The notes beneath the pieces are model-generated. The model was not told the origin of the DNA and ran no database searches. It saw only the letters and a program-made list of their open reading frames with translations. Positions 1 through 64,000 of a DNA stretch of 64,000 bases are shown here, piece by piece. How positions within the stretch are numbered: the stretch's first letter is position 1; every line of letters starts with the position of its first letter. Both the position numbers and the translations under genes were made by a program. This stretch comes from Myxococcales bacterium. Lineage in GTDB: Bacteria > Myxococcota > Myxococcia > Myxococcales > JAKAPL01. The stretch is taken from positions 1 through 64,000 of the forward strand of contig JAJXUD010000002.1 of the NCBI GenBank assembly GCA_021783235.1, written 5' to 3'.

Positions 1-336
1 GAGAAGGCTCATCGAGGTCGTGATGAGCGTGATGACGACCCCGAGAAGGCTCATCGAGGTCGTGATGAGCGTGATGACGACCGCGACAAGGCTTCTCGAG
101 GTCGTGATGAGCGAGATGACGACCGCGAGAAGGCTCATCGGGCCCTTGATGAGCGAGATGACGACCGCGAGAAGGCTCATCGGGCCCTTGATGAGCGAGA
201 TGACGACCGCGAGAAGGCTCATCGAGGTCGTGATGAGCGTGATGACGACCCCGAGAAGGCTTCTCGAGGTCCCGATGAGCGTGATGACGACCGCGAGAAG
301 GCTTCTCGAGGTCGTGATGAGCGAGATGACGACCCC
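1..336. repeat. 42-bp tandem repeat array, eight copies, open at left edge
   Basis: Eight consecutive 42-bp units begin at positions 1, 43, 85, 127, 169, 211, 253 and 295, and a degenerate ninth follows. Units differ at two places: a core of GAGGTCGT or GGGCCCTT, and a left arm of GCTCATC or GCTTCTC. GCTCATC pairs with GATGAGC 8 nt later to form a hairpin. When the arm is GCTTCTC it pairs instead with the GAGAAG at the unit start. The period is divisible by three and several frames on both strands stay open, so a repeat-protein end is possible. No frame can be preferred because the array continues beyond the window. Confidence 0.95.
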
Positions 337-388
337 GAGAGCGGCTCTCGGGCCCGCGAGAGCTCCTCTCGAGCTCCCCGAGACGAAA

Positions 389-421
389 GCGGCCATCCCC
401 CCTTAGGGGGAGGACGGCCGC
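389..421. terminator. hairpin, possible terminator between repeat array and lipoprotein gene
   Basis: GCGGCC at 389-394 pairs with GGCCGC at 416-421, and an inner C run pairs with a G run around a TTA loop. The interior has a mismatch bulge. There is no T tract on either side, so intrinsic termination is only a possibility. The position suits the end of the minus-strand gene block to the right. The rest of 337-444 is degenerate repeat and shows no gene I can support. Confidence 0.35.
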
Positions 422-444
422 CTTCTCGCCCGCGCGGGCGCCGC

Positions 445-582
445 TCAGCCGCCGATCGGGTGCGCCTTCGCCGCTGCGAGGCCGTTGCCGGCGAAGTCGG
501 CCACGCCCGTGCCGAGCGTCAGCCTCTGCGTCCCGCTCGGCAGCTTCTGGTTCGGCGTGATGGCGATCGTCGAGCCGTCCAC
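445..582 (-). pseudogene. remnant of a bacterial Ig-like (Big_5-type) domain
   Basis: The minus strand encodes about 45 residues, starting VDGSTIAITPNQ and ending shortly after GVADFAGNGLA. This resembles the C-terminal half of the Ig-like domain often called Big_5, with the typical 'D-x-AGN-L' ending. The frame differs from that of the lipoprotein gene immediately upstream, and only half a domain is present. It is probably a leftover of a longer surface protein after a deletion or frameshift. A GTG at 580-582 could start a 45-residue peptide, but no ribosome-binding site is evident. Confidence 0.45.
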
Positions 583-590
583 TCGGCCCG

Positions 591-1802
591 CTACTGCGGG
601 ATCGCGACCACGTTCAGGACGCAGTCGTCGTAGGCGGCGAGCGTGCCGTCCCCCTCCGCGCAGACGTAGCAGCTCCCGCCGCTGAGGGCGTCGGGGTTCG
701 CGTCGACCCGGATCGTGTGCGTTCCCGCCGGCAGCGTGAAGCCGTCCGAGAGCTTCCAGGTCTGGTGCCAGTAGTTCGGCCCGTTGACGTGGATCCGCTC
801 GCCCCACATCGGATCGCCCTTCGGCGTGCCGTCCACGGTGAAGCGGTAGCCGACGTGGCACTGCCCCTGCGAGGGCGCGGTCGGGCTGTTCCCCCCGGTC
901 GTCCGCTGCACGCCGTCGGCGCTCGCCTCCACGAGCGCGGCGGTCGGCAAATTCAAGGTCACGGTGAGCCCCGGGATCGCCTGCCAGGTCGAGCTGGAGG
1001 GCGAGGCCGTCGAGGCGATTGCCCCGGTCCGGTGGACCGAGGCCCCCTGCACGGGCGGCAGGGTCGCCTCGCGGGCGACGAGCTTCACCCAGTCGAAGTC
1101 GGCGCAGGAGGCGCTCGAGCTCGCGTCGTGGCTCGCGATCTCGATCTCGAGGTCGTGGCTGCCGGCCGAGAGCAGGGCCGAGCCGACCATCACCGGGGCG
1201 AACTCCTTCTTCAGCGTCGGCGAGTAGAAGTCGACCTGCGCGAGCGTCTGGCCATCGACGAGGACCGCGTCCACCGCCCGGTCCGTGTCGAAGTCGCCGC
1301 GGATCCAGACGTCGTAGTAGCCGCCGAAGACGGCCGTGAAGTTGAACTGCAGGTTCGCGCCGACCGAGCAGCTCCCGACCGTGCCCGCGCCGGAGTAGGG
1401 CGGGAAGGCGCTGCTCGTCGCGCCGAAGCCCGTCGCGCTGGTGGCGTTCTCGGCTTCGAGGAAGATCGTCGGGACGCCCGTCGTCTTCGCGTAGATCTGC
1501 GCGGGCGAGTCGGGCGAGCCCGCGGGTCCGGTCGCCCCGGCGGCCCCCGTCACGCCCGTCGGCCCCGTGGGCCCGGTGGGGCCCATCGCGGCGGCCCCTC
1601 CCCCGGCGCCGGTCGCGCCCGTGGCGCCTGGCGTGCCCGTCGGCCCCATCGGCCCGACCGGGCCGGTGGCGCCGGTGGGGCCCGCCCCTCCGCTGCCGGT
1701 GGCGCCGGTGGGCCCGGTGACCCCCTGGGGGCCGGTGGCTCCGGAGCAGGCGGAGAGGAGCGCGAGCGAGGCCAGCGAGGCGAGCAGCGAGCGGACGGGC
1801 AT
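591..1802 (-). CDS. surface lipoprotein with collagen-like repeats and carbohydrate-binding-like beta-sandwich domains
   Basis: The protein has 403 residues. The start at 1802 is chosen because GGAGGA lies 6-7 nt upstream and because it begins a clean lipoprotein signal ([10 protein letters not shown]..., lipobox LSAC, Cys19). Residues about 21-98 are Gly-X-Y triplets rich in GPTG and GATG, so a collagen-like stalk. After this comes a segment with FLEAEN near its start and DFDWVKLVA near its end, the pattern of CBM6/35-like beta-sandwich domains. A second beta-rich module with paired Cys closes the protein. The likely role is a cell-surface stalk carrying a ligand-binding head; the ligand is unknown. 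The Big_5 remnant lies directly downstream. Confidence 0.8.
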
Positions 1803-1885
1803 TCGAATCCTCCAGCGGCCGGTCGGCCGACGATGGAATGCTCTCCGATCGCCGACTCCGCTGTCAACCGCGGGCGACGCCGCCG

Positions 1886-2134
1886 CTAGCCCTCTCCGCC
1901 CGAGCCGCCGGTCATGCTCGCGAGCGTCCGGCGCGCGAAGGAGGCCAGGTGGACGAGGAGCAGCCCGAGCCACGGCAGCGCGACCCACTGGAACCAGAGC
2001 CGGTCGGGCGTTCGGCTGCGGTTCAGCAGGGCGGCGAGGGCGACGCCGCCGAGGAAGAGCGCGAAGTGGAGCGTGAGCAGCTGCCGCTGCCGGTCGCGCG
2101 TGAGGAATCCCTTGGAGGGTCGCCTGTTGGCCAT
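1886..2134 (-). CDS. small two-helix membrane protein (2TM-like)
   Basis: The protein has 82 residues and starts [17 protein letters not shown] basic N-terminus is followed by two hydrophobic helices at about residues 20-38 and 48-65, joined by a short loop with Arg and Trp, then a Gly-rich tail. This fits the small '2TM domain' family, whose function is not known. I chose the ATG at 2134 because it gives a compact membrane protein. The sequence before it is low-complexity and overlaps the gyrA upstream region. The next gene on this strand, the lipoprotein at 1802, is a separate unit 83 nt downstream. Confidence 0.55.
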
Positions 2135-2191
2135 GGCGGGCGGCAGCCTACGCGAACGCCTTCGCGCGAGGCAAGGGAGGCCCGGAAACGT

Positions 2192-2220
2192 TTGACCCGG
2201 CGCGGCATTTTGGGCTACTG
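2192..2220 (+). promoter_or_regulatory. candidate gyrA promoter
   Basis: TTGACC at 2192-2197 is followed after 17-18 nt by CTACTG/TACTGA (2215-2221). The -35 is good and the -10 is weak. It lies 29 nt before the gyrA start in the divergent gap. Confidence 0.35.
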
Positions 2221-2249
2221 ACGGCTGTTTCACATCGAAGGCCCCTCCA

Positions 2250-4774
<2,525 letters not shown>

Positions 4775-4778
<4 letters not shown>

Positions 4779-5746
4779 GGGCGCGCCGGACAGCCTGGGC
4801 GCTTCTCTTCGCCCTCTCGGCCTGTCCGCGCTCCGCCCAGGGGCTCCTCGAGCACGCCGACGCGCTCGAGGTGCAGAAGCGCTACCCCGAGGCGCTCGCC
4901 AGCTACCGCGACGCGCTCCGGCGGCTCGGCGAGGACGACGGCCCGCAGGCCCGCGCCATCCGCGCCCGCGCGCTCTTCCGCCTCGGCGACCTCTGCTACC
5001 TCGACATGGGCGACGCCCGCTGCGCGAAGGACGCCTACCAGCGGCTCCTCGACCGGCTCCCGGACGCGCCCGAGGCGTACCAGGCCCGCGTCCACTTCTC
5101 GGAGCTGCTCCGCGACCGGATGGGCGACGTCCCGGGCGCCATCGCCCAGCTCGAGGCGCTCGTCGCCGCCTACCCCGACCGGCCGGGCGCGGACGAGTTC
5201 CAGTACCAGGCGGCCGAGGGCTACTTCGGGCTCGGCGATCTCGCCCAGGCGCGGACCGAGGCGCGGGCGCTCCTCGAGCGCTTCCCGCAGAGCAAGCGGG
5301 CGCCGCAGGCGCGCTTCCTCGTCGCGAGCTGCTTCGAGCTCGAGGGCGACCGGTCCGAGGCCATCGCCGCGTACCAGGGGCTCATCGACCGGACGCAGGA
5401 CCCCGAGCTCGTCCCCCGGGCGCAGCTCGCCCTCGCGAAGCTGCTCGAGCAGGAGGGGCAGGACGATCGGGCGCTCACGACGCTGCTCGCCTGCCTGAAG
5501 GGCTACCCGAACCCGCGGACGATCCAGCTCGAGATCGAGCGGCTCGAGGCGAAGCTCTCGCGGGATCGCTTTCTCGAGCACCCCGACGCCTTCGACCACG
5601 GCCTGCGGGCGCCCCCGCGGCGCCACGTCGCCTCCGCGGCGACGCAAGCTCCAGCCGCGGCCCCTGCCCTGCTCACGCCGCCGGCCCCAGCGGCAGCCCC
5701 AGCCCCGACCCCAGCGCCGACCCCGACCGCGGCCAAAGGAGATTGA
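4775..5746 (+). CDS. TPR-repeat lipoprotein
   Basis: The protein has 323 residues. It starts with GTG inside a GTGA overlap with the gyrA stop. The N-terminus [17 protein letters not shown] is a lipoprotein signal with lipobox LSAC (Cys17). Residues about 24-240 are tandem helical hairpins of TPR or tol-pal type (for example [16 protein letters not shown] and [18 protein letters not shown]). The last 50 or so residues are a low-complexity Ala-Pro tail. This is probably a periplasm-facing outer-membrane scaffold; no specific partner can be named. The hemL ribosome-binding site lies inside its last codons, so the three genes form one unit. Confidence 0.75.
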
Positions 5747-5748
5747 AG

Positions 5749-7026
5749 ATGGATCGCAGCGAAGCGCTCTTCGAGGAGGCGCGGCGCCTCTTCCCCGGCG
5801 GCGTCAACTCGCCCGTCCGGGCGTTCGGCGGCGTCGGCGGGACGCCTCGCTTCTTCCGGCGGGGCCACGGGGCCACCCTCGAGGACGTCGACGGCCGGAG
5901 CTACGTCGACTACGTGGGGAGCTGGGGCCCGCTCATCCTGGGCCACGCCCACGCCGAGGTGAGCCGCGCCATCGCCGAGGCGGCCCTGGACGGGACGAGC
6001 TACGGCGCGCCGCACGAGGGGGAGATCCGGCTCGCGCGGGCGGTCCGCGAGGCGATGCCCTGGCTCGAGCGGGTCCGCTTCACGAGCTCGGGCACCGAGG
6101 CGACCTCGGCGGCCCTGCGGCTCGCGCGCGCGTTCACGAAGCGGGACGAGATCCTGAAGTTCGACGGCTGCTACCACGGCGCCACCGACAGCCTGCTCGT
6201 CCGGGCGGGCTCCGGGGTCGAGACGCTCGGCCTCCCCGACTCGCCCGGCGTCCCTTCGGCGCTGGCTCGGCTCACCCACACGCTCCCCTTCAACGACGTG
6301 CCGCGGCTCGAGCCGTTCTTCGCGGAGCACGGCGCCCGGATCGCCTGCGCCATCGTCGAGCCGATCGTCGGGAACATGGGCGTTCTGCCGCCGGCCCCCG
6401 GCTTCCTCGAGGCGCTCGCCGCCCGCTGCCGGGCCGCCGGGGCGCTCCTCGTCGTCGACGAGGTGATGACCGGCTTCCGCGTCGCCCGCGGCGGCGCCCA
6501 GGAGCGGCTCGGCGTTCGCGGCGACCTCACCGCCTTCGGCAAGATCATCGGCGGCGGCCTGCCCGTCGGCGCGTTCGGCGGCCGCGCCGACGTCATGGCG
6601 CTCGTCGCGCCCGAGGGGCCCGTCTACCAGGCGGGCACGCTCTCGGGGAACCCGGTGGCGATGGCGGCGGGCGTCGCGACGCTCGCGGCGCTCGCCCGGC
6701 CCGGCAGCTACGAGCGGCTCGAGGCCGCCTCCGCCCGGCTCGCCGCGGGGCTCGTCGAGGAGGCCGCGCGCGCGAAGCTCCCCGTGCGGCTGAACCGCGT
6801 GGGATCGATGTGGACGCTCTTCTTCGCCGAGGCCGAGGTCGTGGACGCGGCCTCCGCGCGCCGGGCGGATCGGGCGCGCTACGCGAGCTTCTTCCACGCG
6901 ATGCTCGAGGAGGGCGTCTACCTGCCCCCGTCCCAGTTCGAGGCCGCCTTCGTCTCGCTCGCCCACGGCGAGGCGGAGATCGATGGGACCATCGCCGCCG
7001 CCCGCCGCGCCTTCGAGCGGCTCTGA
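5749..7026 (+). CDS. hemL: glutamate-1-semialdehyde 2,1-aminomutase
   Basis: The protein has 425 residues. It converts glutamate-1-semialdehyde to 5-aminolevulinate in the C5 tetrapyrrole pathway, using PLP. The class III aminotransferase fold shows in FPGGVNSPVRAF, FTSSGTEA and VVDEVMTGFR. The PLP lysine is Lys265 in TAFGKIIGGGLPVGAFGG. The start at 5749 is supported by AAAGGAG at 5735-5741; a TTG at 5743 in the same frame sits too close to that site. Length and motifs are complete. It follows the TPR lipoprotein directly, with the stop of that gene 2 nt upstream. Confidence 0.95.
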   Translation: MDRSEALFEEARRLFPGGVNSPVRAFGGVGGTPRFFRRGHGATLEDVDGRSYVDYVGSWGPLILGHAHAEVSRAIAEAALDGTSYGAPHEGEIRLARAVREAMPWLERVRFTSSGTEATSAALRLARAFTKRDEILKFDGCYHGATDSLLVRAGSGVETLGLPDSPGVPSALARLTHTLPFNDVPRLEPFFAEHGARIACAIVEPIVGNMGVLPPAPGFLEALAARCRAAGALLVVDEVMTGFRVARGGAQERLGVRGDLTAFGKIIGGGLPVGAFGGRADVMALVAPEGPVYQAGTLSGNPVAMAAGVATLAALARPGSYERLEAASARLAAGLVEEAARAKLPVRLNRVGSMWTLFFAEAEVVDAASARRADRARYASFFHAMLEEGVYLPPSQFEAAFVSLAHGEAEIDGTIAAARRAFERL

Positions 7027-7050
7027 GCCGCCCGGGAGGAGCGGGCCGGA

Positions 7051-7077
7051 CGGAAGGCTCTGGTGCGAGCCTTTCCG
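7051..7077 (+). terminator. hairpin after hemL
   Basis: An arm reading CGGAAGGCTC pairs with GAGCCTTTCCG across a 6-nt loop with one bulged T. No T run follows, so termination strength is doubtful. The next element downstream is the -35 box of the atp cluster. Confidence 0.35.
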
Positions 7078-7106
7078 TTGACAGCCGAGATCATCGCATG
7101 CTAAAC
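7078..7106 (+). promoter_or_regulatory. candidate promoter of the F0 ATP synthase cluster
   Basis: A perfect TTGACA at 7078-7083 is followed 17 nt later by CTAAAC (18 nt to TAAACG). The -35 is strong and the -10 is poor. It would give a leader of about 60-70 nt before the AtpZ-like gene. Confidence 0.4.
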
Positions 7107-7128
7107 GGGGGCCCCTTTCCGGGGCGCC

Positions 7129-7157
7129 CAGATCCGCAGGTCTGGCAACGGTTTTTT
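7129..7157 (+). promoter_or_regulatory. hairpin plus T6 tract in the atp leader
   Basis: CAGATC (7129-7134) pairs with GGTCTG (7139-7144) around CGCA, followed by GCAACGG and six T at 7152-7157. It resembles a weak intrinsic terminator placed between the promoter and the first gene, so it could act as an attenuator or as the real hemL terminator. The 7-nt gap between stem and T tract weakens the case. Confidence 0.3.
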
Positions 7158-7176
7158 CGAGGGGTCGGGCGCGGCA

Positions 7177-7425
7177 GTGGACGGTCCACGGGAGCCAGGC
7201 GAAGGCCCCCGGGCGAAGACCCCGACAGCGGATCTTCGTTACCTCGACGTGGGTTGGATCATGTTGGGGTCGGTGACGGCGGGCGTTTTGGGCGGATATT
7301 TGCTGGATCGGTGGCTCCAGACGGCGCCGTGGTGTCTCGTCGGCGGCAGCCTCCTCGGGATTTTCGTCGGGCTGTACGAGCTCATCCTCACGGCCATCAA
7401 CCTCGGTAAGCGGCGCGGGAACTGA
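7177..7425 (+). CDS. AtpZ-like F0F1 ATP synthase accessory membrane protein
   Basis: The protein has 82 residues with a GTG start. A charged N-terminal 25 residues is followed by two hydrophobic helices (about 27-43 and 52-72) with a Gly-rich turn. This is the pattern of the small AtpZ/ATPase gene 1 family that precedes atpI in many ATP synthase clusters. Family members are linked to assembly of the F0 sector or to cation uptake for it; that role is inferred from position. It starts the cluster, 6 nt before the AtpI-like gene. A later in-frame ATG at 7261 would remove the first segment and is less likely. Confidence 0.65.
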   Translation: MDGPREPGEGPRAKTPTADLRYLDVGWIMLGSVTAGVLGGYLLDRWLQTAPWCLVGGSLLGIFVGLYELILTAINLGKRRGN

Positions 7426-7431
7426 CGAACG

Positions 7432-7812
7432 ATGTCGATGAAAATTCAGATCAGCGCGATCGCCGCCTGGCTGGCCCTCGGCTCCGTCCTCGCGGCCCTG
7501 CCGCTCTCGCACCGGGCCGCCCTCGGCCTCTGGGGCGGATGGGGCACGGGCGGCGCCGCCGGCTTCGTCACGCTCGGGCTGCTCGGCTGGACTCTTCGCG
7601 ACGGGGCGCCCGGGATCGAGAGCGCGCTCCGCGCCATCGTGCTCGGCTTCGTGACCCGGCTCGGCCTCCTCGGGGTCGGCCTCGTCCTCGCGGTCCGGCT
7701 CGGCGGCAGCGCGCTGGCCTTCTGCGGGCTCTTCTTCGCGATCTACCTCGCCTGCCAGGCGGTCGAGGTCGCCGTGGCCACCCGTCCGGCGTCGCTCGGG
7801 GCCGCCCGATGA
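7432..7812 (+). CDS. AtpI-like ATP synthase accessory membrane protein
   Basis: The protein has 126 residues with four predicted hydrophobic helices and little else. This is typical of the poorly conserved AtpI/ATP synthase I chain, which helps assemble the c-ring. The call rests mainly on its place between the AtpZ-like gene and atpB. Its stop overlaps the atpB start in an ATGA, so it is coupled to subunit a. Confidence 0.6.
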   Translation: MSMKIQISAIAAWLALGSVLAALPLSHRAALGLWGGWGTGGAAGFVTLGLLGWTLRDGAPGIESALRAIVLGFVTRLGLLGVGLVLAVRLGGSALAFCGLFFAIYLACQAVEVAVATRPASLGAAR

Positions 7813-8690
7813 GCCTCCTCTCGATGGCGCCCTCGCTCCTCCTCGGAGCCGAGCTCGGGGCCGAGGCCTCGGAGAAGCAGCCGTCGGTGGCCGACGCGGT
7901 CTTCGAGCACGTCACGGACAGCCACGTCCTCGAGTTCCACTGGCCGTTCGGCGGGCAGCTCGTGATCCAGCTCCCCCATTGGCCGGTGAGCCTCTTCGGC
8001 CACGTCTACGACTTCGGGCCCACCAAGCACGTCGTCTGGATGTGGATCGCCTCCGTCGTCCTCTTCCTCGTGGTCTTCCTCGCCGGTCGGGCTCGCGGCA
8101 AGAGCCTCGTCCCGAAGGGGCTCTCGAACCTCATCGAGATGATCGTCCTCTTCGTGCGCGACGAGATCGCGCTCAAGACGATGGACGAGCAGATGGCGGA
8201 CCAGTACCTCCCCTACCTGCTCACCGCCTTCTTCTTCATCGTCTTCAGCGCGGGAGTCGGCCTCTTTCCGTTCAGCGCGACCTCGGTCGGCAACATCGCG
8301 GTCACCGCGGCGCTCGCGGGCTGCACCTTCGTGCTCATGCAGGTCGCCGGGATCAGCCACCAGGGCTTCTTCGGCTACTTCAAGCACCTCATCCCGGCGG
8401 GCGTGCCGTGGTGGATGACGCCGCTCATGTTCCCCATCGAGCTCTTGGGGCTCTTCACGAAGACCTTCGCGCTCTGCATCCGGCTCTTCGCGAACATGAT
8501 CGCCGGCCACATCGTCATCTTCTTCATCCTCGGGCTCGTCTTCATCATGCACACGCCGATCGTGGCCATCGGCTCGGTCCCGTTCGCGGTCGCGCTCTAC
8601 CTGCTCGAGCTCATCATCATCCTGATTCAGGCCTACATCTTCACGATGCTCTCGGCGCTCTTCATCGGGATGAGCGCGCACGCACACTGA
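7809..8690 (+). CDS. atpB: F0F1 ATP synthase subunit a
   Basis: The protein has 293 residues. It forms the proton half-channels next to the c-ring. The essential arginine is Arg225 in FALCIRLFANMIAGH, and the last helices carry LIQAYIFTMLSALFI. Residues 1 to about 75 form an extension before the first core helix, with a hydrophobic start (MSLLSMAPSLLLG) that could be a signal sequence. Such extensions occur in some other phyla and are longer than in E. coli. The ATG at 7809 lies in an ATGA overlap with the preceding gene. Confidence 0.95.
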   Translation: MSLLSMAPSLLLGAELGAEASEKQPSVADAVFEHVTDSHVLEFHWPFGGQLVIQLPHWPVSLFGHVYDFGPTKHVVWMWIASVVLFLVVFLAGRARGKSLVPKGLSNLIEMIVLFVRDEIALKTMDEQMADQYLPYLLTAFFFIVFSAGVGLFPFSATSVGNIAVTAALAGCTFVLMQVAGISHQGFFGYFKHLIPAGVPWWMTPLMFPIELLGLFTKTFALCIRLFANMIAGHIVIFFILGLVFIMHTPIVAIGSVPFAVALYLLELIIILIQAYIFTMLSALFIGMSAHAH

Positions 8691-8741
8691 GAGCCTTTTC
8701 ACCCGAAGCGAGAAGCAGCCAACGGAGGAGGAAAAAAGACC

Positions 8742-8972
8742 ATGTGGAACCTGGCACTCGGTTATCTCGGAGCAGGCATCGGCGCGGGCCTCTGCGTCAT
8801 CGGCGTCGCCATCGGCATCGGCCGCCTCACGGCCGCCGCCATGGAGGCCACGGGCCGTCAGCCGTCGGCCGCGGGCGACATCCGGACCGGCATGCTCATC
8901 ACCGCCGCCATGATCGAAGGCGTCGCCTTCTTCGGCGCCATCGTCTGCCTGCTGCTGTCGATCAAGAGCTGA
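8742..8972 (+). CDS. atpE: F0F1 ATP synthase subunit c
   Basis: The protein has 76 residues forming a two-helix hairpin. The ion-carrying carboxylate is Glu59 in AMIEGVAFF. The N-terminal helix is Gly-rich (GAGIGAGL, GVAIGIG) and the polar loop reads ATGRQPSA. The residues that mark sodium-type rings (Gln in helix 1, Ser after the Glu) are absent, so proton coupling is inferred. A strong ribosome-binding site (GGAGGAGG) stands about 10 nt upstream, as expected for the subunit made in most copies. Confidence 0.95.
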   Translation: MWNLALGYLGAGIGAGLCVIGVAIGIGRLTAAAMEATGRQPSAAGDIRTGMLITAAMIEGVAFFGAIVCLLLSIKS

Positions 8973-9009
8973 TGGAGGGCGGGGCGTTCGCCCCGCCATT
9001 GGAGCGCGC

Positions 9010-9543
9010 ATGATGGCCCCCTGCTTCGCAGACGCCAATCTGATGGCCGTCGAGCCCGGACTCGTCTTCTGGACGATCGTCACCTTCGTCGTCCTCGTGC
9101 TGCTGCTCGCGAAGGTCGCGTGGCGGCCGATCCTCAGGCTCGTCGAGGAGCGCGAGAAGACGATCCACGGCAGCCTCGAGGCGGCGAAGCGCGACCGCAG
9201 CGAGGCCCAGGGGCTGCTCGACGAGCACCGGCGGCTCGTGGGCGAGGCCCGCAAGGAGGCCGCGGAGGCGATGAAGAAGGCGCTCGCCGACGCCGAGACC
9301 GCGCGCCTCGAGCTGGTGGCGCGGTCGCGCAAGGAGGCGGAGGAGCTCCTCCTGCACGCGCGCCGCCAGCTGGACGAGGACAAGGCGAAGGCCCAGGCCG
9401 AGCTCAAGGGCGTCGTCGTCGAACTCGCCATCGAGGTCGCCACCAAGATCCTGGGCGATCAGCTCCAGGATCAGGGGCGGCAGCGCGAGCTCCTCGAGCG
9501 CTACGTCGTCGAGCTGCCGCAGCGGCAGAAGGTCTCGGCCTAA
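9010..9543 (+). CDS. atpF: F0F1 ATP synthase subunit b
   Basis: The protein has 177 residues. One N-terminal membrane helix (about 17-37, VFWTIVTFVVLVLLL) is followed by a long charged coiled coil that forms the peripheral stalk. There is a single b gene and no b-prime. Two ATG codons stand in tandem (9010 and 9013); either may start. No delta, alpha, gamma, beta or epsilon gene follows, since the next gene is ychF. The F1 genes must lie elsewhere. Confidence 0.9.
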   Translation: MMAPCFADANLMAVEPGLVFWTIVTFVVLVLLLAKVAWRPILRLVEEREKTIHGSLEAAKRDRSEAQGLLDEHRRLVGEARKEAAEAMKKALADAETARLELVARSRKEAEELLLHARRQLDEDKAKAQAELKGVVVELAIEVATKILGDQLQDQGRQRELLERYVVELPQRQKVSA

Positions 9544-9574
9544 GCGCCGCCGCCGGCGCCGCGCGGCCCCTCCC

Positions 9575-10687
9575 ATGTCCCTCGCCTGCGGCATCGTCGG
9601 CCTTCCCAACGTCGGCAAGTCCACGCTCTTCAACGCCCTCTCGGAGGGCGCGAAGGCGGAGGCGGCGAACTACCCGTTCTGCACGATCGAGCCGAACGTC
9701 GGCGTGGTGGGCGTGCCGGACGAGCGGCTCGCCAAGCTCTCGGCGCTCTACCGCCCGAAGAAGACGACGCCCACGACGCTCGACTTCGTCGACATCGCCG
9801 GCCTCGTCAAGGGGGCGAGCAAGGGCGAGGGGCTCGGCAACCAGTTCCTCTCCCACATCCGGCAGGTCCAGGCGATCGTCCACGTCGTCCGCTGCTTCGT
9901 GGACCCGAACGTCGTCCACGTCGAGGGCTCGATCGATCCCGAGCGCGACGTCGCCGTCATCGACACCGAGCTCTGCCTGAAGGATCTCGAGACCGTCGAG
10001 AAGCGGCGCGAGCGCGCCCAGAAGGCCGCGAAGGGGAGCGGCAAGCCGGCCGAGGAGGCGAAGGCCGAGCTCGCGCTCCTCGACCGGGTCCGCGACGGGC
10101 TCGACCAGGGCAGGCCGCTGCGCGCCCAGGGGCTCACCGAGGAGGAGCGGGCGCGCCTCGCGGATCTCTTCGCGCTCACCGACAAGCCGGTCCTCTACGT
10201 CGCGAACGTGGGCGAGTCGCAGCTCGCGGATCCCGAGGCCGACCCCAACGTCCAGAAGGTCCGCCGCCTCGCCGAGCGGGAGGGGGCGAAGGCGGTCGTC
10301 ATCTGCGCCGGCCTCGAGGCGGAGATCGCGCAGCTTCCGGCCGCGGAGCGCGGCGCGTTCCTCGAGGAGAGCGGCCTCACGGAGCCCGGGCTGAACAAGC
10401 TCGTCCGGGCCGCTTACGAGCTGCTCGGCCTCATCACCTTCTTCACGGCCGGCGAGGACGAGTGCCGCGCCTGGACCGTCCGCAAGGGCTCTCGGGCCCC
10501 CCAGGCGGCGGGCGTCATCCACACCGACTTCGAGCGCGGCTTCATCAAGGCGGAGATCTGCCGGGTCGAGGAGCTCTTGGCCCTGGGGTCGGAGGCGGCG
10601 CTGCGCGACAAGGGGCTTTTGCGCATCGAGGGCAAGGACTACGTCGTGCAGGACGGCGACGTGGCGCACTTCCGCTTTAATGTTTGA
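9575..10687 (+). CDS. ychF: YchF/OLA1-type ribosome-associated ATPase
   Basis: The protein has 370 residues. It is an Obg-family P-loop protein that prefers ATP. The P-loop reads GLPNVGKST at about residues 9-17, with a switch region DFVDIAGLVKGASKGEGLGNQ. The usual NKxD base-recognition motif is replaced by NVGE, the hallmark of YchF. A coiled-coil insertion (about 125-200) and a C-terminal TGS domain complete the family layout. The ATG at 9575 follows atpF by 31 nt. Its position in the place where atpH would be expected is unusual but may be simple adjacency. Confidence 0.93.
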   Translation: MSLACGIVGLPNVGKSTLFNALSEGAKAEAANYPFCTIEPNVGVVGVPDERLAKLSALYRPKKTTPTTLDFVDIAGLVKGASKGEGLGNQFLSHIRQVQAIVHVVRCFVDPNVVHVEGSIDPERDVAVIDTELCLKDLETVEKRRERAQKAAKGSGKPAEEAKAELALLDRVRDGLDQGRPLRAQGLTEEERARLADLFALTDKPVLYVANVGESQLADPEADPNVQKVRRLAEREGAKAVVICAGLEAEIAQLPAAERGAFLEESGLTEPGLNKLVRAAYELLGLITFFTAGEDECRAWTVRKGSRAPQAAGVIHTDFERGFIKAEICRVEELLALGSEAALRDKGLLRIEGKDYVVQDGDVAHFRFNV

Positions 10688-10783
10688 GTGTTTGGGCCCG
10701 TGCGGCCTCGGGGCTTCACTTGGGTCAGGGCCGTGGGGCTCCGCGGCTGGGCAGGGGTGGCGACGGCGGGGTACACTCCCCAG

Positions 10784-11614
10784 ATGGCTGCCGCGGCGCG
10801 TAAACTCTTTCGTCACCTCGTCGACCGGCCCGATCACGAGATCGACCTCGCCCGGGCGGCCCTCGCGCTCGCCGCCGACGAGTACCCGGGCCTCGAGGCC
10901 AACCGCTACGTCGATCGTCTCGACGAACTCGCCCACGCCGTCCGCGAGAGCGCGCCGAGCCGAGAGCCGCTCGAGCTCCTCGGCGCCCTCATCGACCAGC
11001 TCAGCCGCGTCGAGCGCTTCCATGGCAATCGGACCGACTACAGCGACCCGCGCAACAGCTTCCTCTCCGACGTCCTCGACCGGCGCACCGGGATCCCGCT
11101 CAGCCTCTCGCTCGTCTACGTCCTCGTCGGCCAGCGGGCCGGCCTCTCGATGGCCGGCATCGCCTTCCCGGGCCACTTCCTCGCGCGCTGCAACCTCGAC
11201 GAGGGCTTCGTCGTCCTCGACGCCTTCGACGGCGGCCGCCAGCTCTCCATCGACGACTGCCAGCGGCTCCTCCGCTCGGTGCAACAGGAGGCCGAGTTCG
11301 ATCGCGAGATGCTCGAGCCCGCGAGCCACCGCGCGATCCTCTTTCGGATGCTCGCCAATCTGAAGTCGGCCTTCATGCGCAACGGCGAGGGGGCGAAGGC
11401 GGTTCGCGCCCTCGACACCATGCTCGTGCTCACGCCGTCGCACCCGAACCTGCTTCGCGACCGCGGCCTCTTGCTCTACGATCTCGAGCGATTCGACGAT
11501 GCCCGCCGCGACCTCGAGCGCTACCAGGAGCTCGCGCCCGCCCGGGCCGCCCAGGACGCCGCCGCGCAGACGATGCTCGCCGTCTCCCGGCGCCGGCGGC
11601 TCTTGCTCAACTAG
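10784..11614 (+). CDS. SirB1-like protein with transglutaminase-like core and TPR tail
   Basis: The protein has 276 residues. The core resembles the SirB1 / transglutaminase-like core 2 family (YSDPRNSFLSDVLDRRTGIPLSLS, then GIAFPGHFLAR). The C-terminal third is a TPR-like helical repeat. The papain-like Cys is replaced in this family, so no enzyme activity is assumed. I chose the ATG at 10784 over an in-frame start at 10688, because the extra segment is not protein-like and a TACACT hexamer lies 6 nt before this ATG. The 3' end overlaps the convergent gene by the four bases CTAG. Confidence 0.75.
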   Translation: MAAAARKLFRHLVDRPDHEIDLARAALALAADEYPGLEANRYVDRLDELAHAVRESAPSREPLELLGALIDQLSRVERFHGNRTDYSDPRNSFLSDVLDRRTGIPLSLSLVYVLVGQRAGLSMAGIAFPGHFLARCNLDEGFVVLDAFDGGRQLSIDDCQRLLRSVQQEAEFDREMLEPASHRAILFRMLANLKSAFMRNGEGAKAVRALDTMLVLTPSHPNLLRDRGLLLYDLERFDDARRDLERYQELAPARAAQDAAAQTMLAVSRRRRLLLN

Positions 11615-12675
11615 CCCGAGCGGCTGACGAGTCGGTCGTAGAGCCGGTAGGCGCGGTCGGCGAGCGCCGAGAGGACGAAGGTCGCCGCGATGAGCGCCAG
11701 GGCGAGCGTCCAGTAGAGCGGCCAGCCGCAGCGGTCCTGGAACCAGCGCGCGAGGTAGACTCCCTCGATGCCGTGGAAGAGCAGCGCCTCGTGGAAGAAG
11801 TAGGCCGCGAGCGACGAGGTCCCGAACAGCTCGATGAAGCGAACGGCCCCCGAGCGAAGCAGTCGCGGCGAGGCGACGGCCTCCAGCCCGAGGAGCGCCA
11901 CGACGAGCAGGCAGACGATCGCCCAGCGGTCGCCGTGGTTCGTCGGGTCGGTGATCCAGAAGGCGTGCGGCGGATAGAGCTCTTGCCAGAGGCCGCTGGC
12001 GCGGTGCACCGCGAGGCCGGCCGCCGCGAGGCCGCAGAGCCAGAAGACGAGCGCGCGTCGGCTCGCGAAGGCGGCGAGCGAGCCCGCCGAGGCGCCGAGC
12101 CAGACGTAGCCCGCCCACGGGAGGAGCGGGAAGAGCGAGCCCGAGGCGACGTTCAGGAAGTGCGAGAGGGGCCCGCGCAGCGGCTCCGCGAGCGGAGCGG
12201 CGCCGAACGCGGCCGCCGCGAGCACGAGCACCAGCGGCGGGATGGCGCGGGGGAAGGGCGCGAGCAGCGCGAGGACGGGCAAGGCGACGGCGAGCGAGAG
12301 GCCGATGCAGCCGAGGATGTCGATCCGCAGGAGGTAACGGGGCTCCCGAAAGATGGGAAACCACATCCAGTTCACGAGGCAGGCGACGAACAGCACCTCG
12401 CCGATGCGCCGCGCCGTCCGCCGCACCCGGCGACCGCGCGCCCCGCCGCGCGCCCCCCGCACCTGAACGAGCGCGATGGAGAAGCCGGCCGCGAAGGTGA
12501 AGGCCGGCGCCACGAGCCCGTCGAACCGCTGCAGGCCGTCGAAGAGGGGCCCGGCGCGCAGCTCGGGACGCAGGAGCGCGAGCGCGTGCGTCTGCACCAT
12601 GAAGAGGACCGAGAGCCCTCGCAGCCAGTCGAGGGCGAGGATCCGTCCGGCCGCCGGCGCGCGACCTCGGGTCAC
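11611..12675 (-). CDS. DUF1624/HGSNAT-like multi-pass membrane protein
   Basis: The protein has 354 residues with a GTG start and about ten hydrophobic segments. The N-terminus RILALDWLRGLSVLFMVQTH matches the opening of the heparan-alpha-glucosaminide N-acetyltransferase-like/DUF1624 family (LDxLRG followed by MxxxH). By family analogy it may transfer an acyl group to a cell-envelope sugar, but the substrate is unknown. The convergent SirB1-like gene shares its last four bases. The large exported protein gene is upstream on the same strand, 75 nt away. Confidence 0.65.
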   Translation of the reverse strand: MTRGRAPAAGRILALDWLRGLSVLFMVQTHALALLRPELRAGPLFDGLQRFDGLVAPAFTFAAGFSIALVQVRGARGGARGRRVRRTARRIGEVLFVACLVNWMWFPIFREPRYLLRIDILGCIGLSLAVALPVLALLAPFPRAIPPLVLVLAAAAFGAAPLAEPLRGPLSHFLNVASGSLFPLLPWAGYVWLGASAGSLAAFASRRALVFWLCGLAAAGLAVHRASGLWQELYPPHAFWITDPTNHGDRWAIVCLLVVALLGLEAVASPRLLRSGAVRFIELFGTSSLAAYFFHEALLFHGIEGVYLARWFQDRCGWPLYWTLALALIAATFVLSALADRAYRLYDRLVSRSG

Positions 12676-12750
12676 GAGCGGCGCGCCGAAGGGGCTACAG
12701 GCGAGGCGGTGCCGGGCTTTGAAGCGCGGATGCGCACGAGGGGCTCCGAA

Positions 12751-15057
12751 TCAGAAGTTCGCGCCGATGTCGCCGATCGAGACCGACGGGCCGAAGATGA
12801 ACGAGAGCTGCTGCGCGTAGTGCTGCGCCGGCACGGGGATCACCGTTGGGGAGTATTCGAACCAGGCGTGGATCCCGACCGAGGCCTGGGTCGGCTGGTT
12901 CGCGTTCAGGATGGGGACCGTCAGGCCGAGGCCGGTGACGATGGAGAGTTCCGCGCTCGGGCCCGGGACGCCCGGCGCGATGGGGGCGGCGGCGAGGTCC
13001 GTGCCGAAGAGGCCCACCTCGAGGTCGATCGGAAACTCCTTGCCCTCGCGATCGAGCGCCGCGAGCCGCAAGAGGGCGCCGGCGCTGAACGCGACGACCC
13101 CGGCGTCGGGACCGGAGGTGAGCCGGTAGAGCCCCGTGGGAATGGTCGCCGAGCCGTAGAGGCGCAGCCGCTCGTTGCCGAAGATGAGCGTCAGCTCCTG
13201 TCCGGTGACTCCGCCGACGCCGTCGCCCGCGGCATAGGGGTCGCCGGGCTCGTGGGCGAGCGAGACGTGGACGTGATCGAACGGCTTCACCGGGACGCTG
13301 GGCTCGATCCAGACCGACTCGTGGCCGGGGAGGGGAGCGATGGCGAGCAGCTTCGAGAAGCCGCCGGGGGCGGCCGTGCCGTCGGAGTGGCTGACGGCGA
13401 GCGTGAGGCGGAGCCGCTGGGGGCCCTCCTCCGGGGTGATGGCGCCGCGGTCGATGCGCAGGCGGCAGGAGTGGCGGCTCTCGAAGGGCAGGTTGACGGT
13501 CTCGCCGGGAAGGATGCGCCGCTCGCCTCCGCCGGCGCCGCGGCAGAGGACGGCGATGAAGCGGTTCGCGCGCGGCTCTTCGGGGGCGAGGGAGATCGGG
13601 ACGCTGACCGGCCGGACCTTGTAGCCGGGCTCGGCGGAAAAGACCGCGAGGGGCGGCTCCTCCGGCCCGAGGCCGGCCTCGATCGGGCGGTAGCCCACGA
13701 GGATCGGGATGGTGCCGCCGCTCGGGGCGGTCCCCTGGATCTCGAGCCGCGGGCGGCTGCCGAGCACCTGGTAGTAGCCCGGCAAGGACTCGGGCGTGAG
13801 GGCGGGCGCGAGGCTCGGATCGGGGACGAGGAGATCGACGCGCACCCGACGGTTCGTGGGGATGGCGTCGAGCTCGCCGATCTGCGGGTCGACGAGCCGC
13901 GCGCGGGTGCCGAGGTGACCCTCCGTGATCGGGACGGTCACCGAGCCGACGAGCGCGTGCGTGGTCCCGGAGAGCAGCCGGACGTCGAGCGACGGCAGCC
14001 CCCGGGCGGGGACGTGGCCGAGGGAGACGACGAGGCGCCGGCCGTCGGCGGACTGCGAGAGGACGGCCGAGGCGGAGGGCGGCGACGTCTCGACGGTGAG
14101 GTCCTGCGGTCCGTGGGGGCAGCTCTCGCCGAGCGCGAGCGGCAGCCGGTGGTCGTCGACGCCCCCGAGGAGGGCTGGGGCGAGCGGCCGGAGCTGGCAG
14201 CGGGCGAGGGGCAGCGTCACCACCGCCTTGGAGACGAGGCCATGCGGACCTCGCAGCGCCACGCCGTCGCGCAGCTCGAGCTGAACGGCGAGCGAGGCGC
14301 CCGACTCGGGGGGCGTGACCACGAGCCGGTCGCCCTCGTCCGAGAGCCGGCAGGAGGTCTCGCAGCTCGCCGCCTCGACGGCGCCCGGCCAGGCGACGGG
14401 CAGCGCGGCCTCGCTCCGCCAGGCCTCGAGCGGTGCCGCGCGGACCGGGGGCTGGTCGAGCACGTAGCGGCGCACCGGGACCCGGAAGGCCTCGAGTGGG
14501 CGAGGCGCGCCGTGCCGGTCCCAGAGGACGAACGGCTCGCCCGGCGGGGGCATCCCCGAAGGAAGCCGCAGGATGACGAGGCCAGAGGGCCCGCGCGGCA
14601 ACGCCGCGTGGAGCGTCGCGACGGGAATCGGGATCTCGCAACGCTCGATCTGGTTCTCCAGGGTGACCGACGGGCAGACGGAGCTCGAGAACGTTGCAGC
14701 GCCCTCGTCCCGCCACCAGATCGGCCGGTTCGAGAGCTCCGCGCCGCGCAAGAAAGCGAGGCCGCGGTCGAGGTCGATCTCCGCCCAGGCGGGCTCGCGC
14801 GGCAGCGGGCCGACGCCGACCAGCGTCTCGACGCGCGGCGCGGCGCAGTCGCCGTAGGCGAGCTCGGCGCGCGCGCCGGTGCCTCCCGGGGCGAGGCGCA
14901 GGGAGCCGCCGGGAGTGATCGAGAAGGCCGGGTCGCCCGTCACCCTGCAGAAGCGGCCCGTGGGCGGCTCGACGAGCGCCCCCGATTCGACGGCGACGAC
15001 CGGGCGGGCGGCGGTCGCGGCGAAGAGGAGCGACGACAGGGCGCCGAGCAAGGGCAT
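12751..15057 (-). CDS. large exported protein of unknown function, outer-membrane-like C-terminus
   Basis: The protein has 768 residues. The N-terminus MPLLGALSSLLFAATAARPVVAVESG is a secretion signal. The body is beta-strand-rich with scattered Cys and no domain I recognise. The last 150 or so residues contain alternating strands (SAELSIVTGLGLTVPI, ASVGIHAWFEYSP) and the protein ends in ...GDIGANF, a terminal Phe typical of outer-membrane barrels. I infer an outer-membrane or surface protein. It faces the pyruvate oxidoreductase gene across a divergent gap. A TACACA hexamer lies 6 nt before the ATG, with no ribosome-binding site. Confidence 0.65.
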   Translation of the reverse strand: MPLLGALSSLLFAATAARPVVAVESGALVEPPTGRFCRVTGDPAFSITPGGSLRLAPGGTGARAELAYGDCAAPRVETLVGVGPLPREPAWAEIDLDRGLAFLRGAELSNRPIWWRDEGAATFSSSVCPSVTLENQIERCEIPIPVATLHAALPRGPSGLVILRLPSGMPPPGEPFVLWDRHGAPRPLEAFRVPVRRYVLDQPPVRAAPLEAWRSEAALPVAWPGAVEAASCETSCRLSDEGDRLVVTPPESGASLAVQLELRDGVALRGPHGLVSKAVVTLPLARCQLRPLAPALLGGVDDHRLPLALGESCPHGPQDLTVETSPPSASAVLSQSADGRRLVVSLGHVPARGLPSLDVRLLSGTTHALVGSVTVPITEGHLGTRARLVDPQIGELDAIPTNRRVRVDLLVPDPSLAPALTPESLPGYYQVLGSRPRLEIQGTAPSGGTIPILVGYRPIEAGLGPEEPPLAVFSAEPGYKVRPVSVPISLAPEEPRANRFIAVLCRGAGGGERRILPGETVNLPFESRHSCRLRIDRGAITPEEGPQRLRLTLAVSHSDGTAAPGGFSKLLAIAPLPGHESVWIEPSVPVKPFDHVHVSLAHEPGDPYAAGDGVGGVTGQELTLIFGNERLRLYGSATIPTGLYRLTSGPDAGVVAFSAGALLRLAALDREGKEFPIDLEVGLFGTDLAAAPIAPGVPGPSAELSIVTGLGLTVPILNANQPTQASVGIHAWFEYSPTVIPVPAQHYAQQLSFIFGPSVSIGDIGANF

Positions 15058-15193
15058 GGTTCGTGTGTATCGCGGGGACCTGGGGATGAGAAGCGGCCCG
15101 ACGGGTCGTGCAATGGATGCGCGTCTCGCCCCCAGACGCGCATTCGCTGCGCCTCCCCCTGGTCGGATCGCCGATCGTCGGACGGCCCCGGCC

Positions 15194-15221
15194 TTGCTTG
15201 AGCTGATTGGAACCTTATATC
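15194..15221 (+). promoter_or_regulatory. candidate promoter of the pyruvate:ferredoxin oxidoreductase gene
   Basis: TTGCTT at 15194-15199 and TATATC at 15216-15221 are 16 nt apart in the divergent gap 15058-15233. The -10 falls only 12 nt before the TTG start used here, so either the leader is very short or translation starts at the ATG at 15264. Confidence 0.35.
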
Positions 15222-15233
15222 CAGGCGGGAACC

Positions 15234-18200
15234 TTGAGCGAGATCACCGAAGCGACCGAGGCGATGATGGACGGCAACGAGGCGGCAGCCTCGGTGGCCT
15301 ACCGGCTCAGCGAGCTGGTCGCGCTCTACCCAATCACCCCCTCCTCGGCGATGGGGGAGCTGTCGGACGAATGGGCCTCTGAAGGGAGGCCGAACCTGTG
15401 GGGCGAGGTTCCGAGAGTCGTGGAGGCGCAGTCGGAGGCGGGGGCGGCGGGAATCCTCCACGGCGCGCTTCAGGCCGGCGCGCTCGCGACCACTTTCACG
15501 GCGTCGCAGGGGCTCCTGCTCATGATCCCGGAGCTCTACAAGATCGCCGGCGAGCTGACGCCCTGCTGTCTGCACGTGGCGGCCCGGGCGCTCGCGACGC
15601 ACGCGCTCTCGATCTTCGGCGATCACTCGGACGTGATGGCCTGCCGGCAGACGGGGGCGGCGATGCTCTGCTCCGCCTCGGTCCAGGAGGCCCATGACCT
15701 CGCGGCCGTCGCGCACACGGCCTCGCTCGAGGCCCGGCTCCCCTTCCTCCACTTCTTCGACGGCTTTCGAACCTCGCACGAGATCGCGAAGATCCGGACC
15801 CTGTCGAACGGGGATCTCGAGGCCCTCGTCTCGGCCGCCGCGGTCACGGCCCACCGTGAGCGCGCCCTGACCCCCGATCGGCCGGTGCTCCGCGGCAGCT
15901 CGCAGAACCCTGACACGTTCTTCCAGTCTCGCGAGGCGCAGAACCCCTACCACCTGGCCTGCCCGAACCTGGTCGAGCGGGCGATGGCCCGGCTCGGCGC
16001 GCGCACGGGTCGCCGCTACGGCCTCTTCGACTACGTGGGCCATCCCGAGGCCGAGTGGGTCGTCGTCGCGATGGGGTCGGGCTGCGAGACCGTCCAGGCG
16101 ATCGTGGAGCGCTGGGTGGCGCGCGGGGAACGGGTGGGGCTCGTCAAGGTGCGGCTCTACCGGCCGTTCGACGCGCGTCGCTTCCTCGCCGCGATCCCGA
16201 AGAGCGTCCGGCGCATCGCGGTCCTCGATCGGACGAAGGAGCCCGGGTCCTTGGGCGAGCCGCTCTTCCTCGACGTCTCGGCGGCCCTGCACGAGGCGGA
16301 GCGGGAGACAGGTGTGCCGGGCCCGCAGGTCCACGGCGGCCGCTACGGGCTCGGCGGCAAGGAGTTCACCCCGGCGATGGTGGCCGCGGTCTTCGAAGAG
16401 CTGGCGCGCGAGGCGCCGCGAGCTCGCTTCACCGTCGGGATCGACGACGACGTGACGAACCTCTCGCTCCGGCCGGTGCTCGTCGACGGGGAGCCGCGCG
16501 ACGTCGTCCGGGCGGTCTTCTATGGCCTGGGATCCGATGGCACGGTGGGGGCGAACAAGAGCTCGATCAAGATCCTGGGGGAGGGAGAGGGCCGGTTCGC
16601 CCAGGGGTTCTTCGTCTACGACAGCAAGAAGTCCGGGGCGCTGACGGTGTCGCACCTGCGCTTTGGCCCGACGCCGATCCGGGCGCCCTACCTCATCGAG
16701 GGCGCGAGCTTCGTCGCCTGCCACCACTTCGCGCTGCTCGAGCGCGTCGACGTCCTCGAACGAGCGAGCCATGGCGCGACGCTGCTGTTGAACGCGCCCT
16801 ACCCGGCGGCGGAGCTCTGGGAGCGGCTGCCCGTGGGGCTGCGGCAGTCGATTCACGACGAGGACGTCCGGCTCTTCGCGGTGGATGCCTCGAAGGTGGC
16901 TCGGGAGGCCGGGCTGCCCGGTCGAACCAACACGGTCCTGCAGACCTGCTTCTTCGCGCTCTCGAACGTCCTGCCCGAGGCCCAGGCCATCGATCGGATC
17001 AAGCGCTCCATCGAGAAGAGTTACGCCCGAAAGGGTGCGGAGGTGGTGCAGAAGAACTTCGCGGCGGTCGATCGGGCGCTCGCCGGGCTCGCCGAGGTCC
17101 CGCGGGGTCCTCGTCCGGGGGGCGCCGGCGCCGCCTGGTCGCCGATCCCGGACGAGGCGCCAGCCTTCGTTCGGACGGTGACGGCGGCCCTCCTTCGCAA
17201 CGAGGGAGACCGGCTGCCGGCGAGCAGCTTCCCGGTCGACGGGACCTATCCCGTCGGCACCGCGCGCTACGAGAAGCGGAACCTCGCGGAGCAGATCCCG
17301 GTCTGGGACCCGGCCCTCTGCCCCCAGTGCAACAAGTGCGCGCTCCAGTGCCCCCACGCCGCCATCCGACCGAAGGTCTTCCCCTCGGACGCGGCGATCG
17401 CCGCGCCGCAGGGATTCAAGCGGGTGGCGTACCGCGGCGCGGACTTCCCCGGCCACGACTACGCCCTGCAGGTGGCGCCCGAGGATTGCACGGGCTGCGG
17501 CCTCTGCGTCGAGGTCTGCCCCGCCCACGATCCCGCCGACGAGACGCGCAGAGCCATCGCGATGGCGCCGCAGCCGCCGCTCTTGCAGGCCGAGCGGATG
17601 AACTGGCGCTTCTTCCTTGGCCTCCCGGAGGCCGATCGGACGAAGGTGAAGCTCGACCCCAAGGGAAGCCAGTTCCTCGAGCCGCGCTTCGAATTCTCGG
17701 GGGCCTGCGCCGGCTGCGGCGAGACGCCCTACGTCAAGCTGCTCACCCAGCTCTTCGGGGATCGCCTGCTCGTCGCGAACGCCACCGGCTGCTCGTCGAT
17801 CTACGGCGGCAACCTACCGACGACGCCTTATTGCACGGGCGCCGACGGCCGCGGGCCGGCCTGGTCCAACTCGCTCTTCGAGGACAACGCCGAGTTCGGG
17901 CTTGGGATGAGGCTCGGCACGGACGCGCGGAGGACGCTCGCGAGGCAGCTCTTGCGCGCCAACGCGTCGCGCGTCGGCGAGCTCCTCGTCACCGAGATCC
18001 TGGAGGCCCGCGAGGACGGCGAGGCGGCGATCGCGGCGCAGAGGCAGAGGGTCGAGCGGCTTCGCGCGAGGCTCCGGGAGGCCGACCTCGCGGGCGAGGG
18101 CTTTGCGCGGGCGCTCGCGGCTTGCGCCGACGACCTCGTCCGCAAGACCGTCTGGATCGTCGGCGGCGACGGCTGGGCCTACGACATTGGCTTCGGCGGC

Positions 18201-18800
18201 CTCGATCACGTCCTTGCCTCGGGGCTCGACGTGAACCTGCTCGTGCTCGACACCGAGGTCTACTCGAACACCGGCGGCCAGCAGTCCAAGGCGACGCCGC
18301 TGCTCGCGACCGCCCGCTTCGCCGCAGCCGGGAAGGCCACTCGAAAGAAGGACCTCGGCCTGATGGCGATGGCGTACCGGGACGTCTATGTCGCCCGCGT
18401 GGCCATGGGCGCGAAGGACGGGCAGACGGTGCGCGCGCTCGTCGAGGCCGAGAGCTACCCGGGGCCGTCGCTCGTCATCGCCTACGGTCCGTGCATCGCC
18501 CACGGTTACGATCTCGCCTTTGGCGCGGACCAGCAGCGGCTCGCCGTGGCCTCGGGCGCATGGCTCCTCTACCGGCACGACCCGCGCCGGCTCGAACGCG
18601 GCGAGTCGGCCCTGCAGCTCGACTCCGCGGAGCCCAAGGTCGAACTCGACCGCTACCTCGCCCGGGAGACGCGCTTCCACGCGGTCAAGTCGGGCGATCC
18701 CGGAAGGCGCGAGAAGCTGCTCGAGGCGGCGCGCGCCGAGGTGAAAGAGCGCTACGCGCTTCATCGGCATCTCGCGGCGTCGAAGACCAAGGGAGCCTGA
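15234..18800 (+). CDS. nifJ: pyruvate:ferredoxin (flavodoxin) oxidoreductase
   Basis: The protein has 1188 residues in a single chain. It oxidises pyruvate to acetyl-CoA and CO2 and passes electrons to ferredoxin or flavodoxin. In order: a pyrimidine-binding domain with ALYPITPSS near the N-terminus; a 2[4Fe-4S] ferredoxin domain (CPQCNKCALQC from Cys696; CTGCGLCVEVC from Cys752); CAGCGE near 825 beside a third cluster; and a TPP-binding domain with GDGWAYDIG (about 977) and NTGGQQSKATP. The start is uncertain: TTG at 15234 has AGGCGGGA just upstream, and ATG at 15264 is also possible. It suggests anaerobic or microaerobic pyruvate use, and the CstA-type carrier downstream fits. Confidence 0.95.
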   Translation: MSEITEATEAMMDGNEAAASVAYRLSELVALYPITPSSAMGELSDEWASEGRPNLWGEVPRVVEAQSEAGAAGILHGALQAGALATTFTASQGLLLMIPELYKIAGELTPCCLHVAARALATHALSIFGDHSDVMACRQTGAAMLCSASVQEAHDLAAVAHTASLEARLPFLHFFDGFRTSHEIAKIRTLSNGDLEALVSAAAVTAHRERALTPDRPVLRGSSQNPDTFFQSREAQNPYHLACPNLVERAMARLGARTGRRYGLFDYVGHPEAEWVVVAMGSGCETVQAIVERWVARGERVGLVKVRLYRPFDARRFLAAIPKSVRRIAVLDRTKEPGSLGEPLFLDVSAALHEAERETGVPGPQVHGGRYGLGGKEFTPAMVAAVFEELAREAPRARFTVGIDDDVTNLSLRPVLVDGEPRDVVRAVFYGLGSDGTVGANKSSIKILGEGEGRFAQGFFVYDSKKSGALTVSHLRFGPTPIRAPYLIEGASFVACHHFALLERVDVLERASHGATLLLNAPYPAAELWERLPVGLRQSIHDEDVRLFAVDASKVAREAGLPGRTNTVLQTCFFALSNVLPEAQAIDRIKRSIEKSYARKGAEVVQKNFAAVDRALAGLAEVPRGPRPGGAGAAWSPIPDEAPAFVRTVTAALLRNEGDRLPASSFPVDGTYPVGTARYEKRNLAEQIPVWDPALCPQCNKCALQCPHAAIRPKVFPSDAAIAAPQGFKRVAYRGADFPGHDYALQVAPEDCTGCGLCVEVCPAHDPADETRRAIAMAPQPPLLQAERMNWRFFLGLPEADRTKVKLDPKGSQFLEPRFEFSGACAGCGETPYVKLLTQLFGDRLLVANATGCSSIYGGNLPTTPYCTGADGRGPAWSNSLFEDNAEFGLGMRLGTDARRTLARQLLRANASRVGELLVTEILEAREDGEAAIAAQRQRVERLRARLREADLAGEGFARALAACADDLVRKTVWIVGGDGWAYDIGFGGLDHVLASGLDVNLLVLDTEVYSNTGGQQSKATPLLATARFAAAGKATRKKDLGLMAMAYRDVYVARVAMGAKDGQTVRALVEAESYPGPSLVIAYGPCIAHGYDLAFGADQQRLAVASGAWLLYRHDPRRLERGESALQLDSAEPKVELDRYLARETRFHAVKSGDPGRREKLLEAARAEVKERYALHRHLAASKTKGA

Positions 18801-18817
18801 GCGAGGGTCGTTTTGCG

Positions 18818-19129
18818 TCAGGGGTGGTGAACGCCTCTCGCGCTTGGCCCCTCGATGAGGTCGCGGCCGATGTTGCGCCGGTCGGGGCCGAGCTGGTCGG
18901 CCCGCTGGCCGAGGGCCATGCGGCGTGCGGCCTCGGCAAAGTCGCGCTCCACCGAGAGTGCGTTCTCGTACCGATCCTGCGGGAGCGACTTCAGGAAATT
19001 CACGACCGCGGCCGGCGCCTCGTCCAACTCGGCGCCGTCCACGAGCTCCTCGCGGGTGGATGGGTAGTCCGCGTCGTGGACGTAGGTCCAGACGCTCTCA
19101 TGCGGGTCTTCTCCGATGCCATGTGCCAT
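18818..19129 (-). CDS. DUF2795 family protein
   Basis: The protein has 103 residues and starts MAHGIGEDPHESVW. The central segment (DYPSTREELVDGAELDEAPAAVVNFLKSLP followed by DRYENALSVERDFAEA) matches the pattern of small DUF2795 proteins, in which a short helical domain ends in LPxxxYxSxxDV. Function is unknown. The downstream ORF extension on the same strand is not protein-like. It reads away from the small gene at 19217, so their 5' ends face each other across 87 nt. Confidence 0.65.
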   Translation of the reverse strand: MAHGIGEDPHESVWTYVHDADYPSTREELVDGAELDEAPAAVVNFLKSLPQDRYENALSVERDFAEAARRMALGQRADQLGPDRRNIGRDLIEGPSARGVHHP

Positions 19130-19180
19130 GGACACCTCTTCCTTCAAGGTGGGACTCCGGACGGCCTTCGGCACGTCGTT

Positions 19181-19208
19181 GACGCACTTCCCTCGCGCGT
19201 CGTACACA
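19181..19208 (+). promoter_or_regulatory. candidate promoter of the small gene and cstA
   Basis: TTGACG at 19181-19186 and TACACA at 19203-19208 are 16 nt apart. The -10 ends 8 nt before the ATG at 19217, so the transcript would be nearly leaderless. An AGGAG at 19208-19212 would then lie upstream of the start site; one of the two signals may be chance. Confidence 0.35.
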
Positions 19209-19216
19209 GGAGCCGC

Positions 19217-19492
19217 ATGGATCCCAGCCAGCCAATCGCCGCGGCGCTCGACGCGCTGCTGGAACAGATGATCCGGCAGCAACGCCAAAAGGTCCTCGCG
19301 CACGCCCGCGAGCTCGTGCCGCAGCTCACCGCGGACGACGTCCTGAATCCGGACGATCACGCCGCCCTGGCGAACGACGGCCGCTTCAACTACGAGGACG
19401 GCATCCTCGCCGGCCTGCTCTCGGGCCAGATGGCCCTGCGGGCCCACTTCGCGGCCCAACGGCCAGCGGCGACGGACATCGAGCAGTCGTGA
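19217..19492 (+). CDS. small protein of unknown function coupled to cstA
   Basis: The protein has 91 residues and is probably soluble and helical (MDPSQPIAAALDALLEQMIRQQ...). It has a conserved-looking central stretch, ELVPQLTADDVLNPDDH, then NYEDGILAGLLSG. I do not recognise the family. It is not the YbdD/YjiX (DUF466) partner that usually follows cstA. The stop overlaps the GTG of cstA (GTGA), so the two are made together and it may assist or regulate the carrier; that is inference from arrangement only. Confidence 0.6.
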   Translation: MDPSQPIAAALDALLEQMIRQQRQKVLAHARELVPQLTADDVLNPDDHAALANDGRFNYEDGILAGLLSGQMALRAHFAAQRPAATDIEQS

Positions 19493-21342
19493 ACGCGCTG
19501 CCGCTGCTCTGCGGCGCGATCGGCGTCCTCGCCGTCGGCTACCGCTATTACAGCGCGTTCATCGCGACCCGAATCCTCGTGCTCGACGACAGCCGGGTGA
19601 CGCCCGCCCGGGAGCTCTCGGACGGTCAGAACTTCGTGCCGACGCCGCGCTGGGTCCTCTTCGGCCACCACTTCGCGGCCATCACGGGGGCGGGGCCCCT
19701 GATCGGCCCGGTGCTCGCCTGCCAGTACGGCTGGGCGCCGGGCTTCCTCTGGCTCGTCGCCGGGGTCGTGCTGGCCGGGGCCGTGCACGACTTCGTGATG
19801 CTCGGGGCCAGCCTGCGTCATGGCGGCCGATCGTTGGCCGAGATCGCGCGCGAGGAGATCTCACCCCTGGCCGGCGCGCTGGCCTCGGGGGCGATCCTCG
19901 TCGTCCTCGTCGTCGCGGTGGCGGCCATGGGTTTCGCGGTCGTCAATTCGATGAAGCAGGACGCCTGGGGGACCTTCACCCTCGTCGCGAGCGTTCCGCT
20001 CGCCATGGCGATGGGCCTCTCGATGACGTCGGGTGGCCGGAATGCCATCGCGTGGGCGAGCGTGCTCGGGGTCGCCGGGCTGTTCGCGGCGGTCGCTTTC
20101 GGCGGCTGGGCGAGCGGGCTGCCGGTCGGCGCGCCCGCCCGCGAGCTCTTCGAACGCGCCTTCGCCCTGGGGCCGCGGGGGGTCGCCATCGGCGTCGCCG
20201 TCTATGGCTTCGCGGCGAGCGTCCTCCCGGTCTGGTTGCTCCTCACCCCGCGCGATTACCTGAGCAGCTACCTGAAGCTCGGGACGATCGGTGCGCTCGT
20301 GCTCGGGGTCCTCTGGGTTCACCCGGTCCTGCGCGCTCCCGCGATGAGCGCCTACGTCCACGGCGGCGGGCCCATCGTCGCCGGGAAGCTCTTCCCATTC
20401 GTCTTCATCACCATCGCCTGCGGCGCCATCAGCGGCTTCCACTCGCTCATCGCGACGGGGACGACGCCCAAGATGGTCGCGCGCGAGAGCGACGCGCGCC
20501 CCATCGGCTACGGCGCGATGCTCTGCGAAGGGCTCGTGGGCGTCACTTGCCTCGTCGCCGCGAGCGCGCTCCACCCAGGGGACTATTACGCCATCAACGC
20601 GACCGCCGAGGTCTTTCACCGGCTGGGCCTGCAGCCGGTCGACCTCGCGCGGCTCGAGCACGAGGTGGGGACCGCGCTCGCGGGAAAGACGGGTGGCGCC
20701 GTCAGCCTCGCGGTTGGGATGGCCGAGATCTTCGCGAAGCTTCCGCTCGTGCGGGCGGTGCCGAGGATCCTCGCCTACTGGTACCACTTCGCGATCGTCT
20801 TCGAGGGGCTGTTCATCCTGACGACGGTCGACGCGGGCACGCGGGTGGCCCGCTTCATGGTGCAGGAGGTCGCTGGCCGGATCCACCCGAGGCTCGGCCG
20901 CCACGATTTCTGGCCGGCGGCGGTCCTCGCGACCGGGCTCGTGGTCGCGGCCTGGTCGTGGCTCATCTTCGCGGCCCTCGCCGATCCGCGCGGCATGGGC
21001 GTGCTCTGGACCCTTCTCGGCGTCGCGAACCAGCTGTTGGCCGTCATCGCGCTCACGGTGGCGACGAGCTGGATCGTCAACCTCGGCAAGGCGCGCCATG
21101 CCTGGGTGACGCTCTTGCCCCTCGTCTGGGTGGCGACGACCACCTTCTCGGGGGGGGCGCTCTCCATCCTGGGGCCGTACTGGAAGATGCTGGAGACGCC
21201 GGCGAGTCGGCCGATGGGACTCCTCTGCGCGGGCGGGATCGGCGTGGTCATGGTCGCGACGCTCGCCATTCTCGCGGAGGGCGCGCGCCGCTGGCGCCCG
21301 AAGGCGCAGGGAGCGGTTGTCCTTTCGGGCGGCGTCCGGTAG
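19489..21342 (+). CDS. cstA: CstA-type carbon starvation/pyruvate transporter
   Basis: The protein has 617 residues with about 16 hydrophobic helices. Family motifs include DGQNFVPTPRWVLFGHHFAAITGAGPLIGPVLA near residue 50 and ISGFHSLIATGTTPKM near 320. CstA and BtsT proteins import peptides or pyruvate. Here the location behind pyruvate:ferredoxin oxidoreductase favours pyruvate as substrate, which is inference. The GTG start lies in an overlap with the preceding small gene. The usual DUF466 partner does not follow; a Cys-rich lipoprotein gene does. Confidence 0.9.
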   Translation: MNALPLLCGAIGVLAVGYRYYSAFIATRILVLDDSRVTPARELSDGQNFVPTPRWVLFGHHFAAITGAGPLIGPVLACQYGWAPGFLWLVAGVVLAGAVHDFVMLGASLRHGGRSLAEIAREEISPLAGALASGAILVVLVVAVAAMGFAVVNSMKQDAWGTFTLVASVPLAMAMGLSMTSGGRNAIAWASVLGVAGLFAAVAFGGWASGLPVGAPARELFERAFALGPRGVAIGVAVYGFAASVLPVWLLLTPRDYLSSYLKLGTIGALVLGVLWVHPVLRAPAMSAYVHGGGPIVAGKLFPFVFITIACGAISGFHSLIATGTTPKMVARESDARPIGYGAMLCEGLVGVTCLVAASALHPGDYYAINATAEVFHRLGLQPVDLARLEHEVGTALAGKTGGAVSLAVGMAEIFAKLPLVRAVPRILAYWYHFAIVFEGLFILTTVDAGTRVARFMVQEVAGRIHPRLGRHDFWPAAVLATGLVVAAWSWLIFAALADPRGMGVLWTLLGVANQLLAVIALTVATSWIVNLGKARHAWVTLLPLVWVATTTFSGGALSILGPYWKMLETPASRPMGLLCAGGIGVVMVATLAILAEGARRWRPKAQGAVVLSGGVR

Positions 21343-21357
21343 CTTTCCTGGCTCCCG

Positions 21358-21852
21358 ATGCGCCTCCTCCTCTGCGCCCTTCTCGTCGGCCTCTGGTCCT
21401 CCTGCGGCTACGTCTTTCCGAGCTGCGAGACGATCCCGCCGTGCCCCACCGGGCAGACGCTCTGCACCCAGGCGAGCTGCTCCGACCTGACGACCGATCG
21501 GTACAACTGCGGCTCCTGCGGGAACGTCTGCTCGAGCGGCTTCATCTGCGGGCCTGGTGCGGACGGCGGCCCAGCGTGCCTCTGCCCCGACCCCCGGTCG
21601 CTCGCGTCGAACGGGGCCTGCGTCGATCTCCGGATCGACAACTCGAACTGCGGGACGCTCGGGAACGCTTGCACGAACGGCGAGGTCTGCGTGGCCGGGG
21701 CCTGCGGTTGCCCCGGGGACGGCGGCGAGAGCTGTCTGCTCGACGGAGGGCCCGCGGACGCGGGCGGGCTGGACGCCGGTGAAGACGGCGGCAGCAGCGA
21801 CGCGGGGGCGGACGCGGGCCCGATGAGCGACGCCGGCGGCGGCGACGCCTGA
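21358..21852 (+). CDS. cysteine-rich surface lipoprotein with Asp-Ala-Gly-rich tail
   Basis: The protein has 164 residues. The signal MRLLLCALLVGLWSSC ends in a lipobox-like WSSC. Two Cys repeats follow, of the form D-x-x-NCGxxGNxCxxGxxC (about 48-66 and 92-110), a pattern frequent in myxobacterial surface proteins. The last 45 residues are a DAG-rich low-complexity tail. It probably sits on the cell surface; ligand and role are unknown. It starts 16 nt after cstA, with no clear terminator between them. Confidence 0.65.
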   Translation: MRLLLCALLVGLWSSCGYVFPSCETIPPCPTGQTLCTQASCSDLTTDRYNCGSCGNVCSSGFICGPGADGGPACLCPDPRSLASNGACVDLRIDNSNCGTLGNACTNGEVCVAGACGCPGDGGESCLLDGGPADAGGLDAGEDGGSSDAGADAGPMSDAGGGDA

Positions 21853-21896
21853 CCCGAAGCCCGCGCGGGGCAGCTCCCCGTCGGGCCACCTCACGG

Positions 21897-21924
21897 TTGG
21901 CTCTTTCGCGCGGCCGAGTACAAT
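21897..21924 (+). promoter_or_regulatory. promoter of the biotin operon
   Basis: TTGGCT at 21897-21902 and TACAAT at 21919-21924 are 16 nt apart. The -10 matches the consensus in five of six positions. It ends 9 nt before the TTG start of bioF, with no Shine-Dalgarno sequence between them. Confidence 0.5.
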
Positions 21925-21933
21925 CCTCCTGCT

Positions 21934-23136
21934 TTGGCCGACCCACTTCAATTCGTCGACGAGGCGCTTCGGGAGCTGGCGGAGAGATCCCTTCTGCGCG
22001 CCAACGTCTCCATCGATTCGCCCCAGGGGCCGCAGGTCGAGCGCGGCGGTCGGACGCTCGTGAACCTCACCTCGAACGACTACCTCTCTCTCGCGGCCGA
22101 CCCCCGGGTCCGGCGCGCCGCGGCTGACGCGGCTGAGCGTCACGGCGCCGGGGCCGGCGCCAGCCGGCTATTGGGCGGCGACCTTCCCATCCACCGCGAG
22201 CTCGAGGTCGCCGTGGCGGAGTTCAAGGGGACCGAGGCCGCGATGGTCTTCCCGAGCGGCTACCACGCGAACACCGGGATCATCCCGGCCCTCGTCGGGG
22301 AGGGTGACGCGGTCTTCTCGGACGAGCTGAACCACGCCTCGATCATCGACGGCTGCCGGCTCAGCCACGCCGAGCGCGTGGTGTACCGGCACGCCGATCC
22401 AGGCGACCTCGAGGGGCGCCTGCGCCGGACGAGGGCCCGTCGGAAGCTCATCGTCACCGACAGCCTCTTCAGCATGGACGGCGACCTCGCGCCGTTGCCC
22501 GAGATCTGCGACGTCGCCGAGCGGCACGGGGCGCTCGTCATGGTCGACGAGGCCCATGCGACCGGGCTCTACGGCGAGGGTGCGGGCCTCTGCACCGAGC
22601 AGGGCGTGGCGGAGCGCGTCCAGGTCCAGATGGGGACCTTCGGCAAGGCGCTCGGCTCCTCGGGGGCCTATGTCGCGGGAGAGGCCCGCCTCATCCGCTT
22701 CCTCGTCGGCCGCTGCCGCAGCTACGTCTTCACGACCGCCCTGGCGCCACCCGCCTGCGGGGCCGCGCTCGAGGCCATCCGGATCGTCCGTTCGCCCGAG
22801 GGACAGGCGCTTCGGGCGCGGCTGCGATCGCACGCCGCGCTCTTCGAGTCGGATCTCGAGCGGGCGGGGACACGGCCCATCGCGGCCGGGAGCCACCTGT
22901 TCGCCGTGATCGTCGGCGAGCCGGACGCCGCCATGCGCGCGAGCGAGCGGCTCGAGGCGAACGGCCTCTTCGTCCGCGCGGTGCGGCCGCCGACGGTGCC
23001 GCCGGGGACCTCGCGGCTCCGCGCCTCCGTCTGCGCCGGGCACTCGATCGAGCAGCTTCGGCGGGCGGCGGCGGCGATTGGAGCGGTGGCGCTCGAGGCC
23101 GAGCCTGAGCCGCCTCGCAGAAAGGTCGGCGCGTGA
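21934..23136 (+). CDS. bioF: 8-amino-7-oxononanoate synthase
   Basis: The protein has 400 residues. It condenses pimeloyl-thioester with L-alanine, the first step of the biotin ring pathway, using PLP. The alpha-oxoamine synthase motifs are present: NDYLSLAADPRV near 48, GAGASRLLGG, DELNHASIIDGCR, VDEAHATG, and the PLP lysine Lys238 in TFGKALGSSGAYV. The TTG at 21934 gives a family-typical N-terminus (FVDEALRELAERSLLR) and lies just behind the TACAAT box. The end overlaps bioA by GTGA. Confidence 0.95.
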   Translation: MADPLQFVDEALRELAERSLLRANVSIDSPQGPQVERGGRTLVNLTSNDYLSLAADPRVRRAAADAAERHGAGAGASRLLGGDLPIHRELEVAVAEFKGTEAAMVFPSGYHANTGIIPALVGEGDAVFSDELNHASIIDGCRLSHAERVVYRHADPGDLEGRLRRTRARRKLIVTDSLFSMDGDLAPLPEICDVAERHGALVMVDEAHATGLYGEGAGLCTEQGVAERVQVQMGTFGKALGSSGAYVAGEARLIRFLVGRCRSYVFTTALAPPACGAALEAIRIVRSPEGQALRARLRSHAALFESDLERAGTRPIAAGSHLFAVIVGEPDAAMRASERLEANGLFVRAVRPPTVPPGTSRLRASVCAGHSIEQLRRAAAAIGAVALEAEPEPPRRKVGA

Positions 23137-24515
23137 GCGCCCCAGCCGAACGGCCCGAGGGCGCCGCGGAACGGCACGCGCGGCTCGTCGAGCTGGACCA
23201 GCGGCACCTCTGGCACCCGTTCACGCAGATGCAGGGCTGGCTCGGAGAGGAGCCGCTGATCGTCGAGCGGGCCGAGGGCTCCTTCCTCGTCGACACGATG
23301 GGCCGCCGTTACCTCGACGGAGTCTCGTCGCTCTGGGTGACGGTTCACGGGCATCGCCGGCCGGAGATCGACGAGGCGATCCGCGCACAGCTGGACCGGG
23401 TCGCCCACACGACCTTGCTCGGGCTCTCGAGCGTGCCAGCCATCGAGCTCGCCGCCGAGCTCTGCCGGCGCGCGCCTCGGGGGCTCTCGCGGGTCTTCTA
23501 CTCGGACAGCGGCAGCACGGCGGTCGAGATCGCCGCCAAGATCGCCTTCCAGCACTGGAAGCAGCGGGGCCGGCCGGAGAAGAGGCGCTTTCTCGCCTTG
23601 GGCGAGGCCTACCATGGGGACACGCTGGGCTCGGTCTCGATGGGAGGGATCTCCCTCTATCACGAGATCTTCCGGCCGCTGCTCTTCGAGGTGCTGCGGG
23701 GCCCGCCGCCGTACTGCTATCGCTGCCCGCTCGACAAGCGGCCCGAGAGCTGCGGCGTCGCCTGCGCCGACGAGCTGGCCTCGCTCGTCGAGCGGCACGG
23801 AAGCGAGCTCGCGGCGGTGGTGGTCGAGCCGCTCGTGCAAGGGGCCGCGGGGATGATCACGCAGCCCAAAGGCTGGCTGCGGCGCGTTCGAGAGGCCTGC
23901 GACCGAGCGGACGTCCTCCTGATCGCCGACGAGGTGGCGGTCGGTTTCGGACGGACCGGGACTCTCTTCGCCTGCGAGCAGGAAGGGGTGGTGCCGGATC
24001 TCCTCTGCCTCGCGAAGGGGATCACGGGGGGCTACCTGCCTCTCGCCGCGACGCTCGCGACCGAGGAGGTCTTCCGCTCTTTTCTCGGTGCCTGGGAGTC
24101 GGATCGGACATTCTTTCACGGCCACACCTACACGGGCAATCCGCTCGCTTGCGCCGCGGCGCTCGCGAGCTTCGAGATCTTCGATCGGGACCGGACGCTG
24201 GCGCGGCTCCCCTCGAAGATCGAGCGGCTCGCCTCGCGCCTCGCCGGTCTCTCGGGCCATCCGCACGTCGGAGAGGTACGGCAGCGGGGGCTCATGGTCG
24301 GGATCGAGCTCGTCGAGGATCGGGAGACGCGTCGGCCGTTCGCGCGCGCGCGCCGCATGGGCCACCGGGTCATCCTTCAGGCCCGAGAGCGGGGGGTCGC
24401 GCTCCGTCCCCTCGGCGACGTGATCGTCCTGATGCCGCCGCTCTCCATCGAAGAGGACGAGATCGATCTGCTCGCGCGCGTGGTCGCGGAATCGATCGAG
24501 GCCGCGACCGCGTGA
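23133..24515 (+). CDS. bioA: adenosylmethionine-8-amino-7-oxononanoate aminotransferase
   Basis: The protein has 460 residues with a GTG start in a GTGA overlap with bioF. It transfers an amino group from S-adenosylmethionine to the bioF product, using PLP. The N-terminus HLWHPFTQMQ is characteristic of BioA, followed by SDSGSTAVEIA, a short Cys-bearing loop YCYRCPLDKRPESCG, ADEVAVGFGRTG and the PLP lysine Lys295 in LAKGITGGYLPL. HGHTYTGNPLACAAA marks the C-terminal lobe. The Cys loop is typical of the longer BioA forms found in Gram-positive and some delta groups. Confidence 0.95.
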   Translation: MSAPAERPEGAAERHARLVELDQRHLWHPFTQMQGWLGEEPLIVERAEGSFLVDTMGRRYLDGVSSLWVTVHGHRRPEIDEAIRAQLDRVAHTTLLGLSSVPAIELAAELCRRAPRGLSRVFYSDSGSTAVEIAAKIAFQHWKQRGRPEKRRFLALGEAYHGDTLGSVSMGGISLYHEIFRPLLFEVLRGPPPYCYRCPLDKRPESCGVACADELASLVERHGSELAAVVVEPLVQGAAGMITQPKGWLRRVREACDRADVLLIADEVAVGFGRTGTLFACEQEGVVPDLLCLAKGITGGYLPLAATLATEEVFRSFLGAWESDRTFFHGHTYTGNPLACAAALASFEIFDRDRTLARLPSKIERLASRLAGLSGHPHVGEVRQRGLMVGIELVEDRETRRPFARARRMGHRVILQARERGVALRPLGDVIVLMPPLSIEEDEIDLLARVVAESIEAATA

Positions 24516-25186
24516 CCGGGCTCTTCGTCGCGGGAACGGACACGGGAGTCGGCAAGACCTTCGTCGCGAGCGCGGTCTGTAGGGCGCTGCGCGAGCGAGG
24601 CGCCTTGGTCGCGGGGCTCAAGCCCTTCGAGACGGGCTGCGACCCAGTGGCGCGAGATGCGGCCGCCCTCGAACGAGCGGCCCAGAGCGGCCTGCCGATC
24701 GACTTGCGCTGTCCGTTCCGCTTTCGCCTGCCGCTCGCGCCGGCTGCCGCCGCCGAGCGAGAGGGCCGGCGCACCGGCGGCTCCGTCGCGCGGGCCGCGA
24801 CCCTGGTCCGTCGGATCGGCGAGGCGATGCCGGTCGTCGTCGAGTCGGCCGGTGGAATTCAGGTGCCGCTCGAGCCCCGGCGCACGAACCTGGATCTCGC
24901 GGCCGAGCTCGGCCTTCCGGTGCTGCTCGTCGGGCGCAACTCGCTCGGCACCATCAACCACACGGTCCTCACCCTCGATGCGCTGGAGCGGCGAGGGCTT
25001 CGACTCTGGGCAGTCGTCCTCTCGGCGGCCCGCCGTTCGGACCCCTCCGGCGAGGACAACGCTCGTTGGATCGCCGCGGCGAGGAGGGGCCGGCGCCCGC
25101 GGATCGTCGTTCTTCCGAGGTCCACCCGGGCCGAGGCGTCGAGGCGCCTCGGCCGCGAGCTCGCGCTCGATCGGCTCGTCGGCTAG
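24512..25186 (+). CDS. bioD: dethiobiotin synthetase
   Basis: The protein has 224 residues with a GTG start overlapping the bioA stop. It closes the ureido ring of dethiobiotin with CO2 and ATP. The P-loop reads GTDTGVGKTFVASA at residues 8-21, with KPFETGCDP (the substrate-binding lysine region) and VVESAGGIQVPL downstream. Length is usual. bioB and pimelate-pathway genes are absent here, so biotin synthesis depends on genes elsewhere. The last four bases (CTAG) are shared with the convergent gene. Confidence 0.93.
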   Translation: MTGLFVAGTDTGVGKTFVASAVCRALRERGALVAGLKPFETGCDPVARDAAALERAAQSGLPIDLRCPFRFRLPLAPAAAAEREGRRTGGSVARAATLVRRIGEAMPVVVESAGGIQVPLEPRRTNLDLAAELGLPVLLVGRNSLGTINHTVLTLDALERRGLRLWAVVLSAARRSDPSGEDNARWIAAARRGRRPRIVVLPRSTRAEASRRLGRELALDRLVG

Positions 25187-26742
25187 GGCTCCAACCAGTC
25201 GGGCGAGTCGTCCTGCCGGATGGCGCTCAGGACCCAGTCGAACGAGGCGGCGGTGACCTCGGCGCGGCAGTAGGGGCACTGGCCGCTCATGTTGATCTGG
25301 ATCTCGGCGCCGCAGCTCGGGCAATTCTTCTGCGCCGCGACGCAGGCCGCGAGCGAACGACCGCGAATGAGAGTCCAGTACTCGGACCAGGTCTTCTCGC
25401 GATTCGGATCGCCCGACAGAAGCCGCTCGCGCTCGCCGAGGACGTAGTCGAGGCCTCGCGCTCGGATTCGGACGGTGACCTGGTCGTAGTGCGGGTCGCT
25501 CTCGACGTCGGACAGCTCGCAGGTGAGGAGCTGCTGGTTCTTGAGGACGTTGTGCATCCCTTCGCGCCGGTAGCGCTCGAGGAAGGCGGCCTCGTTCTCG
25601 AAGAGGCGCGCGCTGACGAAGGGGCGAGCGCGCTGCCAGTCGACGTCCGCCCAGGCGCGCTGCAGCTCTTGGAAGAGCCGATGCGTCCGGGCCAGAATCG
25701 CCTGGAAGGTGAGGCCATCCTCGCGCGCTTCGAGCTCGGCGAGCCGGTCCTGCGCACCGAGCTCGACCCGGGTCGGCCGATCCCAGGTCGAGCCTTCGTC
25801 CAGGAGATCGGCCTTGCTCGCCAGCTCGCGTTCGACGATCTCGACCTCCGTCACGACCCAGTCGAAGGCGCCGGTCGCGACCTCGTTGTGGCAGTAGGCG
25901 CAACGGCCCTCGCGCAGCCCCTCGAGTGGGGCGCCGCAGCAGGGGCAGAGGTCGAGCTGGGTGGCTCGAGGCGGCTTGGAACGGGCCTTTTTCGAGCGCT
26001 CGAACGTCCAGATCTCGGCGGCTTTGAGCGGGTAGTCGGTCTCTCCGCGACGCTCGGTGTAGTTGGATTCGTAGGCCACTCGCAACCCGACGGAGGCCGC
26101 GCCCGGCTCGAGTCCCGTGATGCCGGCGAACCGAAGCTGCCCCACGACCACGTCCGAGACGGTCGTGGGGACGGGCTGAATGGAGCCGAGGTCGGTCCGG
26201 GCCCGCGGCGAAAGGTAGCCCGAGAGGCGCTCGAGTCCGATCGGCCGCTGGCGCTGCACCTCGGCGTAGAGGGAGTAGAGAAAGTCCTCGAGCAGCACCG
26301 ACGAGAAGTCGGGATCGAAGGGACGGATCTCCCTGAGCCGCTGCCGCGTGGTCGCGTCCAGCGAGCCCCCTGGGTCCGGGGCCGGCGTTCCCGCGATCGC
26401 CTCGACGGCTTGGGGCGCATCGGCCTCGCTGGCGCTCCAGCCGCCGCCCGATGGGAGGGTGCCACCCCTCATCTGGTGGCCGATCACGCCCACGAGAACC
26501 AAGAGCGCGATCGGCAGCCCGACCTTCGGGTAGACGATGACCAGTCGGATCAGGAGCAGTACGAGGTCGGCGTCGGCGCCCCCCCCGCCGGAGCCATCAC
26601 CGCCGCCGGAATGAAAGTGGCCCCCAGAGTGGAAGGAGTGGTAGCCGCCCCCTCCCCCCAGGCGCGCAAGGGCGGTCGTGCTGGAAAGGAGAACAAGGGC
26701 GGAGAGCCCCCCCCAGGAGAGCCAGGGTGCGAGGCGCCTCAT
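25183..26742 (-). CDS. membrane protein with duplicated Tim44-like lobe and zinc ribbons
   Basis: The protein has 519 residues. A signal-like N-terminus is followed by a Gly/His-rich stretch and one or two membrane helices (about 60-90). The cytoplasmic part holds two similar halves. Each has a Tim44-like lobe, then a CxxC...CxxC zinc ribbon (CPCCGAPL...CAYC near 270; CPSCGAEI...CPYC near 480), then the motif S/AFDWV. This points to an internal duplication. Tim44-like proteins are thought to bind membranes or partner proteins; function here is unknown. It overlaps the TPM-like gene upstream by four bases, so they form a pair. Confidence 0.65.
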   Translation of the reverse strand: MRRLAPWLSWGGLSALVLLSSTTALARLGGGGGYHSFHSGGHFHSGGGDGSGGGGADADLVLLLIRLVIVYPKVGLPIALLVLVGVIGHQMRGGTLPSGGGWSASEADAPQAVEAIAGTPAPDPGGSLDATTRQRLREIRPFDPDFSSVLLEDFLYSLYAEVQRQRPIGLERLSGYLSPRARTDLGSIQPVPTTVSDVVVGQLRFAGITGLEPGAASVGLRVAYESNYTERRGETDYPLKAAEIWTFERSKKARSKPPRATQLDLCPCCGAPLEGLREGRCAYCHNEVATGAFDWVVTEVEIVERELASKADLLDEGSTWDRPTRVELGAQDRLAELEAREDGLTFQAILARTHRLFQELQRAWADVDWQRARPFVSARLFENEAAFLERYRREGMHNVLKNQQLLTCELSDVESDPHYDQVTVRIRARGLDYVLGERERLLSGDPNREKTWSEYWTLIRGRSLAACVAAQKNCPSCGAEIQINMSGQCPYCRAEVTAASFDWVLSAIRQDDSPDWLEP

Positions 26743-27371
26743 GCGGCGGAGCCCTCGTCGTCCAGGCCCCCTGCAGGCGCGCGGGGGGCCAGCTGGTCAG
26801 TCGGACCGATGAGCCTGGTGAGCTCCGAGAGCGCTTCGGTGAAGCGTTCCGGGTGAGAGCGGTGGTGCAGTGCGTCCTCGAGCTTCGAGAGGGCCCCCGC
26901 GGCCCGTGGCCCATCGAGCGCGGCGAGATGCGGCGCGGAGACGACCTCGGCTCGGCGTTCGGCGAGCGACAGGAAGAGGAGCATCGAGGGGCCGAGAGAC
27001 CCCTTCGCGGCCAGATGCTCGACGAACAGCCGGCACGCCGCCGCGTGGACCCGTTGGTGGGCGAGTCGCGCGGGCAGAATCAGCCGTAGGACGTGGGGGC
27101 TCAGCAGGCAGAGCGCCGAGCCCAAGAGCGCCGCTCCTCCAACGTCGGCCAGCACCCAATCGGTCGCGAACGAAAAGGGCAGGTAGAGGAGCAGGCCAAG
27201 CGCCGAGGCACCCGTGACGAGGCCGGCGGCGAGCGCGACCTCGAGGTAGCGATCGGAGCGTGGGCGAAGGACGATCCAGACCGTCCGCCCGCTCGCCCGC
27301 CCGAGGGTCCTGGCCGCATCGGCCGCCTGCTGCCGGGCCTGGCCGTGCAACAGCTGGTGAGGACGCCCCAT
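26739..27371 (-). CDS. TPM-domain-like membrane protein
   Basis: The protein has 210 residues. Two hydrophobic segments (about 45-65 and 75-95) are followed by HQRVHAAACRLFVEHLA and MLLFLSLAERRAEVVSA. The LAERRAE stretch is typical of the TPM (DUF) family, in short form. It is the first gene of the pair with the Tim44-like protein, with an ATGA overlap. A role in membrane protein maintenance is a guess from the partner; no catalytic residues are evident. The 107 nt on its 5' side show no clear feature. Confidence 0.5.
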   Translation of the reverse strand: MGRPHQLLHGQARQQAADAARTLGRASGRTVWIVLRPRSDRYLEVALAAGLVTGASALGLLLYLPFSFATDWVLADVGGAALLGSALCLLSPHVLRLILPARLAHQRVHAAACRLFVEHLAAKGSLGPSMLLFLSLAERRAEVVSAPHLAALDGPRAAGALSKLEDALHHRSHPERFTEALSELTRLIGPTDQLAPRAPAGGLDDEGSAA

Positions 27372-27478
27372 CGCCTCTTCGTAGCACTGCCCGCCAGCGC
27401 GAGGCCAGTGGCAGGCTCAGAGGGAGTGAACGAACCCCCTCCCGTCGCCAGGCAGCCGATCCGGAGCTTCACGACTGC

Positions 27479-28498
27479 TCAGTCGAACTCGAGCACGATC
27501 TTTCCGAAGCTCGTTCCAGACTGGAGATGGCGGTGGGCGGCTGCCGCCTCGGCCGCGGGGAACGTCCGGTCCAGCGTGGTCCGGATCCGCCCAGCGCTCC
27601 AGAGGCCCAGCAGCGCTTCCATCTGCGGGCGGACGATCTCCTCGCGGTCCCAGAGCCTCCCCATGTTGACGCCGCCGACGCTCCGATTGTCCTCCATGAG
27701 GCGAAGCGGCGAGTGGCGTGGTGCGGTGGCGACGCCCCAGGCGGCCCGCAGGAGGTTCCGGCGCGCCCCCGGCACCATCGAGGAGAAGCCGAAGGCGAGC
27801 AGCTGGCCACCCGGAGCGAGAAGTTCGTAGCTCTTTCTCCAAGAGGCGCTGCCGATGGGGTCGAGCGCGAGCTGAATCGGGCGCGGCCCGGCGATCCGCT
27901 CGATCTCCGCGGCGGGATCGACCGCGTGGTAGTCGATCGGGTGGGCCACGCCCATCTCGCGCAGCCGCTCGTGCTTCTGCTTCGAAGCGGTGCCGAAGAT
28001 CTCCCCGCCTGCCTCACGGATGAGCTGCACGGCCGCGGTCCCCACCCCCCCGGCCGCCTGGTGGAGCAGCACGCGCTCACCCGGGCGCAGCCGTCCCACC
28101 CAATGGACGAGGTGATGGGCGGTGAGAAAGACCACCGGAAATCCGGCCGCCTCGGCAAAGCTCGAGGCGGCTGGGATGGGCATCGCATGGCTGGCCGGCA
28201 TGCAGACGAGCTCCGCCTGGCCGCCGAAATGGCAGAGGGCGACGGCCCGATCTCCTTCGTGCCAACCCGAAACCCCGGCGCCGACGGCCTCGACCTCACC
28301 GGCCACCTCGTAGCCGACCACGCAGGGCGGCTTCGGGGCATCGGGGTAGAGGCCGACCCGCGCCGCAACGTCGGAGAAGTTGAGCCCCGCTGCCCGAACC
28401 CGCACGCGCAGCTCGCCAGCCTTCGGGTCGGGAACCGGCAGGTCCCGCAGCTCGAGGACCTCGGGTCCGCCATGGCGACTGACCACCACCCCCTTCAT
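27479..28498 (-). CDS. zinc-independent medium-chain quinone oxidoreductase (VAT-1-like)
   Basis: The protein has 339 residues. An N-terminal GroES-like domain (MKGVVVSRHGGPEVLELRDL, GLNFSDVAARVGLYP) is followed by a Rossmann fold with the nucleotide motif AAGGVGTAAVQL near residue 150. The zinc-binding Cys and His of alcohol dehydrogenases are not seen, so an NADPH:quinone reductase-type activity is likely. It follows the TolC-like gene by 3 nt and is last in the TetR-EmrB-EmrA-TolC operon. It may detoxify the compounds that induce the pump. Confidence 0.8.
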   Translation of the reverse strand: MKGVVVSRHGGPEVLELRDLPVPDPKAGELRVRVRAAGLNFSDVAARVGLYPDAPKPPCVVGYEVAGEVEAVGAGVSGWHEGDRAVALCHFGGQAELVCMPASHAMPIPAASSFAEAAGFPVVFLTAHHLVHWVGRLRPGERVLLHQAAGGVGTAAVQLIREAGGEIFGTASKQKHERLREMGVAHPIDYHAVDPAAEIERIAGPRPIQLALDPIGSASWRKSYELLAPGGQLLAFGFSSMVPGARRNLLRAAWGVATAPRHSPLRLMEDNRSVGGVNMGRLWDREEIVRPQMEALLGLWSAGRIRTTLDRTFPAAEAAAAHRHLQSGTSFGKIVLEFD

Positions 28499-28501
28499 GG
28501 G

Positions 28502-29869
28502 TTATGCCCCCAGCGCCCGCGTGAGCGCGGAGCGGGCGCGCAGCTCCTGGTACTTGGCCCGAATCAGGTTGAGGCGAGCCTGGGTGAGCGCCGCCTGGGA
28601 GTCCAGCAGATCGGTCGTGGTGGCGGCGCCGGCCTTGACGAGGGAGGTCTCCACTCGAAAGGCCTCCTCGGCCTGGGTGATCGCGTCCTGGGCGACTCGC
28701 ACGGCGTTCTCCGCCGCCTTGGTCTGCTCGAGGCGGGTATCGACCTCGAGCGACACCTGCTCGCGTGTTCCCTCGAGGCGCTCGCTCGAGGCGTCTTTCA
28801 GGGCCGCGGCGGCGCGGATCTGGTAGTAGCTCGCACCCCACTCCCAGACGTTCCAGCTCAGGCTCAGCCCCCACATCTCGACCACGTTCGGTATGCCGGG
28901 AGGGAGACCGTCGAGGTACATGACGCTCGCCGAGGCGTTGAGCTCGGGGAGCAGGGAAAAGTCGCGAGCGAGCTGCCGGTGCCGCGCGGCGTCGAGCCCA
29001 AGGGATGCCGATTGGAGCTCGGTCCGGTGCTCGCTGGCGAAGCGGTTCGCCTCCTCGTAGCCCAGGGGGAGCCGTCGTTCGACGATCTCGGATGGTTGCG
29101 CGAAATCGACGTCCGTGGAGTTGGGCGGCATCCCGAGGATCGTGAGGAGTGAAGCTCGAGCAATCTGCTCCTGCACCCCGGCCTGGATCTGTTGCTGGTT
29201 CGCGTTCGCGACCGCGACGTCGACGCGCAGGAGGTCGGCTTTCGTGAGGACGCCGGCCGCGAGACGCGACTGCGCGAGCTTGAGCTGATCCTGGAGCTGC
29301 TCGGCGCTCGCCTTGGCGATGCCCTGGAGGGCGCGCGCCTCGAAGAGGCTCAGGTAGTCCGCCTCGACTTGCTCGCGTACGTCGGCCTCTACGGTCCGCT
29401 CGTCCTCCGCGCTGGCGTCGGCGTCGTCGCCCATGGCGGCATAGTCCTCGCCGAGGTGAAAAAGGCCGGTCAGCGGCTGAGCGATGGTGGCGGTGCCGAG
29501 GCCGAAGCCGAGGTCGTGGATCGGGTAGAAGGGGCCGTTGGCGCAGTCGGGAGGCGGCTTCGACGTCTGGCCGGGCTGCCCCGGCGGTGTGAAGTCGACG
29601 CCGAGCTGGCAGATGTTGATGCCGCTCCCCGGCATGTTGGCCCAGTCATACTGGCCGCTCACGTTCACGACCGGCAAGAGGTGGCCTCGAAGCGAACGCG
29701 ACTGATCGAGCCGAGACTCGGCGGACGCTCGGGCGGCGCGGACGCGCGGGTTTCGGTCTAGCGCGATGCGAACGGCCTCGTCGAGGGCGAGGACATGGGC
29801 GCCGGGCGCCGCCGCCTGTGTCAACGCGGCAGCCGCGAGCTGGCTCAGGATGGCGAAGGCTGCGGTCAT
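28502..29869 (-). CDS. TolC-family outer-membrane efflux channel
   Basis: The protein has 455 residues. A signal peptide (MTAAFAILSQLAAAALTQAAA) is followed by two outer-membrane efflux (OEP) repeats with long coiled coils: LDEAVRIALDRNPRVRAARA in the first and LPELNASASVMY in the second. The C-terminal half ends in LTQARLNLIRAKYQELRARSALTRALGA. It would form the outer exit duct for the EmrAB-type pump encoded just upstream. GGGAGGAAAA stands 3-4 nt before the ATG. The 127-nt gap to the adaptor gene shows no clear terminator. Confidence 0.88.
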   Translation of the reverse strand: MTAAFAILSQLAAAALTQAAAPGAHVLALDEAVRIALDRNPRVRAARASAESRLDQSRSLRGHLLPVVNVSGQYDWANMPGSGINICQLGVDFTPPGQPGQTSKPPPDCANGPFYPIHDLGFGLGTATIAQPLTGLFHLGEDYAAMGDDADASAEDERTVEADVREQVEADYLSLFEARALQGIAKASAEQLQDQLKLAQSRLAAGVLTKADLLRVDVAVANANQQQIQAGVQEQIARASLLTILGMPPNSTDVDFAQPSEIVERRLPLGYEEANRFASEHRTELQSASLGLDAARHRQLARDFSLLPELNASASVMYLDGLPPGIPNVVEMWGLSLSWNVWEWGASYYQIRAAAALKDASSERLEGTREQVSLEVDTRLEQTKAAENAVRVAQDAITQAEEAFRVETSLVKAGAATTTDLLDSQAALTQARLNLIRAKYQELRARSALTRALGA

Positions 29870-29996
29870 CGGTTTTCCTCCCAGGGCTGGGGAACGGTAC
29901 GTCGACGGACAGGGGGCGAGGAGCGGCTGTCGCCACCGCTCGCGCGAGTCGAGCGGCGGCGCTCACTGAGCCGCCCCGACGCTCCGCCGGGGTCTT

Positions 29997-31226
29997 CTAT
30001 TTCTCGTAGACGGTCACGTCGGCCGAGAGGCCCGCGGCGAGACGGAGCTCCTTCGGGGGGCTCTCGAGCTTGATGCGAACCGGCACGCGCTGCACGACCT
30101 TGACGAAGTTCCCGGAGGCGTTGTCCGGCGGCAGAAGGCTGAAGCGCGCGCCCGTGCCTCCGCTCAGGCTTTCGACCACTCCGCGAAGCGTTCGGCCCGG
30201 GAAGGCGTCGACCGAGATCTCGGCCCGCTGGCCTGCCCGCATCTCGCCGATCTGCGTCTCCTTGAAGTTCGCCTCGACGTAGACCTCGTCCGGAACGAGC
30301 TCGGCAATCGGCTGGCCGGCCGAGACCAGCTCTCCAGGCTGAAGCTTCAGCTTGCTGACGACGCCATCGATGGGAGCGACGAGCTTCGTGTACGACAGCT
30401 GCAGCCGCGCGAGGGTCAACGAGGCTTGGGACGCGGCCACCTGCGCCTCGGCCGCGTCGGCCTTGGCCTTCGCCGCCTGGATCTGAGCCTCGATGGGCTT
30501 GGCCGCACCGAGTCGACCCTCCGCCTCGTTGACACGGGAGCGCGCCGAACGCTCGGCCTCCTCGGCGGCGGAGAGCTGAGCGCGCGACTGGGCGACCTGC
30601 GCGCTCGCGGCGTCGTAGCCGATCTCCGCCGAGTCCATCCGCTCCTGGGGCACCGCCTGATCGGCGAAGAGCTGCTTCGTCCGGTCGAGGTCGATCTTAG
30701 CCTTGTGTGCCTCGGCCTCCGCGCGGGCCAGCCCGGCGCGGGCCGCCTCGACCTGAGCCTTGGCGGAGACGACGCCCACCGACGAGCCCGAGAGGGCGGC
30801 CTCGGCCGTCGTGAGGCCGCCGGTGGCGGACGCCTGCGTGATCTTCAGGCCGGCCTCGGCCACCAGTGCCTGGGCTTCGGCGAGCGAGAGCTGCGCCTCG
30901 GCCTGCTTCTCCCTCGCCTCGTAATCGGCGGGATCGATCTCGACGAGCAGCTGGCCCGCCTTCACGCGCTGGTTGTCGGCGACGTCCACCTTGGCGACGG
31001 CGCCGCCGACCCTGGGAGCGATTGGCTCGACGTCCGCTTCGATCTGGGCGTCGTCGGTCGAGACCTGATCGCGGGTGACGAAGAGGTAGACGCCGATGAC
31101 CGCGAGGACCAGCGCGAGGACGACGGCGAGAATTCCGAAGGCACGCTTCGAGGAGCCGCGGCCGCCTTCGGCGCCCGGCAGCTTGGCGACCTCTGCGTCG
31201 CGTGAGTTGGTGGCGGTGCTTTCCAT
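29997..31226 (-). CDS. EmrA/HlyD-type membrane fusion protein
   Basis: The protein has 409 residues. A short cytoplasmic tail and one membrane helix (about 30-50) are followed by VSTDDAQIEADVEPIAPRVGG, the EmrA signature start of the lipoyl half-motif. A long Ala/Glu-rich coiled coil comes next, then YTKLVAPIDGVVSKLKLQPGE and a beta-barrel domain. It links the inner-membrane transporter to the TolC-like channel. It lies 10 nt behind the transporter gene and is clearly co-transcribed. Confidence 0.9.
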   Translation of the reverse strand: MESTATNSRDAEVAKLPGAEGGRGSSKRAFGILAVVLALVLAVIGVYLFVTRDQVSTDDAQIEADVEPIAPRVGGAVAKVDVADNQRVKAGQLLVEIDPADYEAREKQAEAQLSLAEAQALVAEAGLKITQASATGGLTTAEAALSGSSVGVVSAKAQVEAARAGLARAEAEAHKAKIDLDRTKQLFADQAVPQERMDSAEIGYDAASAQVAQSRAQLSAAEEAERSARSRVNEAEGRLGAAKPIEAQIQAAKAKADAAEAQVAASQASLTLARLQLSYTKLVAPIDGVVSKLKLQPGELVSAGQPIAELVPDEVYVEANFKETQIGEMRAGQRAEISVDAFPGRTLRGVVESLSGGTGARFSLLPPDNASGNFVKVVQRVPVRIKLESPPKELRLAAGLSADVTVYEK

Positions 31227-31236
31227 GGCGATCTCC

Positions 31237-32841
31237 TTACATTTCGACGACGAGGTGCTCTGGGGCGGCGACGCCTCGCTTCACCTTGAGGAACCAGAGC
31301 AGCGGGAGGCTGAAGAGGAAGCAGAGCCCTTGGAGGACGAAGGCCCGCTCGAACGCGAGGACCGTCGACTGCTGAAGGGCGATGAAGTGGAACATCGCGA
31401 GCGCCGGGTTGGTCCCGGGGGCGGCGAGGCCGCGCATGGCGAGCCCGGCGCGAAGTTGCTGAAGACGGAACACGACCTCGGGCCTCGTCGGAACGAAGTG
31501 ACGGAGCAGGTCGCCGCGCGCCCGCACGGTGTCCCGCGAGAAGGCGGTCGCGAAGGCCGCGACGCCGATGCTGCCGCCCACCTGGCGGAGCAGGCTCGAG
31601 AGGCCGGTGGCGTCGGTCATCTCCTCGCGCCGGACGGTCGAGAGGCTCGCGGCCGTGAGCGGCACGAAGAGGCACGAGAAGCCGATCCCCTGAACGAGCA
31701 TCGGCAGGATGATGTTCGACTCGCCGCTCTGGAGCGTGAGGTGGCTCTCGAGGAAGGCGCCGATGCCGAAGAGGACGACCCCGATGGCCACGGTGACGCG
31801 GGGCGAGACGTGGTTGTAGAGCTTGCCGACGATGGGGGTGGCCACGAACATGATCGCGGAGCGCGGGAGAAGCGAGAGGCCGGACTGAGTCGCCGTGAAG
31901 CCGAGCATCTCCTGCATGAAGAGCGGCAAGAAGAACATGTTCGCCATCAGCACCGCGAACATGACCGATGAGATCAGCGTCCCCGCCGTGAAGGTCCGGT
32001 CGCGCAGGATCCGCAGGTTCACGGCCGGGACCTCGGCGGTCAGCTCGCGGACGACGAAGGCCGCGAGCGCGAAGACGGCGACCAGCGCGAGGACGCAGAT
32101 GAAGGGCGAATTGAACCAGTCGTCGCGGTCGCCCTGCTCGAGGAAGGTCTGCAGCGAGGCGAGGCCCATGCACATGAACGCGATGCCCTGCCAGTCGAAG
32201 TTCTTACGAGCGCGCTCAGCCCGCGCCCGCGCCGCCTCTTTCAGGTCGTCCGCCTCCGGCACGAAGGCGGTGACCATCACCAGCCCAAGGAGGCCGATGG
32301 GGATGTTCACGTAGAAGATCCAGGGCCAGCTGTAGGTATCGGTGAGCAGGCCGCCGAGCGTGGGGCCGAGGGCGGGTCCAATCATGACGGCCAGGCCGAA
32401 AATGGCCATCGCCATGCCCTGCTCCTCCCTCGGAAACGTCTGCTGGAGGATGGCCTGCTCCGTCGGCTGGAGGGCCCCGGCGCCGAAGCCCTGGATGCAG
32501 CGGAAGATGATGAGGGTCGGCAGGGTTCGCGCGAGGCCGCAAAGCGCGGAGCCGACGAGGAAGATGACGAGGCAGATGAGGTAGAGCCGCTTCTGGCCGA
32601 TGAAGGACCCGAGGAAGGCGGTCAGGGGCATGACGAGCACGGTCGCGACGATGTAGGCGGTCGAGATCCAGGTGATCTCCTCGATGGTCGCGCCCACCGT
32701 GCCGCGAATGTGCGGCAGCGCCACGTTGACGATGCTCGAATCGAGCGCTCCCATCAGCGTCCCGAAGGTGATGGAGACGGTGATGAGCCACTTGTTCGGC
32801 GCGGGGCGCGCCGGCCGTACGAGGGCGAGCTCGCCGTTCAT
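31237..32841 (-). CDS. DHA2-family MFS drug transporter, EmrB/QacA type
   Basis: The protein has 534 residues with about 14 membrane helices. Motif A region GSFIGQKRLYLICL and motif C region GPALGPTLGG mark the DHA2 drug:H+ antiporters. The helix-1 motif reads DSSIVNVALPHI. I place the start at 32841 because it gives the normal family N-terminus and overlaps the TetR stop in ATGA. It forms a tripartite pump with the EmrA-like and TolC-like genes downstream. The transporter across the divergent promoter is a close paralogue with many shared segments. Confidence 0.92.
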   Translation of the reverse strand: MNGELALVRPARPAPNKWLITVSITFGTLMGALDSSIVNVALPHIRGTVGATIEEITWISTAYIVATVLVMPLTAFLGSFIGQKRLYLICLVIFLVGSALCGLARTLPTLIIFRCIQGFGAGALQPTEQAILQQTFPREEQGMAMAIFGLAVMIGPALGPTLGGLLTDTYSWPWIFYVNIPIGLLGLVMVTAFVPEADDLKEAARARAERARKNFDWQGIAFMCMGLASLQTFLEQGDRDDWFNSPFICVLALVAVFALAAFVVRELTAEVPAVNLRILRDRTFTAGTLISSVMFAVLMANMFFLPLFMQEMLGFTATQSGLSLLPRSAIMFVATPIVGKLYNHVSPRVTVAIGVVLFGIGAFLESHLTLQSGESNIILPMLVQGIGFSCLFVPLTAASLSTVRREEMTDATGLSSLLRQVGGSIGVAAFATAFSRDTVRARGDLLRHFVPTRPEVVFRLQQLRAGLAMRGLAAPGTNPALAMFHFIALQQSTVLAFERAFVLQGLCFLFSLPLLWFLKVKRGVAAPEHLVVEM

Positions 32842-33479
32842 CGAGAGGCCCCGCGGAGGAAGAGCTCGGAGATCTGCCGCAGCCGGTCGGAGAGGGTGGG
32901 GGTCTTCGCGTCCAGGAGGGCGCGGATCGCCATCGTCCGCACCATGCCGACCAGCATGGCCCCGAGGAAGCCCGGCTCCTCGTCGCGCAGGACCCGCTCG
33001 CGCCGGCCAGTCTCGATCAGCCGCTCGGCCTGGCGGTAGATCTCGGAGAAGGGTCCGTCGCGATGCGCCCAGGCGATCCGGTTCGAGTGGGACGGAGAGC
33101 ATTCCGCCTGGATGAGGACGGAGTAGAGTGCGCGCTGGGCGTCGAAGAAGCCGAGGAGCTCGCGCAGGAAGACCTCGAGCCGCTCGCCAAAGGGTTGCCC
33201 CCGGCTCGTGCGCTCGATGGCCTTGAGGCGGTCTGCGAGCAGGCGGGTTCTCTCGTCCATGACCGCCGCGAGCAAGGCCTGTCGGTCCGCGAAGTAGTTG
33301 TAGACCGTGCCAACGGCAACGCCGGCCCTCGAGGCGATCTCCTCCATCTTCGCCGCCTGGAGACCGTCTTGGGCGAAGATGGCCGCGGCGGCGTCGAGAA
33401 TCTGATCCCGGACCAACCCCCGGACCTTCTCGCGCAGGCTCGCGTGCGCCTTGGCTCCTGGATGTGAATCTTGATTCAT
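32838..33479 (-). CDS. TetR/AcrR-family repressor of the efflux genes
   Basis: The protein has 213 residues. The N-terminal helix-turn-helix is typical: ILDAAAAIFAQDGLQAAKMEEIASRAGVAVGTVYNYFADRQALL. The remainder is the helical ligand-binding domain. The first five codons lie inside a 14-bp palindrome that also covers the -35 of the divergent transporter, which suggests autoregulation. No Shine-Dalgarno sequence precedes the ATG. A TTG further in, at the start of LVRDQILDAAAA, has a purine-rich stretch before it and is an alternative start. It is first in the pump operon, with a 4-base overlap to emrB. Confidence 0.88.
   Translation of the reverse strand: MNQDSHPGAKAHASLREKVRGLVRDQILDAAAAIFAQDGLQAAKMEEIASRAGVAVGTVYNYFADRQALLAAVMDERTRLLADRLKAIERTSRGQPFGERLEVFLRELLGFFDAQRALYSVLIQAECSPSHSNRIAWAHRDGPFSEIYRQAERLIETGRRERVLRDEEPGFLGAMLVGMVRTMAIRALLDAKTPTLSDRLRQISELFLRGASR
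33465..33478. promoter_or_regulatory. palindromic operator at the tetR start codon
   Basis: TGAATCTTGATTCA is a perfect inverted repeat with 6-bp arms and a 2-bp centre. It covers tetR codons 1-5 and most of the -35 box of the divergent transporter promoter. The position is ideal for repression of both genes by the TetR protein. Binding itself is inferred. Confidence 0.55.
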
Positions 33480-33498
33480 TTGGTGAACTCTGTATAAA
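33471..33498 (+). promoter_or_regulatory. promoter of the divergent DHA2 transporter
   Basis: TTGATT at 33471-33476 and TATAAA at 33493-33498 are 16 nt apart. The -10 ends 8 nt before the ATG at 33507, so the mRNA would start at or just before the start codon. Confidence 0.6.
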
Positions 33499-33519
33499 GC
33501 CGCTGCATGGCAGCGTCAA
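33491..33519 (-). promoter_or_regulatory. promoter of the tetR-emrB-emrA-tolC operon
   Basis: On the minus strand TTGACG (33514-33519) and TATACA (33491-33496) are 17 nt apart. The -35 lies within codons 3-5 of the divergent transporter and the -10 overlaps that gene's own -10. The two promoters therefore exclude each other. The tetR ATG follows the -10 by 11 nt. Confidence 0.55.
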
Positions 33520-35087
33520 GCACGACCGCTCCCCAGGTCAACAAGTGGACCGTCACCATCGCGGTGACGGTGGGCACCTTGATGGGCGCCATCGACTCGA
33601 GCATCGTCAACGTGGCGCTGCCCCACATGCGCGGTACGCTGGGCGCGAGCATTCAGGAGATCACCTGGGTCTCCACGGGCTACATCGTTGCGATGGTCAT
33701 CGTGATGCCGCTCGTCGCGTGGCTTGGGACGGTCTTCGGCCGCAAGCGCGTCTATCTCTTCTGCCTGGGCCTCTTCCTCGTGGGCTCGTTCTTTTGCGGC
33801 GCCGCCCGGTCGCTGTCGACGCTCGTGATCTTCCGGATCGTTCAGGGCCTCGGCGCGGGCGCCCTGCAGCCCACCGAGCAGGCGATCCTCCGCGAGACCT
33901 TCCCCCTCGAGGAGCAGGGGATGGCGATGGGGCTCTACGGGCTCGCCGTCATGATTGGTCCTGCGCTCGGGCCGACCCTGGGCGGCTACATCGTCGACAA
34001 CTTCGAGTGGCCCTGGATCTTCTACATCAACATCCCCATCGGCATCATCGGAATCCTCATGGTGCAGCGCTTCATCCACGATCCCGAGCATGCGAAGGCC
34101 CGCGGCGGACCGGCGAGGATCGACTTCGTCGGAATCCTCTTCCTCGTGGCGGGGCTCGGGCTCCTACAGACCGTCCTCGAGAAGGGCAACGAGAACGATT
34201 GGTTTCAGAGCGCCTTCATCGCGGCGATGGCGCTCGCGGCGGTCGTGTCGCTCGCCATCTTCGTGGTTCAGGAGCTGACGTCCGAGCAGCCGGCCGTCGA
34301 TCTGCGCATCCTGAAGAACCTCTCGTTCACCTCGGGCACGCTCGTGGGGGCCATCCTGGGCGCCGCGCTCTTCGGGAGCATGTTCCTCCTGCCGCTCTTC
34401 ATGCAGGAGTTGCTCGGCTACGACGCGACCCAATCCGGGCTCGCGTTGATGCCGCGCGCCCTCGCGATGATCGTGATGATGCCGCTCGCCGGCATGCTCT
34501 ACAATCGGCTCGGGCACTACCTCCAGGTTCCGCTCGGCCTCGGCCTCTCCGCCCTCGCGACCTTCCTCATGTCGCACTTCACGCTCCAGTCGGGAACCTG
34601 GCAGATCCTCCTGCCGCAGATCCTACAGGGAATCGGCTTCAGCCTCATGTTCGTCTCTCTCTCCACGGTGACGCTCTCCACCATCCGCCGCGAGCAGATG
34701 ACCAACGCCACCGGCCTCTACAACCTGATCCGACAGCTCGGTGGCAGCTTCGGCGTCGCGATCTTCGCGACCTTCCTCGAGAATCGCCGCGAGCTGGCGC
34801 ACAACTCGATCATCGCGCACCTCGTGCCGACCCGCGGCGCCGTACAGCAGCGGCTCGCCATGCTCTCGAGCGGCCTCGGTTCGCGGGCCGGAGTCCACGG
34901 CGGCACGGCGCATCGGATGGGGCTCGGGGCGCTGGCGTTCGAGGTCTACCGGCAGTCGGCGACGATGGGCTACGAGCAGACCTTCCTCTGGGTGGCGCTG
35001 CTCATCGGCGGCTGCATCCCGCTCGTCTTCCTCATTCGGAAGGGGAAGGGGCAGAGGAAGCTCGGACCGGAAGTGCTGGCCGAGTAG
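33507..35087 (+). CDS. second DHA2-family MFS transporter
   Basis: The protein has 526 residues with about 14 helices. It shares the DHA2 signatures of its neighbour: DSSIVNVALPHM, GTVFGRKRVYLFCLG, a GALQPTEQAIL segment and GPALGPTLGGYIVD. It reads away from the tetR operon across only 27 bp and has no adaptor or channel gene of its own. It could use the EmrA and TolC-like proteins encoded opposite, or work alone. It has no ribosome-binding site; the promoter -10 is 8 nt before the ATG. The convergent lipoprotein gene ends 2 nt after its stop. Confidence 0.9.
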   Translation: MAASSTTAPQVNKWTVTIAVTVGTLMGAIDSSIVNVALPHMRGTLGASIQEITWVSTGYIVAMVIVMPLVAWLGTVFGRKRVYLFCLGLFLVGSFFCGAARSLSTLVIFRIVQGLGAGALQPTEQAILRETFPLEEQGMAMGLYGLAVMIGPALGPTLGGYIVDNFEWPWIFYINIPIGIIGILMVQRFIHDPEHAKARGGPARIDFVGILFLVAGLGLLQTVLEKGNENDWFQSAFIAAMALAAVVSLAIFVVQELTSEQPAVDLRILKNLSFTSGTLVGAILGAALFGSMFLLPLFMQELLGYDATQSGLALMPRALAMIVMMPLAGMLYNRLGHYLQVPLGLGLSALATFLMSHFTLQSGTWQILLPQILQGIGFSLMFVSLSTVTLSTIRREQMTNATGLYNLIRQLGGSFGVAIFATFLENRRELAHNSIIAHLVPTRGAVQQRLAMLSSGLGSRAGVHGGTAHRMGLGALAFEVYRQSATMGYEQTFLWVALLIGGCIPLVFLIRKGKGQRKLGPEVLAE

Positions 35088-35089
35088 GT

Positions 35090-36193
35090 TCAGCCGGTGG
35101 TGATGACGCGACGGCTGATCGAGGCCGATTCGATCCCGACCCCGGCCGGGAAGGTCGAGGCGAAGTGAATCGAGAAGATCCGGATCCGGCACTTGCCCAG
35201 CGTGGGGCAGCTGTTCGCCTTGAGCGTGTATGGCGACGTGACGCTCTGCTGGTAGAGCTGAAGGGTCTCGGGGCTCGAGCTGGCGTCGAGGACCTCGATG
35301 TCGTCCTCCTCGGTTCCCGGCGCGCTCACCCAGGTGATCGTCTGATCGCTCGAGGCGGCGAGCGGGCTCGGGACCGAGAGCGAGTTCGGGCCCTGCGTCA
35401 GCGGCTCATTGTCCACGACGCAGCTTCCGTTCGGGTAGCCCTTGCCTCGCACCGCGAATCGGTAGTTCCCCGCGACCGCCGAGGTCCCCGAGGAGGTCCA
35501 GGCATAGCGGCCGTCGAGGTAGGGATTGCCGCTGCCTGAGCGCTGATTGAGCGCCAGGGTGGTGCCGCTCGGGTCGGTCGCGATCACCGTGGCGTTGGCG
35601 AGCTCGCCCGCGCCGGTGATGTCGGGCACCTCGGCGATCAGGGCGAGGAGGAGCGTCTCGGGAACGTCCACGTCGAAGTCGGACCAGGCGGAGCAGACGG
35701 CGGTGTTGACGTCGACGGTGATGGGAGACGGTCCCGGGGAGGCGGGGTGCGGGTCGATCCCGAAGCGGTCGCCTGGCTGCGCGGGGTTACCGTCGCCGTC
35801 GAGATCGTACTGGGCCGCGAGGTAGTACGAGCCGCCGGCGTCGACCCCCTCGAACGAGAAGGTGCCGCCGTCGCCCGCGATCACCGTCGCCTGCGGCGCC
35901 TCGATGCCGCCGTCCGAGACGTTCGGGTAATGGTCCCACTCGTAGACCCAGGCGAGGTTCGAAGGGATGGCTCCCCCGTTGAGGGCGACCGTGCCGTAGA
36001 GCCCCGTGCCGGCGTCGCTTCCCGCCCCCCCGTCCATCCCGATGGCGCCCCCGGAGGGCTCGCACTGACCCGACTGGCAGCTCTGGCCCGAGGGGCAGAC
36101 GGTGCTGTCCTGGCAGAGCGCGCCGGTCTCGTTCGGCGGACAGGCGGCGAGCGCCAGCGCCGCGACGGCGAGAGGGGAGACGAGACGGTTCAT
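35090..36193 (-). CDS. surface lipoprotein of unknown function
   Basis: The protein has 367 residues. The signal MNRLVSPLAVAALALAAC has lipobox LAAC (Cys18). A short Cys-rich motif follows (CQDSTVCPSGQSCQSGQCEPSGG) together with a DGGAGSDAG linker, both common in myxobacterial surface proteins. The rest appears to be two or three beta-sandwich segments (for example GLYGTVALNGGAIPSNLAWVY and ANATVIATDPSGTTLAL). No enzymatic motif is visible. The start overlaps the stop of the TPR gene upstream (ATGA), so the two proteins may act together. Confidence 0.6.
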   Translation of the reverse strand: MNRLVSPLAVAALALAACPPNETGALCQDSTVCPSGQSCQSGQCEPSGGAIGMDGGAGSDAGTGLYGTVALNGGAIPSNLAWVYEWDHYPNVSDGGIEAPQATVIAGDGGTFSFEGVDAGGSYYLAAQYDLDGDGNPAQPGDRFGIDPHPASPGPSPITVDVNTAVCSAWSDFDVDVPETLLLALIAEVPDITGAGELANATVIATDPSGTTLALNQRSGSGNPYLDGRYAWTSSGTSAVAGNYRFAVRGKGYPNGSCVVDNEPLTQGPNSLSVPSPLAASSDQTITWVSAPGTEEDDIEVLDASSSPETLQLYQQSVTSPYTLKANSCPTLGKCRIRIFSIHFASTFPAGVGIESASISRRVITTG

Positions 36194-36873
36194 CGGCCAT
36201 CCTCGAGGACGTAGACCACGGCGCCCGCGATCGCGAGCGCCGCCCCGACCCCGTAGCCGACGAGCGCCCCGGTCCAGAGCCCGTTCGCGCTGCCGTACTG
36301 CGAGGCGATCTGGCTCCGGGTCAGCGGCGCGACCGTCGGCTGCGCGGCGGCCTGCGAGGCGAAGAAATTGAGCGTCCCGCCGGTGAGGAGGCCGGCGGCC
36401 CCGGCGCCGAAGAAGATCTCGCTGAGCAGGTGGCCGCGCGGACGCCTTTGGTCGGCCGTCGCCTCGGGTGAGGCGGGCGCCCTCTCGGGGCCGGTCACGA
36501 GGATGGGGGCGGGCGCGCTCGTTTGGCTCAGCTTCGCATCGATCGAGGCGATCGTCGTCTCGACCGCCGGCCGGTCGTCGGCGTCGGGCTTTCGCTCGAG
36601 GTACTGAACGTAAAAGCGCCGGGCGTTCGGCAGGTCCGCGAGCTTCTCGTACGCCTGGGCGGTGTCGAAGCTCAGGGCGGCGTTCGGCGCCCTCTCGTCG
36701 GCGGCCTGGAAGTCCGCGATGGCCCGTGAGTAGTCCCCGGCGCGGTATTCGCGGACGCCCGCCTCGTAGCGCGCCTTGGCCTCAGGGTCGACGTCGGCCC
36801 GCGCCGCGTCCGACGCGCAGAGCGCGCTCCCGAGCGAGAGGACCAGCACGAAGCGGACGAGCGGAGAGCGCAT
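36190..36873 (-). CDS. exported TPR protein with membrane-helix C-terminus
   Basis: The protein has 227 residues. A signal peptide (MRSPLVRFVLVLSLGSALC...) is followed by TPR-like helices with PEAKARYEAGVREYRAGDYSRAIADF and NARRFYVQYLERKPDADD. A charged linker leads to a region with two hydrophobic stretches near the end (LLSEIFFGAGAAGLLTGG and LVGYGVGAALAIAGAVVYVL). I chose the ATG at 36873 because it starts the signal peptide. The lipoprotein gene overlaps its stop. A good promoter lies directly upstream. Confidence 0.65.
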   Translation of the reverse strand: MRSPLVRFVLVLSLGSALCASDAARADVDPEAKARYEAGVREYRAGDYSRAIADFQAADERAPNAALSFDTAQAYEKLADLPNARRFYVQYLERKPDADDRPAVETTIASIDAKLSQTSAPAPILVTGPERAPASPEATADQRRPRGHLLSEIFFGAGAAGLLTGGTLNFFASQAAAQPTVAPLTRSQIASQYGSANGLWTGALVGYGVGAALAIAGAVVYVLEDGR

Positions 36874-36883
36874 GGCGGGCTGG

Positions 36884-36912
36884 ATTATGGACGAACGGAC
36901 GAGCGCCCTCAA
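36884..36912 (-). promoter_or_regulatory. promoter of the TPR-lipoprotein pair
   Basis: On the minus strand TTGAGG (36907-36912) and CATAAT (36884-36889) are 17 nt apart. The -10 ends 10 nt before the ATG at 36873 and no Shine-Dalgarno sequence fits between them. Confidence 0.5.
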
Positions 36913-36930
36913 CCTCCCCCGGTGCCTCGT

Positions 36931-36960
36931 TTGACAGAGGGCGCCGCGGGCCCGTAGCGT
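36931..36960 (+). promoter_or_regulatory. promoter of gpsA
   Basis: A perfect TTGACA (36931-36936) and TAGCGT (36955-36960) are 18 nt apart. They stand back to back with the divergent promoter at 36884-36912. Confidence 0.5.
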
Positions 36961-36982
36961 CGACGGCAGGAGGTGACCGCTG

Positions 36983-37984
36983 ATGCGCGCGTCCGTCATC
37001 GGCGCGGGGAGCTGGGGGACCGCGCTCGCCCTCGTGCTCGCGAGGAAGGGCTTTCCGGTCCAGCTGTGGGCCCACGACCCCGAGAAGGCTCGGGCCATGG
37101 CCAAGGCGGGGGAGAACTCCGTCTACCTGCCGGGCTTTCCGCTGCCGCCGTCCCTCCACGTGACCGGCTCGCTCGAGGAGGCGCTCTCGGGGGCGGAGCT
37201 CGTCGTCGAGGTGGTTCCTTCGCACGCCGTCCGCGACGTCATGGGCCGGGCGGCGCCCCTCCTGTCGCCCGGGGTCCCGATCGTCACTGCCTCGAAGGGC
37301 ATCGAGAACGGCACCCTCTCGACGATGACCGAGGTGCTCGAGGACGTGCTCCCGCCGCTCCTCCACCCCTACGTCTGCGTGCTCTCCGGTCCTTCGTTCG
37401 CCCGGGAGGTCGCGCAGGGGCTTCCCACCGCGGTCTCGGTGGCCTCGCGCTGGGAGCGGATCGCCCGCGAGGTGCAGCAGGCCTTCTCGGCCCCGCGCTT
37501 TCGCGTCTACACCTGCCTCGACGTGGTGGGGGTCGAGCTCGGCGGCGCGCTCAAGAACGTCATCGCCATCGGCGCCGGGATCTCCGATGGGCTCGGCTTC
37601 GGCCAGAACAGCCGCGCCGCGCTCATCACCCGCGGCGTCGCGGAGATCTCGCGGCTCGCGGTCGCGAAGGGCGCCTCGCCGCTGACGCTCTCGGGGCTCG
37701 CGGGCCTCGGCGACCTCGTGCTCACCTGCACGGGCCAGCTCTCCCGAAACCGGACGGTCGGGCTCGAGCTCGGCAAGGGGCGCAAGCTCGAGGAGATCCT
37801 GGGCGAGATGAAGATGGTCGCCGAGGGCGTGAAGAACGCCCGCTCGACGCACGATCTCGCGAAGAGGCTCGAGGTCGACCTGCCGATCTGCGAGGCGGTC
37901 TACCGGGTGCTCTACGAGGGCGTCGCCCCCCGCGACGCCGTGGTCGATCTGCTGAACCGCGAGGCGAAGGCCGAGTTCGTCTGA
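36983..37984 (+). CDS. gpsA: glycerol-3-phosphate dehydrogenase [NAD(P)+]
   Basis: The protein has 333 residues. It reduces dihydroxyacetone phosphate to sn-glycerol 3-phosphate, the backbone for phospholipids. The Rossmann motif [10 protein letters not shown] is at residues 8-17. [17 protein letters not shown] and the catalytic lysine region [21 protein letters not shown] are intact, and [13 protein letters not shown] closes the substrate site. AGGAGGTGA at 36968-36976, 6 nt before the ATG, is one of the best ribosome-binding sites in the window. It faces the lolA gene convergently at its 3' end. Confidence 0.96.
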
Positions 37985-38002
37985 TCCGAGGCCGACGGGC
38001 CG

Positions 38003-38653
38003 CTACTTTGCGCCGCCCTCCGGGGCGCTCCTCACGACCTCGGTCCCGGGCGGCAGCGTCAGCGTGAACGCCCTCGCCTCGATGCCCGTGTTCGTCCGGA
38101 TCTCGGTGAAGTCGAAGCGGTTCTCGTCCCCGGCGCCGTCGACGACGAGGCTCTCGCGCACCGCCCAGCTCCTCGGGTCGAGCACGAAGTAGATCCGCTT
38201 CAGCCGCGGGTCCGGCCTCTTCGGCACGAGCTCGAGGCGTATCCCCTCGGCGAGATCGGTCCGATCCGGCGTGCCCACGGAAAACTCCCGCTCGAGCCTA
38301 CCCTGGCCGAACAAGAACGCCACCGACGCCGAGAGCTCCGCCGACTTGAAGCTCCCCTCCATCGCCTGCTGGGCGTCCGGGACATAGCTCGTGAACCGGT
38401 CGCCCGAGACGACGAAGCTCTTCGGTTCGGGCGCGTCGTAGTCGAAGCGGAGCATCCCCGGCCGCTTCCAGAGGAGCGTGCCCGAGCTGTGCAGCGTCTT
38501 GTGCAGCGCTGGGCTCACGTAGGTCTGCGAGAAGCGCGCCCGGAGATCCTTCGCCTTCTCGTAGAGCTCCTGCATCCGCGCCACCGGCTGCTCGAGCGGA
38601 TGGGGCGGCGGGGCGGCGGCGAAGGACAGCGCGAGCGCCAGGGCGGTGATCAT
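38003..38653 (-). CDS. lolA: outer-membrane lipoprotein carrier protein LolA
   Basis: The protein has 216 residues. It is a periplasmic chaperone that carries lipoproteins from the LolCDE complex to the outer membrane. The signal peptide MITALALALSFAAA precedes the LolA fold: LRARFSQTYVSPALHKTLHSSGTLLWKRPGMLRFDY, then SFVVSGDRF and LKRIYFVLDPRSWAVRESLVVD. GAGGAG lies about 10 nt before the ATG. It is 24 nt downstream of trmH on the same strand and may be transcribed with it. Confidence 0.88.
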   Translation of the reverse strand: MITALALALSFAAAPPPHPLEQPVARMQELYEKAKDLRARFSQTYVSPALHKTLHSSGTLLWKRPGMLRFDYDAPEPKSFVVSGDRFTSYVPDAQQAMEGSFKSAELSASVAFLFGQGRLEREFSVGTPDRTDLAEGIRLELVPKRPDPRLKRIYFVLDPRSWAVRESLVVDGAGDENRFDFTEIRTNTGIEARAFTLTLPPGTEVVRSAPEGGAK

Positions 38654-38677
38654 CGGGTCGTCTCCTCGCTGCGGAGC

Positions 38678-39322
38678 CTAACGCAGCCCGAGCCGCTTCG
38701 CCTGCTTGACGGCCCGGGCGCAGAAATCACTGGTGAGGCGTTGACGGTCCTCGGGCGCGAGATCGCCCGTGAGCCCGAGGCGGCGCCTCGCGTCGACGGC
38801 GGCCCAGAGCGCGATCGCGGCCGCCACCGAGACGTTGAAACTCTGGGTGAAGCCGGCCATGGGGATGTGGAAGCGCGCGTCGGCGGCCTCGGCCATGGCG
38901 CTGGTCACGCCGTCGTGCTCGTTGCCGAAGACGAGCGCGATCTTCCGCTCGAAGGGGATCTCATGGAGCGGCACGGCGTCGCCCGAGCAGAGGCTCGCGT
39001 AGACGGCGTGGCCGGTGTCGTGCAGCGCCTGGGTGGCCGCCCGCGCGTCCGCGTGGCGGTGGAGCGTCAGCCATTTGTCGGCTCCCTGCGTCACCGCCGC
39101 GTTCGGTCGAAAGCCGCTCGCCGCTTCGACGACGTGCACGTCCTGAAGCCCGAGCCCCTCGGCGGTCCTCAGGATGGCCGCGAGGTTGTGCGGGTCGTGG
39201 ATCCCCTCGAGCACGATCGAAAGCGACCGGCTGCGCGCCGCGACCACCCGCTCGATCCGCTCGATCCGCCGCTCGAGGAGGAGCTCTCGGGGCTCGAGCG
39301 CCGTCGCCGCGGGCCGGTTCAC
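38678..39322 (-). CDS. trmH: tRNA (guanosine(18)-2'-O)-methyltransferase
   Basis: The protein has 214 residues. It belongs to the SPOUT methyltransferases that modify G18 in the tRNA D-loop. All three SPOUT motifs are visible: LEGIHDPHNLAAILRTAEG, VFGNEHDGVT and IPMAGFTQSFNVSVAAAI. The GTG start abuts the obgE stop with no gap. TrmH is favoured over the rRNA methylase RlmB by length and by the D-x-H-N-L motif near the N-terminus. Confidence 0.9.
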   Translation of the reverse strand: MNRPAATALEPRELLLERRIERIERVVAARSRSLSIVLEGIHDPHNLAAILRTAEGLGLQDVHVVEAASGFRPNAAVTQGADKWLTLHRHADARAATQALHDTGHAVYASLCSGDAVPLHEIPFERKIALVFGNEHDGVTSAMAEAADARFHIPMAGFTQSFNVSVAAAIALWAAVDARRRLGLTGDLAPEDRQRLTSDFCARAVKQAKRLGLR

Positions 39323-40336
<1,014 letters not shown>

Positions 40337-40369
40337 TGCTGCGGCCGCCGGGGCCGCCCGGCGCCTCGG

Positions 40370-40624
40370 CTAGGCCGGATAGACGGAGACCTTCTTCCGG
40401 TCTCGTCCCAGCCGCTCGTACTTCACGGTGCCGTCGACCGTGGCGAAGATGGTGAAGTCCTTGCCGAGGCCGACGTTCTTGCCCGGGTGAATCTTCGTCC
40501 CCACCTGCCGGACGAGGATGCTGCCCGCGCTGACCTTCTCGCCAGCGTACACCTTGATGCCGCGGGCCTGCCCCGGCGAGTCGCGGCCGTTGCGGCTCGA
40601 GCCCTGTCCTTTTTTGTGCGCCAT
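40370..40624 (-). CDS. rpmA: 50S ribosomal protein L27
   Basis: The protein has 84 residues and is complete ([24 protein letters not shown]...). The N-terminus reaches the peptidyl-transferase centre. It has no Firmicutes-type cleavable extension. It lies 12 nt after rplU in the usual operon. Confidence 0.97.
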
Positions 40625-40636
40625 GGGTCTCTGCTC

Positions 40637-40948
40637 CTAGGCCTGGATCGCCGTGATCTTGAGCTCGGTGAACGGCTGCCGGTGGCCGCGCTTGTAGGTG
40701 TAGCCCTCTTTGCGCTTGTGGAAGTGAATGACCTTGGCCCCGCGCCCGTGCGCGGTGATCTCGGCCGTCACCTTGGCGCCTTCCACGGTGGGACGGCCGA
40801 CCTTGACGGCCTCGTTCCCTCCGACCATGAGGACGTCGAGGTCGACCTTCGCCCCCACGTCCGCCAGCAGCTTCTCCACGCGGAGCACGTCGCCTTCGCT
40901 CACGCGGTATTGCTTGCCCCCGGTCTTGATGACGGCGTACATCGGCAA
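40637..40948 (-). CDS. rplU: 50S ribosomal protein L21
   Basis: The protein has 103 residues ([20 protein letters not shown]...) and ends in the usual basic segment [23 protein letters not shown] stands 6-7 nt before the ATG. A separate promoter overlaps the end of gatB. Confidence 0.97.
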
Positions 40949-40968
40949 CTCCTTCGAAAAGGGCCGGT

Positions 40969-40997
40969 ACTACACCAGAACTCCGCTCGGGAGTCAA
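40969..40997 (-). promoter_or_regulatory. promoter of rplU-rpmA-obgE
   Basis: On the minus strand TTGACT (40992-40997) and TGTAGT (40969-40974) are 17 nt apart. The -35 contains the gatB stop codon (TGA), so the ribosomal operon gets its own promoter in a 45-nt gap. Confidence 0.55.
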
Positions 40998-42451
40998 CCG
41001 AGCTTCTTCTTGAGGATCTCTCCGATGACGGCCGGGTTGCCCTGGCCGCGCATCTCCTTCATCACTTGCCCGACGAAGAAGCCGATGAGCTGCGTCTTCC
41101 CGGCCCGGTACTTCGCCACCTCGCCCTGAGCGCGGGCGAGCACGGCGTCGACCGCGGCCTCGGTCTGGCCCGCGTCCGAGACCTGGGTCAGCCCCTTCGC
41201 CTTCGCGATCTCGCGCGGCGCCCCGCCGGTCCGGACGAGCTCGGCGAGGACCTCCTTCATGGCGGCGCCCGACAGCTCGCCCGCGTCGACGAGTCGGAGG
41301 AGCTCGCCGAAGGTCTCGGGGGTCGCCCGCTGCGACCCGAGCGTCTCGCCCGCGTCCCGGACCGCGGCCACGAGCTCGTTGACGACCCGCTTCGAGAGCT
41401 TGCCGGCGTCGGGGTAGCCCGGGAGCGCCCGCTCGAACCAGTCCGCGAGAGGCCGCTCGTCGGTGAGCGTCGCCGCCTCGGCCGCGCCCACGCCGAGCGC
41501 GCGGTAGCGGGCGGCGCGCGCCGCCGGCAGTTCGGGGAGCCCCTCGCGTACCTTCGCCACCCAGTCGGCCGAGACCACGCACGGCGGCAGGTCGGGCTCG
41601 GGGAAGTAGCGATAGTCGTGCGCCTCCTCCTTCGTGCGCAACGATCGCGTCTCGCCCTTCTGGGGATCGTAGGTCCGGGTCTCCTGCACGACGCGCCCGC
41701 CCGACTCGAGCAGATCGATCTGGCGAGAGATCTCGTACTCGATCGCCTGTCGGAGGAAGCGGAAGCTGTTCATGTTCTTGAGTTCGGCGCGGGTGCCGAG
41801 CGCGTTCGAACCGAAGGGGCGCACGCTCACGTTCGCGTCGCAGCGCAGCGAGCCCTCCTCGAGGTTCCCGTCGTTGACGCCGAGGTACATGAGAACGGCG
41901 CGCAGCGACTTCAGGTAGTCCGAGGCCTCCTGTGCGCTCGAGAGGTCGGGCTCGCTCACGATCTCGAGCAGCGGCACGCCCGCCCGGTTGAAGTCGACGA
42001 GGCTCCCCTCGGCCTCGCCATGGAGGTTCTTGCCGGCGTCCTCCTCCATGTGGATGCGCCGGATGCGGACCCTCTTGCCCGACGGGAGCGCGAGCCCGCC
42101 GTGCTCGCAGATGGGCAGGTCGTACTGCGAGATCTGGTAGCCCTTCGGCAGGTCCGGGTAGAAGTAGTTCTTGCGCGACCAGACCGAGGTCTCGCGGACC
42201 GCGCAGCCGAGGGCGAGGCCGGTCCGGATCGCGAACTCGACCACTTGTCGGTTCAAGACCGGCAGCACTCCCGGCATCCCGAGGCAGACCGGGCAGGTGT
42301 GGTGGTTCGGCAGCGCCCCGAACTCCGTCGAGCAGCCGCAGAAGATCTTGCTCTTCGTGAGCAGCTGCGCGTGGACCTCGAGGCCCAGCACCGGCTCCCA
42401 GGCGGCGGCGTCGCCCGTGCGCGGGGCGCTCGTCTTGGCGGTGGCCTGCAC
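40994..42451 (-). CDS. gatB: Asp-tRNA(Asn)/Glu-tRNA(Gln) amidotransferase subunit B
   Basis: The protein has 485 residues. With GatA and GatC it converts misacylated Glu-tRNA(Gln) or Asp-tRNA(Asn) to the correct amide. Family motifs are [37 protein letters not shown] (with zinc-type Cys), [12 protein letters not shown] and ECD-like [17 protein letters not shown]. The C-terminal tRNA-binding domain ends [23 protein letters not shown]. The GTG start abuts the stop of the Mpo1-like gene, and GAGGAG in that gene's last codons is its ribosome-binding site. gatA and gatC are not in the window. Confidence 0.95.
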
Positions 42452-42790
42452 CTAGCTCCTCGGCGCCTGCGAAAGCTCCGTCCCGAGGCGGCGCGTCAGC
42501 ATCAGCGCCCAGAGGCGGAGGTCGGCCGCGAGGCTGTAGAGCGGGTAGCGGAAGGTCGCCGGGCGGTTCTTCTCGACGAAGAGGTGGCCCGTCCAGGCGA
42601 GGCCGTAGCCGAGGAGCGGCGCGCCCCAGAGGAGCGCCGGCAGCCCGAACGACGCCGCCGCGACGATCGAGCCGATCGCGCAGGTCGTGCCCACGAAGTG
42701 GAGCGCGCGGTTCGCCCGGCTCGAGTGCTCGCCCAGGTAGTAGGGCCAGAAGTCGCGGAAGGTTCGGATCTCGCCCGGCACGCCGCGCAC
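42452..42790 (-). CDS. Mpo1-like (DUF962) membrane protein
   Basis: The protein has about 112 residues. The motif FRDFWPYYLGEHSSRANRALHFVGTT is the DUF962/Mpo1 signature, with the two conserved His. Three or four hydrophobic helices follow. Yeast Mpo1 is an Fe-dependent dioxygenase that shortens 2-hydroxy fatty acids; activity in this protein is not established. I place the start at the GTG at 42790; a second GTG at 42781 is equally possible. Upstream sequence in the same frame is low-complexity and not part of the family. Confidence 0.7.
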   Translation of the reverse strand: MRGVPGEIRTFRDFWPYYLGEHSSRANRALHFVGTTCAIGSIVAAASFGLPALLWGAPLLGYGLAWTGHLFVEKNRPATFRYPLYSLAADLRLWALMLTRRLGTELSQAPRS

Positions 42791-42909
42791 GCTAGCAAAG
42801 AGCGCTGCCCGGGCCAAGGCCGCGCACGCGGCGCCCCGGGGCAGCGAGATCGGCCCCCCGGCTGCCCGTCTGTTGCGACCGCGCGTCGGTTCTTGGTTCC
42901 TTGCCGCCC

Positions 42910-45018
42910 ATGAAAAGCCACCGGGCGCTCCTGCCGCTCTCCCTGCTGCTCGCCGCTCCTGCCCTCGCGCAGGCGCCAAACGTCGGCGCCCTCCCCGAGA
43001 CCGAGAAGGTCCGCGGCGACCTCCCCCCGCCGCCGCTCCTCACCTCGATCGCGCTCTCCGACGCCCAGAACGAGTTCGCGGCCTTCCAACTCGTCGTCGC
43101 GGCCTCGGGCGCGCCCGTCACCGTCGAGGACGTCTCGCTCTCCGACCTGACGGGCCCGGGCGGCGCGAAGCTGTCGGGCGCCTCGGCGCTGGTCTACCGC
43201 GAGGCCATGGTGGCGGTGATGAGCCCCTCGAACTCGGCGGGCGCGGTGGGCGACTGGCCCGATCCGCTCGTCCCGAAGCTGGACGACTTCTACGGGGAGA
43301 CGCGCAACGCCTTTCCGGTCACGGTCTCCGCAGGCCGCAGCCAGCCGTTCTACCTCGAGCTCCACGTGCCGGCGGGCCAGCCGCCCGGCGGCTACGCGGG
43401 CGCGGCGACCGCGAGCTTCTCGGACGGCACGAGCGCGAGCGTCCCTGTGACGCTGCGGGTGCGGGCCTTCGCGCTCCCTTCGACCTCGTCGCTCACCACG
43501 GCCTTCGGCTTCGACTGGGACGGTCCCTGCGTCGGCCACTTCGGCGGCTACGGAGCGCCGAACTGCACCGATCCGCAGCTCGAGGCGCTGAACGCGCTCT
43601 ACTTCCAGGACGCGCTGAACCATCGGCTCACCATCAGCGCGCTCGTCTACGCGCCGCCCGTCTCGAGCGGCCAGGGGAGCTTCTCGACCTTCGACCAGCT
43701 CTACGGCCCGTTCTTGAACGGGACGGCGCTGACGAAGCCCGACCAGCTTCAGGGCGCGCAGCTCACCTCGATCCAGTACGTCGGCGACTGGTCGTCCGCC
43801 TCATTCGCCGCCTGGGCCGCGCACTTCAAGGCGAACGGCTGGTTCTCACGCCTCTTTGACTACACCTGCGACGAGCCGCCCATGACCTGCGCCTGGAGCG
43901 ACATCCCGACCCGGGCGGCCATCGTCCACGCGGGCGACCCGAACTTCCGCACGCTGGTGACCACCGACCTCGCGAACGCGACGGCGAACGGGGTCCTGTC
44001 GTCGATCGACATCCTCGTGCCCATCGACAACTCGCTCGACCCGGCGTCGGGGGACACGCGGCCCGCGTACGCAAACTTCCTGACGACGCCCGACTCGCTC
44101 CTCTGGACCTACCAATCGTGCTCGCCGACCTCGACCTGCGTCGACGGCGCGCAGGGCGGCGATCCGAGCTGGCCGATGCGTTACCTCGACGAGAGCGCCG
44201 CCTCGAACCGGCTGCTCGAGTGGGTGGATTTTGCCGAGAACGTGACCGGCGAGCTCTACTACGACACCACCATGAGCATGGCGGTCTATGGCGCCGCCGC
44301 CTGGCAGAACGAGTACGTCTTCGGCAACAACGGCGACGGCTCGCTCTTCTACCCAGGCAGCCCGTCGATCATCGGCGGCACGCACGACATCCCGATCGAG
44401 AGCCTGCGGCTGAAGCTCTTGCGCGGCGGCCTGCAGGATTACGAGTATCTCCACGAGCTCTCGGCGCTCGGCGACGTCGATTCGGCCAAGGCGGCGCTCG
44501 CGCTCGTCGCCCAGTCGGCGAGCCAGTTCACGCAGGATGGCGCGGTCTTCGAGGAAGCGCGCGCACAGATGGCCGACGCGATCGAGCGCGACCTCGGCGT
44601 CTCGTCGTCGGGCGGCGGCGCCCCCGACGCGGGGACGGCTGCGTCCGACGCGGGGACGCCTGCGCCAGACGCGGGGACGCCTGCGTCCGACGCTGGGACG
44701 GAGACGCCCGATGCCGGGACGGAGACGCCCGACGCCGGGAGTTCGAACTCGCCCGACGGCGGCGGCTCCCTCTGGCCCGCCTTGGACATCGAGCGGCCCC
44801 ACGCGCCGCTCTTCCCGCCCCTCGCGGCCCCGAGAAGCCCCACGACCAGCGAAACCCGGGGGGCGCGCGCCGCCGTCGGCCGCGGCTGCGGCACGGGGCC
44901 GGGAGGGACGGACTTCACCGCCGCCGTGACACTCCTTCTAGCCGCGATGACACTCGGCTCCCGGCCGAAGCGGCTGAAGCAGACCGAGGCCGGCGGCGGC
45001 AACGGGAGCGGCAAGTAG
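42910..45018 (+). CDS. secreted DUF4091/GH123-like protein with MYXO-CTERM-like tail
   Basis: The protein has 702 residues. The ATG at 42910 starts a signal peptide (MKSHRALLPLSLLLAAPALA). A beta-sandwich domain (about 25-185) is followed by a barrel-like domain with LFDYTCDEPPM, where the Asp-Glu pair may be catalytic, and ESLRLKLLRGGLQDYEYLHEL near 500. This layout resembles DUF4091 proteins related to glycoside hydrolase family 123. A linker of PDAGT/SDAG repeats leads to GCGTG (Cys660), a hydrophobic helix and RPKR, like the MYXO-CTERM sorting signal. It is probably surface-anchored and acts on polysaccharide. The substrate is unknown. Confidence 0.7.
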   Translation: MKSHRALLPLSLLLAAPALAQAPNVGALPETEKVRGDLPPPPLLTSIALSDAQNEFAAFQLVVAASGAPVTVEDVSLSDLTGPGGAKLSGASALVYREAMVAVMSPSNSAGAVGDWPDPLVPKLDDFYGETRNAFPVTVSAGRSQPFYLELHVPAGQPPGGYAGAATASFSDGTSASVPVTLRVRAFALPSTSSLTTAFGFDWDGPCVGHFGGYGAPNCTDPQLEALNALYFQDALNHRLTISALVYAPPVSSGQGSFSTFDQLYGPFLNGTALTKPDQLQGAQLTSIQYVGDWSSASFAAWAAHFKANGWFSRLFDYTCDEPPMTCAWSDIPTRAAIVHAGDPNFRTLVTTDLANATANGVLSSIDILVPIDNSLDPASGDTRPAYANFLTTPDSLLWTYQSCSPTSTCVDGAQGGDPSWPMRYLDESAASNRLLEWVDFAENVTGELYYDTTMSMAVYGAAAWQNEYVFGNNGDGSLFYPGSPSIIGGTHDIPIESLRLKLLRGGLQDYEYLHELSALGDVDSAKAALALVAQSASQFTQDGAVFEEARAQMADAIERDLGVSSSGGGAPDAGTAASDAGTPAPDAGTPASDAGTETPDAGTETPDAGSSNSPDGGGSLWPALDIERPHAPLFPPLAAPRSPTTSETRGARAAVGRGCGTGPGGTDFTAAVTLLLAAMTLGSRPKRLKQTEAGGGNGSGK

Positions 45019-45031
45019 CTCAGCGGGCATC

Positions 45032-45063
45032 CCCAGGGGCGCACGCAGGGGCCCCGGGTCTTT
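45032..45063 (+). terminator. intrinsic terminator after the DUF4091-type gene
   Basis: CCC plus GGGGC (45032-45040, one bulged A) pairs with GCCCC plus GGG (45051-45058) around a 10-nt loop, followed by TCTTTT. It lies between two convergent genes and is the clearest intrinsic terminator in the window. Confidence 0.5.
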
Positions 45064-48000
45064 TCAGCCGGCGAGCGGCTTGGTCTTCGGCTCGGGCGCC
45101 GCCAAGGCCGGGGTGCCGCCCTCGATCGGGACGACCTCGGCCTCGCCGCGGTCGGTCCTCTCCCCGCGGCCGAAGAGGCGGCCGAAGAAGACCGACGCGT
45201 CGTCGAAGAGCGAGTAAGCCACCGGCGTCGCGAGCAGCGTGAGCAGCAAGGAGAGGGTCTGGCCGCCGATGACGATGCTGCCGGTGGCGCGCGCGAGCCC
45301 GGCCCCGATGCCCTTCGAGACGGCGAGCGGGATCATGCCGGCCACGAAGGCCACGGTCGTCATGAGGATCGGCCGCAGCCGGTCTCGGTTCGCCTGCAGG
45401 ATGGCCTCGAGCTTTGGCATCCCTTGCGCGCGCAGCGTGTTCGTGTGGTCCACCTGGAGGATCGAGTTCTTCTTCACGACGCCGAAGAGCACGAGCAGTC
45501 CGAGACCGGTGAAGATGTTCAGCGTCTGCCCGAAGAGGAGGAGCGAGACGAGCGCGAACGGAACGGTGAGCGGTAGCGCGAGGAGGATCGTGATGGGGTG
45601 AAGCCACGATTCGAACTGTGCGGCGAGCACGAGGTACATGAAGATGAAGGAGAGGCCGAAGGCGATGACGAAGTTCGCCGCCGCCTTCCCGGTCTCGCGG
45701 GAGCGGCCCTGCGGGAGCGCGTGGTAGGCGGCCGGAAGCTGCTGATCGTGGATGATCTGGACGAGGGCCGCCATCACGTCGCTCTCCCCGAAGCCGGGCG
45801 CGACGTTGGCGTTGATCGCGACGAGGCGCTGCCGGTTGACGCGGTTGATGACCGAGGGGCCGGTACCCTGCCGGACAGTCACGACCTCGCGCAGCGGCAC
45901 CGAGCCGTAGCGCACCGACGGGACGGTGATGAGCGAGAGGCTCTCCCGGTCGGAGCGGAAGGGCAGATCGGCGCGGGCGCGCACGTCGTAGTCTTCGCCG
46001 CTCTCGGCGTAGGTGGAGACCTTGAGGCCGCCAACGAGCAGCTGCAGGGTCCCGGCGATGTCCGCCACCTGCACGCCCAGGTCGGCGGCCTTCTCGCGGT
46101 CGATCGTGACGTCGTACTCGGGCTTGCCGACCACGAGGTTCGTGTCGACGTCCACCGCCCCGGGCACCTTCTTGAGCTCGGCGACGATCCGGCTGCTGTA
46201 GTCGGCGAGCTTGCCGAGGTCGGGGCCCGAGATTCCGTACTGGACCGACGCCGTCGACTGGCCGGAGTTGAAGGCGTCGACCTCGGAGACGTCGATGCGC
46301 AGATCCTTCGGCAGCTTCTGGACGATCTCCTTGCGCACGCGCGCCATCAGCCCGATCTGCGTCTCCTTGCGGGCGCGCGGGTCGGTCAGTCGCACGTAGA
46401 TCTTGGCGAGGTTCTCGAGCCGCTGCTGGCCGCCGCCGATGCTCGTCAGGGTGAGCAGCACGTCCGGGCTGAGCTCGCGCACCTTGCGCGCGATTCGCTC
46501 GGCGACGATCTCGGTCGACTCCAGGCTCGTCCCCTCGGGCGCCCGCACGTTGATCTCGAAGTTGGCGTCGTCGTTCTCGGGGATGAAGCCCTTCGGCACG
46601 GCCTTGAAAAGCAGCGGCGTCGAGGCGAGCGTGAGCAGGGACGCGACCACGACGATCCAGCGGTGGCGCATCACGAAGCGGAGCACCGCCATGTAGGCGT
46701 TCTCGACCGGCTGGTAGCCCGCGTCGACGAACCTCTCGAGCGCGCTCTTCTTCTTCGGTAGCCGCTTGCCCTTCTCGTCGAAGAGTGGCGGGTCGAGCCA
46801 GCGCGCCGAGAGGCTCGGGGTGAGCGAGAAGCTCACCAGCATCGAGACGGCGATGGCGAAGGCCATCGTCAGGCCGAAGCCCTCGAGGAAGCGGCCGACG
46901 ATCCCCGACATGAAGGCGACCGGGACGAAGACAGCGAGGAGCGAGAGCGTCGTCGCGAGGACGGCGAGGCCGATGTCCTTCGTGGCGGCGATGGCCGCGG
47001 GGAACGGCCGGTAGCCCTTCTCGTCGATGAAGCGGAAGATGTTCTCGAGAACCACGATGGCGTCGTCGATGACGATGCCGACAGCCAGCGCGAGCGCCAG
47101 CAGGGTGATCATGTTGAGTGTGAAGCCCCGGGCCCACATGAGGGCGAAGGTGCCGATGATCGAGATGGGGATGGCGACCGCGGCGATGACGGCGCTGCGG
47201 AAGTTGCCGAGGAAGAGGAGCACGACGAGCGAGGCGAAGAGGGCGCCGAGGACGAGATGCTCCTTGACGGCGTTGACGCTCGTGCGGACGACCCCTGAGT
47301 TGTCGCGGACGACCTCGAGCTCGTAGCCGTGCGGCAGCGCCTTCTCGATGGCCTTGAGCCGTCCGAGCACCCCGTCGACCACCGCGACCGTGTTCTCGCC
47401 CGACTGCTTGCGCACCGAGAGAAGCACGGTCCGCTTGCCGTTCTCGAACGCGACCGAGTCCTCCTCCTCCTCGCCGTCCTCCACCCGCGCCACGTCGCCG
47501 AGCCGGATCGGGTGGCCGTCGGCGTCGCGCACCACGATCTGGGCCAGGGCCGCTGGACTCGTCACGCGCCCCTGCACGCGCAGGGTGATCTCGGTCGGGC
47601 CCGTCTGCACCGCGCCGCCTGGGGTGCTGAGGTTCTGGGTGGCGATCGCCCGCTGTACGTCCACCGCGGTGAGGCCCATCGAGCGCAGCCGCACCGGATC
47701 CATCCAGACGTTGATCTGCCGCTTGCGGCCGCCGATGAGGGAGACGTCGCCAACGCCCGGGATGCTCTCGATCTGCCGCCGGATCTGCTTGTCGGCGAGC
47801 TCGGTGAGCTCCCGAACCGAGTGCTTGCCGTGCACCGCGATCTGCAGCACCGGAACCGAGTCGGGATCGAGCTTCGCGACGATGGGGGGGTCGATGCCGC
47901 GCGGGAGGTCCGGCAGCGAGCTGTTGACGTGGTCCTGCACCTCCTGCGCCGCGACGTTGACGTTCTTGTCGAGGTTGAAGGTGACGAAGATCTGGGAGAC

Positions 48001-48264
48001 GCCCTCCACCGAGACCGAGCGGAGCTCGTCGATGCCGCTGATCGTGTTCACCGCCTCTTCGATCTTGTCGGTGATCTCGGTCTCGACCTCCTCCGGCGCG
48101 GCGCCGTCGAGGCGGGTGGTCACGACCACGACCGGGAAGTCGATCTTCGGGAACTGGTCGAGGCCGAGCTTGAAGTAGCCCGCGATGCCGACCACCGAGA
48201 TGGCGAGCATCACCACCACGGTGAAGACCGGCCGTCGGACGCAAAGGCTGGCGAGCCACTGCAT
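45064..48264 (-). CDS. RND-family efflux transporter (HAE1/AcrB-like)
   Basis: The protein has 1066 residues and is full length with 12 helices. It starts MQWLASLCVRRPVFTVVVML. The proton-relay helix reads ALAVGIVIDDAIVVLENIFR, with the paired Asp. Porter-domain motifs such as GLDQFPKIDFPVV near 35 and LSARWLDPPL after helix 6 support the HAE1 group, i.e. export of hydrophobic or amphiphilic compounds. It is third in the operon TolC-adaptor-transporter, behind a divergent MarR gene. The adaptor gene ends 12 nt upstream. Confidence 0.94.
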   Translation of the reverse strand: MQWLASLCVRRPVFTVVVMLAISVVGIAGYFKLGLDQFPKIDFPVVVVTTRLDGAAPEEVETEITDKIEEAVNTISGIDELRSVSVEGVSQIFVTFNLDKNVNVAAQEVQDHVNSSLPDLPRGIDPPIVAKLDPDSVPVLQIAVHGKHSVRELTELADKQIRRQIESIPGVGDVSLIGGRKRQINVWMDPVRLRSMGLTAVDVQRAIATQNLSTPGGAVQTGPTEITLRVQGRVTSPAALAQIVVRDADGHPIRLGDVARVEDGEEEEDSVAFENGKRTVLLSVRKQSGENTVAVVDGVLGRLKAIEKALPHGYELEVVRDNSGVVRTSVNAVKEHLVLGALFASLVVLLFLGNFRSAVIAAVAIPISIIGTFALMWARGFTLNMITLLALALAVGIVIDDAIVVLENIFRFIDEKGYRPFPAAIAATKDIGLAVLATTLSLLAVFVPVAFMSGIVGRFLEGFGLTMAFAIAVSMLVSFSLTPSLSARWLDPPLFDEKGKRLPKKKSALERFVDAGYQPVENAYMAVLRFVMRHRWIVVVASLLTLASTPLLFKAVPKGFIPENDDANFEINVRAPEGTSLESTEIVAERIARKVRELSPDVLLTLTSIGGGQQRLENLAKIYVRLTDPRARKETQIGLMARVRKEIVQKLPKDLRIDVSEVDAFNSGQSTASVQYGISGPDLGKLADYSSRIVAELKKVPGAVDVDTNLVVGKPEYDVTIDREKAADLGVQVADIAGTLQLLVGGLKVSTYAESGEDYDVRARADLPFRSDRESLSLITVPSVRYGSVPLREVVTVRQGTGPSVINRVNRQRLVAINANVAPGFGESDVMAALVQIIHDQQLPAAYHALPQGRSRETGKAAANFVIAFGLSFIFMYLVLAAQFESWLHPITILLALPLTVPFALVSLLLFGQTLNIFTGLGLLVLFGVVKKNSILQVDHTNTLRAQGMPKLEAILQANRDRLRPILMTTVAFVAGMIPLAVSKGIGAGLARATGSIVIGGQTLSLLLTLLATPVAYSLFDDASVFFGRLFGRGERTDRGEAEVVPIEGGTPALAAPEPKTKPLAG

Positions 48265-48276
48265 GGTTGTCTCCCG

Positions 48277-49356
48277 CTACTGCGCGACCGCGACGCCGTC
48301 GGCGGTCTGTTCGGTCGGGTGGGTGACGAGCCGCTCTCCCGGGGCCAGCCCGTTCAGCACGGCCACCTCGCCGCCCACGGTGGGTCCGGCCTGGACGACG
48401 CGCTCCTCGATCTGACCGCCCTCGACGACGAAGGCCCGCCAGCTCTCTCCGTCGTGGCGGAGCGCGGAGGCCGGGACGACCGGGAGCGGCTCGCTGCCCA
48501 CGACGAGCTGGGCGGAGGCGAAGAGCCCGGGCTTGAGCCGCCGATCGGCGTTCGGCACCAGCGCTTCGAAGACGAGGTCGCGGGTGGTGGCGCGCACCGC
48601 CGGCCCGATGTAACGGACGATGCCGGTGAAGCTCTCGCCCGGGAAGGCGTCGACCTGGAAGTCCACCTTCTGGCCCTCCTTCACCGCCGCGAGGTCCGCC
48701 TCGGGGATCGTGAGCTCGAGCCGGAGCGGGTCGATCTGGACGAGGTGGACCACCCGGGAGTCCGCCCGGACGTACTCGCCCGGGCTCACGTAGCGCTCGG
48801 CGACGAGTCCCGCGAACGGGGCGCGGACGGTGGCGTCGCCGACCATCTGCAGCGCCTCCTCGGCGCGAGCCGCGGCGGCGTCGGCCGACTCCGCCGAGGT
48901 CTTGCAGCTCGACATGACGCGCTCGAACTCCTGCTCGGAGATGGTGCCCTTCCGGTAGAGCCGCTGGAATCGCTCGCAGTCCCGCTCGGCGAGCTTCTTC
49001 TGCTCGCTCGCGGCCGCGAGGTTGGCCTTGGCCTCGGTGGCGGCGAGGGCCGAGAAGCGGGTGTCGAGCTGGGCGATGGAGCCGCCCTTCGCGACCAGGC
49101 TGCCCCGCTCGACCATGGTTCGCAGCACCCGGCCGTTGGCGTTGGCGGCGAGGTCGGACTCCTCGAAGGCCTTGAGCGAGCCCGCGAGGAGCACCGTCTT
49201 GGGCATCTGCCGCTCGGTCACCGCGACCGTTTCGACGTGGATCGGCGTGGCCTTCGGGGCGTTCGCGGCCTCGCCCTCCGCGACGCGCTCTCCGCAGGCG
49301 GCGAGGCAGAGCAGCGAAGCGGCGAGCCGAAGGGCGATCGGCAGGTGGCGGATCAT
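48277..49356 (-). CDS. RND efflux membrane fusion lipoprotein
   Basis: The protein has 359 residues. The signal MIRHLPIALRLAASLLCLAAC has lipobox LAAC (Cys21), so it is anchored by lipid. The usual AcrA-type order follows: ATPIHVETVAV, a lipoyl half with GRVLRTMVERGSLVAKGGSIAQLDTR, a helical hairpin with an unusual Cys pair (ERDCERF, MSSCKTS), a second lipoyl half VRAPFAGLVAERYVSPGEYV, and beta-barrel and membrane-proximal domains. The TolC-like gene overlaps its start in a 4-base ATGA. Confidence 0.9.
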   Translation of the reverse strand: MIRHLPIALRLAASLLCLAACGERVAEGEAANAPKATPIHVETVAVTERQMPKTVLLAGSLKAFEESDLAANANGRVLRTMVERGSLVAKGGSIAQLDTRFSALAATEAKANLAAASEQKKLAERDCERFQRLYRKGTISEQEFERVMSSCKTSAESADAAAARAEEALQMVGDATVRAPFAGLVAERYVSPGEYVRADSRVVHLVQIDPLRLELTIPEADLAAVKEGQKVDFQVDAFPGESFTGIVRYIGPAVRATTRDLVFEALVPNADRRLKPGLFASAQLVVGSEPLPVVPASALRHDGESWRAFVVEGGQIEERVVQAGPTVGGEVAVLNGLAPGERLVTHPTEQTADGVAVAQ

Positions 49357-50696
49357 TGGACGGGCTCCGGGTCGAGAGGCTGTCCCGCGACGAGGCGCAG
49401 GACCGCGCGGGAATAAGAGAGGTCTGCGTCGGCCTGGAGTCGGGCCACGTCGGCGGCGAAGGCGTCGCGCTGGGCCTGTACGACCTCCAGCTGGTTTCCG
49501 GCGCCCTCGGCGTAGCGCTCGCGCGCGTACTCTGCGGCGAGCTCGGCGGCCTTCACCTGAGCCCGCGTGGCGCGGCTCTTCGTGATGTCCGCGTGGACGC
49601 GCTGCCAGGCGCCGAAGATCTGGTCGTGCGTCGCGAGCCGCGCGCGCTCCTCGCCCAGGCGGGCAATCTGCGCCGCCTGGCTCTCGAGCCGGATGGTCTC
49701 GATGGTGGAGAGGTCCAGCCGCCAGTTGAGGCTCAGCATGGCGGTGTAGTACGCGGGCTGGCCCACGAACGAGGTCGCGTTGGTGAGGTGCTCGTTGATC
49801 GACCCGGAGAGCGTCGGGATCAGGGCGTAGGCCGCGGCGCGCCGGCCGAGCTCGGCCGCGCGCGTCTGCTCGACCGCTGCCTCGAGCGTCGGCAGCCGGT
49901 CCTCGGGCGTCGACTCCCAGCTCTGCAGGGGCGCCTCCTCGTGCAGGTCGTCCTCGGTCGACGGCACGTCGCCGGTCGGCGTCACGGCCGTCAACGTGAC
50001 GAGCGCCCGGCGCGAGATCTGGGAGGCGAGCTCCGCGTCCGCGATGGCGCTGCGGGCGCTCTCGACCTCCGCGGCGGCGCGATTCTCGTCGAGCTGCGTG
50101 GAGACTCCCTCCTGCCGCTGGTCGCGAATCAGCGCGAGGTTTGCCTCGGACACCTCGAGCGTCCGCTGCGCCGAGCGGCGCAACCCCTCGGCCCCGATGA
50201 GCTGATGGTAGTAGCTCGCGACCTGTTGCTCGACCTGCAGGAGGGTGGCGCGCTCGCCGTGCGAAGCGCTCCGCGCCAGCGCCCGCTGCGAGGCGATTCG
50301 CGACCAGCTGGCGAGGTCGACGATGGGGACGTCGAGCTCGAAGAAGGCGTCCCACTGGTTCGTCGGCAGGATCGTGAGCGCGCTCGTGGTGAAGCCGGGG
50401 ATGGCGGGGAAGACCACGTCGTACTGGTTGCGGGTGTAAATGCCTCGGGCGCTCACCGAGGGCAGGGACCGCCCGAGGGTCGCGAGCGCGCCGGTCTCCG
50501 CTTGCACCCGCGCCACCGCGGCCTGACGGTCGTCGACGCTCGCCCTCCTGGCGCCGGCCAAGAACTCGCTCAGCGGCTGCAGCGCAAGGGCGGGAGTCGC
50601 TGCGCCGAGCAGCGCGAGCAGCGCGAGCCCCCGCAGGGGACGGGCCGCCGGAGGCAGGGCACCGGACCAGCCAGGGAACGAATTCACGAGCGTCAC
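49353..50696 (-). CDS. TolC-family outer-membrane efflux channel (RND operon)
   Basis: The protein has 447 residues with a GTG start. After a basic segment the signal sequence reads PLRGLALLALLGAATPALA. Two OEP repeats with long coiled coils follow (RQAAVARVQAETGALATLGRSLPSVSARG; ALIPTLSGSINEHL). It shares its place in an operon with the RND adaptor and transporter and would form their outer duct. It differs clearly in sequence from the TolC-like protein encoded at 28502-29869. Confidence 0.88.
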   Translation of the reverse strand: MTLVNSFPGWSGALPPAARPLRGLALLALLGAATPALALQPLSEFLAGARRASVDDRQAAVARVQAETGALATLGRSLPSVSARGIYTRNQYDVVFPAIPGFTTSALTILPTNQWDAFFELDVPIVDLASWSRIASQRALARSASHGERATLLQVEQQVASYYHQLIGAEGLRRSAQRTLEVSEANLALIRDQRQEGVSTQLDENRAAAEVESARSAIADAELASQISRRALVTLTAVTPTGDVPSTEDDLHEEAPLQSWESTPEDRLPTLEAAVEQTRAAELGRRAAAYALIPTLSGSINEHLTNATSFVGQPAYYTAMLSLNWRLDLSTIETIRLESQAAQIARLGEERARLATHDQIFGAWQRVHADITKSRATRAQVKAAELAAEYARERYAEGAGNQLEVVQAQRDAFAADVARLQADADLSYSRAVLRLVAGQPLDPEPVQ

Positions 50697-50730
50697 GGCG
50701 GCTGTCTCCCGGGAGGCCTATGCGCCCCAA

Positions 50731-50788
50731 TGGTTCATGTCTCAGAACCATGATGATTGTCAACTGAAATACTTCACTTGTTGAACCA
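50731..50788. promoter_or_regulatory. MarR operator region between RND operon and marR
   Basis: A perfect inverted repeat TGGTTC-N8-GAACCA covers 50731-50750. A third GAACCA half-site is at 50783-50788. The stretch 50750-50800 is markedly A+T-rich for this genome. The position between divergent genes suggests that the MarR protein binds here to control both directions. Confidence 0.45.
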
Positions 50789-50807
50789 GTCGTCGATCCG
50801 GTATGCT
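50778..50807 (+). promoter_or_regulatory. candidate marR promoter
   Basis: TTGTTG at 50778-50783 and TATGCT at 50802-50807 are 18 nt apart. The -10 ends 6 nt before the GTG at 50814, the spacing of a leaderless transcript. The -35 overlaps a GAACCA half-site. Confidence 0.4.
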
Positions 50808-50813
50808 TCGGTC

Positions 50814-51320
50814 GTGCGCCCCGCGAGCGCGAAGAGGGAAGGCCCTGGCCTCGGGCGATCGCCGAGGGGTTCGCGCGAGCGCTCGGTGGCCCAGGAACTC
50901 GCCGAGGCCTTCTTCGATCTGCTGATCTCCCGCTCGACCTGGTTTCAGTCGGTGGCCGTCGAGATCGGTGTCACTCCCATCCAGGCGAGGACGCTCGTCG
51001 AGCTGGAGCCGGAGCGGGAGCAGACGATGAGCGGGGTCGCCGCCTCGGCCCGCTGCGAGCCCTCGAACCTCACCGGGATCGTCGATAAGCTCGAGGCGCG
51101 CGGCCTCGTCGAGCGGCGCGGCGCGACCGCCGATCGCCGCATCAAGATGGTCTCTCTCACCCGGGAGGGCGTGGCCCTGCGCCGCCGGCTGATCGCCCGG
51201 TTGAACGAGCCGGCGCCCTGGATGGTCGCGCTCTCTGCCGCGGAGCAGCGGCGGCTGCGCGATCTCTTTCGGGCGGCGGTCGCCGAGGAGAAGCAGCGGT
51301 CAGCCATGAGCGATCGCTGA
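50814..51320 (+). CDS. MarR-family regulator of the RND efflux operon
   Basis: The protein has about 168 residues. The winged-helix core is VTPIQARTLVELEPEREQTMSGVAASARCEPSNLTGIVDKLEARGLVERRGATADRRIKMVSLT, a typical MarR domain with the DRR wing. The GTG at 50814 is preferred because the -10 box TATGCT ends 6 nt before it. A TTG at 50757 in frame would add 19 residues running through the operator and promoter. It is divergent from the RND genes and a likely repressor of them; the inducer is unknown. Confidence 0.85.
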   Translation: MRPASAKREGPGLGRSPRGSRERSVAQELAEAFFDLLISRSTWFQSVAVEIGVTPIQARTLVELEPEREQTMSGVAASARCEPSNLTGIVDKLEARGLVERRGATADRRIKMVSLTREGVALRRRLIARLNEPAPWMVALSAAEQRRLRDLFRAAVAEEKQRSAMSDR

Positions 51321-51392
51321 GTGTCATTCCGCGGCTCGGCGCCGCGCCGGTCGACCGGCTGAATGCTACCGGCGGCGACCAGGAAGAAAAGC

Positions 51393-51439
51393 TGGAGCGG
51401 GTGAAGGGGATCGAACCCTCGACATCAACCTTGGCAAGG
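51393..51439 (-). other. attachment site: displaced 3' half of tRNA-Gly(GCC)
   Basis: On the minus strand the 47 bp read from the anticodon arm (CCTTGCCAAGG, anticodon GCC), through a T-arm with GGTTCGATCCC, to an acceptor stem ending in CTCCA. The sequence before the anticodon arm is not a D-arm or 5' acceptor strand, so this is not a functional tRNA. Identity stops exactly at the anticodon stem, as expected for a tyrosine-integrase crossover within a tRNA gene. Confidence 0.85.
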
Positions 51440-51525
51440 CGGGGCGCGGGTTTCCAGCGGGTCGCACCCCTTCGCAAGTAGGCGCAACCTCTGGAGTCGA
51501 AGACGGCTTCGGGGTCCCTCCGCTC

Positions 51526-51545
51526 CACCGTTTCGCACCGTTTCC
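51526..51545 (+). repeat. tandem 10-bp repeat near the attachment site
   Basis: CACCGTTTCG and CACCGTTTCC stand in tandem about 90 bp inside the element from the tRNA fragment. A 9-mer AATGCTACC also occurs on both sides of it (51362-51370 and 51553-51561). Either may be integrase arm-type sites. The rest of 51440-51627 shows no gene. Confidence 0.35.
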
Positions 51546-51627
51546 CACCCCAAATGCTACCCGGCCGCTACCCGAGGCTCCCAAACCGTCCCGCTCGCTT
51601 CGCAGTCTCCGAGGGGGCGCAGACGAC

Positions 51628-51810
51628 CTGCTGACCGTCCGCGACGTAGCCGCCCGGCTGCACGTCTCGACCGCCACCGTCTACGCGCTCGCCGAGCGTG
51701 GCGAACTGGCGCACGTCCGAGTCTCGAACGCGATCCGAGTCGACCCGTCGGACCTCGCCGTGTTCGTCGAGGCAAGCAAGCGGCGCGGACCGTCGAAGGG
51801 AGGCCGGTAG
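51628..51810 (+). CDS. small excisionase-like helix-turn-helix protein without a normal start
   Basis: The protein has about 60 residues: LLTVRDVAARLHVSTATVYALAERG followed by HVRVSNAIRVDPSDLAVFVEA. This is the MerR-like/excisionase (HTH_17) fold used by many element-encoded directionality factors. There is no ATG, GTG or TTG in frame between the preceding stop (51307-51309) and the domain. A CTG at 51628 has GAGGGGG 10 nt before it and is the best candidate. Otherwise the gene has lost its 5' end. It resembles the excisionase-like gene at 62637 near the other end. Confidence 0.5.
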   Translation: MLTVRDVAARLHVSTATVYALAERGELAHVRVSNAIRVDPSDLAVFVEASKRRGPSKGGR

Positions 51811-51813
51811 GCC

Positions 51814-52047
51814 ATGGCGTCCAAGCGCTCGCCCGCCAAGCCTTGCCGTTGCCCCGCCTGCCGGGATTCCCCTCTGGCACGCGCCAGGGGGCGCGTCTCC
51901 AAGGCGTTCGAGCGGATCTCGAGCGCGCGGACACCGGCCGAGACTCGAGCGGCGCTCGCCGGGCTCGAAGCCCTGGGCCATTCCTCGGACTGGCGAGTGA
52001 TGGCCGCGCTTCTCGAACGCCAGCTTGCGGGGGGCCGCCGTGCCTGA
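51814..52047 (+). CDS. small hypothetical protein with N-terminal Cys motif
   Basis: The protein has 77 residues. The N-terminus MASKRSPAKPCRCPACRD has a CxCxxC cluster that may bind metal. The rest is a basic helical stretch ending in LLERQLAGGRRA. I do not recognise the family. It starts 3 nt after the HTH gene and overlaps the DUF5681-like gene by 8 nt, so the three form one small operon. Confidence 0.5.
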   Translation: MASKRSPAKPCRCPACRDSPLARARGRVSKAFERISSARTPAETRAALAGLEALGHSSDWRVMAALLERQLAGGRRA

Positions 52048-52402
52048 GAACAGGCGCAGATCAGGCAACCGCGGCTCGTTCAAGCCGGGCGTCTCGGGCT
52101 GCCCGGGCGGCAGGCCCAAGCTCACCGGCCGCGCGCTCGAGGTGCGCGCCGCCTGCCGCGAGGCTTCGGTCCGGGCCGTCGAGCGGCTCCGCGACCTCCT
52201 AGAGGCCCCGGATCCAAGCGTGGTCCTGAAGGCCGCCGAGGCGATCCTGCGACGGGCATGGGGGGAGCCTGGGACCGAGGCCGAGGTGCGCGGGGTGGAT
52301 ACCGAGCGGGCGAAGGATGCAGAGCTTCGCGAGCGCGGTTGTGGGGCCAGCTCGCTAGAAGGGCTCATGGCGAGCGACGGGCCGCCCCCAGACGTGGACT
52401 AG
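52040..52402 (+). CDS. DUF5681-like mobile-element protein
   Basis: The protein has about 120 residues with a GTG start overlapping the previous gene. The N-terminal motif GSFKPGVSGCPGGRPKLTG matches the FxxGxSGNPxGRPK signature of DUF5681, a domain found mainly in phage and element genes and sometimes compared to small terminase subunits. The rest is helical (ACREASVRAVERLRDLLEAPDPSVVLKAAEAILRRA). DNA binding is plausible, but the role is unproven. An earlier in-frame start at 52025 exists. Confidence 0.55.
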   Translation: MPENRRRSGNRGSFKPGVSGCPGGRPKLTGRALEVRAACREASVRAVERLRDLLEAPDPSVVLKAAEAILRRAWGEPGTEAEVRGVDTERAKDAELRERGCGASSLEGLMASDGPPPDVD

Positions 52403-52431
52403 AAGGCACAAATTTGCGCTCGGCTCCTACC

Positions 52432-52461
52432 TTGACACGCATCGTAATATAATGTTATAGT
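52432..52461 (+). promoter_or_regulatory. strong promoter of the internal tyrosine recombinase
   Basis: A consensus TTGACA (52432-52437) and TATAGT (52456-52461) are 18 nt apart. The spacer and -10 contain the inverted repeat TATAATGTTATA (52448-52459), in a 20-bp A+T island. The repeat could be an operator. The transcript would reach the ATG at 52494 after about 25 nt, with GAGGAG near 52479. Confidence 0.6.
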
Positions 52462-52493
52462 GCGTCATTGCCGTTCGAGAGGAGCTCGAGCCC

Positions 52494-53498
52494 ATGACCC
52501 CGCCCCCCGCGAAGCTCGAAGCCGCCTTCGCCCGCCTGCCCCCCGGCGAAGCCCTCACCGTCCGCACCGAGGCCCCCGCCGGGCTGTCCGTGACCCCCGC
52601 CGCCGTCGAACGGGCCCGCGAGTTCGCCCGGGCAGCGCGCTCGGAGGCCACCCGGGGCGCCTACCGCTCGGACTGGGCGCACTTCACCGCCTGGTGCGAG
52701 GCTCACGGAGGCACGGCGCTGCCGGCCGGGGCCGCCACCGTCGCGCTCTACCTCGGTGAGCTGGCCGACCAGGGGTTCAAGGTGTCCACCATCGAGCGGC
52801 GCCTCGCGGCCATCGCAGAAGCCCACAAGGCCGCCGGCCTGCCCTCGCCGCGGTCGGACGCGAACGTCCGCGCCGTCGTCAAGGGCATCCGCCGCAAGCT
52901 GGGCGTGGCTCAGAAGCAGGCCCGGCCCCTTCTGCCGGCCGAGCTGCGGGCCGTGGTGGGCACGCTGCCCGAGGGGCCGCAGGGAACTCGGGACCGGGCG
53001 TTGCTCTTGCTCGGCTTCGCAGGGGCGTTCCGCCGGTCCGAGTTGGCCAGCTTGAACGTCGGGGATCTCGAGTTCGGGGACGACGGACTCACCGTGACGC
53101 TCCGGCGCTCGAAGACCGACCAGGAGGGCCGGGGGCGCAAGGTGGGCGTGCCCTTCGGCTCGGACAAGGCGACCTGCCCGGTTCGCGCCGTCCGTGCCTG
53201 GCTGACCAGCCTGGGCGAGGGGGCACGGGGTCCGCTCTTCCGCAGGGTCGACCGCTGGGGCAACCTCGGGGGCCGCATGACGGGGCAGGCCGTCTGGCGC
53301 GTCGTCCGCCGCGTCGCTGGGGACGAGTTCTCGGGGCACTCGCTGCGGGCCGGGCTCGCCACGGCCGCCGCGAAGGCCGGCAAGTCGGCCACCGTGATCA
53401 TGAAGCAAACCGGGCACAAGTCGCTCGCCATGGTGTCGCGCTACGTCCGGGACGCTTCGCTCTTCGAGGACAACGCGGCGAGCGGGATCGGGCTGTAG
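52494..53498 (+). CDS. tyrosine recombinase/phage integrase family protein
   Basis: The protein has 334 residues. An N-terminal helical core-binding domain (about 40-140; SEATRGAYRSDWAHFTAWCEAHGG) precedes the catalytic domain. Active-site residues are visible: Arg181 in FRRSELASL, a Lys in RSKTDQ, His282 and Arg285 in HSLRAG, His in TGHKS, and Tyr317 in SRYVRDA. It lacks the N-terminal arm-binding domain of the terminal integrase. It may be a resolvase, an inversion enzyme or the remnant of a second element. It is the best-expressed gene of the element judging by its promoter. Confidence 0.88.
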   Translation: MTPPPAKLEAAFARLPPGEALTVRTEAPAGLSVTPAAVERAREFARAARSEATRGAYRSDWAHFTAWCEAHGGTALPAGAATVALYLGELADQGFKVSTIERRLAAIAEAHKAAGLPSPRSDANVRAVVKGIRRKLGVAQKQARPLLPAELRAVVGTLPEGPQGTRDRALLLLGFAGAFRRSELASLNVGDLEFGDDGLTVTLRRSKTDQEGRGRKVGVPFGSDKATCPVRAVRAWLTSLGEGARGPLFRRVDRWGNLGGRMTGQAVWRVVRRVAGDEFSGHSLRAGLATAAAKAGKSATVIMKQTGHKSLAMVSRYVRDASLFEDNAASGIGL

Positions 53499-53543
53499 AA
53501 GCCACCGCCGCCCGCCCACGTCGCCTCGCTGTCGTCAACGGCG

Positions 53544-53810
53544 CTAGCGGGACGATGGCCGCCCCCGCCGGGCTCTCATGCTGCTGGGCCGCCTGACCAA
53601 CTCGGCCAGGGGGACGCGGTACAGGTTCGCAAACACCACGAGAGATTCGAGCCCAAGGTTCTGAGCCCCGCCTTCGACGCTCTGAACGTACCGCGTGCTG
53701 ACGCCGAGTTGCTCTGCCGCTTGCGCCTGAGTGAGTCCGCGTTCCCCGCGCAGCTCTGCGATGCGCCGCCCGACGTGCCGCTGAACGGTCTCCGGGTCGA
53801 GAGGCTGCAT
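53544..53810 (-). CDS. XRE-family transcriptional regulator
   Basis: The protein has 88 residues. The HTH domain is IAELRGERGLTQAQAAEQLGVSTRYVQSVEGG with a conserved C-terminal helix (LESLVVFANLYRVPLAELV). Size and its place divergent from the restriction-modification gene resemble controller (C) proteins of restriction-modification systems. It could also be a general element repressor. The 85-bp gap to the RM gene should hold its operator, but I see no clean palindrome there. Confidence 0.75.
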   Translation of the reverse strand: MQPLDPETVQRHVGRRIAELRGERGLTQAQAAEQLGVSTRYVQSVEGGAQNLGLESLVVFANLYRVPLAELVRRPSSMRARRGRPSSR

Positions 53811-53895
53811 CCGGCGGACAGTCGGCCGGAATGCTCTTGACTAAAACGATGCCATAAGTTCGCCTTGTGCGGCGACGCTTCGGCGGCGCGACCGC

Positions 53896-56800
53896 ATGCG
53901 GCTTCCTGACTTCCTGGCCAAGTGGGCCCACTCCGAGGCCCAAGAGCGAGCCAACAAGGACTCGTTCCTCTCGGACCTCTGCGACGTACTTGGAGTCCCA
54001 CGCCCGGACCCGGCGGGCCCCGATCCCGAGCGGAATCGGTACGTCTTCGAGCGCGCCGTCGCCTTGTCGCACGAGGACGGCGTGGAGACGCTCGGGCGGA
54101 TGGACCTCTACAAGGAGGACTGCTTCATCCTGGAGGCGAAGCAGGGGGCGGAGGCTGGCAGCAAGGCGGCCGTCGCGAAGCGGGGGACGCCGCGCTGGGA
54201 AGTCGCGATGCAGGATGCGTACGGCCAGGCGTTGAAGTACGCGCACCACCTCGACCGCCCGCCGCCGTTCGTCGTCACGTGCGACATCGGCTACTGCTTC
54301 GACCTCTACGCCGCCTTCGGCGCAGAGCGCGCCTACCGCCCGTTCCCGAACGCGCGCCGCAACCGGATCTTCCTCGCGGACATCGGCAAGCACCTCGACC
54401 TCTTTCGTGCGCTCTGGACGGACCCGCAGAGCGTCGACCCGTCGCGCAAGGCGATCAAGGTCACCCGCGACGTGGCCGCGCACCTCGCGGAGCTTGCCCG
54501 GGCGCTGGAGAAGGCCGGCAACAAGCCGGACGCCGTGGCGACGTTCCTCATGCGCTGCATCTTCACGATGTTCGCGGAGGATATCGGGTTGCTCCCCCGG
54601 CGCGTGTTCGTCGAGTACCTGGAGCGCACATGGATCCCTCACCCGGAGAGGTTCCCCAAGGGCGTGCAGTTCCTTTGGCGGAACATGGATACGGGCGGCG
54701 GGACACCCGAGGGCGATCTGATCCTTCACTTCAACGGCGGGCTGTTCCACGACCCCACGGCCCTGCCGCTGTCGGCCGAGCAACTCGGGTTGCTCCTCGA
54801 AGCGGCGAGGTGCGATTGGTCGGAGGTCGAGCCTTCGATCTTCGGAACCTTGGTGGAGCGGGCCCTCGACCCCGAGGAGCGCCACCGGCTGGGAGCCCAC
54901 TACACGCCTCGCGCCTACGTCGAGCGGTTGGTGCGCGCAACCGTCGAGGAACCACTGAGGGCGGAGTGGGACGCCATCCGCGCGGCTGTGCGCGTGCAGG
55001 TGGAGCAGGGCAAGACCGGGGGGGCGCGCAAGAGCGTCGCGGTGTTCTACCGGAAGCTTTGCGAGACGCGCGTGCTGGACCCCGCGTGTGGCACGGGCAA
55101 CTTCCTGTACGTCACCCTCGACCTCTTCAAGCGGTTGGAGACGGAGGTGCTGTCGCTCCACGGGCAGCTTGGAGAGACCGGCCAGGAGGACATCGAGCGC
55201 GGCGCGATCGGCGTGACACCCGCGCGCTTCCACGGCATCGAGGTCAACCCGCGCGCGAAGGAGATCGCCGAGCTGGTGCTCTGGATCGGCTACCTGCAAT
55301 GGCACTTCCGGACGCACGGGAGCGCGGCCCCCCGAGAGCCCGTCCTCGGGGATTACCACACCGTCGAGTGCCGGGACGCCTTGCTCGCCTGGGACCGCGT
55401 GGAGCCGGCGGCCGACGATCGCGGCAAGCCGCTTCTGCGCTGGGACGGCAAGAGCACGAAGCCCCATCCGGTGACGGGCAAGGAGGTGCCCGACGAGGCG
55501 AAGCGCGTCCTCGTCGAGCGCTACGTCAACCCGCGCAAGGCGGAATGGCCCGCGGCCGATTACATCGTCGGCAACCCGCCGTTCGTGGGCAACAAGCGGA
55601 TGCGGCAGGCACTCGGCGACGGCTACGTGGAAGCGCTCCGGTCCGCCTACACGGACGTGCCGGACACTAGCGATTTCGTCATGTTCTGGTGGGACATCGC
55701 CGCGCGCCTGACGCGGGCCGGGAAAGTCCAGAGGTTCGGCTTCATCACCACGAACAGCATCACGCAGGTTTTCGACCGGAAGGTGGTGGCGGCCCACCTC
55801 GACGGCGCCCCGCCGCTCTCCCTGGTCTTTGCGATCCCGGATCACCCGTGGGTCAAGAACGCGGACGGCGCCGCGGTGCGAATCGCGATGACCGTGGGTG
55901 AGCCCGGCCCCTCCATCGGGCGCTTGGCAACCGTCGCCGGGGAGAGGAGTGGCGCGGACGCTGTTGACGTGACCTTTGCCGTGCAGGTCGGCCGGCTCAA
56001 CCCTGACCTGACGGTCGGCGCCGCGGTGACGCGGGCCAAGCCACTTCGTGCCTGCTCCGAGCTTTGCTGGCAGGGCATGAAGCTCGTAGGGCCCCGCGAT
56101 GGCCCTGGCTTCCTGCTCACGGAAGAGGAGCGGCTGGGGATCCCAAGGGCCGAGCGCGAGTTTGTCAAACCGTTCTTGAGCAACAAGGACTTCGTACAAC
56201 GGTCCCGGGCCGCGTTCGTGATCGACCTATTCGGCCTGGAGGAAGGCAAGGCTCGCGAGCACTACCCGGCGCTGTACCAGCGCGCGGTCAACTTCATAAA
56301 GCCCCACCGTGACCACGTCGCACGCAAGAATCACCGTGAGAACTGGTGGATCTTTGGGGAGCCTCGGCCCGGGATGCGTCAGGCGCTGCGCGGCCTTGCC
56401 CGGTACATCGTGACCCCCGAGGTCGCCAAGCATCGGCCGTTCGCGTTCGTCGAGGGTGCGACGGTTCCCGACGGTTCGCTATACGCGATCGCCAGTGACG
56501 ACGCCTTCGTGCTCGGCGTGCTTTCAAGTCGCGCCCACGTGACGTGGGCGCTGGCCGCGGGTGGGACGCTGGAGGATCGGCCGCGCTATCAGAACGGCCC
56601 CTGCTTCGATCCCTTCCCGTTCCCTGACGCCTCCGCGCCGCAGAGGGCAGCCATCCGAAAGCTTGCCGAGGATCTCGACGCCCACCGGAAGCGGCAGCAA
56701 GCGGCGCACCCGGAGCTGACGATCACCGGGATGTACAACGTCCTCGCGAAGCTTCGCGAGGGCGAGGCCCTCTCGGACAAGGAGAAGGCGATTCACGAAG

Positions 56801-57282
56801 CCGGGCTCGTCTCGGTGCTCCGGCAGATCCACGACGACCTCGACGCCGCGGTCTTCGCGGCCTACGGCTGGCCGGCGGACCTCGGGGATGAAGAGATCCT
56901 CGACCGGCTGGTGGCGCTGAACCATGAGCGGGCAGACGAGGAGGCGAAGGGCACCGTTCGGTGGCTGCGGCCCGAACTCCAGGCGAAAGGGCGGCGCGCC
57001 CAGGCCGAGCAGCGGGAAATGCTGGCGCTGCCGACCGCGAAGTCCGCGGAAGGCGGACGGGCGACCTGGCCCAAGGCGCTGCCCGAGCGCATCGCCGCCG
57101 TCCGAGCAACCCTGCACGCGGGCCGGGGCCAGACGGTCGAAGCCGTCGCCGCGGGCTTCACCCGCGCCCCGCGCAAGGATGTCGAGCTGGCCCTGGACTC
57201 CCTCGCCGCGCTCGGCCTCGCCGTCGCCTACGAAGCCAAGCCCGGCCGCCTCTGGCGGTTGACGGCGCGCCGCGCCGCCTGA
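53896..57282 (+). CDS. single-chain MmeI-type (type IIL/IIG) restriction-modification protein
   Basis: The protein has 1128 residues. The N-terminal nuclease shows D70-x9-E80-x-K82 ([14 protein letters not shown]), the same spacing as in MmeI. The adenine-N6 methyltransferase has motif [10 protein letters not shown] near 395 and motif IV NPPF at 560. Target-recognition and C-terminal helical regions follow (about 640-950). The last 80 or so residues look like a winged-helix extension. It would cut DNA a fixed distance from an asymmetric site and protect it by methylating one strand. The XRE gene is divergent and the Mrr gene follows. It is most likely element-borne anti-phage cargo. Confidence 0.85.
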
Positions 57283-57451
57283 CCTGCCGCGCAGCCGGTT
57301 TCCTGACGCTCCTCGACTGGCGAGGTAGAGTGCGCTGGGGCGCATGGCCCCTGGCCGTCGCGCTGCCCGAAGGCCCCCCATCCTCGGGCCGCGCGCGGCC
57401 GTCTCTCCCGCGCCGCTCGCGCGTGTGACCAAAGCCTGCTACACGGGCGCC

Positions 57452-58360
57452 ATGGCAGAGATCACGATCGAACGGAGCGGGATGCTCCAGCGGGAGCTGT
57501 TCGCGCTCCTCCTCGAACATCCCGAGGGCATGCGAGCGAAGGCCGCCGTCGCCGCGCTGGCGAGCCGCGTTCGCCTGACGCCGTACGAGGCCGGCAACTA
57601 CGAGAGCGGCGGACGGCGCTTCGACAAGATCATCCGGTTCGCGACGGTCGGGCTGGCCAAGGCTGGGTGGCTTACGAAGAGCGTCGGGGTCTGGACCGTG
57701 ACGGACGCCGGCAAGGAAGCCCTCGCAAGATTCACGACGCCCGAAGCGTTCTACCGCGAGGCTGCTCGGCTCTACAGCGCGTGGAAGTCGGCGGGGCTGG
57801 AAGGCGACGCGCCGACCACCGGGACCGTCGCCATCCCCGACGCCGAGGCCGCGGGCGGCGAACGCACGGCAACGATCACGTTCGAGCAGGCCGAGGAGCA
57901 GGCGTCCGAGGAGGCGACCGTTTTCCTCGCCAATCGGCCCCCGTACGAGGTCCAGGCCCTCGCGGCGGAGCTGCTTCGCGCGATGGGCTACTTCGTGACA
58001 TGGGAGGCGCCGAAGGGAAAGGACGGCGGAATCGACATCATCGCGTTCCGCGACCCGCTCGGCGCGCAGCCGCCCCGGATCAAGGTGCAGGTCAAGCGAA
58101 CGGCCGAGGCGGTCGCCGTCGAGGGGCTCCGCTCGTTCCTGGCCTTGATCGGGGACGGCGACATCGGGCTGTTCGTTAGCACGGGCGGATTCACCCGCGA
58201 CGCGCGCGAGGAGGCGCGCCGGCAAGAGAGCCGCCAGGTGACGCTCGTTGACGCGCCAGAGTTCTACGGGCTTTGGGCCCGGCACTATGAGAAGCTGAGC
58301 GAGCGGGCGAAGCGCACCTTCCCCCTGCGGCCGATCTGGTTTCTCGCGCCCGAAGAGTGA
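57452..58360 (+). CDS. Mrr-type restriction endonuclease
   Basis: The protein has 302 residues. A winged-helix N-terminal domain (about 10-95, MLQRELFALLLEHPEGM ... VWTVTDAGKEAL) is joined by an acidic linker to an Mrr catalytic domain with PPYEVQALAAELLRAMGYFV. The active site reads D195 (GGIDIIAF) and Q213-V-K215, the Mrr-type variant of PD-(D/E)xK. Mrr enzymes usually cleave methylated DNA. It starts 170 nt after the RM gene, so it may have its own promoter. How it coexists with the neighbouring methyltransferase is an open point. Confidence 0.85.
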   Translation: MAEITIERSGMLQRELFALLLEHPEGMRAKAAVAALASRVRLTPYEAGNYESGGRRFDKIIRFATVGLAKAGWLTKSVGVWTVTDAGKEALARFTTPEAFYREAARLYSAWKSAGLEGDAPTTGTVAIPDAEAAGGERTATITFEQAEEQASEEATVFLANRPPYEVQALAAELLRAMGYFVTWEAPKGKDGGIDIIAFRDPLGAQPPRIKVQVKRTAEAVAVEGLRSFLALIGDGDIGLFVSTGGFTRDAREEARRQESRQVTLVDAPEFYGLWARHYEKLSERAKRTFPLRPIWFLAPEE

Positions 58361-58388
58361 GCGCGGCACCTTGCCCTCTTGCGGCGGG

Positions 58389-58784
58389 CTACCTTCGCCG
58401 TCTACCGCGGCCGATTGCGGAGAAGAGCACGATCGCGAAGGCCAGCCCGATCACGAACCGGAAGGCGACGATCGCCAGCACGGTCGCCACCGGGGCAAGG
58501 AGGATCCCGAGGACGACCACCGTAACCGAGACGTGTGCGGCAGTCTGCACGGCCGGGCTGACCGGGGCCTCGACGTGGGCCGAGTGGAAGCCGGTGCTCT
58601 GCCCGGTGCGACTCGTCCAGTAGAGGCCCGACCCCGGGATGCCCACCGTCCGCGTGACGCGGCCGTGCCCAAACGTCACGTGCGCGCCGCGGACGCCGAG
58701 CGAGAGGGACGGGCCCGAGGCCGACCGGTTGATCCCGACGCCCGGGAAGAGGCGCGTGCGGCGGTAGAAGCGGAAGTTGCCCAT
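58389..58784 (-). CDS. DUF4236 protein with membrane helices
   Basis: The protein has 131 residues. The N-terminus MGNFRFYRRTRLFPGVGINRS followed by GPSLSLGVRGAHVTFG and TVGIPGSGLYW is the DUF4236 domain, often found in phage and element genes. Two hydrophobic helices follow (about 75-120), then a basic tail. The start at 58784 gives the family N-terminus; earlier codons run through low-complexity sequence. Its function is unknown. It is convergent with the Mrr gene. Confidence 0.7.
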   Translation of the reverse strand: MGNFRFYRRTRLFPGVGINRSASGPSLSLGVRGAHVTFGHGRVTRTVGIPGSGLYWTSRTGQSTGFHSAHVEAPVSPAVQTAAHVSVTVVVLGILLAPVATVLAIVAFRFVIGLAFAIVLFSAIGRGRRRR

Positions 58785-58829
58785 CGGCACTCTGATCGTA
58801 GCACCGTCAGGGCCCGGGCGTAGAAAGAA

Positions 58830-58858
58830 GGGCGGTGCAGTAGCAAGTTGCACCGCCC
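58830..58858 (+). other. perfect 10-bp-stem hairpin between divergent genes
   Basis: GGGCGGTGCA (58830-58839) pairs with TGCACCGCCC (58849-58858) around a 9-nt loop. A third partial copy (GCACCG) is at 58801. No T tract follows, so an operator or protein-binding site is more likely than a terminator. Confidence 0.45.
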
Positions 58859-58887
58859 CGAGGTCGGGGCCTGTTTCGGAGGACCCG

Positions 58888-59622
58888 ATGGCCGCCAAGA
58901 AAGCACGTACCCCTGACGCTGGCGTGCGCGCGGGGGCCGACTCTCACCCCGCCGTCGAGTGGCTCTGGGAATGGATGGGGCGCTTGTTCTTGGACCGCTT
59001 CGGTCGCATGCCGCTTCGCAAAGACGAGGACGCCGCGATCGTTCTCAAGATGCTCCGGGATACGACCCCTGTGGAAGCAACCCGCAAGCAGCGCGCGGCA
59101 GGCTGGAACCTGTGGATCAACGCGGTCACCGGCTACGTCCGGTCGCGAGAGTCCTGCCCACGGAGGTTCGACCTAACAAGTATCGCCCAAGACAAGGGTG
59201 CCTTCGCGGCTGGCGGCGCGGAGGTACGGCGCCGTCTCATCGCGGGGGAGTCGCCCTTGCCAATCAACGGCTCTGCTCGATGGCCAATACCGCGCAGCGG
59301 CGACGAATCCACCCTGGCCTCCATCCTTGGGACGCATGATCACCCGTTGCATGACCTGCCCAAGAATCTGTGGACCCTCCCTGACCCGTGGGCGCCCTAC
59401 CAAGGGGAGCACCGGGAATTGGTTTCGCCTCCGACCCTTATCGGCTGGGAGCAAATCCGCCCCGCGGTGGCCAAGCGCATGGACCGGCTCAAGGTTTCGG
59501 AACGCACGGCTCGCGCGTGGTGCAAGAAACACGGAGTTGCGGTCCACGACGATCGGGGCCGAAAGTGGGTCGACCAGGCGGACCTCGAACGGGCCGGAAA
59601 GCTTCCGGCCTCCCGGAAGTAA
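58888..59622 (+). CDS. element protein of unknown function with C-terminal HTH-like segment
   Basis: The protein has 244 residues. The ATG at 58888 has CGGAGGA 5 nt upstream, the best ribosome-binding site nearby. I see no recognisable catalytic motif. The C-terminal 60 residues (RMDRLKVSERTARAWCKKHGVAVHDDRGRKWVDQADLERAG) look like a helix-turn-helix of excisionase or MerR type. The N-terminal part is Trp-rich (WLWEWMGRLFLDRFGRMPLRKDED). Its position before the replication module suggests a regulatory or replication-initiation role, unproven. Confidence 0.6.
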   Translation: MAAKKARTPDAGVRAGADSHPAVEWLWEWMGRLFLDRFGRMPLRKDEDAAIVLKMLRDTTPVEATRKQRAAGWNLWINAVTGYVRSRESCPRRFDLTSIAQDKGAFAAGGAEVRRRLIAGESPLPINGSARWPIPRSGDESTLASILGTHDHPLHDLPKNLWTLPDPWAPYQGEHRELVSPPTLIGWEQIRPAVAKRMDRLKVSERTARAWCKKHGVAVHDDRGRKWVDQADLERAGKLPASRK

Positions 59623-59725
59623 CTTCCGAGGTTCCGAACGTCCCGGAGGGGGCCGCGTAAAACCCTTGGGGTTGTGGGGTCGCCGCGCTTCCGACCCGGC
59701 GGAAGCGGACGCCCTGCCGCTTCCG
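59602..59725. repeat. cluster of CTTCCG/CGGAAG repeats with alternative hairpins
   Basis: The hexamer occurs six times: CTTCCG at 59602, 59623, 59688 and 59720, and CGGAAG at 59614 and 59700. The middle copy GGAAGCGG (59701-59708) can pair either with the upstream GCTTCC or with CCGCTTCC at 59717-59724. The cluster spans the end of one gene and the 142-nt gap to the next. It may be an operator, part of an origin or a conditional terminator. Confidence 0.5.
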
Positions 59726-59764
59726 AACAGACGGGGCTGAGCTGCACGCGCCATCCTTGGGCGC

Positions 59765-60202
59765 ATGCGACAGAGCCGAACCAATCCGTTTGTCCGCGGT
59801 GAACCCCTCGCGTCGGACCTCCGCGAAGCGCTGGCCGCCCTGGTCGCGCACGCTGGCGAGCGAGCCGCCACGAGCCGACTCGGCATCCCGCGCGCGACAC
59901 TTGCGCGGGCCCTCGCTGGCTTGGGGTTGCGCCGTGGAACTGCGGTGCTCATCGGGGAGCGGCTCGCCCACCTGCCGCCCCCCGGAGCGCACCGGAGGCC
60001 GGCCGTGACCCGACGCCGCGGCGAGAACGCGCACGAGCTGATAGCCGAGGCCGAGCGATTGTACCGCGCGGGGGTGGCGCCGCGTGAGGCGCGGCACCGC
60101 CTCGTGGCGGCCAATACCGCCGCGCCGTCGCCGATCCCACGTCACGAGGTGGGCGAGCTGGTCGCCATGATCTGGGGGCTGCCGCTACGGAGAAGCCGGT
60201 GA
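59765..60202 (+). CDS. small element protein with HTH-like segment
   Basis: The protein has 145 residues. The segment AGERAATSRLGIPRATLARALAGLGLRRGTAVL has helix-turn-helix character. The C-terminal part is basic and Ala/Arg-rich. I do not recognise the family. The stop overlaps the GTG of the DUF3987 gene (GTGA), so it belongs to the replication operon and could be an accessory or copy-control factor. No ribosome-binding site stands out before the ATG. Confidence 0.55.
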   Translation: MRQSRTNPFVRGEPLASDLREALAALVAHAGERAATSRLGIPRATLARALAGLGLRRGTAVLIGERLAHLPPPGAHRRPAVTRRRGENAHELIAEAERLYRAGVAPREARHRLVAANTAAPSPIPRHEVGELVAMIWGLPLRRSR

Positions 60203-61581
60203 CGGCAACGCACGCCGCGGACCCTTACCGCGCTTATGGCGCTTACCGCGCACCCTCTCCTCCTGTCGCTTCCGAGCCTAACCCACCGGAACTTGGATCC
60301 GAGGCCTTTCATGGGCTGGCCGGCCAGGTAGTCGGAACGATCAGCCCAGAGACCGAGGCTGACCCGGTTGCCCTCCTCGCTCACCTCCTCGTCATGTTCG
60401 GGGACTGCGCCGGGCGAGCGCCGCACGCGAAGGTCGGCGCGGCGCAGCACACCGCCAACCTGTTCGCCGTCATGGTGGGGACCTCCTCGAAGGGCAGGAA
60501 GGGAACGGCGGCCGAGGCAATCAAGCCGCTGTTCCAGACCGTCGACTCCGACTGGACGCGCGATCGTCTGCAAGGCGGGCTCTCGAGCGGCGAGGGGCTG
60601 ATCTGGGCAGTCCGCGACCCCATCAGCAAGAAGGAGCCGATCCGGGAAGGCAAGGGTCGGTCCAAGAAGATCGTCGGCTACCAAGACCTGATGGTTGACG
60701 GTGGGGTGGCCGACAAGCGGTTGCTGTTGCTGGAGACCGAGTTCGCGGGCGTTCTCCGAGTTCTCGACCGGGACGGCAACACTTTGTCAGCGATCGTCCG
60801 GCAGGCATGGGACACGGGAACGCTTCGAACGCTGACGAAGAATTCCCCTGCCGTCGCCACGGACGCCCACATCGCGATCGTCGGTCACATCACCAAGGAA
60901 GAGCTACTCCGCTACCTCGACCGAACCGAGAGCGCCAACGGCTTTGGAAACCGCTTTCTGTGGTTTCTCGTCAAGCGCTCGAAGCTGTTGCCCGAGGGCG
61001 GCGATCTCAGTGACGCCAAGTTGGCCGACCTTCGCCGCGACCTTCAAGCGGCGGTCGACTTCTCCAGAGGAGTTGGCGAGCTGCGGCGCGACCCGACGGC
61101 ACGGGCAAGGTGGGCCACCATCTACGAGGAGCTGGCGGCAGAGCGGGCGGGGCTTGCGGGGGCGCTCACAAGCCGTGCCGAGGCCCAGGTGCTCCGTTTA
61201 TCGGTTCTCTATGCGCTCCTCGATCGCTCCCGCGAGATCGCGGTGGCCCACCTCGACGCGGCCCTTGCCGTCTGGCGGTACGCCGAGGACTCGGTGTGCG
61301 CGATCTTCGGGGACTCGCTCGGCGATCCCGTCGCGGATGAGATTCTCCGGTCGCTACACGCTGCCGCCCTCGGCCTAACGAGGGACGAGATCAGGGAACT
61401 GTTCGCCCGCCACAAGTCGTCCGAGCAGATCGGACGTGCCCTCGACGCCCTCAGTCGGGCGGGGATGGCCCGATGCACTGCTGAAAAGACCCGCGGGAGG
61501 CCAGCCGAGCGGTGGATTGCAGTCCCACAGGCTGCGCGGAAAGCGCGGTATGTCCCCCGCGAGCCTGGCGAGGAAGGGTGA
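60199..61581 (+). CDS. DUF3987-type replication protein (helicase-like)
   Basis: The protein has 460 residues with a GTG start coupled to the previous gene. After a variable N-terminus the core reads AHLLVMFGDCAGRAPHAKVG, LFAVMVGTSSKGRKGTA (a degenerate P-loop-like stretch near 93-103), LLLLETEFAGVLRVLDRDGNTLS and a C-terminal winged-helix-like segment. These fit the DUF3987 group found beside Prim-Pol genes in plasmids and phages, thought to act as a helicase or loader. Both ends of the gene carry copies of a 9-bp DNA repeat. The downstream Prim-Pol gene is translationally coupled. Confidence 0.75.
   Translation: MTATHAADPYRAYGAYRAPSPPVASEPNPPELGSEAFHGLAGQVVGTISPETEADPVALLAHLLVMFGDCAGRAPHAKVGAAQHTANLFAVMVGTSSKGRKGTAAEAIKPLFQTVDSDWTRDRLQGGLSSGEGLIWAVRDPISKKEPIREGKGRSKKIVGYQDLMVDGGVADKRLLLLETEFAGVLRVLDRDGNTLSAIVRQAWDTGTLRTLTKNSPAVATDAHIAIVGHITKEELLRYLDRTESANGFGNRFLWFLVKRSKLLPEGGDLSDAKLADLRRDLQAAVDFSRGVGELRRDPTARARWATIYEELAAERAGLAGALTSRAEAQVLRLSVLYALLDRSREIAVAHLDAALAVWRYAEDSVCAIFGDSLGDPVADEILRSLHAAALGLTRDEIRELFARHKSSEQIGRALDALSRAGMARCTAEKTRGRPAERWIAVPQAARKARYVPREPGEEG
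60224..60250 (-). repeat. iteron cluster A, three 9-bp units
   Basis: Units CTTACCGCG (60224), CTTATGGCG (60233) and CTTACCGCG (60242) stand in tandem inside the first codons of the DUF3987 gene. They are the reverse orientation of the CGCGGTAAG consensus found in clusters B and C. Confidence 0.75.
61535..61552 (+). repeat. iteron cluster B, two 9-bp units
   Basis: Units CGCGGAAAG (61535) and CGCGGTATG (61544) stand in tandem in the last part of the DUF3987 gene. They are in the opposite orientation to cluster A. Confidence 0.6.
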
Positions 61582-61586
61582 TCGCC

Positions 61587-62450
61587 ATGGAGACACCCTG
61601 CGCGGTAAGCGCGAAAAGCGCGGTAAGGGGGGTGGGGACATCGGAAGGGCTCGGCGCCGCCGCGCTCGACCTCACCCGCCGCGGCGCCCGGGTCTTCCCC
61701 TGCCAGCCACGAGGCAAGGTCCCGTTGGCGACCCACGGATGCCGTGACGCCAGCACGGACGAGGCCACGATCCGCGCCTGGTGGGCCCGGTGGCCCAACG
61801 CCAACGTCGGGCTCGCCACGGGGAACGGGCTGCTCGTTCTCGACGTGGACCCGCGCCACGGCGGGGACGAGAGCCTCGCCGAGCTGGCCGAGCTGCCGCC
61901 GACGCGCGAGGCCCTGACCGGCGGGGGCGGCAGGCACTTGTTCTACCGGGGCGAGGCGCGTTGCTCTGCCGGCCGCCTCGGGCCGGGCCTCGACGTGCGC
62001 GGGGCCGGGGGCTACGTGGTCGCGCCGCCGAGCGTCCACCCCTCGGGCTCGCTCTACCGCTGGCACCCGAGCCTCGGCCTGGCCCACCCCGTTGCCGACG
62101 CCCCCGACTGGCTTCTCGAACGGCTCGCAGACCGCCCCAGGGCCGCCGTGGCGCGTTCGCCGCTCACGGTGCCCACGGACCTCGGCCGGTGCGTCCGGCG
62201 GGCCAGGGGGTGGCTCCAGTGCGTTCCAGGTGCCGTCTCCGGGCAGGGCGGCCACAACGCCACATTCAGGGCCGCCCTCGGCCTGGTGCGCGGCTTCGAC
62301 CTGCCTGAAGACGTGGCGCTGGCGCTTCTCGCCGAGTGGAATGAACGGTGCGAGCCGCCGTGGTCCGAGCGCGAGCTGCGGCACAAGGTCGAAAGCGCCA
62401 CCCGCGCGAGCGCAGAGCGCGGCTACCTGCTCACCCGAGGGGCCGCGTGA
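61587..62450 (+). CDS. bifunctional DNA primase/polymerase (Prim-Pol)
   Basis: The protein has 287 residues with the ATG at 61587; a GTG at 61578 overlapping the DUF3987 stop is an alternative. The archaeo-eukaryotic primase fold is marked by LDLTRRGARVFPCQPRGKVPL, the metal-binding D86-x-D88 in LVLDVDPRHGG, and GGGGRHLFYRG (nucleotide-binding SGGxH-like motif). PGLDVRGAGGYVVAPPS is also family-typical. The C-terminus carries a helical accessory domain. Together with the DUF3987 protein it could prime and extend replication of the excised element. Confidence 0.88.
   Translation: METPCAVSAKSAVRGVGTSEGLGAAALDLTRRGARVFPCQPRGKVPLATHGCRDASTDEATIRAWWARWPNANVGLATGNGLLVLDVDPRHGGDESLAELAELPPTREALTGGGGRHLFYRGEARCSAGRLGPGLDVRGAGGYVVAPPSVHPSGSLYRWHPSLGLAHPVADAPDWLLERLADRPRAAVARSPLTVPTDLGRCVRRARGWLQCVPGAVSGQGGHNATFRAALGLVRGFDLPEDVALALLAEWNERCEPPWSERELRHKVESATRASAERGYLLTRGAA
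61601..61627 (+). repeat. iteron cluster C, three 9-bp units
   Basis: Units CGCGGTAAG (61601), CGCGAAAAG (61610) and CGCGGTAAG (61619) stand in tandem within the first codons of the Prim-Pol gene. Together with cluster A this makes an almost perfect inverted copy 1.35 kb apart. Confidence 0.75.
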
Positions 62451-62644
62451 GATCCATGGGCGACAGGCCGGCGCTCGACCGTGCCGCGAAAGCCTGGAGC
62501 TCGGCCGTGCTCCACCTCGGGCCGCTGGACCGCTGCCAACCGCGCCCGCGGCCAGCGCGCGGGGGCCACTCAATCCGCTTCTGCTTCGCCTGCCAGTCGC
62601 CCGTCGCGACCGGCGCCACCTGCCCGAGGTGTCGTCATGCCTGA
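62447..62644 (+). CDS. small zinc-ribbon protein
   Basis: The protein has about 65 residues and ends CFACQSPVATGATCPRCRHA, a CxxC...CxxC zinc ribbon. The N-terminal part is basic with no clear motif. The GTG at 62447 overlaps the Prim-Pol stop; an ATG at 62456 is an alternative. It is coupled on both sides and probably acts in replication or excision. No function can be assigned. Confidence 0.55.
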   Translation: MRSMGDRPALDRAAKAWSSAVLHLGPLDRCQPRPRPARGGHSIRFCFACQSPVATGATCPRCRHA

Positions 62645-62966
62645 GTCTCCCGCCGGCTTCGCCACGATGGCACTGCTCCTCGAACGGCTGCTGTCCGCCG
62701 TCGAGGGCTTGCGGTCGGACCTCGCCGCCGCGAAGGCCGCGCCGGCCGCCGCGCCCGAGTTCGAGAAGCTCCTCGACGCGCGCGGCGCCGCCGCGCTCCT
62801 CGGGATGAGTGAGTCGTGGATCTACCAACGGGTCGAGGCCAGCGAGCTGCCGCACGTCCGGCTCGGACACGCAATCCGCTTCGAGCGCTCGGCGCTCCTC
62901 GCCTACGCGAGGGGCGAGCGCGGGCAGCAGGGGCGCGTGGTAGCCTTTTCCCAGAAGACGAGGTGA
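62637..62966 (+). CDS. excisionase-like helix-turn-helix protein
   Basis: The protein has 109 residues. An N-terminal helix (about 10-40) precedes the HTH domain: LLDARGAAALLGMSESWIYQRVEASELPHVRLGHAIRFERSALLAYA, an excisionase/AlpA-like fold. The basic tail reaches GRVVAFSQKTR. It overlaps the zinc-ribbon gene and ends 3 nt before the integrase GTG, as is typical of xis-int pairs. Confidence 0.75.
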   Translation: MPESPAGFATMALLLERLLSAVEGLRSDLAAAKAAPAAAPEFEKLLDARGAAALLGMSESWIYQRVEASELPHVRLGHAIRFERSALLAYARGERGQQGRVVAFSQKTR

Positions 62967-62969
62967 GTC

Positions 62970-64000
62970 GTGGCGTCCGCCTACCAGAAACGAGGGACCT
63001 ACTACGTCGGCTTCACCGACGGGAGCGGCAAGCGTCGCAACGTCGCGACCGCTGCCCGCACGCTGACCGAGGCCCGTCGGATCGCGGCCGAGCTGGAGCG
63101 GAAGGCCGAGCGCCAGCGGCTCGGGCTCGACCCCCTCCCTGACGACAGCGTGACCCTCGGGGGCGCCTGCGAAGCGTGGCTCGCCGGCATGCGCGCCCGG
63201 CCGGCTTTCGAGACGAGCGAGGCGTACATCCGGCTGCACGTCCGAGAGACGGACCTCGCGCGAACGCCCCTCGGCCGCCTGACGCGCGCCCACGTCGAGA
63301 ACTTCCTCGACGCGGAGGCCGCCCGGTTCAAGCCGGAGACCGTCAACCGGCTCCGGGGCATCCTGTGCGCGGCCATCAACCGCGCCTGTCGCACGGGCGA
63401 ATGGTCCGGCTCGAATGTCGTCGCCGAGGTGCCCAAGCGAAAGGTTCCCCGCCGGCCGCCGGCCTACCTGCGAAGCGAGGAGGTGGCTCCGCTCCTCGCC
63501 GCGCTCGCGCCCCGCTTCCGCAACGTGTTCGCCACGGCGATCTTCACCGGGCTTCGCCCCTCCGAGCTGCGGGCACTTCGCAAGCAGGACGTGGACCTCC
63601 CGCGCCGCTGGCTGGTCGTCTCCCGTTCGGGCTCCCGGAACGTGACGAAGGGCAACCGCGTTGACGGGCTCCCGATCGCCGAGGAGCTGGTGCCCTTCCT
63701 CGAAGCTGCGCTCGCCGGCTCGCCCGGCGAGCTGGTCTTCCCCCGCCCCGACGGGACGATGCTTCCGAGGGGAACGCCCTTCTCGGCGATCCTCCGGCGG
63801 GCCATGGGGCGCGCTGGCGTCGCGGTGACGGGCTTCCGGCACGCCTGCCGCCGCCACGGGTGCGGGCATGCCGAGACAACCCCCGACGCCGGGCTCCGGC
63901 GCTGCCCGGTGGACGGGCGCAAGCTCTGGCCCACCCCCGAGGTGCGGCCGCTCCGCTTCTACGACGCCACCCGACACACCACTGCGAGCCTGCTGCTACA
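62970..64000 (+). CDS. tyrosine integrase, truncated by window end, with inserted Cys-rich segment
   Basis: The visible part has 343 residues with a GTG start and GAGGTGA just upstream. An N-terminal arm-binding domain (YQKRGTYYVGFTDGSGKRR) and a SAM-like core domain (about 60-150) precede the catalytic domain, with Arg196 in TGLRPSELRALR and the RHTTASLL box at the right edge. The catalytic Tyr lies beyond the window. Between these boxes an extra segment carries Cys293, Cys298, His300 and Cys312 (HACRRHGCGH ... RCPVDG), a zinc-ribbon-like insert with Asp in place of one expected Cys. This is the most likely enzyme for integration into tRNA-Gly. Confidence 0.92.
   Translation, partial: MASAYQKRGTYYVGFTDGSGKRRNVATAARTLTEARRIAAELERKAERQRLGLDPLPDDSVTLGGACEAWLAGMRARPAFETSEAYIRLHVRETDLARTPLGRLTRAHVENFLDAEAARFKPETVNRLRGILCAAINRACRTGEWSGSNVVAEVPKRKVPRRPPAYLRSEEVAPLLAALAPRFRNVFATAIFTGLRPSELRALRKQDVDLPRRWLVVSRSGSRNVTKGNRVDGLPIAEELVPFLEAALAGSPGELVFPRPDGTMLPRGTPFSAILRRAMGRAGVAVTGFRHACRRHGCGHAETTPDAGLRRCPVDGRKLWPTPEVRPLRFYDATRHTTASLLL

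Follow-up and report, generated by a model that had tools for sequence, protein, structure and literature searches.

Tandem DNA arrays with a 21-22 bp step often lie upstream of a many-copy family of small-protein genes in Myxococcota

We report a family of small-protein genes in the Myxococcota, many of which are preceded by a tandem DNA array of nearly constant spacing. An upstream array was found at 65 of 109 loci from 10 genomes, and the periods of these 65 arrays are multiples of 21 bp in 57 cases, multiples of 22 bp in five, 43 bp in two and 65 bp in one. Spacing, rather than a hairpin or a reading frame, is the feature common to the arrays, and a period of 21-22 bp is close to two turns of B-DNA. 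The reading that we favour, with a probability of roughly 0.45, is that these loci are copies of a duplicating cassette whose protein would assemble on its own helically phased DNA array.

Results

The window array belongs to a decayed gene copy

The window, that is the whole 64,000-nt stretch analysed here, comes from a Myxococcales bacterium (GCA_021783235.1, JAJXUD010000002.1, positions 1 to 64,000). It opens with a 42-bp tandem array at 1..340, each unit of which is a 21-bp dimer, and assigned to the minus strand, the strand of the gene, from TRF, related arrays and the overlap with contig C81. TRF bears out the 42-bp repeat of the original prediction (period 42, 8.1 copies, 90% matches, score 512) and also reports degenerate 21-bp units at 333..383 on the minus strand (period 21, 2.4 copies, 80% match), which are the outermost part of the same array. 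A GC-rich hairpin read from the sequence by eye, ggccatccccccttagggggaggacggcc (391..420, minus strand), lies between the array and a collagen-like gene, bounds the array on that side and is perhaps the terminator of this neighbouring gene. The gene itself, which adjoins the array (591-1802, minus strand), encodes a collagen-like, CBM35-like protein with a Pfam match to Collagen (PF01391) above the cut-off and to CBM_35 below it.

Contig C71 starts at base 1 of the window, and its edge cuts the array. The final 106 bp of contig C81 and the initial 106 bp of the window agree without a mismatch, the remaining overlaps listed with the window start having at least 4 mismatches. Because, among the matches to the window array, none besides those on C81 and C71 reaches a contig end, the two contigs most likely join at the window array. 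The joined array would measure ~550 bp or 13 units, its copy number being uncertain because the assembly broke inside it. Past the array, C81 holds a leader of ~140 bp, a strong ribosome-binding site and then a gene start that breaks off; the match to the family is restricted to residues 1-34, at 65% identity and with one stop. Since the C81 gene is broken off beyond the array, the window holds the outer part of the array of a decayed copy and is, in this sense, an orphan array.

Several smaller features of the window and its relatives may be recorded here. No Rfam family scored above its gathering score in window 1-2300; the sole match, to the Myxococcus sRNA Pxr at 337-429, reached 27.3 bits where the gathering score is 80 (E 0.037) and is probably a chance pairing of GC-rich hairpins. 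Window positions 454-582 match C46:17409-17537 at 87%, with a gene-less array of the window type ~2.4 kb off on C46, and an isolated 58-bp match to the window unit (88%) lies at L012:6502-6559 (C43:36501-36558), ~1.5 kb away from the array on C43. Elsewhere in the window (401-64000) there is one array above threshold, which is coding. A 21-bp repeat of 6 copies at 44616-44740, within a 705-aa ORF (42901-45018), encodes a DAGTxxxDAGT linker and is outside the array-gene system.

Related arrays keep alternative hairpins and lead to an intact gene

Arrays of the window type are also present on contigs C24, C46 and C43 of this genome. C24 and C43 hold an intact gene for a protein of 170 aa whose C-terminal stretch is basic; no family gene was seen at the C46 array. 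The original prediction had proposed that the array might be the end of a repeat-protein gene, and this did not hold up, as C24 and C43 have a separate gene that starts 140 bp past the array with its own strong ribosome-binding site. In both, one frame nevertheless stays free of stops between array and gene. Frames are open on both strands, as had been noted, and easily so with a period divisible by 3. The array does not simply stop outside the window with no gene and no conserved pairing, since both a gene and pairing were found.

The two alternative hairpins that had been described are present as well. On the gene strand (window minus) they can be written as CGAGAAG/CTTCTCG (H1) and GCTCATC/GATGAGC (H2), and at least 6 of the 7 pairs of one or the other, with G-U allowed, are kept in 45 of 45 related units. 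Only complete units were counted here (7 in the window, 6 on C81, 12 on C24, 14 on C46 and 6 on C43). After column shuffling a mean of 37.8 units (sd 1.7) keep the pairing and 0 of 1000 shuffles reach 45, a comparison that gives no clean probability as the units are related by descent. Against 40 column-permuted versions of the window array, none was as stable on either strand (z -3.8 and -2.7). The suggestion of a structured array is thus partly right, the related copies keeping the hairpins; over all loci, folding is not general and shows no strand preference.

The family is patchily distributed and many-copied in its carriers

Family proteins are ~150-220 aa long, with a basic C-terminal motif near TRxxRGTMGxKQK. 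Counting fragments, a single protein query found 30 matches in this genome (G000) and a profile found 34. In a search of 60 relatives, the matches were 34 in this genome, 13 in G001, 42 in G002, 14 in G003 and 2 in G006; the carriers amount to 5 of the 60 relatives and 5 of 195 genomes of the phylum, own genome included. A scan with a single protein found no relatives, and the first protein alignment was too diverse for scanning. A contig scan gave five loci, every one in an assembly named Myxococcales or Polyangiaceae, and searches around those loci found 26 matches in G195, 18-20 in G197, 14 in G198 and 1 each in G196 and G267, with 5 of 96 genomes around G195 carrying the family. Its distribution in the Myxococcota is accordingly patchy: seven genomes have 13-42 matches, three have 1-2, and most of those searched have none.

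The 109 loci were picked by match rank before their arrays were inspected and are a subset of all matches. They comprise 26 loci of G000 (of 30-34), 8/13 of G001, 24/42 of G002, 9/14 of G003, 2/2 of G006, 15/26 of G195, 1/1 of G196, 14 of G197 (of 18-20), 9/14 of G198 and 1/1 of G267, with the duplicates L115, L124, L126 and L133 left out of the totals. Most of these genomes are drafts, and loci that arose by recent duplication do not count as independent.

The predicted protein is largely helical with a basic C-terminal segment

The predicted fold has a helix at residues 5-24, a beta hairpin at 31-38, a long helix at 40-92 and a C-terminal helix at 115-140, the basic motif being on this separate, predicted C-terminal helix. 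The model is of moderate quality (pLDDT 77, pTM 0.44, five sequences), with lower confidence in the C-terminal helix than elsewhere. Of the 109 proteins, 98 fit the motif search, and in these the C-terminal segment has a mean net charge of +7.

Database searches returned little. Pfam gave no match above cut-off for L013 or for the A3 member for which a cut-off was given, the best E value among 5 A3 members being 0.022; the best NCBIfam value among 17 members was E 0.0023, with no Rep or ParB model; and the best PDB match by sequence had E 0.075. No DNA-binding domain was recognised through Pfam, NCBIfam or PDB, PHROGs gave no convincing family, and toxin families of the ToxN type (ToxN is a protein of about 170 aa) were matched neither in Pfam (6 members) nor in NCBIfam and PADLOC (17 members). 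The weak PADLOC matches to ZorA (E 0.0004) and peptidase_U41 (E 0.0018) each concern 1 of 17 members, and that to ZorA may reflect a long coiled coil. Foldseek found nothing at E <=0.001 in PDB and BFVD, and the best VIA-align Z, 6.6, is of a size that the tool itself describes as common among helical models; this lack of a fold match does not show that the fold is new. The linked protein, with its predicted long helix and basic tail, is a natural candidate for the binder of the array.

Upstream arrays share their spacing and not their sequence

Arrays were scored at a TRF score of at least 100 within 1500 bp of the gene, a limit by which L105, whose 22/44-bp array is farther away, counts as having none. 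In the first 69 loci (five genomes), arrays were upstream of the gene at 39 and downstream at 5, the downstream side serving as a control that shares the surroundings of the gene without being its promoter side. Multiples of 21 account for 37 of the 39 upstream periods, the other two being 43 and 44, as against 1 of 5 downstream (168). In a check made without TRF, the best self-matching lag was 21, 42, 63 or 84 at 47 of 66 upstream regions and at 10 of 66 downstream, and over lags of 17 to 26 the best was 21 in 52 and 22 in five of 61 arrays. The fold and k-mer analyses of these 61 arrays predate the finding of G198 and G267.

The arrays of G195-G197 were again upstream, several of those in G197 having periods of 22, 44, 66 or 132 bp. 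Downstream repeats that scored at least 100 were of period 10 (L107), 6 (L108) and 42 (L117, score 112). In the hold-out genomes G198 and G267, 4 of 10 loci had an upstream array at or above 100, all of period 42, and 3 of 10 had downstream repeats above the threshold, of periods 75 and 147 at L176 and 12-48 at L186 and L198; the downstream period 147 is a multiple of 21. L176 (G198) also has a period of 21 downstream of its gene, at a score of 70, its periods of 75 and 147 scoring 254-395.

Arrays run to as many as 26 copies, and 44 of the 109 loci have no array at threshold. At least 450 bp of upstream sequence was available at 102 of the 109, and an array was found in 63 of those 102; lengths and absences are uncertain because the assemblies are drafts and arrays break contigs. 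L018 has no array and its near-identical paralogue L020 has one. Given the 44 loci without an array, of which L018 is an example, the array is not needed for retention of the gene.

Unit sequences are mostly locus-specific and unrelated between loci. No word is common to the arrays: the top 6-mer, GATCGC, was present in 13 of 55 units, where the shuffled maximum averages 13.1 and the shuffled mean of GATCGC itself is 1.7, and the top 7-mer, CGCGATC, in 9 of 55, which equals the 95% point of the shuffled maximum, with a shuffled mean of 0.6 for CGCGATC itself. Six near-duplicate arrays (L014, L016, L032, L120, L129 and L130) were omitted from this count. GATC-type words are thus somewhat enriched in the arrays, and the absence of a shared word argues against one exact recognition sequence.

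Close paralogues share a block of gene and flanking DNA

Five close paralogue pairs in the set share a block of DNA: L016/L017 (97.7% identity over 645 bp), L018/L020 (95.1%, 657 bp), L019/L022 (95.4%, 1083 bp), L013/L014 (89.0%, 1024 bp) and L031/L032 (99.0%, 687 bp). At the 3' edges of the blocks of L016/L017, L018/L020 and L019/L022 are GC-rich runs followed by T-rich bases, which are terminator-like, and in L013/L014 similarity begins, on the 5' side, where the L014 array has its outer edge. Past a point 190 bp after the gene, none of the 5 pairs showed DNA similarity, and the 4 pairs that could be compared upstream of block or array showed none there either (L016 over 150 bp only). L031/L032 share a further 1054 bp of 80% identical DNA upstream, and the upstream neighbours of L013/L014 are weakly alike (45% over 58 aa). 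With one C24 neighbour as query, tblastn found no match at the C43 locus. At L016:2500-3040, a toxin-antitoxin-like pair (HTH_3 and Gp49 family) is located between the array and the promoter element; in the near-identical L017 the array is 183 bp from the gene. The proteins of paralogues change fast, dN/dS being 0.19-0.86 in 7 of 8 pairs and the eighth pair being identical, and values near 0.8 may reflect weak constraint rather than diversifying recognition.

A promoter-like element, where recognised beside an array, is on the gene side

A Gibbs motif search gave an element near TTGTCACGCTTTTC / TTGTCACGCTTTTCG, recognisable by eye in 14 of 56 loci (L015-L018, L020, L021, L025, L026, L030, L043, L053, L054, L064 and L072). 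The 34-base motif window ends 58 or 129-137 bp before the start codon. At the nine loci with both an element and an array, the element is on the gene side, and it is 25-121 bp from the array in eight of them and 983 bp from it in L016. A whole-genome search that allowed one mismatch found the 14-base core 6 times and its reversed control 0 times: 4 occurrences are before family genes, 1 is beside an array at a contig end (C25) and 1 has no array (C39). The element is absent from the window within 2 mismatches. We infer that it is a promoter, and if so the array would lie outside the transcript.

Discussion

Two explanations would have the array act through a transcript. It might work as RNA, transcribed with or ahead of the gene as a chain of hairpins that the protein binds or cuts or that controls expression, with unit variants switching between hairpins. 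The hairpins kept in all 45 related units speak for this, as do a layout like that of ToxIN, with repeats upstream of a ~170-aa gene, and gene-strand folding that is better than in at least 95% of column-permuted versions for 14 of 18 arrays of this genome and for 29 of 61 consensus units from all genomes. However, 27 of the 61 units fold as well on the opposite strand, the sense strand is the stronger in 33 of 61 (Wilcoxon p 0.55), 32 of 61 are unremarkable when folded as the gene strand, and for L043 every one of the 40 permuted versions is at least as stable as the array itself. An RNA under selection would be expected, through its G-U pairs, to fold better on its own strand, and the lack of strand preference is what would be expected of DNA dyads. 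A promoter-like element stands between array and gene wherever both are recognised, and the protein has no match to toxin families in the Pfam, NCBIfam and PADLOC searches. With no strand bias, and with about half of the arrays folding unremarkably, the general RNA-hairpin reading was lowered, and we consider it unlikely. Alternatively, the array might be translated, as a protein of 7- or 14-residue repeats or as an N-terminal extension of the gene. At C24 and C43 one frame runs on without a stop between array and gene and GC at third positions is high by eye, at least one of the six frames is open in 65 of 65 arrays, and open frames average 4.2 per array as against 3.1 after permutation. Yet the gene start has its own AAAGGAGG, the array is open in frame into the gene in only 16 of 65 cases, and the gene strand lacks any open frame in 6 of 65; periods of 22, 43, 44 and 65 bp, at which the reading frame shifts between units, disfavour translation as the cause of the spacing. 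For these reasons (the gene's own start signal, the non-codon periods and the few arrays open into the gene) the repeat-protein reading was rejected, and we regard it as very improbable.

Other readings keep the array as DNA and give the linked protein no part in binding it. That the arrays are enhancer-like sites for other regulators, one per locus, would agree with the distance of 25-121 bp between array and downstream promoter-like element in 8 of the 9 copies that have both, but the unit sequences differ and share no k-mer, which would require a separate regulator for each locus, and this seems improbable. More can be said for a mobile or selfish cassette in which gene and array have spread together, the array being either an end used in transposition or recombination or a by-product of copying, with no regulatory role. 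The distribution is patchy with many copies in the carriers, the five close pairs share blocks of 645-1083 bp without similar surroundings downstream (5/5) or upstream (4/4 testable), three pairs have a terminator-like 3' edge, the similarity of L013/L014 begins at the outer edge of the L014 array, and both a truncated copy (C81) and an array without a gene (C46) exist. On the other hand, there is no recombinase domain, no terminal inverted repeats were noticed in the block edges inspected, and searches gave no plasmid match (protein), no viral-contig match (protein profile) and no phage match (array DNA only); the upstream likeness of L031/L032 and L013/L014 fits segmental duplication, and mobility leaves the near-constant period across unrelated arrays unexplained. 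We see this explanation as unlikely.

The reading that we prefer is that of a protein assembling on its own array, for which a rough mechanism can be proposed. The cassette would consist, in order, of a tandem array of 21-22 bp units, a promoter-like element, the gene and a terminator-like hairpin, and its product would be small and probably helical, its C-terminal segment being basic. The protein may oligomerise through its long helix, with the basic segment binding the array from one side of the double helix, a unit or dimer for every two turns, and a nucleoprotein filament would thereby be built just upstream of its own promoter. Such a filament may serve in autoregulation, in marking or folding the chromosome at dozens of places, or in spreading the cassette. 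Array and protein would evolve rapidly in step, giving each copy its own address. A near-constant two-turn step combined with free sequence is as expected if many copies of a protein touch on one face of the DNA. A sharper version, which appears possible if doubtful, is that spacing is fixed and sequence free because each family copy would own a private array, along whose ladder the protein would polymerise, array and protein drifting together; in a still stronger form, the protein or a complex would impose the 21-bp step and so create new arrays beside new gene copies.

If this proposal is right, it describes a class of Myxococcota loci, up to ~40 per genome, that pairs a small protein with spacing-locked DNA arrays and that was recognised in none of our Pfam, NCBIfam, PHROGs, PADLOC and Rfam searches (Rfam for window 1-2300). 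It would mean dozens of self-addressed nucleoprotein assemblies within one genome and, with them, dozens of natural replicates in which to study how a protein reads helical phase and not sequence; it would also inform how arrays are kept uniform and how bacteria tolerate many long tandem repeats. A caution for annotation follows as well, in that arrays resembling hairpin or peptide repeats may be neither. Our literature search found no description of the array-gene cassette, which is not proof of absence, the subscription literature being thinly covered, and the many-copy cassette is apparently undescribed.

The cassette can be compared with three known kinds of system. Tandem repeats upstream of a small gene, the layout of 65 of our 109 loci, resemble ToxIN (PMC8860590). 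The cassette differs in having no ToxN-family match, a mainly helical predicted fold, a 21-bp unit, a promoter-like element between array and gene, and folding that is not strand-specific. Its transcription would also differ from that of type III toxin-antitoxin loci if the promoter reading is right.

Copies of a protein assembling on phased repeats are familiar from iterons and from the sopC centromere. The latter, parS-F/sopC of the F plasmid, has twelve 43-bp tandem repeats and, within them, ten 16-bp inverted-repeat sites (PMC6238139), and the window type, with its 42-bp units and 14-15 bp dyads, is similar to that extent. Over the loci examined, 15 of 61 consensus units have a dyad longer than that of at least 95% of permuted units. 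The cassette is unlike sopC in that no ParA/ParB homology is recognised in its protein, its loci are many per genome, its period is 21-22 bp and its sequences are mostly unrelated. Among iteron systems, cisII/cisMP of Deinococcus radiodurans carries 18-bp iterons, 11 and 8 in number, ahead of parAB (PMC7671480). Direct repeats of about 17-22 bp adjoining a gene, as in iteron-Rep/Par systems, were found at 65 of 109 loci, and the iterons of Rep and parAB loci share with the cassette arrays of direct repeats near two helical turns just upstream of a gene. In those systems the product of the adjoining gene binds the repeats, whereas for the cassette such binding is proposed. The cassette also departs from iteron systems in lacking a recognised Rep or ParB domain (Pfam, 6 members) and in its copy number of up to dozens per genome, its mostly different units and its longer arrays.

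Follow-up and report, generated by a model that had tools for sequence, protein, structure and literature searches.

The 9-base repeats around a DUF3987-type helicase gene of a Myxococcales bacterium are very probably binding sites for the tail of the helicase itself, as judged from comparison of sequences rather than from experiment. We regard it as likely that the clusters they form are the iterons of the replication origin of an integrative element, read by the DUF3987 helicase, with both binding and origin activity being inferred. Relatives in many bacterial phyla share the arrangement but have a different repeat. A single residue in the tail predicts a single base of the repeat in almost all cases, and the origin would therefore be self-recognizing and readable from sequence. 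With somewhat less assurance, we also propose that a widespread MCM-like helicase family reads its own origin by a code of residues 405, 399, and 396, and that specificity changes by swapping the winged-helix end of the protein along with the iterons. Throughout, “the window” refers to the whole stretch of DNA analyzed, which is 64,000 nucleotides long and begins at the first position of its contig.

The element, its helicase, and its iteron clusters

The repeats belong to a complete integrative element of ~12.9 kb that lies in a tRNA-Gly gene, is bounded by 46-bp direct repeats, and extends from position 51394 of the window to position 64368 of the contig. The features of the element that are discussed below are the following:

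51394..51439, no strand: left attachment repeat of 46 bp that exactly matches the 3' part of the tRNA-Gly gene (contig 64323-64368)
53896-57282: MmeI-like type IIG restriction-modification enzyme, element cargo
57344-58360: Mrr-type nuclease, element cargo
60199..61581, plus strand: DUF3987-type MCM-like helicase of 460 aa (phrog_5311, helicase)
60225..60251, minus strand: iteron cluster A, three inverted 9-bp units (GCGCGGTAA GCGCCATAA GCGCGGTAA) at the 5' end of the DUF3987 gene
61327..61521, plus strand: C-terminal winged-helix domain, the proposed iteron reader (about residues 377-441; from predicted secondary structure and covariation)
61384..61395, plus strand: codons Asp396 to Arg399, which covary with iteron bases 5 and 4
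61411..61413, plus strand: codon of His405, which covaries with iteron base 1 (His with G, Asn with A)
61534..61551, plus strand: iteron cluster B, two degenerate forward units (GCGCGGAAA GCGCGGTAT) within the 3' end of the DUF3987 gene
61589..62450, plus strand: Prim-Pol primase with PriCT-1 (PF09250, E=8.5e-47); the start is uncertain (GTG 61512 or ATG 61589)
61600..61626, plus strand: iteron cluster C, three forward units (GCGCGGTAA GCGCGAAAA GCGCGGTAA) directly past the DUF3987 stop codon
62637..62966, plus strand: HTH_17 or excisionase-like protein of the AlpA type (PF12728, phrog_66)
62970..64000, plus strand: tyrosine integrase (PF00589, phrog_1), whose open frame continues to contig position 64385 (L114)

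A second tyrosine recombinase is encoded close to the left end of the element (52494-53498), and a small HTH gene that adjoins it (53544-53810) matches defense-associated HTH models. No virion genes were found among the genes scanned, in a scan that was not dedicated to the element.

The Pfam model for DUF3987 (PF13148) did not report the window protein even at an E-value of 1, so that it falls below the curated cut-off; three relatives (L003, L005, and L006) score above it. The AlphaFold model of the window helicase is confident (mean pLDDT 89.4) and predicts an MCM-like AAA+ core followed by a C-terminal winged helix, a combination that it shares with archaeal and eukaryotic MCM helicases. 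The top Foldseek matches were MCM helicases (E 4e-8, probability 1.00, TM-scores of 0.30-0.44), and the best 50 fold matches were all MCM proteins (no direct comparison with SaPI Rep was made), while the helicase profile gave weak sequence matches to MCM chains (E 0.01-0.08). Because the TM-scores are low, we speak of a relation to MCM-like AAA+ helicases rather than of membership among them. The winged helices of MCM proteins are not known to select origins through base reading.

The initial annotation had described eight repeat units in three clusters, all of which are present where it placed them, but its register was off by one base. In that register the exact 9-mer CGCGGTAAG is found in only four of the eight units (60224, 60242, 61601, and 61619), the units of cluster B each have one mismatch to it, and the middle units of the other two clusters are more diverged (CGCCATAAG in A and CGCGAAAAG in C). 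Comparison with relatives fixes the unit as RCGNNNNAA, which makes GCGCGGTAA the window unit in the conserved register, and cluster C therefore spans 61600-61626 and cluster A 60225-60251 on the minus strand. The further description of A and C as nearly perfect inverted copies is borne out by a 31-nt inverted repeat with 94% complementarity, and no 31-nt inverted pair with two or fewer mismatches occurred in 60 first-order Markov sequences of 64 kb. The other such pairs of the window, among those listed, fall at ~31.5-34.8 kb, inside long diverged inverted repeats; this region (31546-34772) contains two nested pairs of diverged inverted repeats of 419 and 524 nt that are 70-75% complementary. 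With one mismatch allowed, the 9-mer is not over-represented in the window (16 found vs. 19.5 expected). As a single 9-mer occurs at chance frequency, the signal consists of the exact head-to-tail clustering at 9 bp and of the inverted pair. The 27-nt array has no second occurrence across the 4.6-Mb genome, and neither has the 31-nt inverted repeat.

Arrays in related loci

We examined 98 loci with relatives of the DUF3987 protein, drawn from several phyla and from phage contigs. A first scan of the protein against one genome per species returned nine loci, from organisms that bear the names Desulfobacterota, Bryobacteraceae, Planctomycetota, Omnitrophota, and Nitrospirae, and at nearly all of them 9-bp repeats could be seen by eye just past the helicase gene, each locus with a sequence of its own. 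Profile searches of more genomes then led to a set of 55 loci, including the window. No relatives were found in viral contigs searched with the window protein alone; searching with the alignment instead yielded 44 loci, and collections of plasmid and phage records gave one and six matches, respectively, all of them distant. A terminase profile was matched in 14 of the 24 helicase-bearing viral contigs, and in several relatives an integrase is encoded no farther than about 3 kb from the helicase, indicating that both phages and integrative elements use the module. The contig name of L003 records a coverage of 1818.75, which could mean a multicopy element (the coverage of the other contigs is unknown).

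Across these loci the 9-bp spacing and the form RCGNNNNAA are commonly kept, but the 9-mer of the window itself is absent, and the variable bases of the unit differ from element to element. Autocorrelation at the 3' end of the gene in the 55 loci gave a mean best score of 13.65 of 18 at lag 9, compared with 9.7-10.4 at other lags and 11.2 at lag 18, a harmonic of 9. Scores of at least 16 were reached by 14 of the 55 loci at lag 9, by two at lag 18, and by none at the remaining lags. At the gene 3' end, arrays of RCGNNNNAA have a density of 2.24 per kb, compared with 0.11 per kb in the rest of the loci upstream and 0.014 per kb in shuffled sequence. Recognizable arrays are absent from many more distant relatives. 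In five large genomes of the order to which the window belongs (L013-L017), degenerate arrays are encoded within the 3' end of a related helicase gene.

Three units make up 60 of 85 arrays. The usual layout in relatives, found at the 3' end of the gene, is a forward triple, about 18 bp (the commonest gap), and an inverted triple, with the forward array usually first and often overlapping the stop codon. Cluster C occupies the position that is kept in most relatives. In the window, A and C are 1.35 kb apart with the DUF3987 gene between them, and since both clusters lie at the gene 3' end in most relatives, we take this split around the gene as a variant. Arrays that match the 3' units are also found at the gene 5' end in seven loci (the window, L033, L051, L057, L080, L083, and L095). 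One genome, G999, has three helicases with three different iterons (L059, L062, and L063).

These comparisons bear on several earlier proposals. The repeats had been placed at the boundaries of the helicase and Prim-Pol genes; the tie to the helicase stands, but that to Prim-Pol does not, as the type of primase varies among relatives. The partner is a Prim-Pol in the window, L006, L007, and L009, an AEP-TOTE primase in L003, and a protein with Toprim or CHC2 zinc-finger domains in L005, L008, and L011. Selection at the level of DNA, rather than of protein, had been argued from reading phase and orientation, and it is supported by the recurrence of the repeats beside the DUF3987 gene across phyla, with spacing fixed at 9 bp while the sequence changes. 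Absence of the repeats from similar DUF3987/Prim-Pol modules would have refuted the reading as iterons; we checked for this and did not find it to be so. Their recurrence beside the DUF3987 gene supports the view of them as iterons of a replication module, with the status of origin itself remaining an inference.

Residue-base covariation in the winged helix

For the covariation analysis, a unit was recognized by CG at positions 2-3 and AA at positions 8-9, with position 1 left out of the call, and a relaxed rule admitted a few more arrays whose tails differed. Base 1 of the repeat was predicted far better by residue 405, which lies in the C-terminal winged helix, than by any other of the 401 alignment columns. 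In the first set of 34 loci, the mutual information of this column equaled the full label entropy (z 13.4), and its excess was 0.98, while that of the next column was 0.40. Base G was accompanied by 18 His and one Lys at residue 405, base A by 11 Asn and three gaps in which Asn had been shifted by the alignment, and base C by Ser. In a blind strict test on phage and viral contigs found later, nine His-G and five Asn-A pairs were obtained, so that 14 of 14 fit (Fisher p 5e-4). With the relaxed arrays added, the total comes to 34 His-G, 23 Asn-A, two Arg-G, one Lys-G, and one Ser-C, and neither the strict phage test nor this total contains a case of His with A or Asn with G. Beyond the strict sets, some arrays were called by visual inspection, with knowledge of the rule.

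The other array calls of the phage test set either have no bearing on His versus Asn or are unconvincing: L109 has Arg with G; in L095, with base G, residue 405 is aligned as Glu with His adjoining; L096 has His at 405, but its array is not a repeat; L103 has two unlike units; and L100 has another core (about ACCGGTGTA). The 9-bp repeats of L100 lie near the stop codon, beside a winged helix that differs in sequence, and are perhaps a further branch of the code.

In a combined set of 50 loci, residue 405 reached a z of 22 for base 1, and the top columns for bases 4 and 5 were 399 and 396, respectively. Thr396 with Ser399 goes with AA at bases 4-5, Asn or Asp396 with Arg399 goes with CG, Thr396 with Arg399 goes mostly with AC or CC, and Tyr399 goes with CA or TA. 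The window fits this rule, combining D396, R399, and H405 with GCGCG, and the unit of L055 (N396, R399, N405) is ACGCGGTAA, the window unit with A at base 1. In the predicted structure, residue 405 lies in the turn preceding helix 408-420, and residues 396 and 399 lie in helix 395-401.

We also considered these traits on a tree built from the helicase core, with the winged helix excluded. On this tree residue 405 and base 1 each change 13 times and are paired in all sampled independent pairs, though strongly supported branches force only three of the 13 His/Asn switches. His or Asn and base 1 likewise go together among near neighbors. A natural switch is seen within genome G999, where L059 and L063 are about 94-100% identical in DNA over some 450 bases; divergence sets in about 150 bases ahead of the stop codon and continues through the winged helix, with the iterons switching in step with residue 405 (GCGCCATAA to ACGAACTAA, His to Asn). 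L063 consists of the 3' half of the gene only and is joined upstream of position 1501 (in match orientation) to unrelated sequence, in which the translated frame reads like the start of a transposase. For this reason we interpret L063 as a past switch and not as a working second origin. L059 has a degenerate second copy of the helicase gene's 3' end and iterons farther downstream (2629-3250), as though a duplication had taken in both the gene end and the origin.

Because of this residue-base covariation, we consider the DUF3987 protein the likely reader of the iterons. Its C-terminal domain would set iteron specificity, a suggestion that has only the covariation and the natural switch behind it, and no binding assay. 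We think it improbable that a separate small protein does the binding.

A putative self-recognizing origin

We propose that each winged helix docks on one 9-bp unit, as the covariation supports, and that base 1 is read by residue 405, base 4 by residue 399, and base 5 by residue 396. Facing arrays of three units would then provide seats for the subunits of a single hexamer or of two, which may melt the DNA and present single strands to Prim-Pol. A pair of triples, with its six units, would match one hexamer, or else two hexamers, the number proposed for SaPI Rep and Cch2, and an array at the 5' end probably also lets the helicase regulate its own expression. What the analysis shows directly is the conservation of the 9-bp arrays, the covariation, the MCM-like fold of the model, and the integration in tRNA-Gly; binding, hexamer seating, melting, and origin activity are inferred here, without binding or replication data.

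Origins of SaPIs have an AT-rich unwinding segment between or beside the iterons. We found no clear AT-rich unwinding segment at the arrays, where the spacers have 35% AT as against 40% in the gene, and the sequence directly downstream has an AT excess of only 4-7%. This missing segment is the main weakness of the origin claim. It also favors a different account, which we think improbable without being negligible, in which the winged helix binds the arrays as transcription operators, for autorepression or control of the replication operon, and no origin is involved. The matching 5' arrays of the seven loci and the position of cluster C between the helicase and primase genes would suit such operators. 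The commonest site of the arrays is nonetheless the 3' end of the gene, where loci with a fused primase-helicase have no second half to control, and the arrangement matches the origins of SaPI and SCC elements.

That another protein of the element binds the iterons, be it the product of the 59765 ORF, the AlpA-like protein, or Prim-Pol, seems very unlikely to us. Neighboring genes do encode small DNA-binding proteins, but the residues that track the iteron bases sit in the winged helix of the DUF3987 protein, the iterons keep to the helicase whichever type of primase accompanies it, and neither Pfam nor PHROG gave a match for the 59765 protein. We give hardly any credence to a role of the inverted clusters as RNA or single-strand hairpins (a terminator or attenuator): the nearby forward and inverted triples of most relatives could pair, but the clusters of the window are 1.35 kb apart, and hairpins leave no role for the exact 9-bp period or for the covariation. 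Equally hard to credit is that the 31-nt inverted repeat delimits a gene cassette that is mobile or invertible, for although the window has the repeats on either side of the DUF3987 gene, both clusters lie on one side of it in most relatives, and the ends of the element are the 46-bp tRNA-Gly repeats. Chance or protein-level repetition in a GC-rich genome, to which the expected frequency of the 9-mer with one mismatch might point, is refuted by the lag-9 and array statistics of the 55 loci and by the covariation, and many arrays lie outside coding sequence or across its end.

Reading the arrays as iterons of the DUF3987 helicase invites comparison with systems that are already characterized. 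In phage P4, the alpha protein combines primase and helicase and uses its C-terminal winged helix to bind iterons at two places in the element (ori and crr); it differs in its iteron sequence and in being a single fused protein. The helicases SaPI Rep and SCC Cch2 have a C-terminal domain that recognizes iterons directly downstream of their own genes (PMC7581432). For SCCmec Cch2, three short iterons in the downstream intergenic region are bound by the isolated C-terminal domain, helicase activity is iteron-dependent, and large multimers consistent with hexamers were reported (PMC7581432). The window system resembles SaPI Rep/ori in combining a putative initiator helicase with a C-terminal DNA-binding domain, downstream iterons, a partner primase, and an integrated element (PMC7581432). 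It differs from SaPI in its 9-bp unit of the form RCGNNNNAA, its face-to-face triples, its DUF3987-type, MCM-like helicase, the lack of an AT-rich spacer, and a residue-base code that is visible from sequence; Cch2 differs in its 5-nt AAGTG iterons and is discussed with the D5 helicase family (PMC7581432). By this analogy, our best reading is that the DUF3987 system would work like SaPI Rep/ori and SCC Cch2, with origin activity inferred. Membership of the DUF3987 helicase in the families of SaPI Rep/Cch2 or of the PrimPol-PV1 helicases has not been shown.

PrimPol-PV1 elements (PrimQH and related families) are integrated, often in tRNA genes, and carry a primase along with DUF3987 and other putative helicases, and a C-terminal winged helix that was suggested to recognize the origin (PMC5862659). 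Iterons or recognition residues are not described in the text of that account, and unlike in those elements, the primase of the window is encoded by a separate gene. The DUF3987 system would realize the suggestion made there (PMC5862659). The passages covered of the literature on DUF3987 nowhere name iterons, and in the portion of the literature that could be searched here we met with no account of the 9-bp form, the breadth of the system, or the residue-base code.

With these results, DUF3987, a protein family of unknown function, gains a function that can be tested, and candidate replication origins of many uncharacterized phages and integrative elements can be located from sequence alone. 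Different codes may define compatibility groups, which, if so, would explain the three iteron types in genome G999. Covariation seldom allows the specificity of a replication initiator to be decoded, as it does here, and, if true, the origin specificity of a widespread MCM-like helicase family would be readable from sequence.
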